The notes beneath the pieces are model-generated. The model was not told the DNA's origin, ran no database searches, and saw only the letters and a list, made by a program, of their open reading frames with translations. The translations under genes and the position numbers were made by a program. From positions 422,675 to 465,900 of the forward strand of contig MGPQ01000010.1 of assembly GCA_001797465.1 (NCBI GenBank): a stretch of DNA of 43,226 bases, written 5' to 3'. The DNA is from Deltaproteobacteria bacterium GWB2_55_19 (GTDB taxonomy: Bacteria > Desulfobacterota > GWC2-55-46). Positions 1 to 43,226 of this stretch are shown one piece after another; positions within the stretch are counted from its first letter, which is position 1, and every line of letters starts with the position of its first letter.

Positions 1-602
1 CTCGCGACAGTCCCGCCGGTGGAGATGAAGAGGCTCACCCCGCACTCGTCGCTTAACGAGAGGAGCCCGCCTATCTCGCATTTGCCGCACCCGGCGCAGT
101 TTTTTACGTTCCGCGTCACCTTTATCCTGCAGTTGTCGAACTGTATGCAGTGGGGCATGAGTATCAGGAGTTTTTCAGGCCGCACCTTTTTGCCCATCAT
201 CTTGACCATCTGGTTATTAAGGTCTATGAACGCCCTCTCTATCTTTATCTTCGGAATCTTGAGCACCCCGCCGGCCATTACCATTAAGGGGAGGTAGAAC
301 TTCACAAGGAGCCACCTTAATGTGTGCGAATAAAAGGGGAGCCGCCCCTTTATTGCGGCGTTCGTTATGAAAGCCGTGCCGCCGAGGATGAAGACCGACC
401 CGAAGATCAGCGCCGCGCCGAGGATATACGGGAGCGCCGGGTGTATGTTCCTTAAGCCCACCGTCGGTATGTACCAGAAGAAGAAGGCGAGCGCGGAGAC
501 CGCGAGCGTGGATACGCCCAGGAGCGCGAGGTATACGAATCTCCCCGGCTTGTAAACGATCGATTCGGGACTGCCCTGCCATTTTTGGGAACCGTCTAAC
601 AA
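1..602 (-). CDS. DUF116 family membrane protein (3' end cut by window)
   Basis: The reading frame opens with a TTG at 600-602 that overlaps the fmt stop codon. A GGGAGAG ribosome site lies five bases before it, and the frame runs off the left edge after 200 residues. Two hydrophobic segments are visible, at about residues 22-43 and 57-79, followed by a basic amphipathic stretch. A Cys-rich region then begins with MPHCIQFDNC (Cys152, Cys158) and continues with a CxxCxxC cluster (169, 172, 175) and Cys187. This arrangement is typical of DUF116, an uncharacterised family often found beside def and fmt in deltaproteobacteria. The Cys cluster suggests metal or Fe-S binding, which is inference. It is translationally coupled to fmt. 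The C-terminus is missing. Confidence 0.72.
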   Translation of the reverse strand, partial: MLDGSQKWQGSPESIVYKPGRFVYLALLGVSTLAVSALAFFFWYIPTVGLRNIHPALPYILGAALIFGSVFILGGTAFITNAAIKGRLPFYSHTLRWLLVKFYLPLMVMAGGVLKIPKIKIERAFIDLNNQMVKMMGKKVRPEKLLILMPHCIQFDNCRIKVTRNVKNCAGCGKCEIGGLLSLSDECGVSLFISTGGTVA

Positions 603-1537
603 AAACGCTCTCCCTTCGTTATCCTGTATCCCTGTGTGAACTCGGCGGCTGTCATCTTTTTGCGGTTCTCGGGCTGAAGCACGGTTATTATAAAAGTCCC
701 TTTGCCGCACGCGACCTCTATCCCGTCCCTTGAAAGCCCTGTTATAGTCCCGGGGGCGGCCCCGGCGTCCGCTTCGGTTGCGAGCCCCGAGTGAATTTTC
801 AGGAGCGCGTCCCGCCAGAGTGTGTGCGCGCCGGGCCACGGGGCGACCCCCATCATAAGGCATTTTACGAGGCGTGCGTCCTTTTTCCAGTCGATCCTGC
901 CGTCTCCTTTTTTCAGTATCGGCGCGTAGGTCGCATCCCTCTCGTCTTGCGGGGCCGGAGTCACGGACCCTTCGAGCACCCTCCGAATGGTTTCCGCGAG
1001 GAGGCTGGAGCCCATATCCGAGAGCCTCTTGCCGAGGCCGTCGGCCGTTTCGTCCTCGCCTATCGCCGTCTCTTCCTTAAGCAACATCGGCCCGGTATCC
1101 ATGCCCTTGTCCATGAGCATGGTCGAGACACCCGTCGTCCTCTCGCCGTTTATTATCGCCCAGTTTATCGGCGCGGCCCCGCGGTACTTGGGCAGAAGAG
1201 AGGCGTGGAGGTTTATGCAACCCTTCGGCGGGAGCACAAGTATGGACGGCGGGAGGATCTTGCCGTACGCCACGACCGCTATGATGTCGGGGCTTATTGA
1301 CAGGAGGGCCTCCTTGAACGCCTCATCGCGCATGGAGAGCGGCTCGATGACGGCTATGTTGTTCCTGAGGGCCGCTTCCTTTACGGGCGACTCCACGACA
1401 ACGAGGCCGCGGCCTTGGGGCTTGTCCTGTCTCGTCACCACGGCCGAAACCTCATAGCCCGCCTTTATGAGCGCTTCTAGCGAAGGGACGGCGAAGCGCG
1501 GGGTCCCCATGAAGACGAGTTTTGCGGCCTTTCTCAT
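596..1537 (-). CDS. fmt: Methionyl-tRNA formyltransferase
   Basis: This enzyme formylates the methionine of initiator tRNA using 10-formyl-THF in the cytoplasm. At 313 residues it has normal family length. The N-terminus VFMGTPRFAVPSL is the usual Fmt opening. The catalytic set is present: Asn109 and His111 in NLHASLLPKYRGAAPI, and Asp147 in GMDTGP. The C-terminal OB-like domain follows from about residue 210. The start has only a weak ribosome site (ACCTGA). The gene lies 108 bases after def and its stop overlaps the DUF116 start, so def-fmt-DUF116 is likely one transcript. Pairing with peptide deformylase makes functional sense, since one enzyme adds the formyl group and the other removes it. 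Confidence 0.97.
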   Translation of the reverse strand: MRKAAKLVFMGTPRFAVPSLEALIKAGYEVSAVVTRQDKPQGRGLVVVESPVKEAALRNNIAVIEPLSMRDEAFKEALLSISPDIIAVVAYGKILPPSILVLPPKGCINLHASLLPKYRGAAPINWAIINGERTTGVSTMLMDKGMDTGPMLLKEETAIGEDETADGLGKRLSDMGSSLLAETIRRVLEGSVTPAPQDERDATYAPILKKGDGRIDWKKDARLVKCLMMGVAPWPGAHTLWRDALLKIHSGLATEADAGAAPGTITGLSRDGIEVACGKGTFIITVLQPENRKKMTAAEFTQGYRITKGERFC

Positions 1538-1645
1538 TCAGGTGATATGTCCCGGCATGTCTTCAAGGAAAAACGGGGGCGCGGCCGTGGGGATCCGCGC
1601 CTTACGCCACGCCCCGAAAGACAGCGTTGAAATAGTGTCAACGGC

Positions 1646-2173
1646 TTAGAGGGCCTTGTCTTCGGCCTCGATGGATTTACGTATCTTCCTCTTCATCATC
1701 TCGCGCTTCAAGCGCGAGAGCCTGTCGATGAAGAGTATGCCGTCGAGGTGGTCGATCTCGTGCTGTAAGGCTATGGCGAAGAGCCCCTCGGCCGTTATCT
1801 CCCGCACCTGTCCTTCGAGGTCGAGCGTTCTTATGACGACCATCGAGGCCCTTGTGACGTCGGCTGTGAAGCCGGGGATAGAGAGGCAGCCCTCCTCGTA
1901 GACTACGGTCCCTTCGGATAGTATTATTTCCGGGTTTATTAGGGGCAGGAGGTGCTTGCCGCGCTCCTTCCTTTCCTCATCAGTCGGCACGTCGAGGATG
2001 GCTACCCTCTTCGCGACCCCCACCTGGGTAGCGGCCAGCCCTATGCCCTTTGCATGGTACATAGTCTCGACCATGTTGTTGATAAGGGACTTTACCGCGT
2101 CGTCGATACGGGCGACCTTCTCGGCCCTCGTCTTGAGGAACGGGTCCGGGTATTTCAATATATCAAGAAGCAT
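1646..2173 (-). CDS. def: Peptide deformylase
   Basis: The protein removes the N-formyl group from nascent polypeptides and is a mononuclear metalloenzyme. At 175 residues it is full length. All three family motifs are visible: GIGLAATQ (43-50), EGCLS (94-98, metal ligand Cys96), and QHEIDH (137-142, metal ligands His138 and His142 with catalytic Glu139). The C-terminal tail is basic and helical. It is the first gene of the leftward def-fmt-DUF116 set. A candidate promoter with a perfect TATAAT lies about 140 bases upstream. Confidence 0.97.
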   Translation of the reverse strand: MLLDILKYPDPFLKTRAEKVARIDDAVKSLINNMVETMYHAKGIGLAATQVGVAKRVAILDVPTDEERKERGKHLLPLINPEIILSEGTVVYEEGCLSIPGFTADVTRASMVVIRTLDLEGQVREITAEGLFAIALQHEIDHLDGILFIDRLSRLKREMMKRKIRKSIEAEDKAL

Positions 2174-2315
2174 CTGACAAACCGGCTCTGGTTTTTGTTG
2201 TCATTGACATGGTCGCAGGGAGCGATGCGCCCCAAGGGTGTTCGCTGGAATGACGGCATCATCGCCACGCTCTCACCCATGCAGGATGGACCGTCTCTGC
2301 ATAGCCACTCTATTA

Positions 2316-2344
2316 ATTATACCGTAAACAGGTCCCCAGTTTAA
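2316..2344 (-). promoter_or_regulatory. Candidate sigma70 promoter for def-fmt
   Basis: On the minus strand, TTAAAC and a perfect TATAAT are separated by 17 bases. The -10 is strong and the -35 matches only half of the consensus. Transcription would start about 135 bases before the def start codon. Confidence 0.45.
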
Positions 2345-2401
2345 GCCAAATCTTTAAAAGTGCATGATACTATTTCAGGGGTGGGTTTTTAAAGGGATGT
2401 T

Positions 2402-2460
2402 CCGGTCTTACAGGAGACTGAAAGACCGGGGAGGGTCCACCCTCCCCGGTCTTTGTTTTT
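2402..2460 (+). terminator. Strong hairpin terminator with an overlapping alternative hairpin
   Basis: A perfect 15-bp stem (2421-2435 with 2440-2454, loop TCCA) runs into TTTGTTTTT, which reads as an intrinsic terminator on the plus strand. Just upstream, CCGGTCTT (2402-2409) can instead pair with AAGACCGG (2422-2429). That pairing would consume the left arm of the terminator, so the two hairpins are mutually exclusive, as in an attenuator. No plus-strand gene follows for over 700 bases. It could be a small RNA with its own terminator or the relic of a leader. Confidence 0.6.
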
Positions 2461-2879
2461 GGGCCAAGGGCCAGGCTAAGCGGCCTTTCTTCCGTGGGGG
2501 CAGAGCCCCCCCCTGAGCGCGCCATATACGACCGCATGCTACTCCCCCCTTTGTCTACCGGCTATTCACATGAACAGTAACTATTTTAGCGTTGCCTCGT
2601 GAAAACCGGTTGTCAATTCCAGAGACCCCGTATCTGCCCGAATAACAAATAAAATGTGCAACCACATGACCTATAAATTGTGCGAATGTGGGGCGCCTGC
2701 GCCCAATAAAGATGCAGGTCGTCCATGCCGCTATCAATTTTCTTTAAAGTCAGTGGCGATTTCAGCCGAAAGAACATATAGGAAACCATACGGAAGTAAG
2801 GGGGTTACAGAAATAACAGCAAGGTAAAGGCAACCCTGCGCACAGTTAATTAAAAATTGAAAATAAGGAATCTTTGGAT

Positions 2880-2908
2880 TTGACAAAGCGTGTCGGTTCT
2901 TTTATATT
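2880..2908 (+). promoter_or_regulatory. Near-consensus sigma70 promoter upstream of wecA
   Basis: TTGACA (2880-2885), a 17-base spacer and TATATT (2903-2908) form the best housekeeping promoter in the window, in an A+T-rich stretch. It faces wecA and would give it a leader of about 280 bases. Confidence 0.65.
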
Positions 2909-3008
2909 ATATACACTAAAATATGCACAATACTGCATAGATATTAGTGCAGAGCGTACTATACTCAGGAAAGATGCGTGTTCAAACTTGTTTAACCGCT
3001 CGATCAGA

Positions 3009-3173
3009 TTACAGTCCCGACCAGTATCCGTCAGAGCTGAATATCCGTCCTTTCACGACCTCCTCAAGCGCCCTTATTGTCCCCAGCTCAAAAAGGCTCG
3101 CCAAAAGAAGAGCCTCCTGGAGCGCGTTCGCAGGGGCGTGCCTTTGAGTCTCAAGCGCCCTGGTTGTCTCACC
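3009..3173 (-). pseudogene. 3' remnant of an unidentified decayed gene
   Basis: On the minus strand a frame runs for 54 codons to a TAA at 3009-3011. It has no usable start near its beginning and is closed upstream by a stop at 3174-3176. The encoded residues are coding-like (ANALQEALLLASLFELGTI, then RALEEVVKGRI) and use the AGG, ATA, GAG and CTT codons favoured by neighbouring genes. I cannot name the parent family. It lies antisense to the wecA leader. It could still be chance. Confidence 0.3.
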
Positions 3174-3194
3174 TTAAGAATGGAGTGACCGCAG

Positions 3195-4352
3195 ATGTTT
3201 GCAAACGTCCTGGGTTTAGCGCTTATCTCGTCGTGCCTCTCCATAGTGGCCATAAAGCTGGTCTTGACCTATTGCAGGAAGAGGCCGATAGGACTCGACT
3301 TCCCTGACAGGAGGAAGGTGCACCGCACTCCTGTGCCGAGGCTCGGCGGCCTCGGCATACTCGCCGGGTTCGCCGCGGCGATACTCTTCATGGGCCCGGG
3401 CAGGGAGGTTGTGAGCCTCTTCGCCGGCGCGGTCATAATATTCGTTGTCGGGCTCATCGACGACCTTAAGAACATCAACTGGAAGTACAAGATGGCGGGG
3501 ACCGTCGCCGCCACTTCCATTACCGTCTTCTACGGCGGGATAGTCCTTGACAACCTCGGAGACCTCTTCGGCGCCGGGCCCGTAAGGCTCGGCGTACTTT
3601 CGGTGCCGTTTACCTTCTTCTGCGTCATAGGGGTCGTGAACGCCCTTAACATGATAGACGGACTGAACGGCCTCGCCGGCGGGCTTTCCGTCATTATGCT
3701 CGGGGCCATCGCCTTCTTCGCGTATCTGAGCGGCTCTGTTGCCTTTGTCTACATCGCCGTCGCGCTCATAGGGTCGCTCGCCGGATTCCTCGTCTTCAAT
3801 TACCCGAAGGGCTCGATATTCATGGGGGACTCGGGCTCGAACCTCCTCGGGTTCGCGCTCGCCATAAGCGCCATAGCCCTCTTCAGGACAAAGCTCCCTT
3901 CAGAGCCGATGATCCCGGTCGTGATACTCTCGCTCCCCATATTCGACACCGTCCGCGTTATGGTCGGAAGGATGAGAAAGGGCAAGAGCCCTTTCTACCC
4001 CGATAAGACCCACATACACCATATACTGACAAGGGTGGGGGTAAGGAGCAGGAAAGCGGTATTCGTCCTTTGCCTCTTGACTTTAGCCTTCTCTGTCTCG
4101 GCGGTGGTGCTCCGCGAGGCCAAGGGCTGGCAACTCCTCATCCTCTTCGTCAACAACATGGTCCTCCTCGGCATATTCATAAACTTCCTTGTCGCCAAGA
4201 GGGTGAGGGGAAGGAGGGCGTCTGTTGCTCCCGAAGAGGCAGTGCCGCAGTACGGCCTCTTGCAAACCCTGGAGTCTGACCTCAACGGGCTTGAGGTCAT
4301 GGAGCCCATAGTGTTTTTGAGGGAGCAGAGCGAGGAGTCGACGAGGATCTAA
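3195..4352 (+). CDS. wecA: Polyprenyl-phosphate HexNAc-1-phosphate transferase (WecA/TagO type)
   Basis: This integral membrane enzyme transfers a sugar-1-phosphate (probably GlcNAc-1-P) from UDP-sugar to undecaprenyl phosphate, the first step of O-antigen, capsule or related glycan synthesis. The 385-residue protein is mostly transmembrane helices. Signature loops are present: the DRRKVHRTPVPRLGG loop near residue 38, DD at 89-90, NALNMIDG at 149-156, GDSGSN at 211-216 and the HIHH motif at 273-276. HIHH places it with WecA/TagO and not with MraY. A GGAGTGA ribosome site supports the ATG. It is the only plus-strand gene in the first 30 kb and stands alone, closed by a strong terminator. The exact sugar cannot be told from sequence. 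Confidence 0.9.
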   Translation: MFANVLGLALISSCLSIVAIKLVLTYCRKRPIGLDFPDRRKVHRTPVPRLGGLGILAGFAAAILFMGPGREVVSLFAGAVIIFVVGLIDDLKNINWKYKMAGTVAATSITVFYGGIVLDNLGDLFGAGPVRLGVLSVPFTFFCVIGVVNALNMIDGLNGLAGGLSVIMLGAIAFFAYLSGSVAFVYIAVALIGSLAGFLVFNYPKGSIFMGDSGSNLLGFALAISAIALFRTKLPSEPMIPVVILSLPIFDTVRVMVGRMRKGKSPFYPDKTHIHHILTRVGVRSRKAVFVLCLLTLAFSVSAVVLREAKGWQLLILFVNNMVLLGIFINFLVAKRVRGRRASVAPEEAVPQYGLLQTLESDLNGLEVMEPIVFLREQSEESTRI

Positions 4353-4374
4353 GATTTATATGGTTTGAAATCAG

Positions 4375-4408
4375 AACGGGCGCGGAAGATTCCGCGCCCG
4401 TTTTTTTT
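4375..4408 (+). terminator. Intrinsic terminator of wecA
   Basis: A perfect 12-bp G+C-rich stem (4375-4386 with 4391-4402, loop AGAT) is followed by an unbroken run of T residues to 4408. It lies 23 bases after the wecA stop. Confidence 0.93.
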
Positions 4409-4519
4409 CAGCCAAGGTCTTTAGCGCCTGCCTGGGTTTTTTCGGCATAGGGTTCTCCCTCCGTCCTTCCCTCCCTTAAGGTCGCTTAACCTATGCCTGG
4501 GGTTTTTGAGAAACAAAAC

Positions 4520-4660
4520 GGTTTTGGTTCTGTTTTACCAATACACAGGCGCAGGGCGGATAACGCATAAGGGGGGAAGGGGCGCGCGAGCGGGTAGGGG
4601 AGGAAGGAGGCGTTAGGAGCCCCTGCGCGAAATGCGCGCTGGGCGCGCAAAAGGGCCTTT
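4520..4660 (+). repeat. Structured dispersed repeat family A, copy 1
   Basis: This copy shares extended sequence with 7321-7533 (same orientation) and 38959-39211 (inverted). Shared blocks include GGCGCAGGGCGG, GGGGCGCGCGAGCGG, GAGCCCCTGCGCGAAA and GCGCGCAAAAGGGC. It folds into an outer stem GCGCAGGGC (4549-4557) with GCCCCTGCGC (4619-4628, one bulged C), an inner stem AACGC/GCGTT (4562-4566 with 4610-4614), a purine-rich apical region full of GGA, and a following GCGCGC/GCGCGC hairpin. Open reading frames here are not conserved in sense between copies, so it is non-coding or a mobile structured element. Confidence 0.8.
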
Positions 4661-4711
4661 TTGGAAAAGCGCGTCAACAGGCGAGGTTGTCCGAGGCGCT
4701 CATATCGATTT

Positions 4712-4743
4712 AGGCAAGGCATAGCTAAAGCTACGCCTTGCCT
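4712..4743 (-). terminator. Long hairpin at the priA stop codon
   Basis: AGGCAAGGCATAGCT (4712-4726) and AGCTACGCCTTGCCT (4729-4743) form a 15-bp stem with a two-base loop. Its single mismatch is A-C on the plus strand but a G-U wobble in minus-strand RNA, so it is more stable in the priA transcript. It has no T-run, so it may stabilise or process the 3' end instead of terminating alone. Confidence 0.5.
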
Positions 4744-7148
4744 CAGAGCGTATTCAGCGGGTCCATGTCTATCGTGAGGCAGACGCCCGGCCTCTTCTTT
4801 GCCCTGAACGATCCCCTGAGCGTCAGCGCAATTGCGTGGAGTTTTTTCGCGTCCGCGCATTTGATAAGCATCTGCCACCTGTATCTGCCCTTGAGTTTTT
4901 CCAGGGGCGCCGGCGCAGGGCCGAGGACCGCGACCCCTGCGTTTTTTACCTTAAGGAGCGCCTCCGCCGTCCGCTTCATGTCGTTTGCCGCCTCTATTAC
5001 GGACGCCTCTTTCGCCCCTTCGAACCTCAGGTTGCAAAGCCTGACGAACGGCGGGTAGAGGGCCTCTCTACGAAGCTCTATTTCCTCGGCGTAAAACGCG
5101 TTGTAATCGTGTTTCAATGCGCTCAAAAAGGCGTAGTGCCCCGGGTTCAGGGTCTGGATAACGACAGTCCCGGCCTCATCCCCGCGCCCTGCCCTGCCCG
5201 CCGCCTGTGTTATGAGCTGGAAGGTCCTCTCTGAGGACCTGAAGTCCGGGATGTTCAACGACGTGTCGGCGTCCACTATCCCGGCGAGGGTTATCCCGGG
5301 GAAGTGGTGCCCCTTTGAGACCATCTGCGTCCCAATGAGGACGTCTATGCTCTTGTCCTCCATAGCCTCCAGTATCCGTTTCGCCGAGCCCTTCCGCCGG
5401 GTCGTGTCGCTGTCCATCCTGCCGATCGTGAGCTTCGGGAAGAGGGCGCGCACGTCCTCTTCGAGCCTCTCTGTGCCTGAGCCGGTCGTCGAGAGGTTTA
5501 TGCCTGAGCAATCCGGGCATATGGAAGGGATGGGTATGGTGAAGTCGCAGTAGTGGCACTTAAGCGCACGGGACCGTTTGTGCATGGTAAGGGAGACCGA
5601 GCAGTTAAGGCACCTGAATACCTGGCCGCAGTCCTTGCAGATGAGCGAATTGGAAAAGCCGCGCCTGTTTAGAAAAAGGAGCGTCTGGCTGTTCTTTGAC
5701 GAGTTCTCCTCCATGAGGGCCTTAAGCCTCGGAGACAGGCTCTCCTTCTTCCCTTTCATGTCCAGGGTCTCTACATGCGGCAAAGAGGTTTCCCCGACCC
5801 TGTTTTTCATGGTGAGGAGTTCGAGCTTGCCGCTGTTTGCGTTGTAGAAGGTCTCGACCGACGGCGTTGCCGACCCGAGGATGACGGTAGCCCCGAGGTA
5901 TTTGCCGAGCATGAGGGCCGAGTCCCGCGCGTTGTACCTGACCCCGTCCTCCTGCTTGTACGACGTCTCGTGCTCCTCATCGACTATTATGAGCCCGAGG
6001 CCGTCTATCGGGGAAAAGAGCGCGGAGCGCGCCCCGACGACTATGTCTACTTCACCCCTTAAGACGCGGCGCCATTCATCAAGCCGCTCTCCGGGCGACA
6101 AACCGCTGTGCGCGAGCGCGACCCTTCCGGGGAAGAGGGAAGCGAGGTAGGCCGCCGGCCAGGGCGTGAGCGCTATCTCGGGCGCGAGTATGATAGCCCG
6201 CTTTTTCAGCCGGAGCGCCTCTTCGAGGGCCTTGAGATACACGAGCGTCTTGCCGCTCCCGGTTACGCCGTAGAGGAGAAATGGGGAGAAGCCCCCTGAC
6301 CCAAGGGCCTCCTTTATCCTCGTTATCGCCTTCTGCTGTTCCTCGTTAGGCGCATGGTTTGCGTCCCTCGGGGTGATTGCGTCGAGCGGCGCGCGCCCTA
6401 CCTCACGCTCGAAAATCTCCACGAACCCCTTATCAGCGAGCCTCCGGAGTCCGTCGTCGATCGGGCCGAGCGCGGACTTGAGCGCGGAGACGGCCGTCTC
6501 CCCGTTCTCCAGCAGATAGGAATACGCTTTTGCCTGAATCGGCGACCTCCTGAGCGCACCTTCGTCAGCGCCTCCAACGGCCCTTGCGAACCTCTCCGTC
6601 TTCGCGGACCCGCCTCCTTTAAGGAGCGTTTCTTCTTCGATCAGACCTTCTTTCCTCAGCCGATCGATCGCGGAGAGGACCGGCATGTCCCTGTGCTTTT
6701 TCTGGACGGCCGCGATCGAGGGGCTTTTTACGGCGGCTTCCAGGATATCCTTTTCCAACCCTGTTTTTCCTGGAAGCGCGCTTATGCCCGCGTCGGTTAT
6801 GTTGATGTGCCGCTGGCTCCTTATGTTCGCGCCTCCGGGCGGGATGAGCGAGAGCGCCTCTCCGAGCGTGGAGAAGTAGTATGAGGCGAGCCACCTGAAG
6901 AACTTGAGGCGTGCTTCATCAAATATCGGCCTCTCGTCGAGCGCGTCGATCAAAGGCCTTATCCCCTTGACGCCTTCGGGGGGCGCATCCCTTGTGGAGA
7001 GGACATATCCGGTGACGGTCCTCTTGCCGAACGGTACGAGGACGCGCGCGCCCGTCCTGACCGCGCCAACGAGTGCGGCCGGGATGGAATAGGTGAACGA
7101 GCCCTCCAACGGGAGCTCGATTGCTACCTCTGCGAACGGACGTTTCAA
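4743..7148 (-). CDS. priA: Primosomal protein N' (replication restart helicase PriA)
   Basis: PriA recognises stalled or repaired forks and reloads the replicative helicase DnaB. The 801-residue protein has an N-terminal DNA-binding part (about 1-200), then a superfamily 2 helicase core with Walker A GVTGSGKT (294-301) and DEEH (390-393) in the stretch LIIVDEEHETSYKQEDGVRY. A zinc-binding block follows (CKDCGQVFRCLNC from about residue 504, then CHYC and CPDC). The C-terminal motifs IGTQMVSKGHHFPG and QAAGRAGRG are present. The start is TTG with an AGGAAAGAGG ribosome site. It lies downstream of dnaB, its functional client, but about 390 bases of repeats separate them. Confidence 0.96.
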   Translation of the reverse strand: MKRPFAEVAIELPLEGSFTYSIPAALVGAVRTGARVLVPFGKRTVTGYVLSTRDAPPEGVKGIRPLIDALDERPIFDEARLKFFRWLASYYFSTLGEALSLIPPGGANIRSQRHINITDAGISALPGKTGLEKDILEAAVKSPSIAAVQKKHRDMPVLSAIDRLRKEGLIEEETLLKGGGSAKTERFARAVGGADEGALRRSPIQAKAYSYLLENGETAVSALKSALGPIDDGLRRLADKGFVEIFEREVGRAPLDAITPRDANHAPNEEQQKAITRIKEALGSGGFSPFLLYGVTGSGKTLVYLKALEEALRLKKRAIILAPEIALTPWPAAYLASLFPGRVALAHSGLSPGERLDEWRRVLRGEVDIVVGARSALFSPIDGLGLIIVDEEHETSYKQEDGVRYNARDSALMLGKYLGATVILGSATPSVETFYNANSGKLELLTMKNRVGETSLPHVETLDMKGKKESLSPRLKALMEENSSKNSQTLLFLNRRGFSNSLICKDCGQVFRCLNCSVSLTMHKRSRALKCHYCDFTIPIPSICPDCSGINLSTTGSGTERLEEDVRALFPKLTIGRMDSDTTRRKGSAKRILEAMEDKSIDVLIGTQMVSKGHHFPGITLAGIVDADTSLNIPDFRSSERTFQLITQAAGRAGRGDEAGTVVIQTLNPGHYAFLSALKHDYNAFYAEEIELRREALYPPFVRLCNLRFEGAKEASVIEAANDMKRTAEALLKVKNAGVAVLGPAPAPLEKLKGRYRWQMLIKCADAKKLHAIALTLRGSFRAKKRPGVCLTIDMDPLNTL

Positions 7149-7277
7149 GGGGCCTCTTTCCTGCGTTTGTGCTCAGAAGATTTTATTAGAAAAGGGGGGA
7201 GTTTGAAAGGGGTATTCTGAGGGATGGATTCAGGGCGTGGTTTCCAAATGTAATGCTTTTACTACGACCCCTCCCAG

Positions 7278-7300
7278 CCTCCCCTTGTAAAAAGGGGAGG
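7278..7300. repeat. C/G-run hairpin repeat family B
   Basis: CCTCCCCTT and AAGGGGAGG pair perfectly around GTAAA, preceded by CCCCTCCCAG. It is the inverted form of the family pattern of a hairpin followed by a G-run tail. Confidence 0.7.
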
Positions 7301-7320
7301 AGACCTTAATCCGCAAAATT

Positions 7321-7533
7321 TTTTTGTTCTGTTTCACAAACACACGGGCGCATGGCGGAGAGCGCCTCAGGGAGGAAGGGGCGAGCGAGCGGGCGGGGGT
7401 GGAAGAAAGCGCTCGGAGCCATCGCCAAAAGCGCGCGGAGCGCGCAAAAGTGCTTTGGCGAAAGGTTCGAATAGCCGATTCAGGCGCTATTTGGGTCACG
7501 AACTAAAAGGGTTCAGGTTGCAAACCTGAACCC
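7321..7533 (+). repeat. Structured dispersed repeat family A, copy 2
   Basis: This is the most diverged copy, yet it keeps the same fold through compensatory changes. The outer stem is GGCGCATGGC (7347-7356) with GCCATCGCC (7418-7426), where copies 1 and 3 have CAGGGC/GCCCCTG. The inner stem is AGCGC/GCGCT (7361-7365 with 7409-7413), where the others have AACGC/GCGTT. The second hairpin is GCGCGC-GGA-GCGCGC, extended by CGCCAAA/TTTGGCG. Like copy 3 it carries GGGTCACGAA near one end and a TTCAGGTTTGCAACCTGAA-type hairpin at the boundary. Confidence 0.78.
7504..7533 (-). terminator. Terminator of dnaB
   Basis: GGGTTCAGGTT (7509-7519) and AACCTGAACCC (7523-7533) form a perfect 11-bp stem. On the minus strand it is followed by TTTTA, eight bases past the dnaB stop. 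On the plus strand it is followed by GTCTTTTT, so it could work both ways. It forms the end of repeat copy 2. Confidence 0.7.
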
Positions 7534-7541
7534 GTCTTTTT

Positions 7542-8951
7542 CTACTCCACCCACTCGCTCTGCACGTCGAGGTCGGCCGGGGCCTGGTCCTCGAACCGGG
7601 TGAACTCGTGGAGGAACGTGAGCTTCGCCGTGTCTGTCGGGCCGTTCCTCTGCTTTGCGACGATTATCTCGGCGCTCCGCCTCATGCCGCAGGTGCAGAG
7701 ATCCCTCGGGCAGTCGCAGGGCTTGTATACCGACTCCCTGTATACGAACATGACGACGTCCGCGTCCTGCTCGATTGCGCCGGACTCCCTTAAGTCAGAC
7801 AACTGCGGCCTGTTGCCTTCCCGCCGCTCGGCCATGCGGGAGAGCTGGGAGAGGGCGATGACCGGCAGTTGCAGTTCCTTTGCCATCGCCTTCAAGGACC
7901 TCGATATCTCGGATATCTCCTGCTCGCGGTTGTCGGTATTGCGCCTGCCGCGCATGAGCTGGAGGTAGTCTATGACTACGAGCTTCAACCCCAGTTCGTT
8001 CTTCCACCTGCGCGCCTTGGCGCGCATCTCGAGTACCGACTGCGCCGGGGTGTCGTCTATGAATATGTTGGCGTCGTAAAGCGAGCCGACGGCGTTGGTG
8101 AGCTTCCCCCAGTCCTCCTCCTTTAAAAAGCCGCTACGGAGTTTCTGGAGGTCGACCCGCGCGCGCGAGGCGAGCATCCTCTGGACGAGCTGTTCCTTGG
8201 ACATCTCAAGCGAGAAGACGGCCACGGGGCTGTTGTGCTCTATCGCCGCGTTCTCGGCGATGTTCAGGCAAAAGGAGGTCTTCCCCATGCTGGGGCGGCC
8301 CGCGATGATGATGAGGTCCGAGTCCTGGAGCCCGGCTGTGATCTTGTCGAGCTCCTTGTACCCGGTCGGAACGCCGGTAACGTGGGATTTGCGCTCATAG
8401 AGCTTTTCAATCGTCTCGAAGGTGTCCTTGATGATGTCCTTCAACGCGTAGAAGGATTTTTTTGCCCTGTCCTGCGAGACCTGGAATATCTTCTGCTCGG
8501 CCTGGTCGATGAAGTCGTCGGCGGAGTCCACCCCTTCGTAGCCGCGCGTGACTATCTCGGTCGATGCCGCGATGACGCGGCGGAGCAACGCCTTTTCCCT
8601 CACGATCCGCGCATAATACAGTATGTTCGCGGCCGTGGGGGTGGCTTCCACCATCTCGCCTATGTACGATATGCCGCCGACGGATGCGAGGGCGTCAGAG
8701 TCCTTGAAGAGGTCCGAGAGCGTGACGACGTCTATGGGGACGTTCCTCTCGAATAGCGTGATCATGCCGGAGAAGAGCCGCGTGTGCGCGTTGTGGTAGA
8801 AGTCGGTCCCGTCCGGGGCGAGGACCTCCATCACCTTGAGGATCGCGTCCTTCTCAAGGAGTATGCCGCCTAATACGGACTGCTCGGCCTCGATGTTGTG
8901 CGGCGGGACCTTGTGGGAGATCTCTTTCTGATTCTGAGTGCGTATTGCCAT
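7542..8951 (-). CDS. dnaB: Replicative DNA helicase DnaB
   Basis: DnaB is the hexameric helicase that unwinds DNA at the replication fork. The 469-residue protein has the N-terminal DnaB domain (PHNIEAEQSVLGGILL at 17-32) and a RecA-like C-terminal domain with Walker A GRPSMGKT (218-225) and Walker B VVIDYLQL (325-332). A small Cys-rich insertion (Cys412, 414, 419, 421, within CDCPRDLCTC) precedes the conserved AKQRNGP stretch and could bind metal. It follows rpsF-rpsR-rplI, a common order. No clear ribosome site precedes the ATG. Confidence 0.96.
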   Translation of the reverse strand: MAIRTQNQKEISHKVPPHNIEAEQSVLGGILLEKDAILKVMEVLAPDGTDFYHNAHTRLFSGMITLFERNVPIDVVTLSDLFKDSDALASVGGISYIGEMVEATPTAANILYYARIVREKALLRRVIAASTEIVTRGYEGVDSADDFIDQAEQKIFQVSQDRAKKSFYALKDIIKDTFETIEKLYERKSHVTGVPTGYKELDKITAGLQDSDLIIIAGRPSMGKTSFCLNIAENAAIEHNSPVAVFSLEMSKEQLVQRMLASRARVDLQKLRSGFLKEEDWGKLTNAVGSLYDANIFIDDTPAQSVLEMRAKARRWKNELGLKLVVIDYLQLMRGRRNTDNREQEISEISRSLKAMAKELQLPVIALSQLSRMAERREGNRPQLSDLRESGAIEQDADVVMFVYRESVYKPCDCPRDLCTCGMRRSAEIIVAKQRNGPTDTAKLTFLHEFTRFEDQAPADLDVQSEWVE

Positions 8952-8961
8952 AGGGGGAATG

Positions 8962-9025
8962 AAAAGGGGCCGCGTCTTTTAAATGCGCATCACTAAAGAG
9001 TGAGGCGTCCAAAACCCGCGGCCCC
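8962..9025 (-). terminator. Possible terminator after rplI
   Basis: GGGGCCGCG (8966-8974) and CGCGGCCCC (9017-9025) enclose a loop that contains a small CACT/AGTG hairpin. On the minus strand the structure is followed by TTTT. The long loop makes it less certain than a simple terminator. Confidence 0.4.
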
Positions 9026-9067
9026 TGGTTTGAAGTATCTGGTTTCAGCTCAGGCGGAGGCTCTCAG

Positions 9068-9514
9068 TTACTCTTCTTTTGAGACCGTTACCTGTATTGA
9101 CGCCGAGACGTCGGTTAAGAGCTTTATTGCTACGGTGTGGAGCCCGAGGGTCTTTATCGGCTCGTCGAGACGTATGTCTTTCTTCTCGACGGCAAAGCCC
9201 TTTGCCTTAAGGGCCTCCTCGATATCGTGGGCCGTGACCGAGCCGAAGAGCCTCTCGTCCTCGCCCGATTTTCTCGAGAAGCTTAAGGAGACGGCATCGA
9301 TTGAGGCCTTGAGCTTCTCGGCTGTGGCCTTCGTTACGGCGGCCTTTTTGAGATACGCTTCCCTTTCGGCCTCGAACTGCTTTAAGTTGCCGGCGCTCGC
9401 CTCGACGGCGAACCCCTTGGGGATGAGGTAGTTCCTCGCATAACCGTCGGCCACCTTAACCTGATCGCCGAACCGGCCGAGGTTCTCGACTTCCTTCTTG
9501 AGTATCAATCTCAT
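9068..9514 (-). CDS. rplI: 50S ribosomal protein L9
   Basis: The 148-residue protein opens with MRLILKKEVENLGRFGDQVKV and ARNYLIPKGFA, the standard L9 N-domain that binds 23S rRNA. A long connecting helix (about residues 40-75) and the C-terminal domain follow. The ribosome site AAGGAG is clear. It lies in the usual rpsF-rpsR-rplI order, 13 bases after rpsR. Confidence 0.97.
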   Translation of the reverse strand: MRLILKKEVENLGRFGDQVKVADGYARNYLIPKGFAVEASAGNLKQFEAEREAYLKKAAVTKATAEKLKASIDAVSLSFSRKSGEDERLFGSVTAHDIEEALKAKGFAVEKKDIRLDEPIKTLGLHTVAIKLLTDVSASIQVTVSKEE

Positions 9515-9527
9515 GGCTAAAGGCTCC

Positions 9528-9803
9528 TTATATGCTCGTTGCGGTGAACGGGATTATTGCGAGGTTGCGGGCGCGCTTTATCGCCTCGCATACTACCCTC
9601 TGGTGCTTGGCGCAGGTCCCGGAGATCCTCCGGGGGACTATCCTGCCCCTCTCTGTTATGTAGGGGCGCAGCGCCTTGGCGTCCTTATAGTCTATTGTAA
9701 GTTCCTTGTTCTTGCAGAACCTGCAGGCCTTTTTCTTCTGGTAGGGCCTTCTCTCGCCCCTATCGGGGCGTCCGCCCTCGCGCTGGGGTCTCTCGTTAGC
9801 CAT
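9528..9803 (-). CDS. rpsR: 30S ribosomal protein S18
   Basis: The 91-residue protein has a basic N-terminal tail and then [18 protein letters not shown] and [20 protein letters not shown], the S18 core that pairs with S6 on the platform of the 30S subunit. Its ATG overlaps the last codons of rpsF by eight bases, and its GGAGGTAAC ribosome site lies inside rpsF, so the two are translationally coupled. This fits S6 and S18 forming a heterodimer. Confidence 0.97.
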
Positions 9804-10203
9804 TTGCGTTACCTCCTTCAGCGATTACGGGCGCCGGCGCGGTCTTTGCGGCCTCTGCCGCGGCCAGGGCCTTTGCGGCCTTCTCCTTCGCCTTCTTCGA
9901 AAGCTTCGGAGGCTTCCTGCTTATGATCCTCACTGTCTGGTAGCGGAGGATGTTCTCGTTCAGCTTCATGAGCCGCTCGATCTCCTTGGAGACCTCCGGG
10001 GCGCTCTGGTACTCCATCACGAAGTAGTACCCCTCGTTCTTCTTCTGGATCGGATAGGCGAGCCTGCGCCTGCCCCATTCGTCCAGCTTTGTAAGCGTTC
10101 CGCCTCCCGACTCGAGTGAGCCGGTTGCCTTCTGGATGAACGCCTTTATAAGCTCGTCCCCCGCATCGGACCTGACGATGCAGACCGTCTCGTACTTGTT
10201 CAC
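9796..10203 (-). CDS. rpsF: 30S ribosomal protein S6
   Basis: The 135-residue protein starts [15 protein letters not shown], contains [21 protein letters not shown], and ends in a long Ala/Lys-rich tail, so it is somewhat longer than a minimal S6. The start is GTG with a strong AAGGAGGG site. It is first of rpsF-rpsR-rplI. Its leader carries several hairpins and a candidate promoter (10334-10362). Confidence 0.97.
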
Positions 10204-10221
10204 AGTCCCTCCTTATGGTTC

Positions 10222-10315
10222 CCCGCTGTCGCGGGTTCGCGCCTGGAAAGGCGCAAGGATTTTATGGTTGCCGGGCTTCCTTTAGGAAGCAAAACCCGTT
10301 ATGCCCCCATGGCAT
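10222..10315 (-). promoter_or_regulatory. Hairpin-rich leader of the rpsF operon
   Basis: Four small perfect hairpins follow one another in the transcript before rpsF: ATGCC/GGCAT (10301-10315), GCTTCC-TAAA-GGAAGC (10275-10290), GCGCCT-TTCC-AGGCGC (10239-10254) and CCCGC-GACA-GCGGG (10222-10235). Bacterial rpsF leaders are known to bind the S6-S18 complex for autoregulation. I could not identify the specific binding motif, so that role here is inference. Confidence 0.45.
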
Positions 10316-10333
10316 GGTCTTGAGTAAAGAGGA

Positions 10334-10362
10334 TTTATACTATTTCCGGGGGATTTAAGCAA
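10334..10362 (-). promoter_or_regulatory. Candidate promoter of rpsF-rpsR-rplI
   Basis: On the minus strand, TTGCTT and TATAAA are spaced by 17 bases, in the gap between hisF and rpsF. It would let the ribosomal genes be expressed independently of the his operon. Confidence 0.55.
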
Positions 10363-10431
10363 GGTTTTTTTGGAGGGCGTGTTTAAGGAGAGGGAGGATA
10401 TGCCATCTCAAAAAAGAACAATTTTTAGCCA

Positions 10432-11199
10432 TTACTTTCCCGGAGGCCGCACCCTTATGCCGCGCTCCATTAGGTACGCCTTTGTTTCAGGTATGGTGAA
10501 CACCCCGAAGTGGAATATCGAGGCCGCGAGCGCCGCGTCGGCGCGCCCGATTGTAAACGCCTCGACGATGTGCTCGAGCGTTCCCGCGCCGCCCGAGGCT
10601 ATGACCGGGATCGTCGTCTTCCCGGAGACGGCCCTCGTCAGCTCCAGATCGTAGCCGTCTTTCCTGCCGTCCCTGTCCATGCTGGTTAAGAGTATCTCTC
10701 CCGCGCCGTACGCTTCCATCTTCCTCGCCCACTCGACGGCGTCAAGCCCTCGGGGTTTCCTGCCGCCGTGCGTGTAGACCTCCCAGCCGCGGCCTTCTTT
10801 CCTTTTAGCGTCTATGGCGACGACTATGCACTGGCTCCCGAACCGCTCAGAGGCGCGCCGGACGAACTCCGGGTCCTCAACGGCGGTCGTGTTTATCGAT
10901 ACCTTGTCGGTTCCGGCGCGGAGCAATTCCTTTATGTCGTCGAGGGTCCTTATGCCGCCGCCAACGGTCAGGGGCATGAAGACGTTCGAGGCGGTCTTTT
11001 CGACGACATCGAGTATTGTCTTCCTCGCCTCGTGCGATGCCGTGATGTCGAGGAAGACGAGCTCGTCGGCACCCTGCTCCTCGTATGCGGAGGCCGATTC
11101 CACCGGGTCCCCGGCGTCCCGGAGCTCGACGAAGCTCACGCCCTTGACGACCCTGCCGTCCTTGACGTCAAGGCACGGTATTATCCTCTTTGTTAACAT
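10432..11199 (-). CDS. hisF: Imidazole glycerol phosphate synthase, cyclase subunit
   Basis: HisF takes ammonia delivered by HisH and converts PRFAR to IGP and AICAR. The 255-residue TIM barrel starts [20 protein letters not shown] with the catalytic Asp in CLDVKDG. The second catalytic Asp lies in VVAIDAKR, and phosphate-binding loops GGGIRT and ASGGAG are present. Its ATG overlaps the hisA stop by one base (TAATG). It is the last his gene here; no hisI/hisE follows. Confidence 0.97.
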
Positions 11200-11915
11200 T
11201 ACGACGCCGCCCCGATCGCCTCATTTAGCGTCACCTTCCCCGCGTAGAGCGCCTTGCCGATGATGATGCCCTCTATATTTACGCCCCTGTATGATTCTAT
11301 ATCCTTTTTCGATGAAATGCCGCCGGAGGCGACGACAGGGATGGAGATGGATTCGGCGAGAGCGCGCGTGGCCTCGATATTAGGGCCGGTGAGCATCCCG
11401 TCCCTCGAAATGTCCGTGTATATTATGCAGGCTACACCCATGCCTTCGAGCCTTTTGGCGAGGTCAACGGCCTTTTCGTTTGTGACCGTGACCCAGCCCT
11501 TTATCGCCACAAGCCCGTCCCTGGCGTCTATGCCGACTGCGACCCTGCCGGGGTATTTTTTGGCGAGTGCCTTAACGAACGCGGGGTTCTCGTATGCGGC
11601 TGTGCCGATGATTATCCTCTTTATGCCCCTTGTGTTCAGGTAGAGCTCGGCCGTCTTTTCGTCCCTTATGCCGCCGCCTATCTGCACAGGGATGTTTATC
11701 GCGGAGGTAATGGACTTAAAGACCTCGTAGTTTCTGGCGTTGCCCTCGATTGCGCCGTCCAGGTCGACGAGGTGGATGATTTCCGCCCCTTCGGCCTCCC
11801 ATCTGCGGGCGACCTCGACCGGGTCTTCGGAGTAGACGGTCTCTGCGTCCATACGCCCCTGAGCGAGCCTCACGCACCTTTTGTTTTTGATGTCTATGGC
11901 CGGGAAAATTATCAT
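11199..11915 (-). CDS. hisA: ProFAR isomerase
   Basis: HisA isomerises ProFAR to PRFAR. This 238-residue TIM barrel starts [20 protein letters not shown] with the catalytic Asp in AIDIK. The second catalytic Asp lies in [14 protein letters not shown], the stretch that separates HisA from HisF. Phosphate loops QIGGGIRD and ASGGISS are present. It is tightly packed between hisH (9-base gap) and hisF (overlap). Confidence 0.96.
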
Positions 11916-11924
11916 TTCTTGTCC

Positions 11925-12548
11925 TTACCTCATGGAGCTGAAGTTCTTGAGAACCCTCAGCCCCGCCTTCTGGCTTTTTTCAGGATGGAACTGGCAGGCG
12001 AATACGTTGTCTTTTGCGATACTGCTCGTGAAAGAGACCCCGTAGCCGGTCCTTGTGAGCGTGACGGACGCGTCTTTTGGCACGGCGTAGTACGAGTGGA
12101 CGAAGTAGAAGTAAGCCCCGTCAGCGACGCCTTCGAGGAGCGGCGAATCTTTCGCCTTTTCAACCTCGTTCCAACCCATGTGCGGGACCTTAAGCTCCAT
12201 GCTGCCTTTGTCCTTTGAGGACGGGAAGCGGACGACCTTGCCCGGGATGAGGCCGAGCCCCTTGTGGAGGCCGAACTCGTTCGATTCGTCAAAGAGGAGC
12301 TGGAGCCCGAGGCAGATGCCGAGGAATGGTTTCCCGGAGGCGACGGCCCTTGCAATAGGCTCTATCAGACCGTAGGCCTCCAGGTTCCTCATGCAGTCCT
12401 TGAACGCGCCGACCCCCGGGAGGACGATGTGGCTCGCGTTTGCCATGACCTTCGGGTCGCGCGTGACCGTAGCGGCCGCCCCGACCTTCTCAAAGGCCTT
12501 GGCAACGCTCCGAAGATTTCCCATGTCGTAGTCGATTATGGCGATCAT
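11925..12548 (-). CDS. hisH: Imidazole glycerol phosphate synthase, glutaminase subunit
   Basis: HisH is a class I glutamine amidotransferase that feeds ammonia to HisF. The catalytic triad is visible: Cys79 in LGICLGLQLLFD, and His188 and Glu190 in CQFHPEKS. The protein is 207 residues, normal for the family. It starts five bases after hisB. Confidence 0.97.
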   Translation of the reverse strand: MIAIIDYDMGNLRSVAKAFEKVGAAATVTRDPKVMANASHIVLPGVGAFKDCMRNLEAYGLIEPIARAVASGKPFLGICLGLQLLFDESNEFGLHKGLGLIPGKVVRFPSSKDKGSMELKVPHMGWNEVEKAKDSPLLEGVADGAYFYFVHSYYAVPKDASVTLTRTGYGVSFTSSIAKDNVFACQFHPEKSQKAGLRVLKNFSSMR

Positions 12549-12553
12549 GGAGG

Positions 12554-13183
12554 TTAGAGCTTGCCCTTCGTGGAAAGCACGCCTTTTATGCGCGCATCTT
12601 TTGCGACTGCGGCGGATAGAGCCCTGCCGAACGCCTTGAAAATGGACTCTATCGCGTGGTGTATGTCGGTCCCATAGTGGAGGGTTATGTGGAGGTCAAC
12701 GCCCGCGCTGTTTGAGAAGGCTTTCATGAATTCCTGCAAGAGCCCCATGTCGAAGGTGTCGGTCACGCGCCCCTCTATCATGGACGAGATTACCTTCTTC
12801 GATACGGCGAAGGAGTCCTTTGTCGTCGTGAACTTGAAGTACGGCCTGTTGCTGACGTCGAGCACGACGGTAGCGAGAGAGTCCATCATGGGCACGTCAA
12901 CGGACGCGCACCTCTTTATGCCCGAGGCCCCGGCGAGCGCCTTTTTAACGGCCTCTCCGAGGGTGATGCCCACGTCCTCCACCGTGTGGTGGAGGTCTAC
13001 ATGGACGTCTCCCTTTGCCCTGACTTTCAAGTCAAAGAGGCCGTGCCTTGCGAAATTTTCGATCATGTGGTCGAAGAAGGGGATAGGCGTCTTTACGTCC
13101 GCCGCGCCGCTCCCGTCGAGGTTTACCTCAATTGTGATCTCGGTCTCGCGGGTCTTTCTTACGACCTTTGCCTTGCGGGCCAT
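12554..13183 (-). CDS. hisB: Imidazoleglycerol-phosphate dehydratase
   Basis: The 209-residue protein is the monofunctional dehydratase (no phosphatase domain) that converts IGP to imidazole acetol phosphate. Metal-binding His motifs are visible: FFDHMIENFARHGLFDL, HVDLHHTVEDVGI and, in the C-terminal half, HYGTDIHHAIESIFKAFG. Its ATG directly follows the stop of the preceding cassette gene (TAAATG), with an AGGAGA ribosome site inside that gene. Confidence 0.97.
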   Translation of the reverse strand: MARKAKVVRKTRETEITIEVNLDGSGAADVKTPIPFFDHMIENFARHGLFDLKVRAKGDVHVDLHHTVEDVGITLGEAVKKALAGASGIKRCASVDVPMMDSLATVVLDVSNRPYFKFTTTKDSFAVSKKVISSMIEGRVTDTFDMGLLQEFMKAFSNSAGVDLHITLHYGTDIHHAIESIFKAFGRALSAAVAKDARIKGVLSTKGKL

Positions 13184-13600
13184 TTAGTCTCCTATGGCAA
13201 TCCCATTGGCGCAGTTTTTGAATACATTTCCGGAGAGTTGAGAGCCTCCGACATGAAACGCGTTTTTATCAGAATAGATGTTAAGGCCAAGAGGGCGCAA
13301 ATCCAGATTGATGTGCGCCGTTCCGTTGTCAATGGATAAATCAATCAATTTATTCGCGGCCTTTGATTCAGGCAGATTGAGAGAAATGGATGCTGATTTG
13401 TCATCGGCTTTTACTGTAACATTCCCCGCTATTTTGTCATTGTTCTCGATATGTATCGGGGTGTTTGCGGGTGGAGATAAAACTTTAAAGCTCAATTTGA
13501 CCTGCCCATCAATTGTATAGGAAAACAATGGGGTGCCGAAAACAATTATGATATTCCCGCAATCCTCAAATGTATTGGACCCAAGAATGGCGCGTTTCAT
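13184..13600 (-). CDS. Hypothetical protein, cassette gene 3 in the his operon
   Basis: I do not recognise this 138-residue protein. It is rich in beta-prone residues and Asn/Gly/Ser. Both ends carry similar Asn-Gly-Cys patterns (SNTFEDCGNIIIV near the start, GNVFKNCANGIAIGD at the end), suggesting a beta-solenoid or repeated beta fold. There is no signal peptide or membrane segment. It overlaps the previous gene by four bases and abuts hisB, so it is made from the his transcript. It is A+T-rich relative to hisB, hinting at acquisition. It may act with the HEPN-like gene two positions upstream; that is inference. Confidence 0.6.
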   Translation of the reverse strand: MKRAILGSNTFEDCGNIIIVFGTPLFSYTIDGQVKLSFKVLSPPANTPIHIENNDKIAGNVTVKADDKSASISLNLPESKAANKLIDLSIDNGTAHINLDLRPLGLNIYSDKNAFHVGGSQLSGNVFKNCANGIAIGD

Positions 13601-13998
13601 GCCGCTTTCCAGTATTTGATATTTATTCGAGCCCCGATGATTTCGGTACTGCCCTCTGTTTCACTAATTTCAGGAAACTTAATAAAACCATTTTCAACTA
13701 TGATTCCTTTTGTGATAGGGAAAAGGTGCGAGTAATATTTGTCAGTCGCTTCGGGTGAATGGAAGATAAAGAGACCTCTGTTCCCGATCAATTCACGGAT
13801 CCTGTTCCTGATAGGCTCGATTAATGTCAGAAATTCATCTTCTTCGGAAAAAGGGATATAAAAAACATCGATAGAAGACTCGCGGCCGTCGAAATCCCCA
13901 CGGGTCGTTTTTTCATCAACCCATCTGATCGGATATTTAAAGCCGGTCTGCTGCTCAATAAGGTTTATTATTTCTTTTTTAATCTCGTGTCTCATCAA
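13597..13998 (-). CDS. Hypothetical protein, cassette gene 2 in the his operon
   Basis: I do not recognise this 133-residue soluble protein. It begins MMRHEIKKEIINLIEQQTGF, is mixed helix and strand with many charged residues, and contains FIFHSPEATDKYYSHLFP in its second half. It has no signal peptide, membrane segment or catalytic motif I can name. It overlaps cassette gene 1 by 20 bases and cassette gene 3 by four, which indicates a co-inherited, co-translated unit. Base composition is low in G+C (25 of 60 in 13621-13680, against 40 of 60 in a hisB line). A toxin, antitoxin or partner of the HEPN protein is possible but unproven. Confidence 0.62.
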   Translation of the reverse strand: MMRHEIKKEIINLIEQQTGFKYPIRWVDEKTTRGDFDGRESSIDVFYIPFSEEDEFLTLIEPIRNRIRELIGNRGLFIFHSPEATDKYYSHLFPITKGIIVENGFIKFPEISETEGSTEIIGARINIKYWKAA

Positions 13999-14377
13999 TA
14001 CTTTTTTCCTTGTTTGTAAAGTATTCTAAAAATTCTAAAGCAATTATAACCGAATTTCTCGCTTCTTCCTCTTTAATTCCATCCGGATAATAATCTGCTC
14101 GCACTCTTTTTGAGTAAAGACGCTCCCATTCTCTCATTTGAAAAGAAGTTATAACGTCATGGTTATAACGCAATTTTGTAGCAAAATCATAATGCTTCCA
14201 ATTGCGAACTCGACCAATTCCGTCAATAGGCGGTGAAATACCGATGATGTCTAAATAATGACAGGCCTTTAAGTACGCCGCATAATACGCCCTGGAAGCC
14301 GACGAATCGAAAAAAGATTTTTCCAACAATAATTTAGCGGCTTCGTAATTAGAAGTAGCCTTGTCATCCATGCCCAT
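13979..14377 (-). CDS. HEPN-like (UPF0332-type) protein, cassette gene 1 in the his operon
   Basis: The 132-residue protein is alpha-helical. It carries SSASRAYYAAYLKACHYLD (about residues 25-43), the characteristic AYYA-containing helix of HEPN proteins. A later RVRADYYPDGIKEEEA stretch matches the R-x-ADY region seen in UPF0332-like members. HEPN proteins are often toxins, RNA-binding or defence components, frequently paired with a nucleotidyltransferase; none is adjacent here. A canonical R-x4-6-H RNase motif is not evident. Its ATG lies one base past the hisD stop with AGAGGG upstream, so it is coupled to hisD. The gene is markedly A+T-rich (22 of 60 G+C in 14041-14100). Confidence 0.65.
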   Translation of the reverse strand: MGMDDKATSNYEAAKLLLEKSFFDSSASRAYYAAYLKACHYLDIIGISPPIDGIGRVRNWKHYDFATKLRYNHDVITSFQMREWERLYSKRVRADYYPDGIKEEEARNSVIIALEFLEYFTNKEKSIDETRD

Positions 14378-14378
14378 A

Positions 14379-15674
14379 TCAACGCCCTCTTTTGGAAAGC
14401 CGCACTCCGGCGCTTAGGCCGTGGGCCTCAAGCCCTTCGAGTTCGGCGAACCTCTTTACGGACGGGCCGAGCGTCCTTATCGCCGAAGGGGACAGGCTGA
14501 TTACGCTCGTCCTCTTTATGAAGTCGGAGACTCCAAGGGGGGACGAGAACCGCGCCGTGCCTCCGGTCGGGAGCGTGTGGTTCGGCCCCGCGAGGTAGTC
14601 CCCGGCCGCCTCAGGGGTGTTATGACCCAGGAATATAGCTCCTGCGTTCTTTATAAGACCCATGAGGCCGAACGGGTCTTCGACGAATAATTCGAGGTGC
14701 TCGGGCGCAATCCTGTTCGATATTTCGGCGGCTTCAACCAAGTCCCTGGCTACGATTATCGCGCCGTATCTCTCAATCGACTTTTCGGCTATGGCGCGGC
14801 GCTTGAGTTTTTTTACAAGCCTCTTTACCTCTACGGCCACCTTAGATGCCGTCTTTTTCGATGTCGTGATGAGTATAGAAGATGCCAGCTCGTCGTGCTC
14901 GGCCTGCGAAAGGAGGTCCAAGGCCATCCATTCGGCAGAGCCCGTGCCGTCGTTTATGATGAGTATCTCGCTCGGACCGGCTATCATGTCGATATCGACC
15001 GTGCCGAAAACGAGCCTTTTGGCCGTTGCGACATAGATGTTCCCCGGCCCTGTTATCTTGTCTACCTTAGGGACCGTCGCGGTGCCGAAGGCGAGCGCGC
15101 CGATGGAGTGCGCTCCTCCGATACGGAATACCTTGTCGACCCCGGCGACCTTTGCCGCGGCAAGGACGTAAGGGCTTATGCCGTCCTTGCCGGGCGGCGT
15201 GACCATTATGACCTCGGATACTCCGGCGACTTTCGCCGGTATCGCGTTCATGAGGACGGTCGAAGGGTATGTGGCCTTGCCTCCGGGGACATAGATGCCC
15301 GCGCGCTCAATCGGCGTGACCCGCGAGCCTAAGATCGTCCCGTCTTCTTCGGTCGTGAACCAGGACTGCTGAATTTGCCTTTTGTGGAATGCTTCGATGC
15401 GGGAGGCTGAGAGCTCTATTATGGAGAGGTCGCTTTTGGGAATCTTCCTTAAGGCTGAATTTATCTCTTTTTCGGTTACAAGGAGAGCGCCTTCGACGTC
15501 CGCGCCGTCGAAGCGTCTGGTATACTCGACGACGGCAGAGTCCCCGTCTCTCTTTACGTCCGAGAGGATCCTCTTTACCGCCTCCTCGACGGCGGAGGTG
15601 TCCGCCTCGCCCCTGCCGAGTATGCCTGCGAGGACCCCTTCAAAGGCCTTGTCATTTGTATTTATAACGCGCAT
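14379..15674 (-). CDS. hisD: Histidinol dehydrogenase
   Basis: HisD is the zinc- and NAD-dependent enzyme that performs the last two oxidations to histidine. The 431-residue protein contains GIYVPGGKATYPSTVLM, KITGPGNIYVATAKRLVFG, DMIAGPSEILII and SQAEHD, and the C-terminal NHTLPTGGTARFSSPLGV, all hallmarks of the family. It lies eight bases after hisG and is followed at once by the HEPN-like gene, where many relatives carry hisC. Confidence 0.97.
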   Translation of the reverse strand: MRVINTNDKAFEGVLAGILGRGEADTSAVEEAVKRILSDVKRDGDSAVVEYTRRFDGADVEGALLVTEKEINSALRKIPKSDLSIIELSASRIEAFHKRQIQQSWFTTEEDGTILGSRVTPIERAGIYVPGGKATYPSTVLMNAIPAKVAGVSEVIMVTPPGKDGISPYVLAAAKVAGVDKVFRIGGAHSIGALAFGTATVPKVDKITGPGNIYVATAKRLVFGTVDIDMIAGPSEILIINDGTGSAEWMALDLLSQAEHDELASSILITTSKKTASKVAVEVKRLVKKLKRRAIAEKSIERYGAIIVARDLVEAAEISNRIAPEHLELFVEDPFGLMGLIKNAGAIFLGHNTPEAAGDYLAGPNHTLPTGGTARFSSPLGVSDFIKRTSVISLSPSAIRTLGPSVKRFAELEGLEAHGLSAGVRLSKRGR

Positions 15675-15682
15675 GTCGGAAT

Positions 15683-16348
15683 CTACTTGCCCGAGGCCGC
15701 TACGGCTTTGGTAAGCCTCTCGACGAGGTCTTTTACTCTCCTCGGCTTGGTCTTCAGGCTCGCCCTGTTGCAGACGAGCTTGGAGGATATCTCGGTTATG
15801 GTCTCGACCTCGACGAGGCCGTTCTTCCGGAGCGTCTCGCCTGTCTGGACGAGGTCGACTATCCGTTCCGAAAGCCCCAAAAGCGGCGCGAGCTCTATTG
15901 AGCCGTAGAGTTTTATTATCTCGACCTGTATGCCTTTATCGAGAAAATATTTGAGCGTGATGTTCGGGTACTTCGTTGCGACCCTTATGTGGGTCCAGTG
16001 CCTGGGGTTGTCCTTCTGTACGAGCTCCTTTGGTTCGGCGACCATCATCCTGCACGCGCCTATCTTTAAATCCAGGGGTTCGTACAGGTCCTTCTGCTGT
16101 TCCATGAGGACGTCTTTTCCGGCTATGCCCATGTCCGCCGCGCCGTACTCGACGTAGGTCGGGACGTCCTGGCTCCTTATTACCATGAAGCGCAGGCCCT
16201 CCGCAATGTTTTCGAAGATGAGCTTTCGCTCGTCCTGGAGTATCTCGCTGAAGTCCACGCCAGCGGCCCTGAATAAGGTCGCCGCCTCCTTGAGGATGCG
16301 CCCCTTTGGGAGCGCGATGGTGAGTGTGTCGTTAAGGCTCTTTTTCAT
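15683..16348 (-). CDS. hisG: ATP phosphoribosyltransferase, short (HisZ-dependent) form
   Basis: HisG condenses ATP with PRPP, the committed step of histidine synthesis. At 221 residues it is the short form, lacking the C-terminal regulatory domain, and this form normally needs a HisZ subunit. It contains [12 protein letters not shown] at the start, [17 protein letters not shown], and the PRPP loop region [14 protein letters not shown]. It overlaps the end of murA by four bases. No hisZ is in the window. Confidence 0.95.
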
Positions 16349-17604
16349 TCCTTGACCCTCTCGATCTTCGCTCCGAGCGCCTTGAGTTTCGTCTCAATAC
16401 GCTCGTACCCGCGGTCCAGATGATATATCCTCGATACCTCGGTCTTTCCCTCTGCGACGAGCCCGGCGAGAATGAGAGAGGCGCTCGCCCTTAAGTCCGT
16501 AGCCATCAATGGCGCGCCGGAGAGGCGTTTTACGCCCCGTACGACCGCGCACCTTCCGTCAACCGTTATGTTCGCGCCCATCCTTTGAAGCTCGCTTACG
16601 TGCATGAACCTGTTTTCGAAGACCGTCTCCGTTATGACGGACAGGCCGCTCCCTATCGCCATCATCGCCATTATCTGCGCCTGCATGTCGGTCGGGAAAC
16701 CGGGGTATGGGATGGTCTTTACGTCCACGCTCCTTATCGGCCAGTCGCCGATGACGCGGACCCCGCCCTCTTCCTCTATGACCTCAGTCCCTGTTTCCTT
16801 GAGCTTGGTGTTCAGCGCGTCGAGATAGTGGTAGGGGCAGTCTTTTATGAAGACGTTTCCTCTGGTCATGGCTGAGGCCACCATGAACGTCCCGGCCTCT
16901 ATCCTGTCCGGGATGACGCGGACCTCGACGGGTTTGAGCTCCGCAACGCCCTCTATCCTGATGGTATCTGTCCCGGCGCCGACTATATGCGCGCCCATCC
17001 TGTTAAGCGTATCGGCGAGGCAGACGACCTCGGGCTCGAGCGCTGAATTTTCAAGTATGGTCGTGCCGTCGGCGTGGACCGCCGCGAGCATGAGGTTCTC
17101 GGTCCCCGTGACGGTCGCCGTATCCATGTAGATTTTCGCGCCCTTGAGCCTCTCGGCGCGCACTTCGACATACCCGCTCTCAATCGTTATTTCGGCGCCC
17201 ATCTGCCGGAGCCCTTTTATGTGGAGGTCTATGGGGCGCGCGCCTATGGCGCACCCGCCGGGCAGAGACACGCGCGCGCGCTTAAATCTTGAGACGAGCG
17301 GGCCGAGGACGAGGACGGACGCCCTCATGGTCTTGACCATGTCGTACGGGGCCTCAGGGGCCGCTACGTCCCTGGTGCGGATTTTGAGCGTGCCGTCCGG
17401 GGTGTCGGGCGCGATCTCGGCGCCGAGATGCACGAGGAGTTTTTTGAAGGTGTCTATGTCCCTGAGTTTCGGGACGTTGGTGATGGTGGTCCAGTCGGAG
17501 GTGAGGAGGGCGGCGGCCATAAGTGGCAATACCGCGTTCTTCGCGCCGCTTACAGCGACCTCGCCCACGAGCCTGTTTCCACCTTCGATGACTATCTTGT
17601 CCAT
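16345..17604 (-). CDS. murA: UDP-N-acetylglucosamine 1-carboxyvinyltransferase
   Basis: MurA adds enolpyruvate from PEP to UDP-GlcNAc, the first committed step of peptidoglycan synthesis. The 419-residue protein opens [20 protein letters not shown] with the active-site Lys22-Asn23. It has the reactive Cys118 in [12 protein letters not shown]; that Cys is the residue attacked by fosfomycin, so no Asp substitution is present. The placement between prfA and hisG is typical of deltaproteobacteria. Confidence 0.97.
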
Positions 17605-17633
17605 AGCAGGTTGCCTTTTTTAGTATCTAATAT

Positions 17634-17666
17634 CCCCACCCCTTGACCGGCGGAGGGAGGGTGGGG
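17634..17666. repeat. C/G-run hairpin repeat family B between prfA and murA
   Basis: CCCCACCC (17634-17641) pairs with GGGTGGGG (17659-17666). In the same 124-base gap, GTATCA/TGATAC and CGCAG/CTGCG hairpins precede a run of eight T residues on the plus strand. Many relatives have prmC at this place; none is here. Confidence 0.6.
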
Positions 17667-17728
17667 AGGTATCAGATGATACTCCGCAGTCTACTGCGAG
17701 TTTTTTTTGAGACCGGCGTTTCCGCCGT

Positions 17729-18832
17729 TTACTGCGCCTTTGCCACGGCCTCGCGCGAGGAGTTCTTCTCGGAGTTCTTCAGCACCTCGGTCTGGTAGTA
17801 CGCTATAATGTTATCGGTAAGCTCGGTGAGGTCGCCTTCCATGACCTCGCTCAACCTGTGGAGCGTCAGCCCTATCCTGTGGTCGGTTAAGCGGTTCTGC
17901 GGGAAGTTGTACGTCCGTATCTTCTCGGACCTGTCGCCGGTGCCTACCTGCGTCCTCCGGTCCGCCGCTATCTTCTTCTGCTGTTCCTGTATCTTCATGT
18001 CCAGTATGCGCGCCATGAGGACCTTGAACGCCTTCGCCCTGTTCTTGTGCTGGCTCTTGTCTTCCTGGCAGGCTACGACGACGCCGGTGGGTATGTGCGT
18101 CATGCGGACGGCGGTCTCCACCTTGTTCACGTTCTGGCCGCCGTGGCCGCCCGAGCGGTATGTGTCGACGCGGATGTCTTCCATGCGGACGTCTACCTCG
18201 ACCTCCTCGGCCTCCGGCATGACGGCTACCGTTACGGTCGAGGTGTGGCGCCTCCCTGAGGCCTCTGTCTCCGGGACCCTCTGGACCCTGTGGACGCCGC
18301 TTTCGAACTTGAGGCGCGAGTACGCGCCCTTGCCCTCGATAGCCGCGATGATCTCCTTGATGCCGTTAAGGCCCGTAGGGGACGAGGACATGACCTCTAC
18401 CTTCCAGCCTTTCAACTCGGCGTATCTCGAATACATCCTGAAGAGCTCGGCCGCGAAGAGGGCGGACTCGTCGCCGCCCGCCCCGGCCCTTATCTCGATT
18501 ATGACGGACTTGTCGTCGTTAGGGTCCTTGGGCAGGAGCATGAGTTTCAGTTTCGCGAGGAGGTCTTCCTTTCTCTTCTGGAGGCCGGGGAGCTCCTCCT
18601 TGGCGAGCTCACGGAGCTCCTCGTCCTTGCCTTCGAGGATGAGCTTGTTGTCGGAGAGCTCAGCGTCGGTCTTTTTTAAATCCCTGTAGACCTCGACGAT
18701 CGAGCCGAGCGACGAATGCTCCTTCGCGTACCTCTGGTAGACCTCCTGGTTGGAGACGACCTCGGGCCTGGCGAGCTCGTCGGTGATCTCCATGTATCGC
18801 TTTTCTACTTCTTCGAGGCGTCTCTGAATCAT
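17729..18832 (-). CDS. prfA: Peptide chain release factor 1
   Basis: RF1 reads UAA and UAG and triggers peptidyl-tRNA hydrolysis. The 367-residue protein carries GGQ at 231-233 in [17 protein letters not shown]. The codon-reading loop holds a P-x-T tripeptide (PET, 187-189, in [14 protein letters not shown]), which marks RF1; RF2 would have SPF. It is followed by murA. The prmC methyltransferase that usually modifies the GGQ glutamine is not adjacent, unlike in many relatives. Confidence 0.95.
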
Positions 18833-18903
18833 AGGGGTTTGGCCGTTTTTTATTTAAAAAATTTAGTGGGTTGCAAGAGCAAGCAGGGCGTTATTAATTC
18901 CTT

Positions 18904-18985
18904 CCCTTTTTTAAAGGGGGACGGACGGGGATTATAAGGTCGAATTATTAATAATCTCCCTTGACCCCTCTTCAGGAGATAGGGG
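18904..18985. repeat. C/G-run repeats (family B) between thyX and prfA
   Basis: CCCTTTTTTAAAGGG (18904-18918) and a looser CCCCTC...GGGGAGGG unit (from 18965) lie in the 157-base gap. The second unit keeps the G-run tail seen in other members but its stem is imperfect. Confidence 0.45.
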
Positions 18986-18989
18986 AGGG

Positions 18990-19679
18990 TTAAAGCCCCT
19001 TGAATTTCTCCCTTATCTCCTTGGGCTTTCCGCAGGTCATCTCGCCTTCCCGGCACTTGCCCCTTACGCACGACGGGCCAGAGTCCCTGAATATGAACGG
19101 CGCCTCGGCCTTAGCGGCCTTGAGCATCTCTGTCGCCATATCCCTTATCTCCCACTGCGCCCTCTCGCAACAGCGGAGCGTGAAGAAGTGCAGGAGCTCG
19201 CGCGCGTTCATGGTGACGATTATCTTGGTGCAGGCGGCGTTGGGGAGGAGATAGCGGGCGTCCTCGGCGGCCACGCCTTCGGCGACGAGCGCGGAGTAGA
19301 GCTTGTAGGCGCGCGCGACGGCGGTAACGAACCTTTTTTTTCGGGCCGCGTCCTTTCCAATGGAGGGCGGGACGACGAACTCGGGCTCTTTCGCGGTCAC
19401 GTACCGCTGGCTTTGCTGGGAGTATGAGGCGAGGCGGTGGCGGACGAGCTGGTGCGAGGTCGCCCTCGATATCCCTTCTATTCCGAAGGTGAAGGAGGCG
19501 TGCTCAAGCACCGAGAGGTGCCCCATCTTGAGGATCCTGCCGAGGAACTTCTCCGTAGAGGCGGCGTTGACCTTCTCAGCGAGCCCGGCTATGGTGGACG
19601 CCGAATAGCAGAGCCTCGCGGCCATACAGACCGTCTTCTCGGGGTCGGGGGTGAAACTCAGGAGCTGTACCTTTAACAT
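18990..19679 (-). CDS. thyX: Flavin-dependent thymidylate synthase
   Basis: ThyX makes dTMP from dUMP using FAD and methylenetetrahydrofolate. The 229-residue protein contains the ThyX signature RHRLASYSQQSQRY (80-93). The C-terminal part holds a Cys-rich segment (CVRGKCREGEMTCGKP) that is unusual for a minimal ThyX and may bind metal. The start has a GGAGGGGGA site. It lies between rpmE and prfA, a position where neighbours differ among lineages. Confidence 0.93.
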   Translation of the reverse strand: MLKVQLLSFTPDPEKTVCMAARLCYSASTIAGLAEKVNAASTEKFLGRILKMGHLSVLEHASFTFGIEGISRATSHQLVRHRLASYSQQSQRYVTAKEPEFVVPPSIGKDAARKKRFVTAVARAYKLYSALVAEGVAAEDARYLLPNAACTKIIVTMNARELLHFFTLRCCERAQWEIRDMATEMLKAAKAEAPFIFRDSGPSCVRGKCREGEMTCGKPKEIREKFKGL

Positions 19680-19696
19680 TCCCCCTCCGCGGTCCT

Positions 19697-19906
19697 TCAG
19701 GCCCCCTTGTTGCTCCGGTACTTTTTATTGAATTTTTCGATCTTGCCGGCGATGTCCATGAACTTCTGCTCGCCGGTGAAGAAGGGGTGACAGCTCGAGC
19801 AGACGTCTACCGAGAGCGCCTTCTGCGTCGAGCGTGTCTCGACGATGTTGCCGCAGACGCAGTGGACCTTAGCGGCTTCGTACTTGGGGTGGATGTTTTC
19901 TTTCAT
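19697..19906 (-). CDS. rpmE: 50S ribosomal protein L31 (zinc-binding form)
   Basis: The 69-residue protein contains VHCVCGN and DVCSSCHPFFTGEQKF, the four-Cys pattern of the zinc-binding L31 form. That form also serves as a zinc reserve in bacteria that hold Cys-less paralogues. The ribosome site is GGAGGAAAAG. It follows rho as in many bacteria, but with its own promoter and after the rho terminator. Confidence 0.96.
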   Translation of the reverse strand: MKENIHPKYEAAKVHCVCGNIVETRSTQKALSVDVCSSCHPFFTGEQKFMDIAGKIEKFNKKYRSNKGA

Positions 19907-19991
19907 CTATCTTTTCCTCCGTTGATGTCTGTATGGGTGTAGCCCAGGCAGTCCTTCTTACGCAAACGCCCGGCCGGGACCGTAATAGTTA

Positions 19992-20020
19992 ATATTAACA
20001 AGTCAGTACAATGAGTGCAA
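19992..20020 (-). promoter_or_regulatory. Candidate promoter of rpmE
   Basis: On the minus strand, TTGCAC and TAATAT are spaced by 17 bases in an A+T-rich patch, about 85 bases before the rpmE start. Confidence 0.45.
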
Positions 20021-20117
20021 GGAAAAAATCACGCAAAAACAGGCGGGATTTCGGGGGCTTAGGGATAAGGGGTTGAATTTATGGGTTTTTTGGATAGTTG
20101 TTAGGCTTTTGTACGGT

Positions 20118-20185
20118 GGGCTGATCACAAGCGAAGCCCAACGATTCATGTTCCGCTTACCGTTGGGCTAAAAAAATAGCCCAAC
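20118..20185. repeat. GGGCT/AGCCC hairpin cluster
   Basis: GTTGGGCT (20162-20169) pairs perfectly with AGCCCAAC (20178-20185) around an A-rich loop. Just before it, GTGGGCT and AGCCCAAC form another hairpin. The arms can pair in alternative ways. It lies downstream of rho, next to the terminator. Confidence 0.5.
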
Positions 20186-20197
20186 ATTTCTATATGC

Positions 20198-20233
20198 AAA
20201 AAAGGGCGGGACTTTCCAGTCCCGCCCTTTTTT
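20198..20233 (-). terminator. Intrinsic terminator of rho (symmetrical)
   Basis: AAAAAAGGGCGGGACT and AGTCCCGCCCTTTTTT form a perfect 16-bp stem around TTCC. It lies 22 bases after the rho stop, with a T-run on the minus strand, and it would also work on the plus strand. Confidence 0.93.
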
Positions 20234-20255
20234 AGTAACAATATCCCTGTCGCCC

Positions 20256-21506
20256 CTACCTGCTCATCGACTCAAGGAACGTCTTATTAGACGGCGTGTG
20301 TTGGATTTTATCCAGCAGGAACTCCATCGACTCTATCGGGTTAAGCGGCTGGAGGACCTTCCGGAGTATCCAGATCCTGTTCAGCGTCTCCTTTGAAAGG
20401 AGGAGGTCTTCCTTCCTCGTGCCGGACTTGTTCAAGTCTATCGCCGGGAAGATCCTTCTCTCCGAGAGCTTCCTGTCGAGGACGATTTCCATGTTGCCCG
20501 TGCCCTTGAACTCTTCGAAGATGACCTCGTCCATTCTGCTCCCGGTGTCGATAAGGGCCGTTGCGATGATCGTCAAAGACCCGCCTTCTTCGATGTTCCT
20601 CGCGGCCCCGAAAAACCTCTTGGGCTTATGGAGCGCGTTGGAATCGACGCCGCCTGAGAGGACCTTGCCCGAGGGCGGCACTACCGCGTTGTACGCGCGC
20701 GCGAGTCTCGTGATGGAGTCCAGCAGGATGACGACGTCCTTCTGGTGCTCTACAAGCCTCTTGGCTTTTTCGATGACCATTTCGGAGACCTGAACGTGCC
20801 TCGCCGCCGGCTCGTCGAACGTCGAACTTATGACCTCGCCCTTTACCGACCTCTGCATGTCGGTGACCTCTTCAGGACGCTCGTCGATCAAAAGGACGAG
20901 GAGGACTACCTCGGGGTGGTTGACGGTAATGGAGTTCGCGATCTTCTGCAGGAGTATCGTTTTACCCGCCCTCGGCGGCGAGACGATGAGACCCCTCTGC
21001 CCTTTGCCGATGGGGGTGAAGAGGTCCATGACTCTCATCCCTATGTCGCTGTTCGGGGCGAGCTCCAGGTTCAGCTTCTCCTGCGGGTACAGAGGCGTCA
21101 GGTTGTCGAAGAGTATCTTTTCGCGGGCTACCTCGGGGTCTTCGTAGTTGACCTTCTCGACCTTAAGGAGCGCGAAGTACCTCTCGCCCTCCTTCGGGGG
21201 CCTTATCTGCCCGCTTACGATGTCGCCTGTCCGGAGGTTGAAGCGCCTTATCTGCGAGGGCGAGACGTATATGTCGTCGGGGCCGGGCAGGTAGTTGTAG
21301 TCCGGGGCCCTTAAGAAGCCGAAGCCGTCAGGGAGCGTCTCCAAGACCCCTTCGCCGTATATCATCCCGTTCTGTTCGCTCTGGGATTGAAGGAGCGCGA
21401 AGATGAGGTCCTGTTTTCTCATCGACGTGGCGCTCTCGATATTGTACTTCTTCGCGAGGTTGGTAAGCTCGTTTATTTTTTTCTCTTTCAGTTCCTTAAG
21501 ATTCAT
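20256..21506 (-). CDS. rho: Transcription termination factor Rho
   Basis: Rho is the hexameric RNA helicase that ends transcripts at C-rich sites. The 416-residue protein has the N-terminal helix bundle, the cold-shock-like RNA site ([14 protein letters not shown], 60-73), the P-loop PPRAGKT (177-183), the Walker B region [15 protein letters not shown] and the Q/R-loop neighbourhood. An AGGAGAAAG site precedes the ATG. It is full length without the large insertions of high-G+C Gram-positives. The long structured leader upstream may reflect the autoregulation known for rho. Confidence 0.97.
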
Positions 21507-21883
21507 ACTTTCTCCTGCATGGTTTTTGGGGCTTTTTTATGATTGACGGACAGGGGCCGGGCCTTGATAGTTTTATCCGGCCCCCTTCAAAGGGGTTTGA
21601 TATTAAGGTTCCTGGGCCGCGCGATTACGGAATAGAGGGACAGTTTTGGCGGAGGTATGCTTTCAAGCGGCTTCCGCAAGCGGCGTTAAGGCGCGAATCA
21701 AGAACTCGCCCGGCGGTCCGGACGGGAAAACAGGCCGAATATGGGCCTAAAATTTAGAGGGTTTTTCAGTTGAGAGATTTTTCGTCTATCGGGTTATTTC
21801 CTCTGGGCTTAAATCGTCGGATTGTATCTTTAGAGGTATGGGCGCATATGGAACAATTGATAGGTATCCCAAACATAGCACGG
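21507..21883. other. Leader and gap between coaE and rho
   Basis: No credible gene is present. A hairpin close to rho (GGGGCCGG at 21553-21560 with CCGGCCCC at 21577-21584) is the main structure. The rest shows only short G+C-rich inverted repeats and an A+T-rich stretch beside coaE. I could not pick a convincing promoter. Confidence 0.55.
21553..21584 (-). promoter_or_regulatory. Hairpin in the rho leader
   Basis: An 8-bp perfect G+C stem lies about 45 bases before the rho ribosome site. Rho is known to attenuate its own leader in enteric bacteria; a similar role here is inference. Confidence 0.4.
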
Positions 21884-22504
21884 TTATTTGTTGCTGTCAA
21901 CCACTTTTTGCTTTTTTGTAAGAGAGAGAAAGAGCCCCTGGACGCGCTCCAAGGTCGCCTCAGGCGAGCCGCTGTTGTCTATCACATAATCGGCGTGGAC
22001 GGTTTTTTCCTTCAGGGGGAGCTGGGAGGCGACCCTCTTTCGCGCCTCGTCGTCGGTCAGGTTGTCGCGCGCTATAAGCCTCTTCATCTGCTCATCCTCG
22101 CTTATGTGGACTACGACGACCTCGTCGACCGAGGCGTGAATGCCTGCCTCAATGAGGACAGCGGCGTCAATGATAATGAGCGGGTCTTTGTGCGCGGACC
22201 TTATCTCTCCTATGAGCGCCTTTGTCCTCTCGATGATTTTTGGGTGCGTTATGCGGTTAAGTATCAGGAGCTTTTCTTTATCCGAGAATACGATCTTGGC
22301 GAGCGCCTTCCTGTCGAGCGTGCCGTCGGTCTTGAGTATGCCCGCGCCGAACTCCTTGACTATCTCCGCGAGGGCAGGGCTACCCGGCTCGACTATCTCT
22401 CTGGCGATAACGTCCGCGTCGATTATGTGCGCGCCAAGCTTCCTTAATTCATTCGATACTAATGTCTTGCCGGAGGCTATGCCGCCTGTGAGGCCTACGA
22501 TCAT
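21884..22504 (-). CDS. coaE: Dephospho-CoA kinase
   Basis: CoaE phosphorylates dephospho-CoA, the last step of coenzyme A synthesis. The P-loop GLTGGIASGKT is at the N-terminus and DADVIAREIV follows, both diagnostic. I prefer the ATG at 22502-22504 because a GGAG lies 9 bases upstream and the protein then opens directly with MIVGLTGG, as usual. An in-frame TTG at 22540 would add twelve residues. It is followed by the rho leader and preceded by pgeF. Confidence 0.93.
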   Translation of the reverse strand: MIVGLTGGIASGKTLVSNELRKLGAHIIDADVIAREIVEPGSPALAEIVKEFGAGILKTDGTLDRKALAKIVFSDKEKLLILNRITHPKIIERTKALIGEIRSAHKDPLIIIDAAVLIEAGIHASVDEVVVVHISEDEQMKRLIARDNLTDDEARKRVASQLPLKEKTVHADYVIDNSGSPEATLERVQGLFLSLTKKQKVVDSNK

Positions 22505-22556
22505 ATTATATTTGGCTCCGTTTATTCTCTTTGATGCCAATGCGCCGGCTACTTGA

Positions 22557-22596
22557 CCCCCTCCCCCTTGACGGGGGAGGGCTGGGGAGGGGGAGG
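22557..22596. repeat. C/G-run hairpin repeat family B with G-quadruplex-like tail
   Basis: CCCTCCCCC pairs with GGGGGAGGG around TTGAC. The right side continues as four G-runs in close succession (22573-22596), a pattern capable of forming a G-quadruplex. It lies between pgeF and coaE. Confidence 0.65.
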
Positions 22597-22605
22597 TTAG
22601 TTAGC

Positions 22606-23391
22606 TCATCTGAGCGCTATGAAGCTCAATTGCCTGCCTGTCCTGCCGTTCTCCTTCCTGTACGAAAAAAAGAGCCCGTTGTTGCAGGAGGTGCAGACGG
22701 GCTCAAAGGAGATGTTCTCCTTTTTAAGCCCTGCGGAGAGGAGCGCGCTTACGTTCGCCTCCCCGAGGTCGGCACTCGCGCCTTCCCCTGTCGGTTTCAG
22801 GCAAGCGGGGTTTTCACCGAATGAGCGCCTGAACTCGTCCGCTACCTCGGTGCCGACCGAGTAACAGCATGGGCCTATGTGGGGGCCGATAGCCGCGACG
22901 AGGTCTTTGGCGTCCGAGTTGAAGTTCGCCCTCATGGCCTCGACCGTCTCTTTGGCGATAAGCCTTACCGTCCCCTTCCAGCCCGCATGTATCGCGGCCA
23001 CGGCCTTTTGCACCGGGTCAAGTACGAGTATGGGGACGCAGTCCGCGGTCAGCACCCCGACTGCCGCACCCTTCATGCTCGTTATTATCGCGTCAGCCTC
23101 TGCCTTTGCATCGACGGTCGAGGGGTCGAGGAGGAAGACTGAGTTTCCGTGGACCTGGTTCACGGTAGCCACAGGCGCGGTAATCCCGAAGGCCCTGGCG
23201 AGGCGGAGGTTGTTCTCCGCGATGTTCTCTTTTTTATCCGTGTCGCGGCCGTCGAAGTTGAGCGTATCGAACGGCGTACTGCTTGCGCCGCCTACGCGGG
23301 ACAGGAAGGCGTGCACGACGCCCGTCCGTTCAAGGAGGTTGGATGATATGTATTTTATGCCGTTGGTGTTTTGCATTTGAGGTTCATTCAA
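22606..23391 (-). CDS. pgeF: Laccase-domain protein, peptidoglycan editing factor PgeF
   Basis: The 261-residue protein belongs to the YfiH/PgeF family, whose E. coli member removes L-Ser wrongly incorporated in place of L-Ala in peptidoglycan precursors. Metal and active-site residues are in place: His81 in VNQVHGNSVF, Cys118 in TADCVPI and His135 in AAIHAGWKGT. The AAIGPHIGPCCYSVG stretch is also typical. Proteins of this family were earlier called polyphenol oxidases. It lies between rluD and coaE in a likely operon broken up by repeats. Confidence 0.92.
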   Translation of the reverse strand: MNEPQMQNTNGIKYISSNLLERTGVVHAFLSRVGGASSTPFDTLNFDGRDTDKKENIAENNLRLARAFGITAPVATVNQVHGNSVFLLDPSTVDAKAEADAIITSMKGAAVGVLTADCVPILVLDPVQKAVAAIHAGWKGTVRLIAKETVEAMRANFNSDAKDLVAAIGPHIGPCCYSVGTEVADEFRRSFGENPACLKPTGEGASADLGEANVSALLSAGLKKENISFEPVCTSCNNGLFFSYRKENGRTGRQLSFIALR

Positions 23392-23396
23392 AAATT

Positions 23397-23417
23397 CCCC
23401 TCCTTGCCAGGGAGGGG
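23397..23417. repeat. C/G-run hairpin repeat family B
   Basis: CCCCTCC and GGAGGGG pair around TTGCCAG, followed by the GGGGAGG tail seen in other members. Confidence 0.65.
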
Positions 23418-23457
23418 TTAGGGGAGGTCGCCTTTGCTTTCAAACCACCCCACCCAA

Positions 23458-23478
23458 CCTCCCCTTGTTAAGGGGAGG
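23458..23478. repeat. C/G-run hairpin repeat family B, inverted
   Basis: CCTCCCCTT and AAGGGGAGG form a perfect 9-bp stem around GTT. It is in opposite orientation to its neighbour at 23397, just past the rluD stop. Confidence 0.7.
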
Positions 23479-23487
23479 GGTTTTAGA

Positions 23488-24447
23488 TCACGTCCCCTGA
23501 AGCGAATCCAGCAACTCCAGTACCTCCGCCATATCAGGCGGCAGAGGCGCGTTGAACTTCATTTCTTCGCCCGTAGCGGGATGCGCGATGACGAGCGTCC
23601 TGGCGTGCAGGAGCTGTCGTTTTATGCCCTTCAACTTGTCAGCCACCGCCTTGTCCATCGAGGCTGGCGCTACGCGCTTTCCATATACCTGGTCGCAGAC
23701 TACCGGGTGGTTTATCGCCGAGAGATGGACCCTTATCTGGTGGGTTCTGCCAGTCTCAAGCGTGAGATCGAGGAGCGTCATGAATGTATAGCGCCCGATC
23801 ACGCGCCAGTGCGTGACGGCCTTCCTTGATCTGCGCGTGCGCGTGGATATCTTCTTCCGCTCCGACGAGTCCCTGCCTATGTTCAAGTCAATCGTGCCGA
23901 CGTCTTCCTTAAACGCCCCCCAGACGAGCGCGAGATATCTTCTGCCTGTCGTATGCTCCTTAAACTGCCTCGCTAAGGCGAGGTGGCTCAAGTTGTTCTT
24001 TGCTATAACAAGGGAGCCGGTCGTGTCCCTGTCGATCCTGTGGACGATGCCGAGCCGGAGCGGGCCGCCGACGTCGGAGAGGTCCTGGGTGTGCGCGAGG
24101 AGCGCGTTCACGAGCGTGCCGGAGGGCCTCCCCGCGCCGGGATGGACCGCGAGTCCCGCCTGTTTGTTTACGACGATGATGTCGTTGTCCTCGTAGATGA
24201 TGTCGAGGGGGATGTCTTCGGCCTTAAGTATCTGGGGCCTCGGGTCCGGCAGGTCTACTGAGACCTCCTCCCCACCCTTCAGCCGGAGCCCGGCCTTGGT
24301 CTTTTTCCCGTTTACGAGAGCGCGCCCTTCCTCAATAAGCCCCTTTACGGCAGAGCGCGTAAGGGCCTTGAGCGAGTCGGTGAGGAACAGGTCGAGCCTT
24401 TTAGGGGCGTCTTCTTCTGCTACAAGGAATGTGCGGGTTTCAGCCAT
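23488..24447 (-). CDS. rluD: RluD-type 23S rRNA pseudouridine synthase
   Basis: The protein isomerises uridine in large-subunit rRNA. An S4 RNA-binding domain occupies the first 80 residues or so, with PKRLDLFLTDSLKALTRSAVKGLIEEGRALVNG-like content. The catalytic domain carries HRIDRDTTGSLVIAKN with the essential Asp, and the later GRTHQIRVHLSAINHPVVCDQVYG. I chose the ATG at 24445-24447; a TTG four codons upstream is possible and neither has a good ribosome site. Whether it is RluD, RluA or RluC cannot be settled by sequence alone, but the S4 domain and length favour RluD. Confidence 0.88.
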   Translation of the reverse strand: MAETRTFLVAEEDAPKRLDLFLTDSLKALTRSAVKGLIEEGRALVNGKKTKAGLRLKGGEEVSVDLPDPRPQILKAEDIPLDIIYEDNDIIVVNKQAGLAVHPGAGRPSGTLVNALLAHTQDLSDVGGPLRLGIVHRIDRDTTGSLVIAKNNLSHLALARQFKEHTTGRRYLALVWGAFKEDVGTIDLNIGRDSSERKKISTRTRRSRKAVTHWRVIGRYTFMTLLDLTLETGRTHQIRVHLSAINHPVVCDQVYGKRVAPASMDKAVADKLKGIKRQLLHARTLVIAHPATGEEMKFNAPLPPDMAEVLELLDSLQGT

Positions 24448-24498
24448 TAGAGGGGACAATCGGGTTAAGGGTGCTGGAAAAGGCGGGGAGAGGGGAGT

Positions 24499-24765
24499 CT
24501 ACCATATCTCCGACTTTATGTCCCCGTTCCTCTTGATGAGTATGTCAACGATCGCCTTGTTATACAGGCTGTTCTTCCTGTCGATGGCCGGGTCTATCCT
24601 GCTCTTGTAGAGCGCGAGCCCCTCGGCGAGGTCCCTTTCAAGGAGGTCGAAGATATTGTCGTTCTTTATGCCGTTCAATATCTTATCCCTGTTGTAGAGG
24701 GCTATGTCCGAGATGATCGTCCTGGCGAGCCTGAAAGCGGCTTCAGATGACTTAATAAGAGCCAT
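24499..24765 (-). CDS. Small conserved hypothetical protein after the GntR regulator
   Basis: This 88-residue helical protein (MALIKSSEAAFRLARTIISD, then ILNGIKNDNIFDLLERDLAEG) is acidic-basic mixed, soluble and lacks Cys. I recall similar small uncharacterised proteins in deltaproteobacteria, but I cannot assign a function. It overlaps the GntR gene by 14 bases and precedes rluD by about 50, so it is probably co-transcribed with both. Confidence 0.75.
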   Translation of the reverse strand: MALIKSSEAAFRLARTIISDIALYNRDKILNGIKNDNIFDLLERDLAEGLALYKSRIDPAIDRKNSLYNKAIVDILIKRNGDIKSEIW

Positions 24766-25450
24766 GTCTCGTCTTTTCCTTCAGGATCTCCTCGACGAGG
24801 ACATCCCTTCCTCTTTCTGCGTTGGCGCGGACAAGGGTCTCGACGCGCGCCGTGTCCCTGGACTTGAAGGCCTCTATTATCTCGTTGTGCTGTCTTACCG
24901 AGTCGCGCATCCTGCCCGGGAGGGAGAGCGCCGTTATCCTGAACCGCCCGAACTGCTGGACGAGGTGGTGGACAAGGGCCCCGAGCTTTTCATTCCCGCA
25001 GGCGGTAAGGAACGTGTCGTGGAACTGGTTGTCGAGCTTGAAGAAGGCCTTGACGTCGTCCTTCTCCGCCGCCTTCTCCATCTGGGAGTTGAGGTTCTCG
25101 AGCTTCTTCAAGTCCCTCTGGGCGAGTTTTTCGCACGCGGTCCTCGCCGCGCACCCCTCAAGCAGGCTCTTGATCTCGTAGAACTCCCTTACGTCCTTGT
25201 CCGTAATGGGGCTGACTACCGCGCCCTTTCTCGGCACGACGGTAATGAAGCCTTCGGATTCGAGCTGGCGGAAGGCCTCGCGGATCGGCGTCCTGCTTAT
25301 GCCGAAAGAAGCCGCTATGTCCTGCTCCGGGACGCGCTCGCCGGGCTTCAACCTCCCGGTCACAATGGAATCTTTTATGAAGTCGACTATGCGTTCCCGC
25401 AGGGTCAAGGGTTTTTCAACCGGGTAGTCGAGCACGCGGACTTTGTCCAT
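24752..25450 (-). CDS. GntR-family regulator with FCD ligand domain
   Basis: The 232-residue protein has an N-terminal winged helix (RIVDFIKDSIVTGRLKPGER, then ISRTPIREAFRQLESEGFI) and a C-terminal all-helical FCD domain. The latter shows the His/Asp metal or ligand-binding pattern, for example FFKLDNQFHDTF and RQHNEIIEAF. Members sense small acids such as sugar acids, lactate or acyl compounds; the ligand here is unknown because no metabolic gene is adjacent. A palindrome sits over its own promoter, so it is probably autoregulated. Confidence 0.9.
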   Translation of the reverse strand: MDKVRVLDYPVEKPLTLRERIVDFIKDSIVTGRLKPGERVPEQDIAASFGISRTPIREAFRQLESEGFITVVPRKGAVVSPITDKDVREFYEIKSLLEGCAARTACEKLAQRDLKKLENLNSQMEKAAEKDDVKAFFKLDNQFHDTFLTACGNEKLGALVHHLVQQFGRFRITALSLPGRMRDSVRQHNEIIEAFKSRDTARVETLVRANAERGRDVLVEEILKEKTRHGSY

Positions 25451-25517
25451 ATCTTTGCGGAAGTCTTCTTTAATAAGGCGGCGAAAGGGCCGGTAGAGTT
25501 TAAGGCTTTATGTTTAT

Positions 25518-25546
25518 TGTATACTGTGTACATAGGAAAAAGTCAA
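25518..25546 (-). promoter_or_regulatory. GntR gene promoter with overlapping operator
   Basis: On the minus strand, TTGACT and TATACA are 17 bases apart. The near-palindrome TGTACACAGTATACA fills the end of the spacer and the -10. TTGTATAC-type half-sites are common for this regulator class. It lies about 70 bases before the GntR start. Confidence 0.6.
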
Positions 25547-25654
25547 GGGAATTCTGGCGGCAAGGGAGGCGGAAGCCGTTAGAATATCAGCAAAAAAGGC
25601 ATGGCCAGGCCCGCGCGTCCTTGTTGTTGGATAACGGGGCCTGACCGGCGCCGG

Positions 25655-25680
25655 CAAAGTGGAGGGGCACCTCCACTTTG
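25655..25680 (-). terminator. Hairpin after the secreted protein gene
   Basis: CAAAGTGGAGG and CCTCCACTTTG form a perfect 11-bp stem around GGCA, two bases past the stop codon. There is no T-run on the minus strand, so it may end or protect the transcript with help from Rho. Confidence 0.5.
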
Positions 25681-25682
25681 CG

Positions 25683-26264
25683 CTAATGCTTTTCAGGCAG
25701 GTCGTTCGGGTCCTGGTATATCATCAGGTGCGAGTACGGGGTACCCTCAAACATGACATATGTGCCGAAGTTGCTATGCCTCTCCGGTATCATCGTCTCA
25801 GCTGAGCTTATGGGCCACAATATCATCCAGTGCGGCGGCTCCTTCAGGCGTTTTGCGCCAGGTGTGGCCGGGTCCATTACGATCTTCCCGTCCACTTCCC
25901 AGTGCCAGCCGCCCTGCCCCATGTATGCTATCCCCGGCACGGTGTTCGACGGGCGCTCCGCCTTGTTCATGGCCGAGTTCAGCCACTCCATCGCGGCCTT
26001 GTCCCCGCATATCGGGTCAGGCCTTTCCTGCCCGTCTATGTCCGGCACGCAGGTGAACCCGTTAGTGCCTTTTACGGCCTCCGTGAGCTTCCCGTCAGGG
26101 CCGGGGAGCATGACGGAGGCGCTCGAAGATATGTGCGCGGGCGCGGCTGAGCGCGCGGTCTTTATCATGTCTTCCTGAGACATCCCTTTTATGCCCTTCT
26201 CCGCCGCATACGCGCCTACGGCCGTGAAGGCAACTATCACCGCGACTGCAAAAGTCCTTTTCAT
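25683..26264 (-). CDS. Secreted protein of uncharacterised family
   Basis: A Sec signal peptide is clear (MKRTFAVAVIVAFTAVGAYA, cleavage probably after residue 20). The mature part of about 173 residues begins AEKGIKGMSQEDMI and includes two Cys (72 and 86) in FTCVPDIDGQERPDPICGD. Further on come WHWEVDGKIVMDP, PPHWMILWPI and GTYVMFEGTPYSHLMI. I have a general memory of similar exported proteins in proteobacteria with no known role. The two Cys could form a disulfide. It stands alone between the GntR gene and smpB, with AGGAAGAG as ribosome site. Confidence 0.75.
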   Translation of the reverse strand: MKRTFAVAVIVAFTAVGAYAAEKGIKGMSQEDMIKTARSAAPAHISSSASVMLPGPDGKLTEAVKGTNGFTCVPDIDGQERPDPICGDKAAMEWLNSAMNKAERPSNTVPGIAYMGQGGWHWEVDGKIVMDPATPGAKRLKEPPHWMILWPISSAETMIPERHSNFGTYVMFEGTPYSHLMIYQDPNDLPEKH

Positions 26265-26497
26265 CTCTTCCTCCGTTTTTAGTTAGGGGACATTTTTGAT
26301 TTATACGGATTGAATCGGTATAGGGAGAGTATATCAGAGAACTCGCGGGACGGGGGTGAGCGGTGCTTTCGCGCTGTTGAGCCTGTGTTAAGGCCTTTAT
26401 CGTTACGGGGGAGGGCGAATTTGTCGACACGCGGTCCGGGCAACGGGCCCGCAAAGGGGAAGTTTTGTCGCTCCATCCGGAATGACCGTGTTTTGAC

Positions 26498-26968
26498 CTA
26501 TTTCTTTTCCTGTTCCTTCTTTCCCTTGAAGGCCCTGGAGAGCTCTCTGGCGGCTTCCTTCTTTTTTAGCGTCGCCCTCTTGTCGTACAGCGTCTTGCCC
26601 CTGGCAAGCGCGAGCTCGACCTTCGCGCGCCCCCCCTTGAAATATATCTTCGTCGGTATGAGGGTAAACCCCTTTTCGCGGGTCTTGCCGATTAGCCTTA
26701 ATATCTCTTTTCTGTGGAGGAGGAGTTTGCGCGTCCTTTCGGGGTCGGGTTTGTCGAACCCGTCGGCTTGGGTGTAGGGGCTTACGTGGGCGTTTATGAG
26801 GAAGACCTCTTCGCCCTTTATCCGGGCGTAGCTGTCGTTCAGGTTAGCGCGCCCGAGGCGGAGCGATTTGACCTCAGTGCCGGTAAGGATGAGCCCGGCC
26901 TCGAGGGTCTCTTCGATAAAATAATCGTGGTACGCTTTCCTGTTTTGGCAGACCGGCTCGTTTGACAA
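26498..26968 (-). CDS. smpB: SsrA-binding protein SmpB
   Basis: SmpB binds tmRNA and delivers it to stalled ribosomes. The 156-residue protein contains [38 protein letters not shown] and [21 protein letters not shown], with a basic C-terminal tail starting at [10 protein letters not shown] that enters the mRNA channel. It is full length. The ssrA RNA gene is not in the window. Confidence 0.97.
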
Positions 26969-26971
26969 GGG

Positions 26972-27400
26972 CTAATCCACCCTGAGGATCTTCGCGCGGA
27001 AGGACGAATTCCGGTCGAGGAAGGCGTTGTAGATTTTAAGGCCGATGAAGGCGGCAACGAGGAAGGCCGCGCCGAGTAGCCCTGACACGAGGTCGGGGTT
27101 CGCGCCAGGGATATATCCCGATACGACCTGCCCGATGACGACCCCGGCGATGAAGCTTAAGACGGGGACGAGGTAGATGATGAGCCCGGCCTTAAGGATG
27201 GAGGCGGAGCCGACGCTGAACGTAACGCGGTCGCTTACCCTGGCGCCGATGGAGTTCTCAAGCTCGATGAGCACGTCGGAGCCCGCTCCGCCCGTGCCGC
27301 AGGACTTTTTCGAGGAGCAATTGTCGCACGCCGAGGTCCTCTGCGTTTTTATCACCGCGTTTTTGCCCTTTATCTGAACTACCAGCCCGTGCTCTTCCAT
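26972..27400 (-). CDS. rseC: RseC/MucC-family membrane protein
   Basis: The 142-residue protein has an N-terminal Cys cluster (Cys25, 28 and 34 in SACDNCSSKKSCG) and two transmembrane helices (about 72-92 and 102-122). This is the RseC layout: a positive regulator linked to sigma-E control or SoxR reduction in enterics, where it partners with Rnf-like complexes. Neither sigma-E genes nor rnf genes are nearby, so the role is uncertain. It precedes smpB by three bases and follows the tandem repeat array. Confidence 0.8.
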   Translation of the reverse strand: MEEHGLVVQIKGKNAVIKTQRTSACDNCSSKKSCGTGGAGSDVLIELENSIGARVSDRVTFSVGSASILKAGLIIYLVPVLSFIAGVVIGQVVSGYIPGANPDLVSGLLGAAFLVAAFIGLKIYNAFLDRNSSFRAKILRVD

Positions 27401-27448
27401 GTTTACATAGTATCAAAGACCGGGTGCCATTTCAAGGAAAGGGTCCTT

Positions 27449-27815
27449 GCCGGACGGGCAAATCCGTATCGTACTGCTTTGAGTTCGGGAGCCTGGAGCA
27501 ACCCGATTTGAATCTGGCCGTACGCCGAGTACTGCCGGACGGGCAAATCCGTATCAGACTGCTTTGAGTCCGGGAGCCTGGAGCAACCCGATTTGAATCT
27601 GGCCGTACGCCGAGTACCGCCGGACGGGCAAATCCGTATCGTACTGCTTTGAGTCCGGGAGCCTGGAGCAACCCGATTTGAATCTGGCCGTACGCCGAGT
27701 ACCCTTGCCGGACGGGCAAATCCGTATCGTACTGCTTTGAGTTCGGGAGCCTGGAGCAACCCGATTTGAATCTGGCCGTACGCCGAGTACCGCCGGACTG
27801 GCAAAGTTCATATCG
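27449..27815. repeat. 85-bp tandem repeat array, four full units and a partial fifth
   Basis: Units start at GCCGGACGGGCAAATCCG at 27449, 27534, 27619, 27707 and 27792, giving spacings of 85, 85, 88 and 85. The extra three bases in unit 3 come from a CCTT junction. Units differ at a few positions (TATCGTAC or TATCAGAC; GAGTTCGG or GAGTCCGG). The fifth copy decays after about 25 bases. Each unit can fold with CAAAT/ATTTG and CGGG/CCCG arms. The period is not a multiple of three, so it does not encode a repeated protein in one frame. There are no variable spacers, so it is not CRISPR. Confidence 0.93.
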
Positions 27816-27880
27816 AGATGATTCGTTTATCCTAATCTTAATAGCCTCCGAAGGACATTGGCCTTGCGCCGAGCGGAAAA

Positions 27881-27912
27881 TAAAAAAGGCCGGGCCCCGC
27901 GGGGCCCGGCCT
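27881..27912 (-). terminator. Intrinsic terminator of the chemoreceptor gene
   Basis: AGGCCGGGCCCC and GGGGCCCGGCCT form a 12-bp stem at 27887-27912, followed on the minus strand by TTTTTTA. It lies 17 bases after the stop. Confidence 0.9.
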
Positions 27913-27928
27913 CATGACAGCGACAGGG

Positions 27929-30070
27929 CTAAACGGCGCGCCTGTGGAGCGCCATGACGTTGTCCGGCAGTTCCGATGAATTGGCCGCGGCGTGATGCGT
28001 GGCGTGTGTCTTCTCGCTGATCCTGAAGACCTCGACAGTCTGCTTTAGCGAGGCCGCGAGCTGGGCCATCTCTTCAGCCGCCCTCGCTATATGCTGGGCG
28101 CTCGCCGTAGTCTCGTTTATAACGTCGGCGACGGACTCTATGTCGCCGGAGATCTGCTCGGTCGCGGCGGACTGCTGTTCGGTAGCGACCGTTATCTGGT
28201 GGACCATCGAGGTCACGACGTCTACCTTGGAGACTATCTCCCGGAGCGCGCCCCCGGCGGTTTTCGCGAGCTTCACGCCGTCCTCGACCGCCTTTACCTC
28301 GGCGTCCATTGAAGATATCGCCTTTTTGGTCTCGTCCTGCATGGTCTTTATCATCTCGCCGATCTCTCTTGTCGCTTTCATCGTCTTCTCCGCGAGTTTC
28401 CGCACTTCGTCGGCGACGACGGCGAAGCCCCGGCCCTGCTCTCCGGCGCGGGCCGCTTCTATCGCGGCGTTCAGCGCCAGGAGGTTCGTCTGGTCGGCTA
28501 TGTCGTTTATGACCCCGATGATGTTGCCTATCTCCAGCGAGCGGCCGCCGAGCGTCGATATTATCCTGCTCGACTCCTTCGCCGTTTCCGAGATGCCGTT
28601 CATGGAGTCTATCGTTTTTTCGACTATGTCACCGCCCTTTACGGCGACCCCGCTCGCCTCTTTTGCCGCGTCAGAGGCGCTGGAGACGTTTTTCGCGACT
28701 TCGACTATCGTCGCCGACATCTCCTGGGCCGCGGTAGAGACCTGCGACGCCCTCGCGCCCTGGGACTGCGTGCCGCCCGCTATCTGAACGGCCGACGCGG
28801 AGAGCTCCTCGGAGGCCGAGGCGAGGTGCGCGATAGATGTGTGAATGTCCGCGATGATGTCGTGGAACTTGCCTATCATGCCGTTGAACGAGCCGGCCAT
28901 CTGGCCGCTTTCGTCCCTGGAATCGATATCTACCTTGAGAGTGAGGTCGTTCGTGCCCTCGACCTTCTTCATAGCTTCGTTCAGGTAGAGCATCGGCGAG
29001 ACGACCTTCGATCTTATGACCCAGATGCTTACGGCGCCGAGCGCGAGTATGGCCGCGAGTATCACGGCGGAGAGCGCCATCGACCATTTGGAGGCCTTGA
29101 GGTCCTTCAGGACCTTGTTGTCTACGGTCTTGCCGACGGACGCGGAGAGCGCGAGTATGGAGTCAATACCTGCGCTGCTCTCGACTATCCATTCCTTGCC
29201 CGAGACCGGGTACTCGCCGGTCTCGGCTGATGCGTAGACCGATTTGCGCACGCCCTCGAACCTGCCGAGGAAGGCGTCTTCGAGCACTCTAAGCGTTTCG
29301 AGGACTTCGGCTTCGATGCCGGCGGTCTCCTTCAACCTCAATATGGGCTTAAGGTTTATGTCGACGACGGCCCTGAAGGTGTTGAGCTTTTGCATCGCAT
29401 CGGGGTCGACGGGCTTTCTGGCGCTTATGAACCTGCCGAGTGTGGCGCGCTCCCTGCCCGCGTATTCGCTTACGAGCCATATCGCCTGTTTGAGCTCGAT
29501 GTTCATCCGGAGGGCGTCCTGAAGGGTGTTCTTCGAGGCGTTAGAGGTGAACGCGGCAAGCCTGAGTTCGGCGTTGGTGTCTATGACCGAGGTTATGAAG
29601 TTGACCCAGTCTTTTGAAGGGTACCCCTTGGCAGAGTTCTGGATTTCGCGGTCAACGGTCCTTCTGACGGACTCAATCTCAGAGCGGGCGGATTCGACCC
29701 TTGATAAGGACGCCTTAAGGAGGGTGTTTCCGCTGTCCTGCTCGATGAGCGTCTTCGCGTGCTCGAGCGCCCTTGTAACGGCCTCGTCGCCCTTTGACCT
29801 CGCGTCCTGTATCTTTTTGACGGTATCGGCGTCCGCGGGGGCGTCGGAGGAGAGCGCAATGGAAGTTATGCCGCGTTCCTTGGCCTCCATGCCCGTAGCG
29901 TCGATGATCGCGTCCGAGAGCTCGTTCGCCGTGTCGACCCTTGAGATCTCCCGGTTTTCCCGGTAGGTATTGAGGAGATCATTCGCCGAGAGTACGGTCA
30001 GGCCCGCCACAAGCAGGCCGACCGCCCCCATAAGAAAGCTCTTGATGCTTAAGTGTCTGAGGAATCGCAT
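27929..30070 (-). CDS. Methyl-accepting chemotaxis protein with NIT-like sensor domain
   Basis: The 713-residue receptor has a transmembrane helix at about 11-30, a large helical periplasmic domain (about 35-325) and a second helix at 329-352. A HAMP domain follows at about 353-406, then a cytoplasmic signalling helix hairpin whose tip is at about 513-563 ([36 protein letters not shown]). The sensor repeats AKERG- and GRERATLG-like segments near residues 63 and 205, as in the nitrate/nitrite-sensing NIT fold; that assignment is tentative. No CheR-binding pentapeptide ends the protein. A FliA-type promoter lies upstream, so it is co-regulated with flagella. Confidence 0.93.
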
Positions 30071-30121
30071 AAACGCCCTCCAGTATAAAAATTAGGTTAA
30101 TGAAGAATTCCGTATATGTTA

Positions 30122-30148
30122 TTATCGGACGCATAAATGGCAACTTTA
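30122..30148 (-). promoter_or_regulatory. FliA (sigma28) promoter of the chemoreceptor
   Basis: TAAAGTTG, 11 bases, TCCGATAA on the minus strand matches the flagellar sigma consensus TAAAGTTT-N11-GCCGATAA at 14 of 16 positions. It is about 50 bases before the start codon, with a GGAGG site in between. Confidence 0.85.
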
Positions 30149-30246
30149 GGGTGAAATGTAAAGTTTCTTTAATTATTTCTTGACAGCCGCGCAAATATTG
30201 AAACGCACATGGATTTTTTAAGCAGAGGTTGAAGGTGGGAGAGGCG

Positions 30247-31566
30247 GTGGGCAAGGGAAAAAAGCCTGAAAACGCGCGTTTCAGTGCGCTTAAGGTCCTT
30301 GAGCGGATAGAGGCCGGGGCCTACGCCGATATCGCGCTTGACGCTCTGCTCTCAGGCCTGGGCGAGGCCGACGCTGGGCTCGCCACCGAGCTCGTCTACG
30401 GGGTTTTGAGGTGGATGGGGAGGCTTGACTGTATTATAGATTCCTTCTCAACTATTAAGACCGCAAAGCTCGAAAGAAGGGTCTTGAACGCGCTCAGGCT
30501 CGGGGTATACCAGCTCCTTTTTCTCGACAGGGTCCCTGCGAGGGCGGCGATAAACGAGTCCGTCAACCTTGTGAAACCGGGAGGCGAGAGGAAGGCCGGG
30601 TTCGTGAACGCGGTTTTGAGGGCCATAGACGCCGGCAGGGGCAGGGTCGCATACCCGGAGAGGGAAAAGGACCCAATTAGGTTTCTCTCGGTCTTTTACT
30701 CCCATCCGGAGTGGCTGGTAAAGAGGTGGGTAGAGAGGTTCGGTATCGACGAGGCAGAGGCGCTTTTAATGGCGAATAACGAGAGGCCTCCGAAGACGGT
30801 GAGGGTGAATACCATCGTTACCTCAAAAGATACGCTTATAAATGAGCTTGGGGGAGAACCGTGCGCCTATTCGCCGTCATGCCTTAGGGTAGAGTCCAGG
30901 GTGGATGCGCAGGACAGGCGGTATTACATCCAGGACGAGGCCTCTCAGCTCGTCCCGTTTCTTTTAAGGCCGAGGCCCGGCATGACGGTCCTCGACGCCT
31001 GCGCCGCTCCCGGCGGCAAGACGACGCATATGGCGGAGATAATGGGAAACAAGGGGTTAATCCTCGCGCTCGACAGATACGCCGGGAGGCTCAATACCGT
31101 GGATAAGGCGGCTCTTCGGCTCGGCGTCTCGATAATCAGGACCATAGAGGCGGACTCGGAAAAACCGTTGCCGTTCAAGGAGGAATACTTTGACGCGATA
31201 CTGGCTGACGCGCCCTGCTCGGGGCTCGGCGTTTTAAGGCGGGCGCCGGATATGAAGATGAGGAGGAAGGAAAAGGATATAAAGGACCTCTCCAAAAGGC
31301 AGGAGGCGCTCCTCGGGAATTTATCAAAGTATCTTAAAAAGGGCGGCAGGCTCATCTACTCGACATGCACCTTCGAACCCGAGGAGACGGACGTCATTAT
31401 AAAAGGCTTTCTCGATAGATTCAAGGGGTTCAGGCTTGAGGACGCAAGAGAGGGTCTGTCCGATACCTGCGCAAAACTAATCGATAAGGACGGTTTCTTA
31501 AGGACATACCCGCATAGGGACGGACTCGACGGGTTCTTCGGGGCGGCGCTTATAAAGGAAAGGTAG
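30247..31566 (+). CDS. rsmB: 16S rRNA (cytosine-967-C5)-methyltransferase RsmB
   Basis: RsmB methylates C967 of 16S rRNA using SAM. An N-terminal NusB-like domain (ARFSALKVLERIEAGAYADI) precedes the methyltransferase core with the SAM loop LDACAAPGGKTTHMAEIMG, motif IV DAPCSGLG and the catalytic Cys of YSTCTFEPEE. I chose the GTG at 30247 because GGGAGAG lies just upstream; an in-frame TTG at 30229 would add six residues. It is divergent from the chemoreceptor, and no clear promoter was seen beyond a TTGACA at 30180. Confidence 0.93.
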   Translation: MGKGKKPENARFSALKVLERIEAGAYADIALDALLSGLGEADAGLATELVYGVLRWMGRLDCIIDSFSTIKTAKLERRVLNALRLGVYQLLFLDRVPARAAINESVNLVKPGGERKAGFVNAVLRAIDAGRGRVAYPEREKDPIRFLSVFYSHPEWLVKRWVERFGIDEAEALLMANNERPPKTVRVNTIVTSKDTLINELGGEPCAYSPSCLRVESRVDAQDRRYYIQDEASQLVPFLLRPRPGMTVLDACAAPGGKTTHMAEIMGNKGLILALDRYAGRLNTVDKAALRLGVSIIRTIEADSEKPLPFKEEYFDAILADAPCSGLGVLRRAPDMKMRRKEKDIKDLSKRQEALLGNLSKYLKKGGRLIYSTCTFEPEETDVIIKGFLDRFKGFRLEDAREGLSDTCAKLIDKDGFLRTYPHRDGLDGFFGAALIKER

Positions 31567-31650
31567 GGGAGATCCGCGTTCAGGGGCTCGCTACCTTCAT
31601 TAATATGCGGCGGTTAAACGGCAGAGGGAAGGTGTCCAAGGCGGGCCTCC

Positions 31651-31986
31651 TTAAGCGAGTATGTCTATAACCGATTTTTCCATCTCGTCAACGGTAGAGA
31701 GCGCCGCGATGTTGGCGGAGAGCATGTGCTTCGCGGTCATCTGGTTTACAGCCTCTTCGGCATAATCGACGGTCGAGGCCTCAAAGACATTTCCGTAGGT
31801 GTCGGCGTAGCTTATGCCCGGCGAAGGGCTCGTCTTGACAGAGGCTGTTACCCCGCCCTTGTCGCCCTCTTTCAGCTCGACGGTCTTTTTCCTGTACCCG
31901 TTGGTGTTCGCGTTGGCGGTGTTCCCGGCGGAGGTCTCTATCATGGTGACAGCCGCCCTTATGCCTGACAAGGATGATGAAATCAT
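31651..31986 (-). CDS. Orphan flagellar rod/hook-like protein (FlgC-like)
   Basis: The 111-residue protein has the N-terminal rod signature (ISSSLSGIRAAVTMIETSAG, then NTANANTNGYRKKTVEL) and a C-terminal helix (VDYAEEAVNQMTAKHMLSAN, then STVDEMEKSVIDILA), joined by a short linker. This is the minimal coiled-coil pair shared by FlgB, FlgC, FlgF, FlgG and FlgE. It is shorter than a typical FlgC, about 140 residues, so it may be a paralogue. No other flagellar gene is in the window. A FliA-type promoter and an AAGGAGG ribosome site precede it. Confidence 0.82.
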   Translation of the reverse strand: MISSSLSGIRAAVTMIETSAGNTANANTNGYRKKTVELKEGDKGGVTASVKTSPSPGISYADTYGNVFEASTVDYAEEAVNQMTAKHMLSANIAALSTVDEMEKSVIDILA

Positions 31987-32004
31987 GGAAACCTCCTTTT
32001 TTAT

Positions 32005-32032
32005 TTATCGGCGGGTCTTGTTTAAGACTTTA
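32005..32032 (-). promoter_or_regulatory. FliA (sigma28) promoter of the rod-like gene
   Basis: TAAAGTCT, 12 bases, then a perfect GCCGATAA on the minus strand. The spacer is one base longer than the consensus. It lies 18 bases before the start codon, so the leader would be very short. Confidence 0.75.
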
Positions 32033-32063
32033 GAGTTTTTTTATTTCCCGATCCGGATTAGAC

Positions 32064-32092
32064 TTGACAATCAGTATCAATCATATTAGTAT
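32064..32092 (+). promoter_or_regulatory. arsR promoter with possible operator
   Basis: TTGACA, 17 bases and TAGTAT. The spacer holds imperfect dyads and a repeated AGTATC, as expected for an autoregulating ArsR-family site. Transcription would start near 32099. Confidence 0.65.
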
Positions 32093-32109
32093 CTATGCAT
32101 ATCCTTATG

Positions 32110-32412
32110 AAACAGACAGCAGAACTCTTTAAAATACTCTCTGTCGATAAGAGGATCGAGATAATCGAGTTGCTCAAAAAAGAGCCCATGAGCGTAAACG
32201 CGATAGCGGAAGCCCTCGGCGTAACCCAGTCCGCCGTATCCCAGCATCTCCGGGTCTTGAAGTCCGCCGACCTTGTGAAGGACGAGCGGCATGGGTACTG
32301 GATATATTACTCTTTAAACAAAGAGGCCCTTGAAAAGTGCCGGCAGAGGCTTAACAGGATATGCACCTGCGGATGTCAGGGCAACCCGGCGAACAAGCCT
32401 GGAAAGTGCTGA
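32110..32412 (+). CDS. ArsR-family metalloregulator
   Basis: The protein of 100 residues has a winged helix with AEALGVTQSAVSQHLRVLKS as recognition helix and HGYWIYYSL as wing. The C-terminal tail is Cys-rich (CTCGCQGNPANKPGKC) and likely senses a thiophilic metal or metalloid. The promoter at 32064-32092 would start RNA after the ATG at 32095, so I take the ATG at 32110 (MKQTAELFKIL, the usual family opening). It is first of a probable three-gene plus-strand unit with a Cys-rich peptide and a CopD-like protein. Confidence 0.88.
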   Translation, partial: KQTAELFKILSVDKRIEIIELLKKEPMSVNAIAEALGVTQSAVSQHLRVLKSADLVKDERHGYWIYYSLNKEALEKCRQRLNRICTCGCQGNPANKPGKC

Positions 32413-32431
32413 GCATTTTTTTTAAGGTTAT

Positions 32432-32457
32432 TATAAGTAGATACGCATAGACTTATA
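32432..32457 (+). promoter_or_regulatory. Inverted repeat before the Cys-rich peptide gene
   Basis: TATAAGT (32432-32438) and ACTTATA (32451-32457) flank GATACGCATAG-type sequence. Read on the plus strand, GCATAGACTTATAT resembles GCATAGATACTAATAT from the complementary strand of the arsR promoter. It may be a second site for the same regulator or a hairpin; both are inference. Confidence 0.4.
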
Positions 32458-32476
32458 TAAAAAGGAGGTGAAACAG

Positions 32477-32590
32477 ATGCCAGACGATGAAAAGGGGACC
32501 GGTGAAAGGCCATCTCAGAAGCCTGACGCTGAAAAAGAGACAAAAGCCGCCTGCGGGTGCGGCTGTGTCCCGCCGGTCAAGTCGAAATGA
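32477..32590 (+). CDS. 37-residue Cys-rich small protein next to arsR
   Basis: A very strong ribosome site (AAAGGAGGTG, six bases before ATG) opens a frame encoding 37 residues. The first half is charged (MPDDEKGTGERPSQKPDAEK) and the second half ends with ACGCGCVPPVKSK. The three closely spaced Cys could bind a soft metal, matching the Cys tail of the ArsR protein just upstream. It is 64 bases after arsR and 75 before the CopD-like gene. A chaperone, buffer or sensor role is a guess. I recall similar mini-proteins near ArsR genes in related bacteria but cannot verify. Confidence 0.72.
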   Translation: MPDDEKGTGERPSQKPDAEKETKAACGCGCVPPVKSK

Positions 32591-32665
32591 GTTGAGCAGG
32601 GTTTCCGGGGCGGCTGAGAGAACGTCAGCCGCCCCTCGGTCAAAACGATATGCGCGGAGGATAAG

Positions 32666-33130
32666 ATGGGGGATTTTGTTACAGCGGTATTTGTCTGGCT
32701 TCACTTGTCGTCTGTTGTCGTCTGGGTCGGCGGGGTATTCTTCATAATCTTTGTGGCGACGCCATCCTCAAGACAGACGCTCGGCCAGGACGCCGGCAAG
32801 CTGATGGGCGCCGTCTCAAAGAGGTTCACGCCTTTGGCCAACTACAGCATACTTGTATTGGCAATTACGGGGGCGGCGTTGGTCTTGGAAGGATATTTTT
32901 CAGGGGCTGTGCCTGTTGAGGGGAACCGTTCGCTGATTTTATCCGCGAAAGTCATCCTTGGCTTTGGGATGATCGCCGTACACTTCTACAGGGGGTTGTT
33001 TCTTGGCCCCAGAATAGCCCGAACCGAAGCCCCGGCCAAAAAAACAACCCTTCAAAGATTGTCCGTCAATCTCGTAAGACTTAATCTGGCGTTAGGGGCG
33101 ATAATAATGCTTCTTGCGGTAATTCTTTAA
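32666..33130 (+). CDS. CopD-like four-helix membrane protein
   Basis: The 154-residue protein has four transmembrane helices (about 4-30, 57-76, 88-110 and 131-153). His13 in FVWLHLSSVVVWVGG and His106 in MIAVHFYRG recall the His-bearing helices of the CopD/PcoD family, which is linked to copper uptake or resistance. It is smaller than full CopD, so it is the single-domain form. Its place after an ArsR regulator and a Cys-rich peptide favours metal handling. The start is an ATG 16 bases after GCGGAGGAT. Confidence 0.72.
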   Translation: MGDFVTAVFVWLHLSSVVVWVGGVFFIIFVATPSSRQTLGQDAGKLMGAVSKRFTPLANYSILVLAITGAALVLEGYFSGAVPVEGNRSLILSAKVILGFGMIAVHFYRGLFLGPRIARTEAPAKKTTLQRLSVNLVRLNLALGAIIMLLAVIL

Positions 33131-33272
33131 GGCTACTTCTAAAAATTGTTATTTTTCCTGATCTCTGTGTCTGGTCGGAAATAAAAATGCTCACATATTC
33201 ACATATATGCTGCGCTTTTTATTTCCGCCCTTCCTTGACCTCAGAAAAAATTCCTAATTTTTAGAGGCAGCC
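33131..33272. repeat. MITE-like inverted repeat family C, long copy
   Basis: Ends GGCTACTTCTAAAAATT and AATTTTTAGAGGCAGCC are inverted with two mismatches. The inner part holds a perfect 12-bp hairpin, CGGAAATAAAAA (33176-33187) with TTTTTATTTCCG (33216-33227). A short relative lies at 42500-42558. It encodes nothing. Confidence 0.8.
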
Positions 33273-33287
33273 TTAAATCAGCAAGGT

Positions 33288-33328
33288 CCCCCTTTTTTCT
33301 AAAGAGGGGCGAGGGGAGATCATTCAAA
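33288..33328. repeat. C/G-run hairpin repeat family B
   Basis: CCCCCTTTTTTCT and AAAGAGGGG form an imperfect stem followed by the CGAGGGGAG tail typical of the family. Confidence 0.6.
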
Positions 33329-33344
33329 GGGGTTTAAAACTCTT

Positions 33345-33971
33345 CTACCCGTGGAGCGCCATTTCGACCTCCGCGGAAGGTATCTCGCCCTCTCTTATTA
33401 TGCGGACCTTCCCAACAGTCAGGTCCACGACCGTAGAGCCGAGCCTTCCGGGGAGAGAGCCTCCGTCTATCAGCACGTCTATTCCCCCGTTGAAATAGGC
33501 GAGCACCTCGTTGGCCTTGACAGGCGGCTTTTTTCCCGAGGGGTTCGCGCTTGTCGCGGTTATGGGGGAAGAAAGGAATTCCGAGAGTTTGCGCGCTATC
33601 TCGCTACCCGGCACTCGAACGCCGATTTTACCCGTGTTCGCGATGAGGGGAGGCGGGATATCGGGGTGCGCATTAAGGACTATCGTAAGCGGGCCGGGCC
33701 AGAATCTGTCGATGAGCTTATTTGCAGTAGCCGGGATATCGACTGCGACCCTGGAGAGCATCCCTTTATCCGCTATGATGACAGAGACCGGATTGGTTTC
33801 AGCCCTGCCCTTGAGACTGAAGAGCCGCTCTATCGCTTTTGGATTGAACGGGTCGACTGAGAGGCCGTAGAAGGTCTCTGTCGGGAAGGCGATGACGCCT
33901 CCGGAATAGAACGCCTTCTTCGCTTCATTAAAGGCGTCTGTTGGCCTTAAGATGACGGGTCTGTCTGTCAA
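33345..33971 (-). CDS. tsaC: L-threonylcarbamoyladenylate synthase (Sua5/YrdC family)
   Basis: The enzyme makes threonylcarbamoyl-AMP for the t6A modification of ANN-decoding tRNAs. The 208-residue protein contains GGVIAFPTETFYGLSVD, SLKGRAETNPVSVII, FWPGPLTIVL, GVRVPGS and ATSANPSG, the full signature of the YrdC domain. It lacks the extra Sua5 domain, so it is the short TsaC form. The start is TTG, two bases after the purE stop, which indicates coupling. Confidence 0.93.
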   Translation of the reverse strand: MTDRPVILRPTDAFNEAKKAFYSGGVIAFPTETFYGLSVDPFNPKAIERLFSLKGRAETNPVSVIIADKGMLSRVAVDIPATANKLIDRFWPGPLTIVLNAHPDIPPPLIANTGKIGVRVPGSEIARKLSEFLSSPITATSANPSGKKPPVKANEVLAYFNGGIDVLIDGGSLPGRLGSTVVDLTVGKVRIIREGEIPSAEVEMALHG

Positions 33972-33973
33972 GT

Positions 33974-34471
33974 TCAGGCCTTGAGCTTCCTGGCCTTCTC
34001 CTCCACCTGCTTCGCCATCTCCTTCCGGTGCCTTTTGAGGGCATCTCTCAGGCGTTCGTCCGCGACAGACAATATCTCAGCCGCGAATATCCCGGCGTTC
34101 TTCGCCCCTGCCTTGCCTATGGCCATCGAGGCGACAGGCACGCCTCCGGGCATCTGGACGGTAGAAAGAAGCGCGTCCAGCCCGTTCAAAGGGCTTGAGT
34201 CTATGGGCACGCCAATTACAGGGAGCGTCGTCTCTGCCGCTATGAAGCCGGCCAGGTGCGCCGCGGCCCCGGCCCCGGCTATTATCACCCTTATCCCGCG
34301 CCTCTCGGCGCCCTTAGCGTAATCCGAGGTCCTCTTCGGGGTCCGGTGTGCTGACGATACCGTTATCTCGTAAGGTATGTTGAACTCCCGGAGCATCTTC
34401 GCCGCCTCTTCCATTACGGAGAGGTCTGAATCGCTCCCCATGAGTATGCCGACAAGTGGTTTGGTAGCCAT
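33974..34471 (-). CDS. purE: N5-CAIR mutase PurE
   Basis: PurE converts N5-CAIR to CAIR in purine synthesis. The 165-residue protein has GSDSD (12-16), SSAHRTP with His42, and the QMPGGVPVA region of class I enzymes. No purK follows, so N5-CAIR synthetase must be elsewhere. AGGAGGT precedes the ATG. It follows purD across a repeat-filled gap. Confidence 0.96.
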
Positions 34472-34509
34472 ATTTAAAGACCTCCTGCGTTAACCTGAAA
34501 TTTTGGAGA

Positions 34510-34530
34510 CCCCTCTTTCATAAAGAGGGG
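34510..34530. repeat. C/G-run hairpin repeat family B
   Basis: CCCCTCTTT and AAAGAGGGG pair perfectly around CAT, followed by TGAGGGGAG. Confidence 0.75.
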
Positions 34531-34574
34531 TGAGGGGAGACTATTTCAAAACAGCGCAATCCATGATCCCCCTC

Positions 34575-34598
34575 CATCCCCCTTTAGAAAGGGGGATG
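34575..34598. repeat. C/G-run hairpin repeat family B, inverted
   Basis: CATCCCCCTTT and AAAGGGGGATG form an 11-bp stem, in opposite orientation to the neighbour at 34510. It sits 30 bases past the purD stop. Confidence 0.72.
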
Positions 34599-34627
34599 AA
34601 AAACAAAAGGTGGAATTTTTTTTGCGC

Positions 34628-35902
34628 TCACCTTCCAAACGCCTTGTTGCCTATGTCTTTCCTGTAATGCGCGCCTTCCCATGCGATCTTATTGACGGCC
34701 TCGTAGGCCTTGTCCCGCGCGTCTTTAACGCCGTCGCCGAGCGCGGTCACTCCGAGGACCCTGCCGCCGGAGGTGACTACCTTCCCGTCCTTTATTGTGG
34801 TCCCCGCGTGGAATACGACGACGTCTCTCAAGCGCGCCGCCTCATCCAACCCCTTTATCTCCGAGCCTTTCAGGTACTCGCCGGGATACCCCTTAGCCGT
34901 CATTACGACGCATACGGCGGTCTTTTTCGACCACTTAAGCCTGACTTCCGACAGCCTGCCTTCGACGGCCTTAAGGAGCGCGTCTGCCAGATCGCTCTCA
35001 AGCCGCGCGAGTATCGGCTGAGTCTCCGGGTCGCCGAGCCTGCAGTTGAATTCCAGCACCTTCGCGTGTCCGTCCTTTATCATGAGCCCGGCGTACAAGA
35101 CGCCCTTATAAGGCCTGCCCTCGACCTCCATCGCCTTTACGGTCGGGACCATCACGGTATTCATCACCTCGGCCTCAATGGCAAGGGTGATGACAGGCGC
35201 CGGCGAATACGCGCCCATGCCGCCGGTATTAGGCCCCAGGTCTTTGTCGAAGACCGCCTTGTGGTCCTGCGCCGGGGCGAGCGGCACGACCGTCCTGCCG
35301 TCGGTTACGGCGAGGAAGGAGGCCTCTTCGCCTTCGAGGAACTCTTCTATTATTATCCGCCTGCCCGCCGCGCCAAAGGCCTTGTCCTTCATGATGAGGT
35401 CTATGGCCTTTAACGCCTCATCCCTGGTCATGCAGATGACGACACCTTTGCCGGCCGCGAGCCCGTCGGCCTTGACGACAAAGGGCGGGGCGTGCGTCTC
35501 GACGTAGGCGCGGGCAAAGTCGGCGTTATCGAACTTCTTGTGGTGGGCCGTCGGTATCCCGTGCCTTATCATCAGGTCCTTGCTGAAGACCTTGGAGCCT
35601 TCGAGCTCGGAAGCCGCCTTTGAGGGGCCGAAGATTTTAAGCCCCGCGGCCTCGAATAAGTCCACTATGCCGAGCGTAAGCGGGAGTTCCGGGCCGACGA
35701 CGGTGAAATCGACACCTTCCCGTTTGGCGAACTCCTTGAGCCCTTCGATATCTTCAGCCGGAATGGGGACGTTCCTTCCGACGAGCGCGGTCCCGGGGTT
35801 CCCCGGCGCTATGTACACCGCCTCTACGAGCGGGCTTTGCCTTAACTTCCAAGCCAGCGCGTGTTCTCTGCCGCCGGCGCCTATTACGAGGACTTTCATC
35901 AA
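34628..35902 (-). CDS. purD: Phosphoribosylamine-glycine ligase
   Basis: PurD is the ATP-grasp enzyme that joins glycine to phosphoribosylamine. The 424-residue protein opens VLVIGAGGREHALAWKL and contains FVVKADGLAAGKGVV, EEFLEGEEASFLA, DKDLGPNTGGMGAYSP and LEFNCRLGDPETQ, all standard. It follows purH by 55 bases on the same strand. Confidence 0.97.
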   Translation of the reverse strand: MMKVLVIGAGGREHALAWKLRQSPLVEAVYIAPGNPGTALVGRNVPIPAEDIEGLKEFAKREGVDFTVVGPELPLTLGIVDLFEAAGLKIFGPSKAASELEGSKVFSKDLMIRHGIPTAHHKKFDNADFARAYVETHAPPFVVKADGLAAGKGVVICMTRDEALKAIDLIMKDKAFGAAGRRIIIEEFLEGEEASFLAVTDGRTVVPLAPAQDHKAVFDKDLGPNTGGMGAYSPAPVITLAIEAEVMNTVMVPTVKAMEVEGRPYKGVLYAGLMIKDGHAKVLEFNCRLGDPETQPILARLESDLADALLKAVEGRLSEVRLKWSKKTAVCVVMTAKGYPGEYLKGSEIKGLDEAARLRDVVVFHAGTTIKDGKVVTSGGRVLGVTALGDGVKDARDKAYEAVNKIAWEGAHYRKDIGNKAFGR

Positions 35903-35957
35903 CTACCTGCCGTTTTTAAATTCTGATAATTTCAAGTATGGTGATACTACCGTGACC

Positions 35958-37526
35958 CTAGTGTCTGAAATGCCTTATGCCGGTAAAGACCATGGCCATC
36001 CCGTGCTCGTCGGCGGCCTTTATAACCTCTTCGTCCTTTATCGACCCGCCCGGCTGTATAATGGCCGTGATCCCATGCTCCGCGGCCATGTCCACGTTGT
36101 CCCGGAACGGGAAGAAGGCGTCGGAAGCGAGCGCCGTACCCTTTACATCGAGCCCTGCGTCCCGCGCCTTGATGACCGCTATCCTCGTTGAATCTATCCT
36201 CGACATCTGGCCGGCGCCTATGCCTATGGTGCGGCCGTCCCTCGCGAGTATTATGGCGTTGCTCTTTACATGCTTGCAGACACTCCACGCGAAGAGGAGG
36301 TCTTCGAGTTCCTTGTCGTTCGGCCCGCGTTTCGTGACGGTCTTAAGGTCTGAAGCGCTCTCCTTATCGAGTGTTTGGAGCAACACGCCGCCGCAGACCC
36401 TCTTTATGTCGAAGTCCGAGGGGCAGTCCTCGGCCTTTATCCCGCAGGACTCAAGCACCCGGAGGTTCTTTTTAGCGCCCAGCACGTCGAGCGCCTCTTT
36501 ATCAAACGCCGGGGCTACGACGGCCTCGAGGAATATCCTGTTCAGGACCTCCGCGATATCCTTTGTCACTTTCCTGTTGAAGCCGACTATTCCTCCGAAG
36601 GCCGAGGTCTTGTCGCACGCGTAGGCGCGCTCGTAGGCGGCGAGTACGCCGTCCTTCGATATTGCCGTGCCGCAGGGGTTGTTGTGCTTTACGATGACCG
36701 CCGCCGGGTCGTGGAACTCTGAGACGAGGTGGAGCGCGGCGTTAAGGTCGAGTATGTTGTTGTAGGAGAGTTCCTTGCCCTGGTGTTTCTTCGCGTCGCC
36801 GAGCCCGCCCTTGGCCCTCGTGCGGTAGAAGGCCGCGGCCTGGTGCGGGTTCTCGCCGTATCTTAAGTCCTGGACCTTCTCGTACTGGACGGTGAAGGTG
36901 TCGGGGAACCTCTTTTTGTCCTCTATCTCCGGCATATCCGGGACAGACCCAAGATAATTGGATATCGCCGCGTCGTACCTGGCTGTCAGCTGGAATACCT
37001 TTCTCGCGAGGTTGAAGCGGGTCTGCCTGGAGAGCATCCCTTTTTTCTCTTTCATCTCCTCGATTATCGAGACATAGTCCGCGGGGTCTACGACGACCGC
37101 GACGTCGTTATGGTTCTTGGCCGCGGCCCTTATCATCGTGGGGCCGCCTATGTCGATGTTCTCTATCGCTTCCGCGAGCGTACAGCCCTTGGCGATTGTG
37201 TTCTCGAAGGCGTAGAGGTTGACGACGACCATGTCTATGGGGAGTATCCCGTTCGCCTCCATCTCCTGCCGGTGCGTCTGGTTCTCCCTTATGCCGAGTA
37301 TGCCGCCGTGGATCTTCGGGTGGAGTGTTTTAAGCCTCCCGTCGAGCATCTCAGGGGACCCGGTGTAGGAGGAAATCGGTATAACGCTTATCCCGGCGCT
37401 CCTCAAGAGGTCGGCGGTGCCGCCGGTTGAGATTATCTCAACACCGAAGGCGGCTAGCTCCTTTGTGAACTCGATTATCCCTGCCTTGTCGGTGACGCTT
37501 ATTATCGCCCTTTTTACCCGTTTCAT
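35958..37526 (-). CDS. purH: Bifunctional AICAR transformylase/IMP cyclohydrolase
   Basis: PurH performs the last two steps to IMP. An MGS-like cyclohydrolase domain occupies about 1-150 (ISVTDKAGIIEFTKEL, ISTGGTADLL, DGRLKTLHPKIHGGIL). The transformylase domain follows, with LRYGENPHQAAAFYR, AAVIVKHNNPCGTA and the C-terminal AFFPFRDNVDMAAEHGITAI. At 522 residues it is full length. It lies 34 bases after the ASKHA-type gene and leads into purD. Confidence 0.97.
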   Translation of the reverse strand: MKRVKRAIISVTDKAGIIEFTKELAAFGVEIISTGGTADLLRSAGISVIPISSYTGSPEMLDGRLKTLHPKIHGGILGIRENQTHRQEMEANGILPIDMVVVNLYAFENTIAKGCTLAEAIENIDIGGPTMIRAAAKNHNDVAVVVDPADYVSIIEEMKEKKGMLSRQTRFNLARKVFQLTARYDAAISNYLGSVPDMPEIEDKKRFPDTFTVQYEKVQDLRYGENPHQAAAFYRTRAKGGLGDAKKHQGKELSYNNILDLNAALHLVSEFHDPAAVIVKHNNPCGTAISKDGVLAAYERAYACDKTSAFGGIVGFNRKVTKDIAEVLNRIFLEAVVAPAFDKEALDVLGAKKNLRVLESCGIKAEDCPSDFDIKRVCGGVLLQTLDKESASDLKTVTKRGPNDKELEDLLFAWSVCKHVKSNAIILARDGRTIGIGAGQMSRIDSTRIAVIKARDAGLDVKGTALASDAFFPFRDNVDMAAEHGITAIIQPGGSIKDEEVIKAADEHGMAMVFTGIRHFRH

Positions 37527-37560
37527 AAGATACCTCGTAAGGATTATTTTTCAGTATCGA

Positions 37561-38820
37561 TCAGAACCCCAGATTGGCTATGAACTCCCTCTCGAAGTGC
37601 GCGGAGCCAGAAAGCGATACGAACTTGAACTCTTCGGCGAGTGATCCCGCCTCTTCTTTTCCTTTACTGTCAAGCGCGAGGACCGCCCCTTCGAGCGCCG
37701 CGTCCCCGGCTGTCTTTATGTTCTCAAGCCAGCCTTTGTCGAGGATGCCTATTTCCTGGAGCCCCTCGGGGTCGAGGTTGGACCCGAACGCCCCGGCGAT
37801 GTATATTGTACCAAGGTCCACAGCGCCTATCCCGGCCTTTTTAAGGAGCAGGTTTATCCCCGCCCTTATAGCCGACTTCGCTGTCTGGAGCGCCCTTATG
37901 TCCGATTGCGTCAGCGCGACCTCGGTCTTTGCCCCTCTGTAAAGGACGAAGGAGTTGCCGTCTTTTTCTTCCCTTATCCTGTTCGAGAGGTTGGTCGAGA
38001 CCTCGTCCCGCGACCTTATCCGCCCGCTCCTCTCGATTATCCCGGCTTTTAAGAGCTCCGAGACGGCTGATACGAGCCCGGAGCCGCATATGCCCTTTGG
38101 AGTTGAACCGCCTATGCAGTCGAGAGAGACGTCTTCGCCGTGGATACTTACGCCGCGTATCGCGCCGCTTGCGGCGATCATGCCGCCCTTTATTTCCCCG
38201 CCCTCGAACGCAGGGCCCGCCGCCGCGCTTGTCGCGAAGAGGGAGCCGTTTGCCGAGAGCATTATCTCGCTGTTCGTGCCAATGTCTATCGCGAGCGTGG
38301 GTCTTTTTTCATCCTTGAGCCTCAAAGAGAGCGCGACCGCCACAGCGTCCCCGCCGACGAACCCGCCTATGAGCGGGAAGGCGTAGAGGTCCGTGTCCTC
38401 GCCTGCCTCAAAACGTAAGTCCCTTGCCTTTAGCCGCTGCGCCTCCAGGAACGCGGGCCTGTACGGGACCCTTGAGAGCGGCTCCGGCGATACCTTGAGG
38501 AGCAGGTGCTCCATAACAGGGTTTCCGGCCGCCGTTATCTCGATTATCTCCGCGCCAATTGGGACGATTTCCCTTATAAGGGAGTTGCAGGCAATAACAA
38601 CAGCCCCGGACATCTCATCGATAAGCTCGGGGTCTTTTACTGCCGCGGTAATCCTCGAGAGGACGTCCCGCCCCCACCTCGACTGCGGGTTCGGGCAGGC
38701 GGCTTCCTTGAGGACGCGCATCTCCGGAAGAGAGACACAAGCCCCCGCAATCGTCGTGGTGCCTATGTCAAAGGCCACGCCGACGCCGGATTTCTCAACT
38801 ATTTCAGCCGTTTTAAGCAA
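37561..38820 (-). CDS. ASKHA-fold (DUF4445/RACo-like) ATPase without ferredoxin domain
   Basis: The 419-residue protein resembles the C-terminal ATPase half of RACo and RamA, proteins that reactivate corrinoid proteins. It has FDIGTTTIAGACVSL near the start, TAAGNPVMEHLLL, PLIGGFVGGDAVA, AIDIGTNSEIMLS, AAGPAFEGGEI, KGICGSGLV and IYIAGAFGSNLDP. The usual N-terminal 2Fe-2S domain is absent: the frame is closed by a TAA three codons before the TTG start, so the shortness is real. It is probably co-transcribed with purH. The substrate is unknown. Confidence 0.85.
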   Translation of the reverse strand: MLKTAEIVEKSGVGVAFDIGTTTIAGACVSLPEMRVLKEAACPNPQSRWGRDVLSRITAAVKDPELIDEMSGAVVIACNSLIREIVPIGAEIIEITAAGNPVMEHLLLKVSPEPLSRVPYRPAFLEAQRLKARDLRFEAGEDTDLYAFPLIGGFVGGDAVAVALSLRLKDEKRPTLAIDIGTNSEIMLSANGSLFATSAAAGPAFEGGEIKGGMIAASGAIRGVSIHGEDVSLDCIGGSTPKGICGSGLVSAVSELLKAGIIERSGRIRSRDEVSTNLSNRIREEKDGNSFVLYRGAKTEVALTQSDIRALQTAKSAIRAGINLLLKKAGIGAVDLGTIYIAGAFGSNLDPEGLQEIGILDKGWLENIKTAGDAALEGAVLALDSKGKEEAGSLAEEFKFVSLSGSAHFEREFIANLGF

Positions 38821-38867
38821 CTGGATTTATAAAGGGAATATCGCCCCCGGATGACACCAAAAGATAT

Positions 38868-38896
38868 CTTTTACACTTTTTTTTAGGATTAATCAA
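38868..38896 (-). promoter_or_regulatory. Candidate promoter of the ASKHA-pur operon
   Basis: On the minus strand, TTGATT and TAAAAG are spaced by 17 bases. A perfect 14-base palindrome, AAAAGATATCTTTT (38859-38872), overlaps the -10 and could be an operator. Confidence 0.45.
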
Positions 38897-38958
38897 GGAA
38901 GATGAGGGAGGTGAGTTGCCTTGCAGGGCAACTGGGAAAAACAGAGGAGGATTCAGGC

Positions 38959-39211
38959 GGGTTCAGGTTTGCAACCTGAACTTTTTAATTCGTGACCCGG
39001 TATGCGCTTGCGGGGCTAATTGAATTATTGCATAAAGCCCTTTTGCGCGCTCCGCGCACTTTCGCGCAGGGGCTCTTAACGCTTTCTTCCTCCCCCATCC
39101 GCTCGCGCGCCCCTTAGAGCGCAAGCGTCTAATCCGCCCCGGCGCGCTCGCCTCTCTCTCCCTTATGCGTTCTCCGCCCTGCGCCTTGGGTTTGTTAAAA
39201 CAAAACCAAGG
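38959..39211 (-). repeat. Structured dispersed repeat family A, copy 3 (inverted)
   Basis: Read on the minus strand it matches copy 1 closely (GGCGCAGGGCGGAGAACGCA) and has an extra stretch of about 40 bases after the inner stem's left arm. It folds alike: outer stem 39176-39184 with 39064-39073, inner stem 39167-39171 with 39078-39082. At its far end it carries GGGTCACGAA and the TTCAGGTTTGCAACCTGAA-type hairpin, as copy 2 does. Confidence 0.8.
38961..38986 (+). terminator. Terminator-like hairpin at the edge of repeat copy 3
   Basis: GTTCAGGTT and AACCTGAAC pair around TGC, followed by TTTTT on the plus strand. No plus-strand gene precedes it, so it probably belongs to the repeat. Confidence 0.5.
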
Positions 39212-39274
39212 TGATTGTTATGCAGTAAGGCTTTCAGATAGGCGTGGATTTATGGACTTTTTCAGAAAGTCTGT

Positions 39275-40828
39275 TCAGAACGACATCGACGGCGCGGAGG
39301 TGAGGAGGTACTTTATATCCTCGTCCTCGAAGTGGAAGCCGACCCCGGCGTAGGCGGATTTGAGCCCCACCTTGCTCACGAAGTCGTCGTATCCGGCTGT
39401 GAGGAAAAAGAACTTGTTGAGGAAGAGCGTGGAGGACGCCTTCAGGTGCGGGTTCGCGTCCTTGTCGAAGTCGAACGCCTCGAGCGAGAGCTTGAACCTG
39501 TCCTTGTACATGTGGTAGTCGATTCCGGCGCCGCCGGCTGACTCGATGATGCCGCCCCTTAACGTAACGTCCTTGAACCTCTTGGCTATCTGGGCCGAGA
39601 ACTTTATGGCGTCAGAGGTCGTCGTCTCCTCGCGGGTGGTTGTGACCCCGTCGACTGTCGATACCTTTGTCTCTTTCTTTTTCTTGCCCCTCGGGTCGTC
39701 TACGACCTCGAAGAGGTAGAACTTGTCGGCCTTGGGCTGTATGCGGAGAGTGAAGTAGCTCTTCACGTCCCGCTCGTCGAAGAGGAACTCGCCCCTGTAT
39801 CCGATGAAGGTGCGGAAGGACTCGGCCTTGGCTATGTAGCTGTTGATGCCCTTGACCGTCTTGTCAATGTCCTCGTGGAGCGTCTTGTCGTTAATGAGCT
39901 TTCCGAGCGTGCCCTCGCCCTTGTCGATCTTTTTGGCGATGGAGCCGACGGAGGCCGCCGCGTCGTTTATCTGCGGGCCGATCTCCTTCGTGACCCTGTT
40001 GACCGTGTCCATCGCCTGCTGGAGGCTAAGGGAGGCGAGTTTCAGGTTCTCTACGCCTTCCTTCAGGTTCCCGCGGTTCTCCGTGATCATCTGGTTCAGG
40101 TTGTCCGAGGTCTTCACGAGCGCGTCGTTAAGGTTCCTTATCGCGAGTTTCAAGTCGGATGAGATGACGGGGCCGTCGTTCTTAAGCATCCCCGTGAACT
40201 CGTCGAGGTTCCGCATCACGTTGCCCACCTGCTCGTCGTTCTTCGCGATCAGGCGGTTGACCCTGAAGGACATCTCTTCGACGTTCTTTATGATGTTCCT
40301 CAAGGTCGCCTCGCCCTCGTCGCCGCCGAGGACCTTGCTCAAGGAGTCGGTCACGTTTTTCACGTCGTCGGATACGTCGCTTAAGACGGTTATGAGCCTG
40401 TCCATGTCCGCGTATGACTTGGTGTGAGTGATCTCGTCGCCGTCTTTAAGGGGATGGGCGTTCGGAGAGCCGGGGACGAGCTCAAGGTACTTTTCCCCCA
40501 GAAGCCCCTTTGTGGTAAGGACCGCCGTAAAGTCCCCGCCTATGGCCACGTTGGGCTTTATTTCCAGCACCACGTGCGCCTTGCTGTCCTTGAGGCGGAT
40601 GTCCTTGATCCTCCCCACCTCGACGCCTGCCACCCTGACCGAGGCGTTCAGGTCGAGCCCGGCCGCGGAATCGAAGAAGACGTGGAGCGTGTACCCCTCG
40701 GCCCTGCCGAGCTTTATGCCGCCGAGCCGGAGCGACATGTAGACGAGGAGGACTATCCCGAGGAGGACGAAAAGCCCGACCTTGGCCTCGGGGCTCATTT
40801 TTAGGAAAGACGGTCTCTTAGGGGTCAT
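39275..40828 (-). CDS. mlaD: MlaD-type MCE protein fused to a C-terminal beta-barrel
   Basis: The 517-residue protein has one transmembrane helix (16-34), an MCE domain (about 43-120; FFDSAAGLDLNASVRVAGVE, TKGLLGEKYLEL) and a long helical part (about 135-335). It ends with about 180 residues of alternating aromatic beta strands (RTFIGYRGEFLF, KFYLFEVVDD, FKLSLEAFDFD, LFLNKFFFLTAGYDD, SAYAGVGFHF) and a terminal Phe, as in outer-membrane barrels. An MCE-to-barrel bridge has been described for MlaD of Veillonella. By analogy this one would span from inner to outer membrane and carry phospholipid. It is much longer than enteric MlaD (about 180 residues). It follows mlaE and mlaF. Confidence 0.85.
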   Translation of the reverse strand: MTPKRPSFLKMSPEAKVGLFVLLGIVLLVYMSLRLGGIKLGRAEGYTLHVFFDSAAGLDLNASVRVAGVEVGRIKDIRLKDSKAHVVLEIKPNVAIGGDFTAVLTTKGLLGEKYLELVPGSPNAHPLKDGDEITHTKSYADMDRLITVLSDVSDDVKNVTDSLSKVLGGDEGEATLRNIIKNVEEMSFRVNRLIAKNDEQVGNVMRNLDEFTGMLKNDGPVISSDLKLAIRNLNDALVKTSDNLNQMITENRGNLKEGVENLKLASLSLQQAMDTVNRVTKEIGPQINDAAASVGSIAKKIDKGEGTLGKLINDKTLHEDIDKTVKGINSYIAKAESFRTFIGYRGEFLFDERDVKSYFTLRIQPKADKFYLFEVVDDPRGKKKKETKVSTVDGVTTTREETTTSDAIKFSAQIAKRFKDVTLRGGIIESAGGAGIDYHMYKDRFKLSLEAFDFDKDANPHLKASSTLFLNKFFFLTAGYDDFVSKVGLKSAYAGVGFHFEDEDIKYLLTSAPSMSF

Positions 40829-40890
40829 TGCCTTTTGCGAAAAACGTGTTGTGTTGAAAATTACCGCTTGAGAATAATATTCGGGACGCG

Positions 40891-40916
40891 CCTCCCCCCC
40901 CGTTAGAAAGGAGGGG
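40891..40916. repeat. C/G-run hairpin repeat family B between mlaD and mlaF
   Basis: CCTCC and GGAGG arms within runs of C and G around GTTAGAAA, similar to the other members. It interrupts an otherwise compact mla operon. Confidence 0.6.
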
Positions 40917-40922
40917 ATTGGG

Positions 40923-41669
40923 TCAGAAGACCTTTATCGGCCCTTCTGCCCTTCCTTCGAGAAACTGTCTCAGGATGGGGTTAGGGTTAGCCTTCATCTC
41001 CTCGACGGAACCCTCTTCGATTATCCTGCCTTCGTGGAGCATGGCGATCTTGTCGGCTATCTTGTAAGTAAACGGTATGTCGTGCGTTATGAGTATGTAA
41101 GTGGTTTTGAGCGCCTTCTGCGTGTCGAGTACGAGGTCGGCGATGGAGTCGCTCATTATCGGGTCGAGCCCCGTCGTAGGCTCGTCGAACAAGACTATCT
41201 CCGGGTCCATGACTATGGCGCGGGCAAGCCCCACCCTTTTTTTCATGCCTCCGGAGAGGTCCGAGGGCATCATTTCCTCGACGTCCACGAGCCCGACCCT
41301 GTGGAGCTTATCCGTGACGATCTTCCCTATGTCCTCGTCGTTCAGGTCCGTGTGTTCCTTCAGGGGAAAGCCGACGTTCCCGGCGACCGTCATTGAGTCG
41401 AAGAGCGCCGCCCCCTGGAAGAGCATGCCGAAGCGCTTCCTCACCTCGTTAAAGTCCCTGTCGCGGAGCGAGGTAAGGTCCTGGTCTTCGAGGAATACCG
41501 CGCCCTCGTCGGGCTTTAAGAGCCCGATGATATGCTTTATGAGGACGGACTTGCCCTCGCCGGATCTTCCGATGATGACGGTGATCTTGCCCCGCTCTAT
41601 CTCGAGGTTAACGCCGTCGAGGACCTTTTTATCTCCGAAAGACTTTCTTAAGTTGATAATTTTTATCAT
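40923..41669 (-). CDS. mlaF: Phospholipid ABC transporter ATP-binding protein
   Basis: The 248-residue ATPase has Walker A GRSGEGKS (34-41), the signature LSGGMKKRVGLARAI, Walker B VLFDEPTTGLDP and a switch His in LITHDI. It would drive the MCE lipid pathway with MlaE as permease. It lies between mlaE and mlaD on the same strand. Confidence 0.95.
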   Translation of the reverse strand: MIKIINLRKSFGDKKVLDGVNLEIERGKITVIIGRSGEGKSVLIKHIIGLLKPDEGAVFLEDQDLTSLRDRDFNEVRKRFGMLFQGAALFDSMTVAGNVGFPLKEHTDLNDEDIGKIVTDKLHRVGLVDVEEMMPSDLSGGMKKRVGLARAIVMDPEIVLFDEPTTGLDPIMSDSIADLVLDTQKALKTTYILITHDIPFTYKIADKIAMLHEGRIIEEGSVEEMKANPNPILRQFLEGRAEGPIKVF

Positions 41670-41717
41670 ATATGCGCTTAACTATCAAGTTTTGAGGGCG
41701 CCGGAAGGCAAAGACCG

Positions 41718-42488
41718 TCAGACCGCAAAAGACGACATGAGGTAGTCTGAGATGAGTATCATTATTGACCCCATGACTACCGAGCTTGTAGCGGCCCTGC
41801 CCACGCCCTCAGCGCCGCCTGTCGCGTAAAAACCGTTATAGCAGGCGACAAGCGAAGTGATGAGCCCGAAGACTAACGATTTTGTGAGCCCCGTCACGAT
41901 ATCGTCCATCTGGACGAAGTCTACGGTCCTGCCGATGTAGATGCCGGGGTTTATGCCGAGGAGCTTTACCCCTACTGCGTAGCCGCCTATTACGCCGACG
42001 AAGTCGGTGACGATTGTGAGGACCGGGAACATCAGTATCCCGGCGATAACCCTCGGCACCACGAGATACCTTATCGGGTTTACGGCCATGGCGAAGAGCG
42101 CGTCTATCTGCTCCGTTACCCGCATGGTGCCGAGCTCGGTCGCCATGGCGGAGCCGGCCCTGCCCGTCACCATGAGGCCGGTCAATACCGGCCCGAGCTC
42201 TCTGGCCATTGAAAGCGCGACCGTCGGGCCGACGAGGGATTCCGCGCCGAACCTCTTAAGCGCGTTGTAGCTCTGGAGCGCGAGCACCATGCCGGTGAAG
42301 GACCCGGTAAGTATTACTACAAAGAGGGATTGTACGCCCACGAACTCCATCTGCTTGAATATGTTCCTGAATTTTATCGGGGGGGTGAAGGCGTACAAAA
42401 ACGCGGAGGCGAGCATTATCGCCATCTGCCCGGCGGTTGTTACGACGTCCTCTGAGTACCTGCCTATGGATTCGAGCTGTCTTCTCAT
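41718..42488 (-). CDS. mlaE: MlaE-type permease of the phospholipid transporter
   Basis: The 256-residue protein has about five hydrophobic helices and the family stretches GSFTGMVLALQSYNALKRFG, ELGPVLTGLMVTGRAGSAMATELGTMRVTEQIDAL and NPIRYLVVPRVIAG. It forms the membrane domain for MlaF and docks the MCE protein. It is the first gene of the mla set here. Genes for MlaA, MlaB and MlaC are not in the window. Confidence 0.95.
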   Translation of the reverse strand: MRRQLESIGRYSEDVVTTAGQMAIMLASAFLYAFTPPIKFRNIFKQMEFVGVQSLFVVILTGSFTGMVLALQSYNALKRFGAESLVGPTVALSMARELGPVLTGLMVTGRAGSAMATELGTMRVTEQIDALFAMAVNPIRYLVVPRVIAGILMFPVLTIVTDFVGVIGGYAVGVKLLGINPGIYIGRTVDFVQMDDIVTGLTKSLVFGLITSLVACYNGFYATGGAEGVGRAATSSVVMGSIMILISDYLMSSFAV

Positions 42489-42499
42489 ATATTGTTTGG

Positions 42500-42558
42500 G
42501 GCGCCTTTAAAAATTGTTCTTTTTCCTCAGAAAAAATTCCAAATTTTTAAAGGCAGTC
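42500..42558. repeat. MITE-like inverted repeat family C, short copy
   Basis: Ends GGCGCCTTTAAAAATTGTT and AATTTTTAAAGGCAGTC match the ends of 33131-33272, with TTTTTCC and CAGAAAAAATTCC joined directly. It lacks the central hairpin block of the long copy. It lies between alr and mlaE. Confidence 0.72.
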
Positions 42559-42568
42559 TTCGGATAAG

Positions 42569-43226
42569 TCAGATGTACACGCGCGGGACCCGCGAAGATA
42601 TGTTGCAGAATACCTCGTAGCTGATCGTCCCGGTCTTTTCGGCTATATCTTCGGCTGTTATCTCCTGTGCGCCCTGCCTCCCTATTATAACCGCCTCGTC
42701 GCCGACCGCAACCCCCGGGACCTCCGTGCAGTCGCACATGGCAAGGTCCATGCAGACAGTCCCGATGAGAGGCGCCCTCCTGCCGCCAATAAGCGCCTCT
42801 CCGACTCCGGTGAGTTTGCGGGGCACTCCGTCCCCGTAGCCAATGGGGAGTGTCGCTATGACGCTCTCTTTTCCTGTTGTAAAGCGCCTGCCGTAGCCCA
42901 CATTAAAGCCGGGCCCGACCTTCTTTAATTGCAGGATGCGGGTCTTTAAGGTGAGCGCGGGCCTTAAGGCTATCTTTTCCCTGAACGAGTCCGCCGGGTA
43001 CGAGCCGTAAAGCATGATGCCGGGCCTTATGAGGCCAAGGCGTGCGTCTTCGTAATCGATGGCCGCGGCGCTGTTCGCCATGTCTATAAAATCAGGCGTA
43101 AAGCCGCAAGACTTTATCTCTTCGACGATCTTGAGGAACCGTGCGAGCTGTCCTCTCGTGTACTCCCTGTCCTTTGACTCGGCCTCGACGAAGTGGGAGA
43201 GGACGGATTCGACTCTCAGGCTTTCC
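42569..43226 (-). CDS. alr: Alanine racemase (5' end cut by window)
   Basis: The enzyme converts L- to D-alanine for peptidoglycan using PLP. The visible 219 residues are the C-terminal two thirds. The frame is open to the right edge, with VLSHFVEAESKDREYTRGQ, then DMANSAAAI, ARLGLIRPGIMLYG, the catalytic Tyr region FNVGYGRRF, LPIGYGDGVPR and LIGTVCMDL. The PLP lysine is beyond the window. It is upstream of mlaE, about 80 bases away across a repeat. Confidence 0.93.
   Translation of the reverse strand, partial: ESLRVESVLSHFVEAESKDREYTRGQLARFLKIVEEIKSCGFTPDFIDMANSAAAIDYEDARLGLIRPGIMLYGSYPADSFREKIALRPALTLKTRILQLKKVGPGFNVGYGRRFTTGKESVIATLPIGYGDGVPRKLTGVGEALIGGRRAPLIGTVCMDLAMCDCTEVPGVAVGDEAVIIGRQGAQEITAEDIAEKTGTISYEVFCNISSRVPRVYI

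Follow-up and report, generated by a model that had tools for sequence, protein, structure and literature searches.

A large, probably mobile palindromic DNA repeat dispersed through genomes of one family of uncultured Deltaproteobacteria

REP sequences, the units of the REP/BIME/REPIN systems, are short stem-loops of 20–40 nt that carry GTAG or CGTC as a terminal tag (PMC3733652, PMC3116915, PMC8266576). The enzymes that mobilize them, RAYT (TnpA-REP), recognize the GTAG tag and a mismatched hairpin (PMC8266576). For the STAXI motifs, the authors consider folded single-stranded DNA (PMC2864571). Here, we describe a repeat that shares much with these systems, is considerably longer than REP units, and has no such tag.

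The window, meaning the whole stretch of DNA that was analyzed, comprises 43,226 nt of Deltaproteobacteria bacterium GWB2_55_19 (GCA_001797465.1, contig MGPQ01000010.1, positions 422,675–465,900, forward strand). A sequence-only reading had reported three copies of a repeat sharing one fold. All three are present where it placed them, with copy 3 on the minus strand, and a repeat search of the window recovered copy 3 as an inverted repeat of each of the other two, over as much as 71 nt and with 78–91% complementarity. The stem assignments of the sequence-only reading also hold. Copies 1 and 3 have the outer stem GGCGCAGGGC/GCCCCTGCGC plus one extra C, and copy 2 has GGCGCATGGC/GCCATCGCC and a single bulge; the inner stem is AACGC/GCGTT in the former two and AGCGC/GCGCT in the latter. 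The reading missed an inverted second unit 5′ of copy 1 and a tail common to copies 2 and 3. The features are as follows.

4376–4417, plus strand: intrinsic terminator, ACGGGCGCGGAAgatTTCCGCGCCCGT followed by T8; belongs to the upstream gene and lies outside the element
4424–4500 (about), minus strand: shrunken unit of type II, inverted and head-to-head with copy 1; outer stem GGCATAGG (4444–4451) / CCTATGCC (4490–4497)
4520–4664, plus strand: copy 1, a type I unit with a short apical arm and no tail; T-rich leader, outer stem 4548–4557 / 4619–4628, purine internal loop, inner stem 4562–4566 / 4610–4614, second hairpin 4633–4649, then AAAAGGGCCTTTTT
7321–7533, plus strand: copy 2, a type I unit with tail; outer stem 7347–7356 / 7418–7426 with one bulge, inner stem 7361–7365 / 7409–7413, second hairpin 7431–7445, terminal tail hairpin 7509–7533
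38959–39211, minus strand: copy 3, a type I unit with a longer apical arm and tail; outer stem 39185–39176 / 39073–39064, inner stem 39171–39167 / 39082–39078, second hairpin 39059–39045, tail hairpin 38983–38959

The apical arm of copy 3 holds about 40 nt extra. The type II partner of copy 1 is full-length at the orthologous site in genome G002, and the terminator between the upstream gene and copy 1 is conserved in G001, G002, and G004. The window also contains four tandem copies of an 85–103 nt unit (27445–27805, 83–98% identical, spacing 85–88), which overlap a minus-strand ORF of 133 aa (27403–27804), and a shorter repeat pair of 44 nt, TTCCTTGACCTCAGAAAAAATTCC...AGAGGCAGCCTT, at 33231–33274 and 42517–42560 (86% identical).

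Side-by-side reading of the copies gave a unit of about 115–190 nt, with longer apical inserts in some. It begins with a T-rich leader ending in CAAACAC, followed by the 5′ arm of the outer stem and a conserved, G·A-rich purine internal loop (GGA or TGA, then GC and GA steps). The inner stem, AAGGGAGGAAG, a variable apical arm, and GGGGGAGGAAGAAAGCG lead to the 3′ arms, after which come a second hairpin, GCGCGC-GGA-GCGCGC or relatives, then AAAAGGCCTTTT. Many copies continue into a tail of about 75 nt, closed by the GGGTTCAGGTT/AACCTGAACCC hairpin. The conserved unit ends are CAAACAC...GGC and AAAAGGCCTTTT. The second hairpin, already noted in the sequence-only reading, is kept across the family, as is the purine internal loop, whose near-invariant columns are among the best conserved parts. 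Type II units have the outer stem GGCATGGGG/CCCCATGCC and the second hairpin AGCCCGGCAGGGC, and stand head-to-head with type I units in many places. The hairpins are predicted to be stable on both strands.

BLAST searches of the same genome (2.6 Mb in 21 contigs) returned 55 segments with copy 1 as the query and 62 with a longer copy. Thus, the three copies belong to a family and are not a chance trio. A 176-nt consensus-like query matched other copies at 90–95% identity, and a profile search identified 76 segments in at least 49 loci. A covariance-model search of the genome and its relatives, which the sequence-only reading had proposed, found further copies: our model R1, run on 30 genomes from the host's family of uncultured groundwater Deltaproteobacteria and 18 of other families in the order, detected the element in 24 of the 30, in 8 of 13 genera. 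Counts in several of these genomes were up to or near 62 among the best 62 candidates scored, and the other families gave one marginal match (E-value 6.7 × 10−6). Scanning 84,980 species representatives with a DNA pattern gave 58 stretches, nearly all in assemblies titled Deltaproteobacteria, mostly from groundwater; two had other titles (“uncultured bacterium isolate BACT1” and “bacterium isolate clean1855”). No named RNA family had been recognized in the sequence, and the Rfam 15 search of the window agreed, with no match above a gathering score. Divergent copies gave weak E-value hits on five other loci, far under the gathering scores. The element apparently represents an undescribed class of long (115–190 nt) palindromic interspersed repeat, limited to one uncultured bacterial family.

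The outer stem can change wholesale while the rest of the unit stays recognizable across genera. Its variants include GGCGCAGGGC/GCCCCTGCGC, GGCGCATGGC/GCCATGCG, GGGCATAGG/CCTATGCCC, and GGCATGGGG/CCCCATGCC, and further GTAACAGGGC/GCCCTGTTAC, GGTGCAGGGC/GCCCTGCACC, GGGCATAAGGC/GCCTTATGCCC, GAGGGTAAGGC/GCCTTACCCTC, and GGGGTATTG/CAATACCCC. We quantified covariation in a sequence-only alignment of 42 diverse copies, where 80.8% of cells were paired under the proposed structure, compared with at most 50.6% when the partner was slid. The covariation score was 0.287 against 0.111 in shuffled alignments, a value reached by none of 500 shuffles; double-change cells numbered 121 versus 44 in shuffles, and both sides varied in 12 of 21 stem pairs. 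Because the structure had been written from the same sequences being tested, we added an alignment-free arm-swap check. The 38 distinct 5′ arms scored 22.4 with their own 3′ arms, whereas permuted arms had a mean of 15.5 and a maximum of 17.8, and none of 20,000 swaps reached the own-arm score. With own arms so far above permuted ones, the palindrome is really maintained across copies. The earlier description of a dispersed structured repeat with compensatory stem changes was therefore right, and the statistical support is far stronger than three copies could provide.

Gene context was summarized from the retrieved loci using simple codon-based gene calls. None of the 76 segments lies inside a gene. 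Among 49 loci, 26 lie between convergent genes, 17 between tandem genes, and 2 between divergent genes. Since convergent and divergent gene pairs are necessarily equal in number on a circular chromosome, equal frequencies are expected, and the observed 26 to 2 is strongly skewed (P = 3 × 10−6). Between tandem genes, the element is oriented with the genes 13 times and against them 13 times. Every locus with both orientations is head-to-head (21 of 21), and such pairs consist of inverted halves with tails at both ends. The neighbors are ordinary genes, in the window those for a glycosyltransferase, PriA, DnaB, a RACo-type protein, and an MlaD-domain protein. Apart from orthologs, no protein family recurs beside the copies, and no mobile gene recurs among 599 ORFs neighboring the retrieved loci. 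A role as the terminator of neighboring genes was considered and rejected, as the gene upstream of copy 1 already has a separate one.

We compared orthologous sites, at which the genes flanking the window loci align at about 78–96% identity within the genus. At the three window loci, related species have a different unit, an inverted or shrunken one, a remnant, or no element at all. In genus g6, one locus has head-to-head pairs in G009 and G018, a remnant in G026, and no element in G024 and G029. At some loci, the composite is retained in several species with the stem subtype switched, and chimeric copies exist; together, these suggest gene conversion. Such a pattern of turnover would be given by an old repeat that is still mobile or converting, although some copies have stayed in place in several species, which agrees with slow turnover or retention as well as with mobility. 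A clean empty site with a target-site duplication was not found in the element's own genus or in genus g6, the spacers being too rearranged in both. The sequence-only reading had offered “novel RNA or mobile element,” and the second half was the better guess, given the presence, absence, and rearrangement of the element at orthologous sites, its exclusively intergenic placement, and its head-to-head pairs.

At L049 (G000:C19:119586–120504), 120 nt of the element plus the following small gene are repeated at 100% identity about 0.55 kb downstream, a recent duplication; local tandem duplication is thus a further way in which copies can spread. The copy 3 site in G004 (L149:1620–3500, G004:C260) has an insert of about 1.7 kb instead, whose two open frames look by eye like an AAA/OLD-type ATPase with a partner and might form a defense cassette. 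A different dispersed repeat of about 155 nt, CAGGTTGCTGAAAAACTC...GGGCTTTTTCAGCAGCCTG (L302:18709–18861, G009), is highly repeated in genus g6 and absent at the orthologous sites in G028, G018, and G024 (L317, L318, L319); it looks like a MITE.

We also looked, among RAYT genes and the ORFs next to copies, for an enzyme that could move the element and found none. Y1-type matches occur in 19 of the 30 family genomes. The genome of the window has one RAYT-like gene of this Y1 type (L103:1997–2530, at about 256.5 kb of G000:C10), flanked by its own GTAGGGTGCGC / GCGCACCCTAC repeats; this REPtron-like locus is different from the element. Most RAYT-type Y1 transposase genes in these genomes are similarly flanked by their own GTAG repeats. 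When 31 loci with Y1/RAYT genes were scanned with R1, the element fell within the retrieved flanks in 4 and never formed a pair flanking the gene. RAYT/REP was rejected as the mover, since the RAYT repeats differ from the element and the element is near few RAYT genes; a recurrent neighboring transposase was rejected too, as none recurs beside the copies. Neither a GTAG nor a CGTC tag is present at the conserved unit ends. The element thus behaves in the manner of REP/BIME sequences or MITEs but lacks the tag and REPtron arrangement of the former.

Covariation of this strength would ordinarily suggest RNA. In RNA helices, a change from G-C to G-U is tolerated, and the mirror change to A-C is not. 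As a control, the acceptor and T stems of the 30 best tRNA matches in the same genome contained 19 G·T and 1 A·C. Across all copies, the element had 10 G·T and 16 A·C in the outer and inner stems and 15 and 29 in the second hairpin, for sums of 25 and 45; the 42 diverse copies had 21 and 15. The difference from tRNA stems is significant for both sets (P = 1.4 × 10−6 for all copies, P = 0.005 for the 42), with P values that are indicative, as the copies are related. The second hairpin alone leans the opposite way in the 42-copy set (11 G·T versus 4 A·C). In 151 of 154 copies, the sense strand is the one predicted to fold more stably as RNA; its purine content is 65%, however, and this richness alone could cause the bias. 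A scan for sigma-70-type promoters found nothing exceeding shuffles. Both the lack of a G-U bias and the placement relative to genes argue for DNA. The “novel RNA” half of the earlier guess thus fared poorly, given the absence of G-U over A-C bias, the random orientation to genes, the lack of a promoter signal, and the strong terminator that separates the upstream gene from copy 1.

An RNA-based alternative is that many loci express small structured RNAs, for example decoys that bind CsrA via conserved GGAGG purine loops. The strong covariation would fit, as would the conservation of GGGAGG on each purine strand (47 and 57 of 73, versus 6 and 17 expected by shuffling). A CsrA gene is present in the genome of the window, and by genus csrA occurs in exactly the 8 of 8 carriers and in 0 of 5 noncarriers (30 genomes, family f1), though G016 and G017 have no CsrA hit where their congeners have one. 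In a PriA tree, however, four CsrA-lacking genera group together, weakly, and g11 falls beside a carrier genus, so this match collapses to about two evolutionary changes. Enrichment of the CsrA-like motif ANGGA is confined to the 5′ purine strand (26 versus 24 expected on the 3′ strand), and the varying stems lack the G-U excess of tRNA stems, in addition to the random orientation and missing promoters. We therefore consider small RNAs of this kind unlikely. The sequence-only reading had raised CsrA as a speculation; genus co-occurrence and GGGAGG conservation speak for it, the few evolutionary changes and one-sided ANGGA against it, and it is best treated as a suggestive, unproven lead. The stronger version, in which family-wide folded transcripts from many loci would titrate CsrA and be gained and lost with its gene, has in our judgment a very slim chance of being correct. 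If true, a mobile repeat would have turned into a distributed regulatory sponge.

REP/BIME sequences have been proposed as bidirectional 3′-end devices, and the element could similarly act between convergent genes as an mRNA stabilizer, a terminator, or a supercoiling buffer. The convergent skew, the hairpins predicted to be stable on both strands, and some T after the GGGTTCAGGTT/AACCTGAACCC tail hairpin favor this possibility. We nonetheless doubt it: a separate conserved terminator already precedes copy 1, no T-run directly follows the GC hairpins of the unit, and the element is absent from orthologous spacers in related species. It is also conceivable, if improbable, that the compensatory changes arose by mutation alone, with template switching perfecting imperfect palindromes and gene conversion between copies, in the absence of selection on folding. 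Stem variation is strand-symmetric, and the subtype switches between species and chimeric copies agree with such a process. That correction would erase the purine internal loop, yet the loop is near-invariant, and stems are replaced wholesale while the surrounding unit remains recognizable across genera.

Based on the copy number, the fold and its covariation, the intergenic placement with its preference for convergent genes, and the turnover at orthologous sites, all observed directly, the element is probably a large dispersed palindromic DNA repeat, a non-autonomous mobile sequence of REP/BIME or MITE kind. We infer that a folded single DNA strand or cruciform may be recognized when copies are made or converted, and that a host enzyme would act on the element in trans. 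Convergent spacers may simply be where insertion is tolerated. The element would add to the REP/BIME/MITE world a repeat that retains its loop through repeated replacement of the outer stem. It also carries a warning: judged by covariation alone, very strong as that is, it would have been taken for a structured RNA.

In comparison with known systems, the element resembles REP/BIME/REPIN sequences (PMC3733652, PMC3116915, PMC8266576) in its many intergenic copies, mostly in convergent or tandem spacers, its subfamilies with alternative complementary stem bases, its head-to-head dimers and heterodimers, its irregular mismatched stems, and its mosaics with other palindromes. It differs in its unit of 115–190 nt rather than 20–40 nt, in having no GTAG or CGTC tag, in not flanking RAYT genes, and in its two-hairpin architecture, purine loop, and tail. 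With MITEs such as Correia/NEMIS, ERIC, and BOX (PMC10969869), compared by description, it shares the size class, a non-coding, intergenic, and strongly folded nature, tens of copies, restriction to a lineage, and the lack of its own transposase; as differences, no target-site duplication was found at the orthologous sites compared and no parent insertion sequence among the ORFs neighboring the retrieved loci, and its inverted halves are two different unit types instead of simple terminal repeats. Finally, it differs from known RNA families in having no Rfam match at the gathering threshold in the window; like the STAXI-type candidate structured RNAs or single-stranded DNA motifs (PMC2864571), it has a conserved covarying fold in intergenic DNA.
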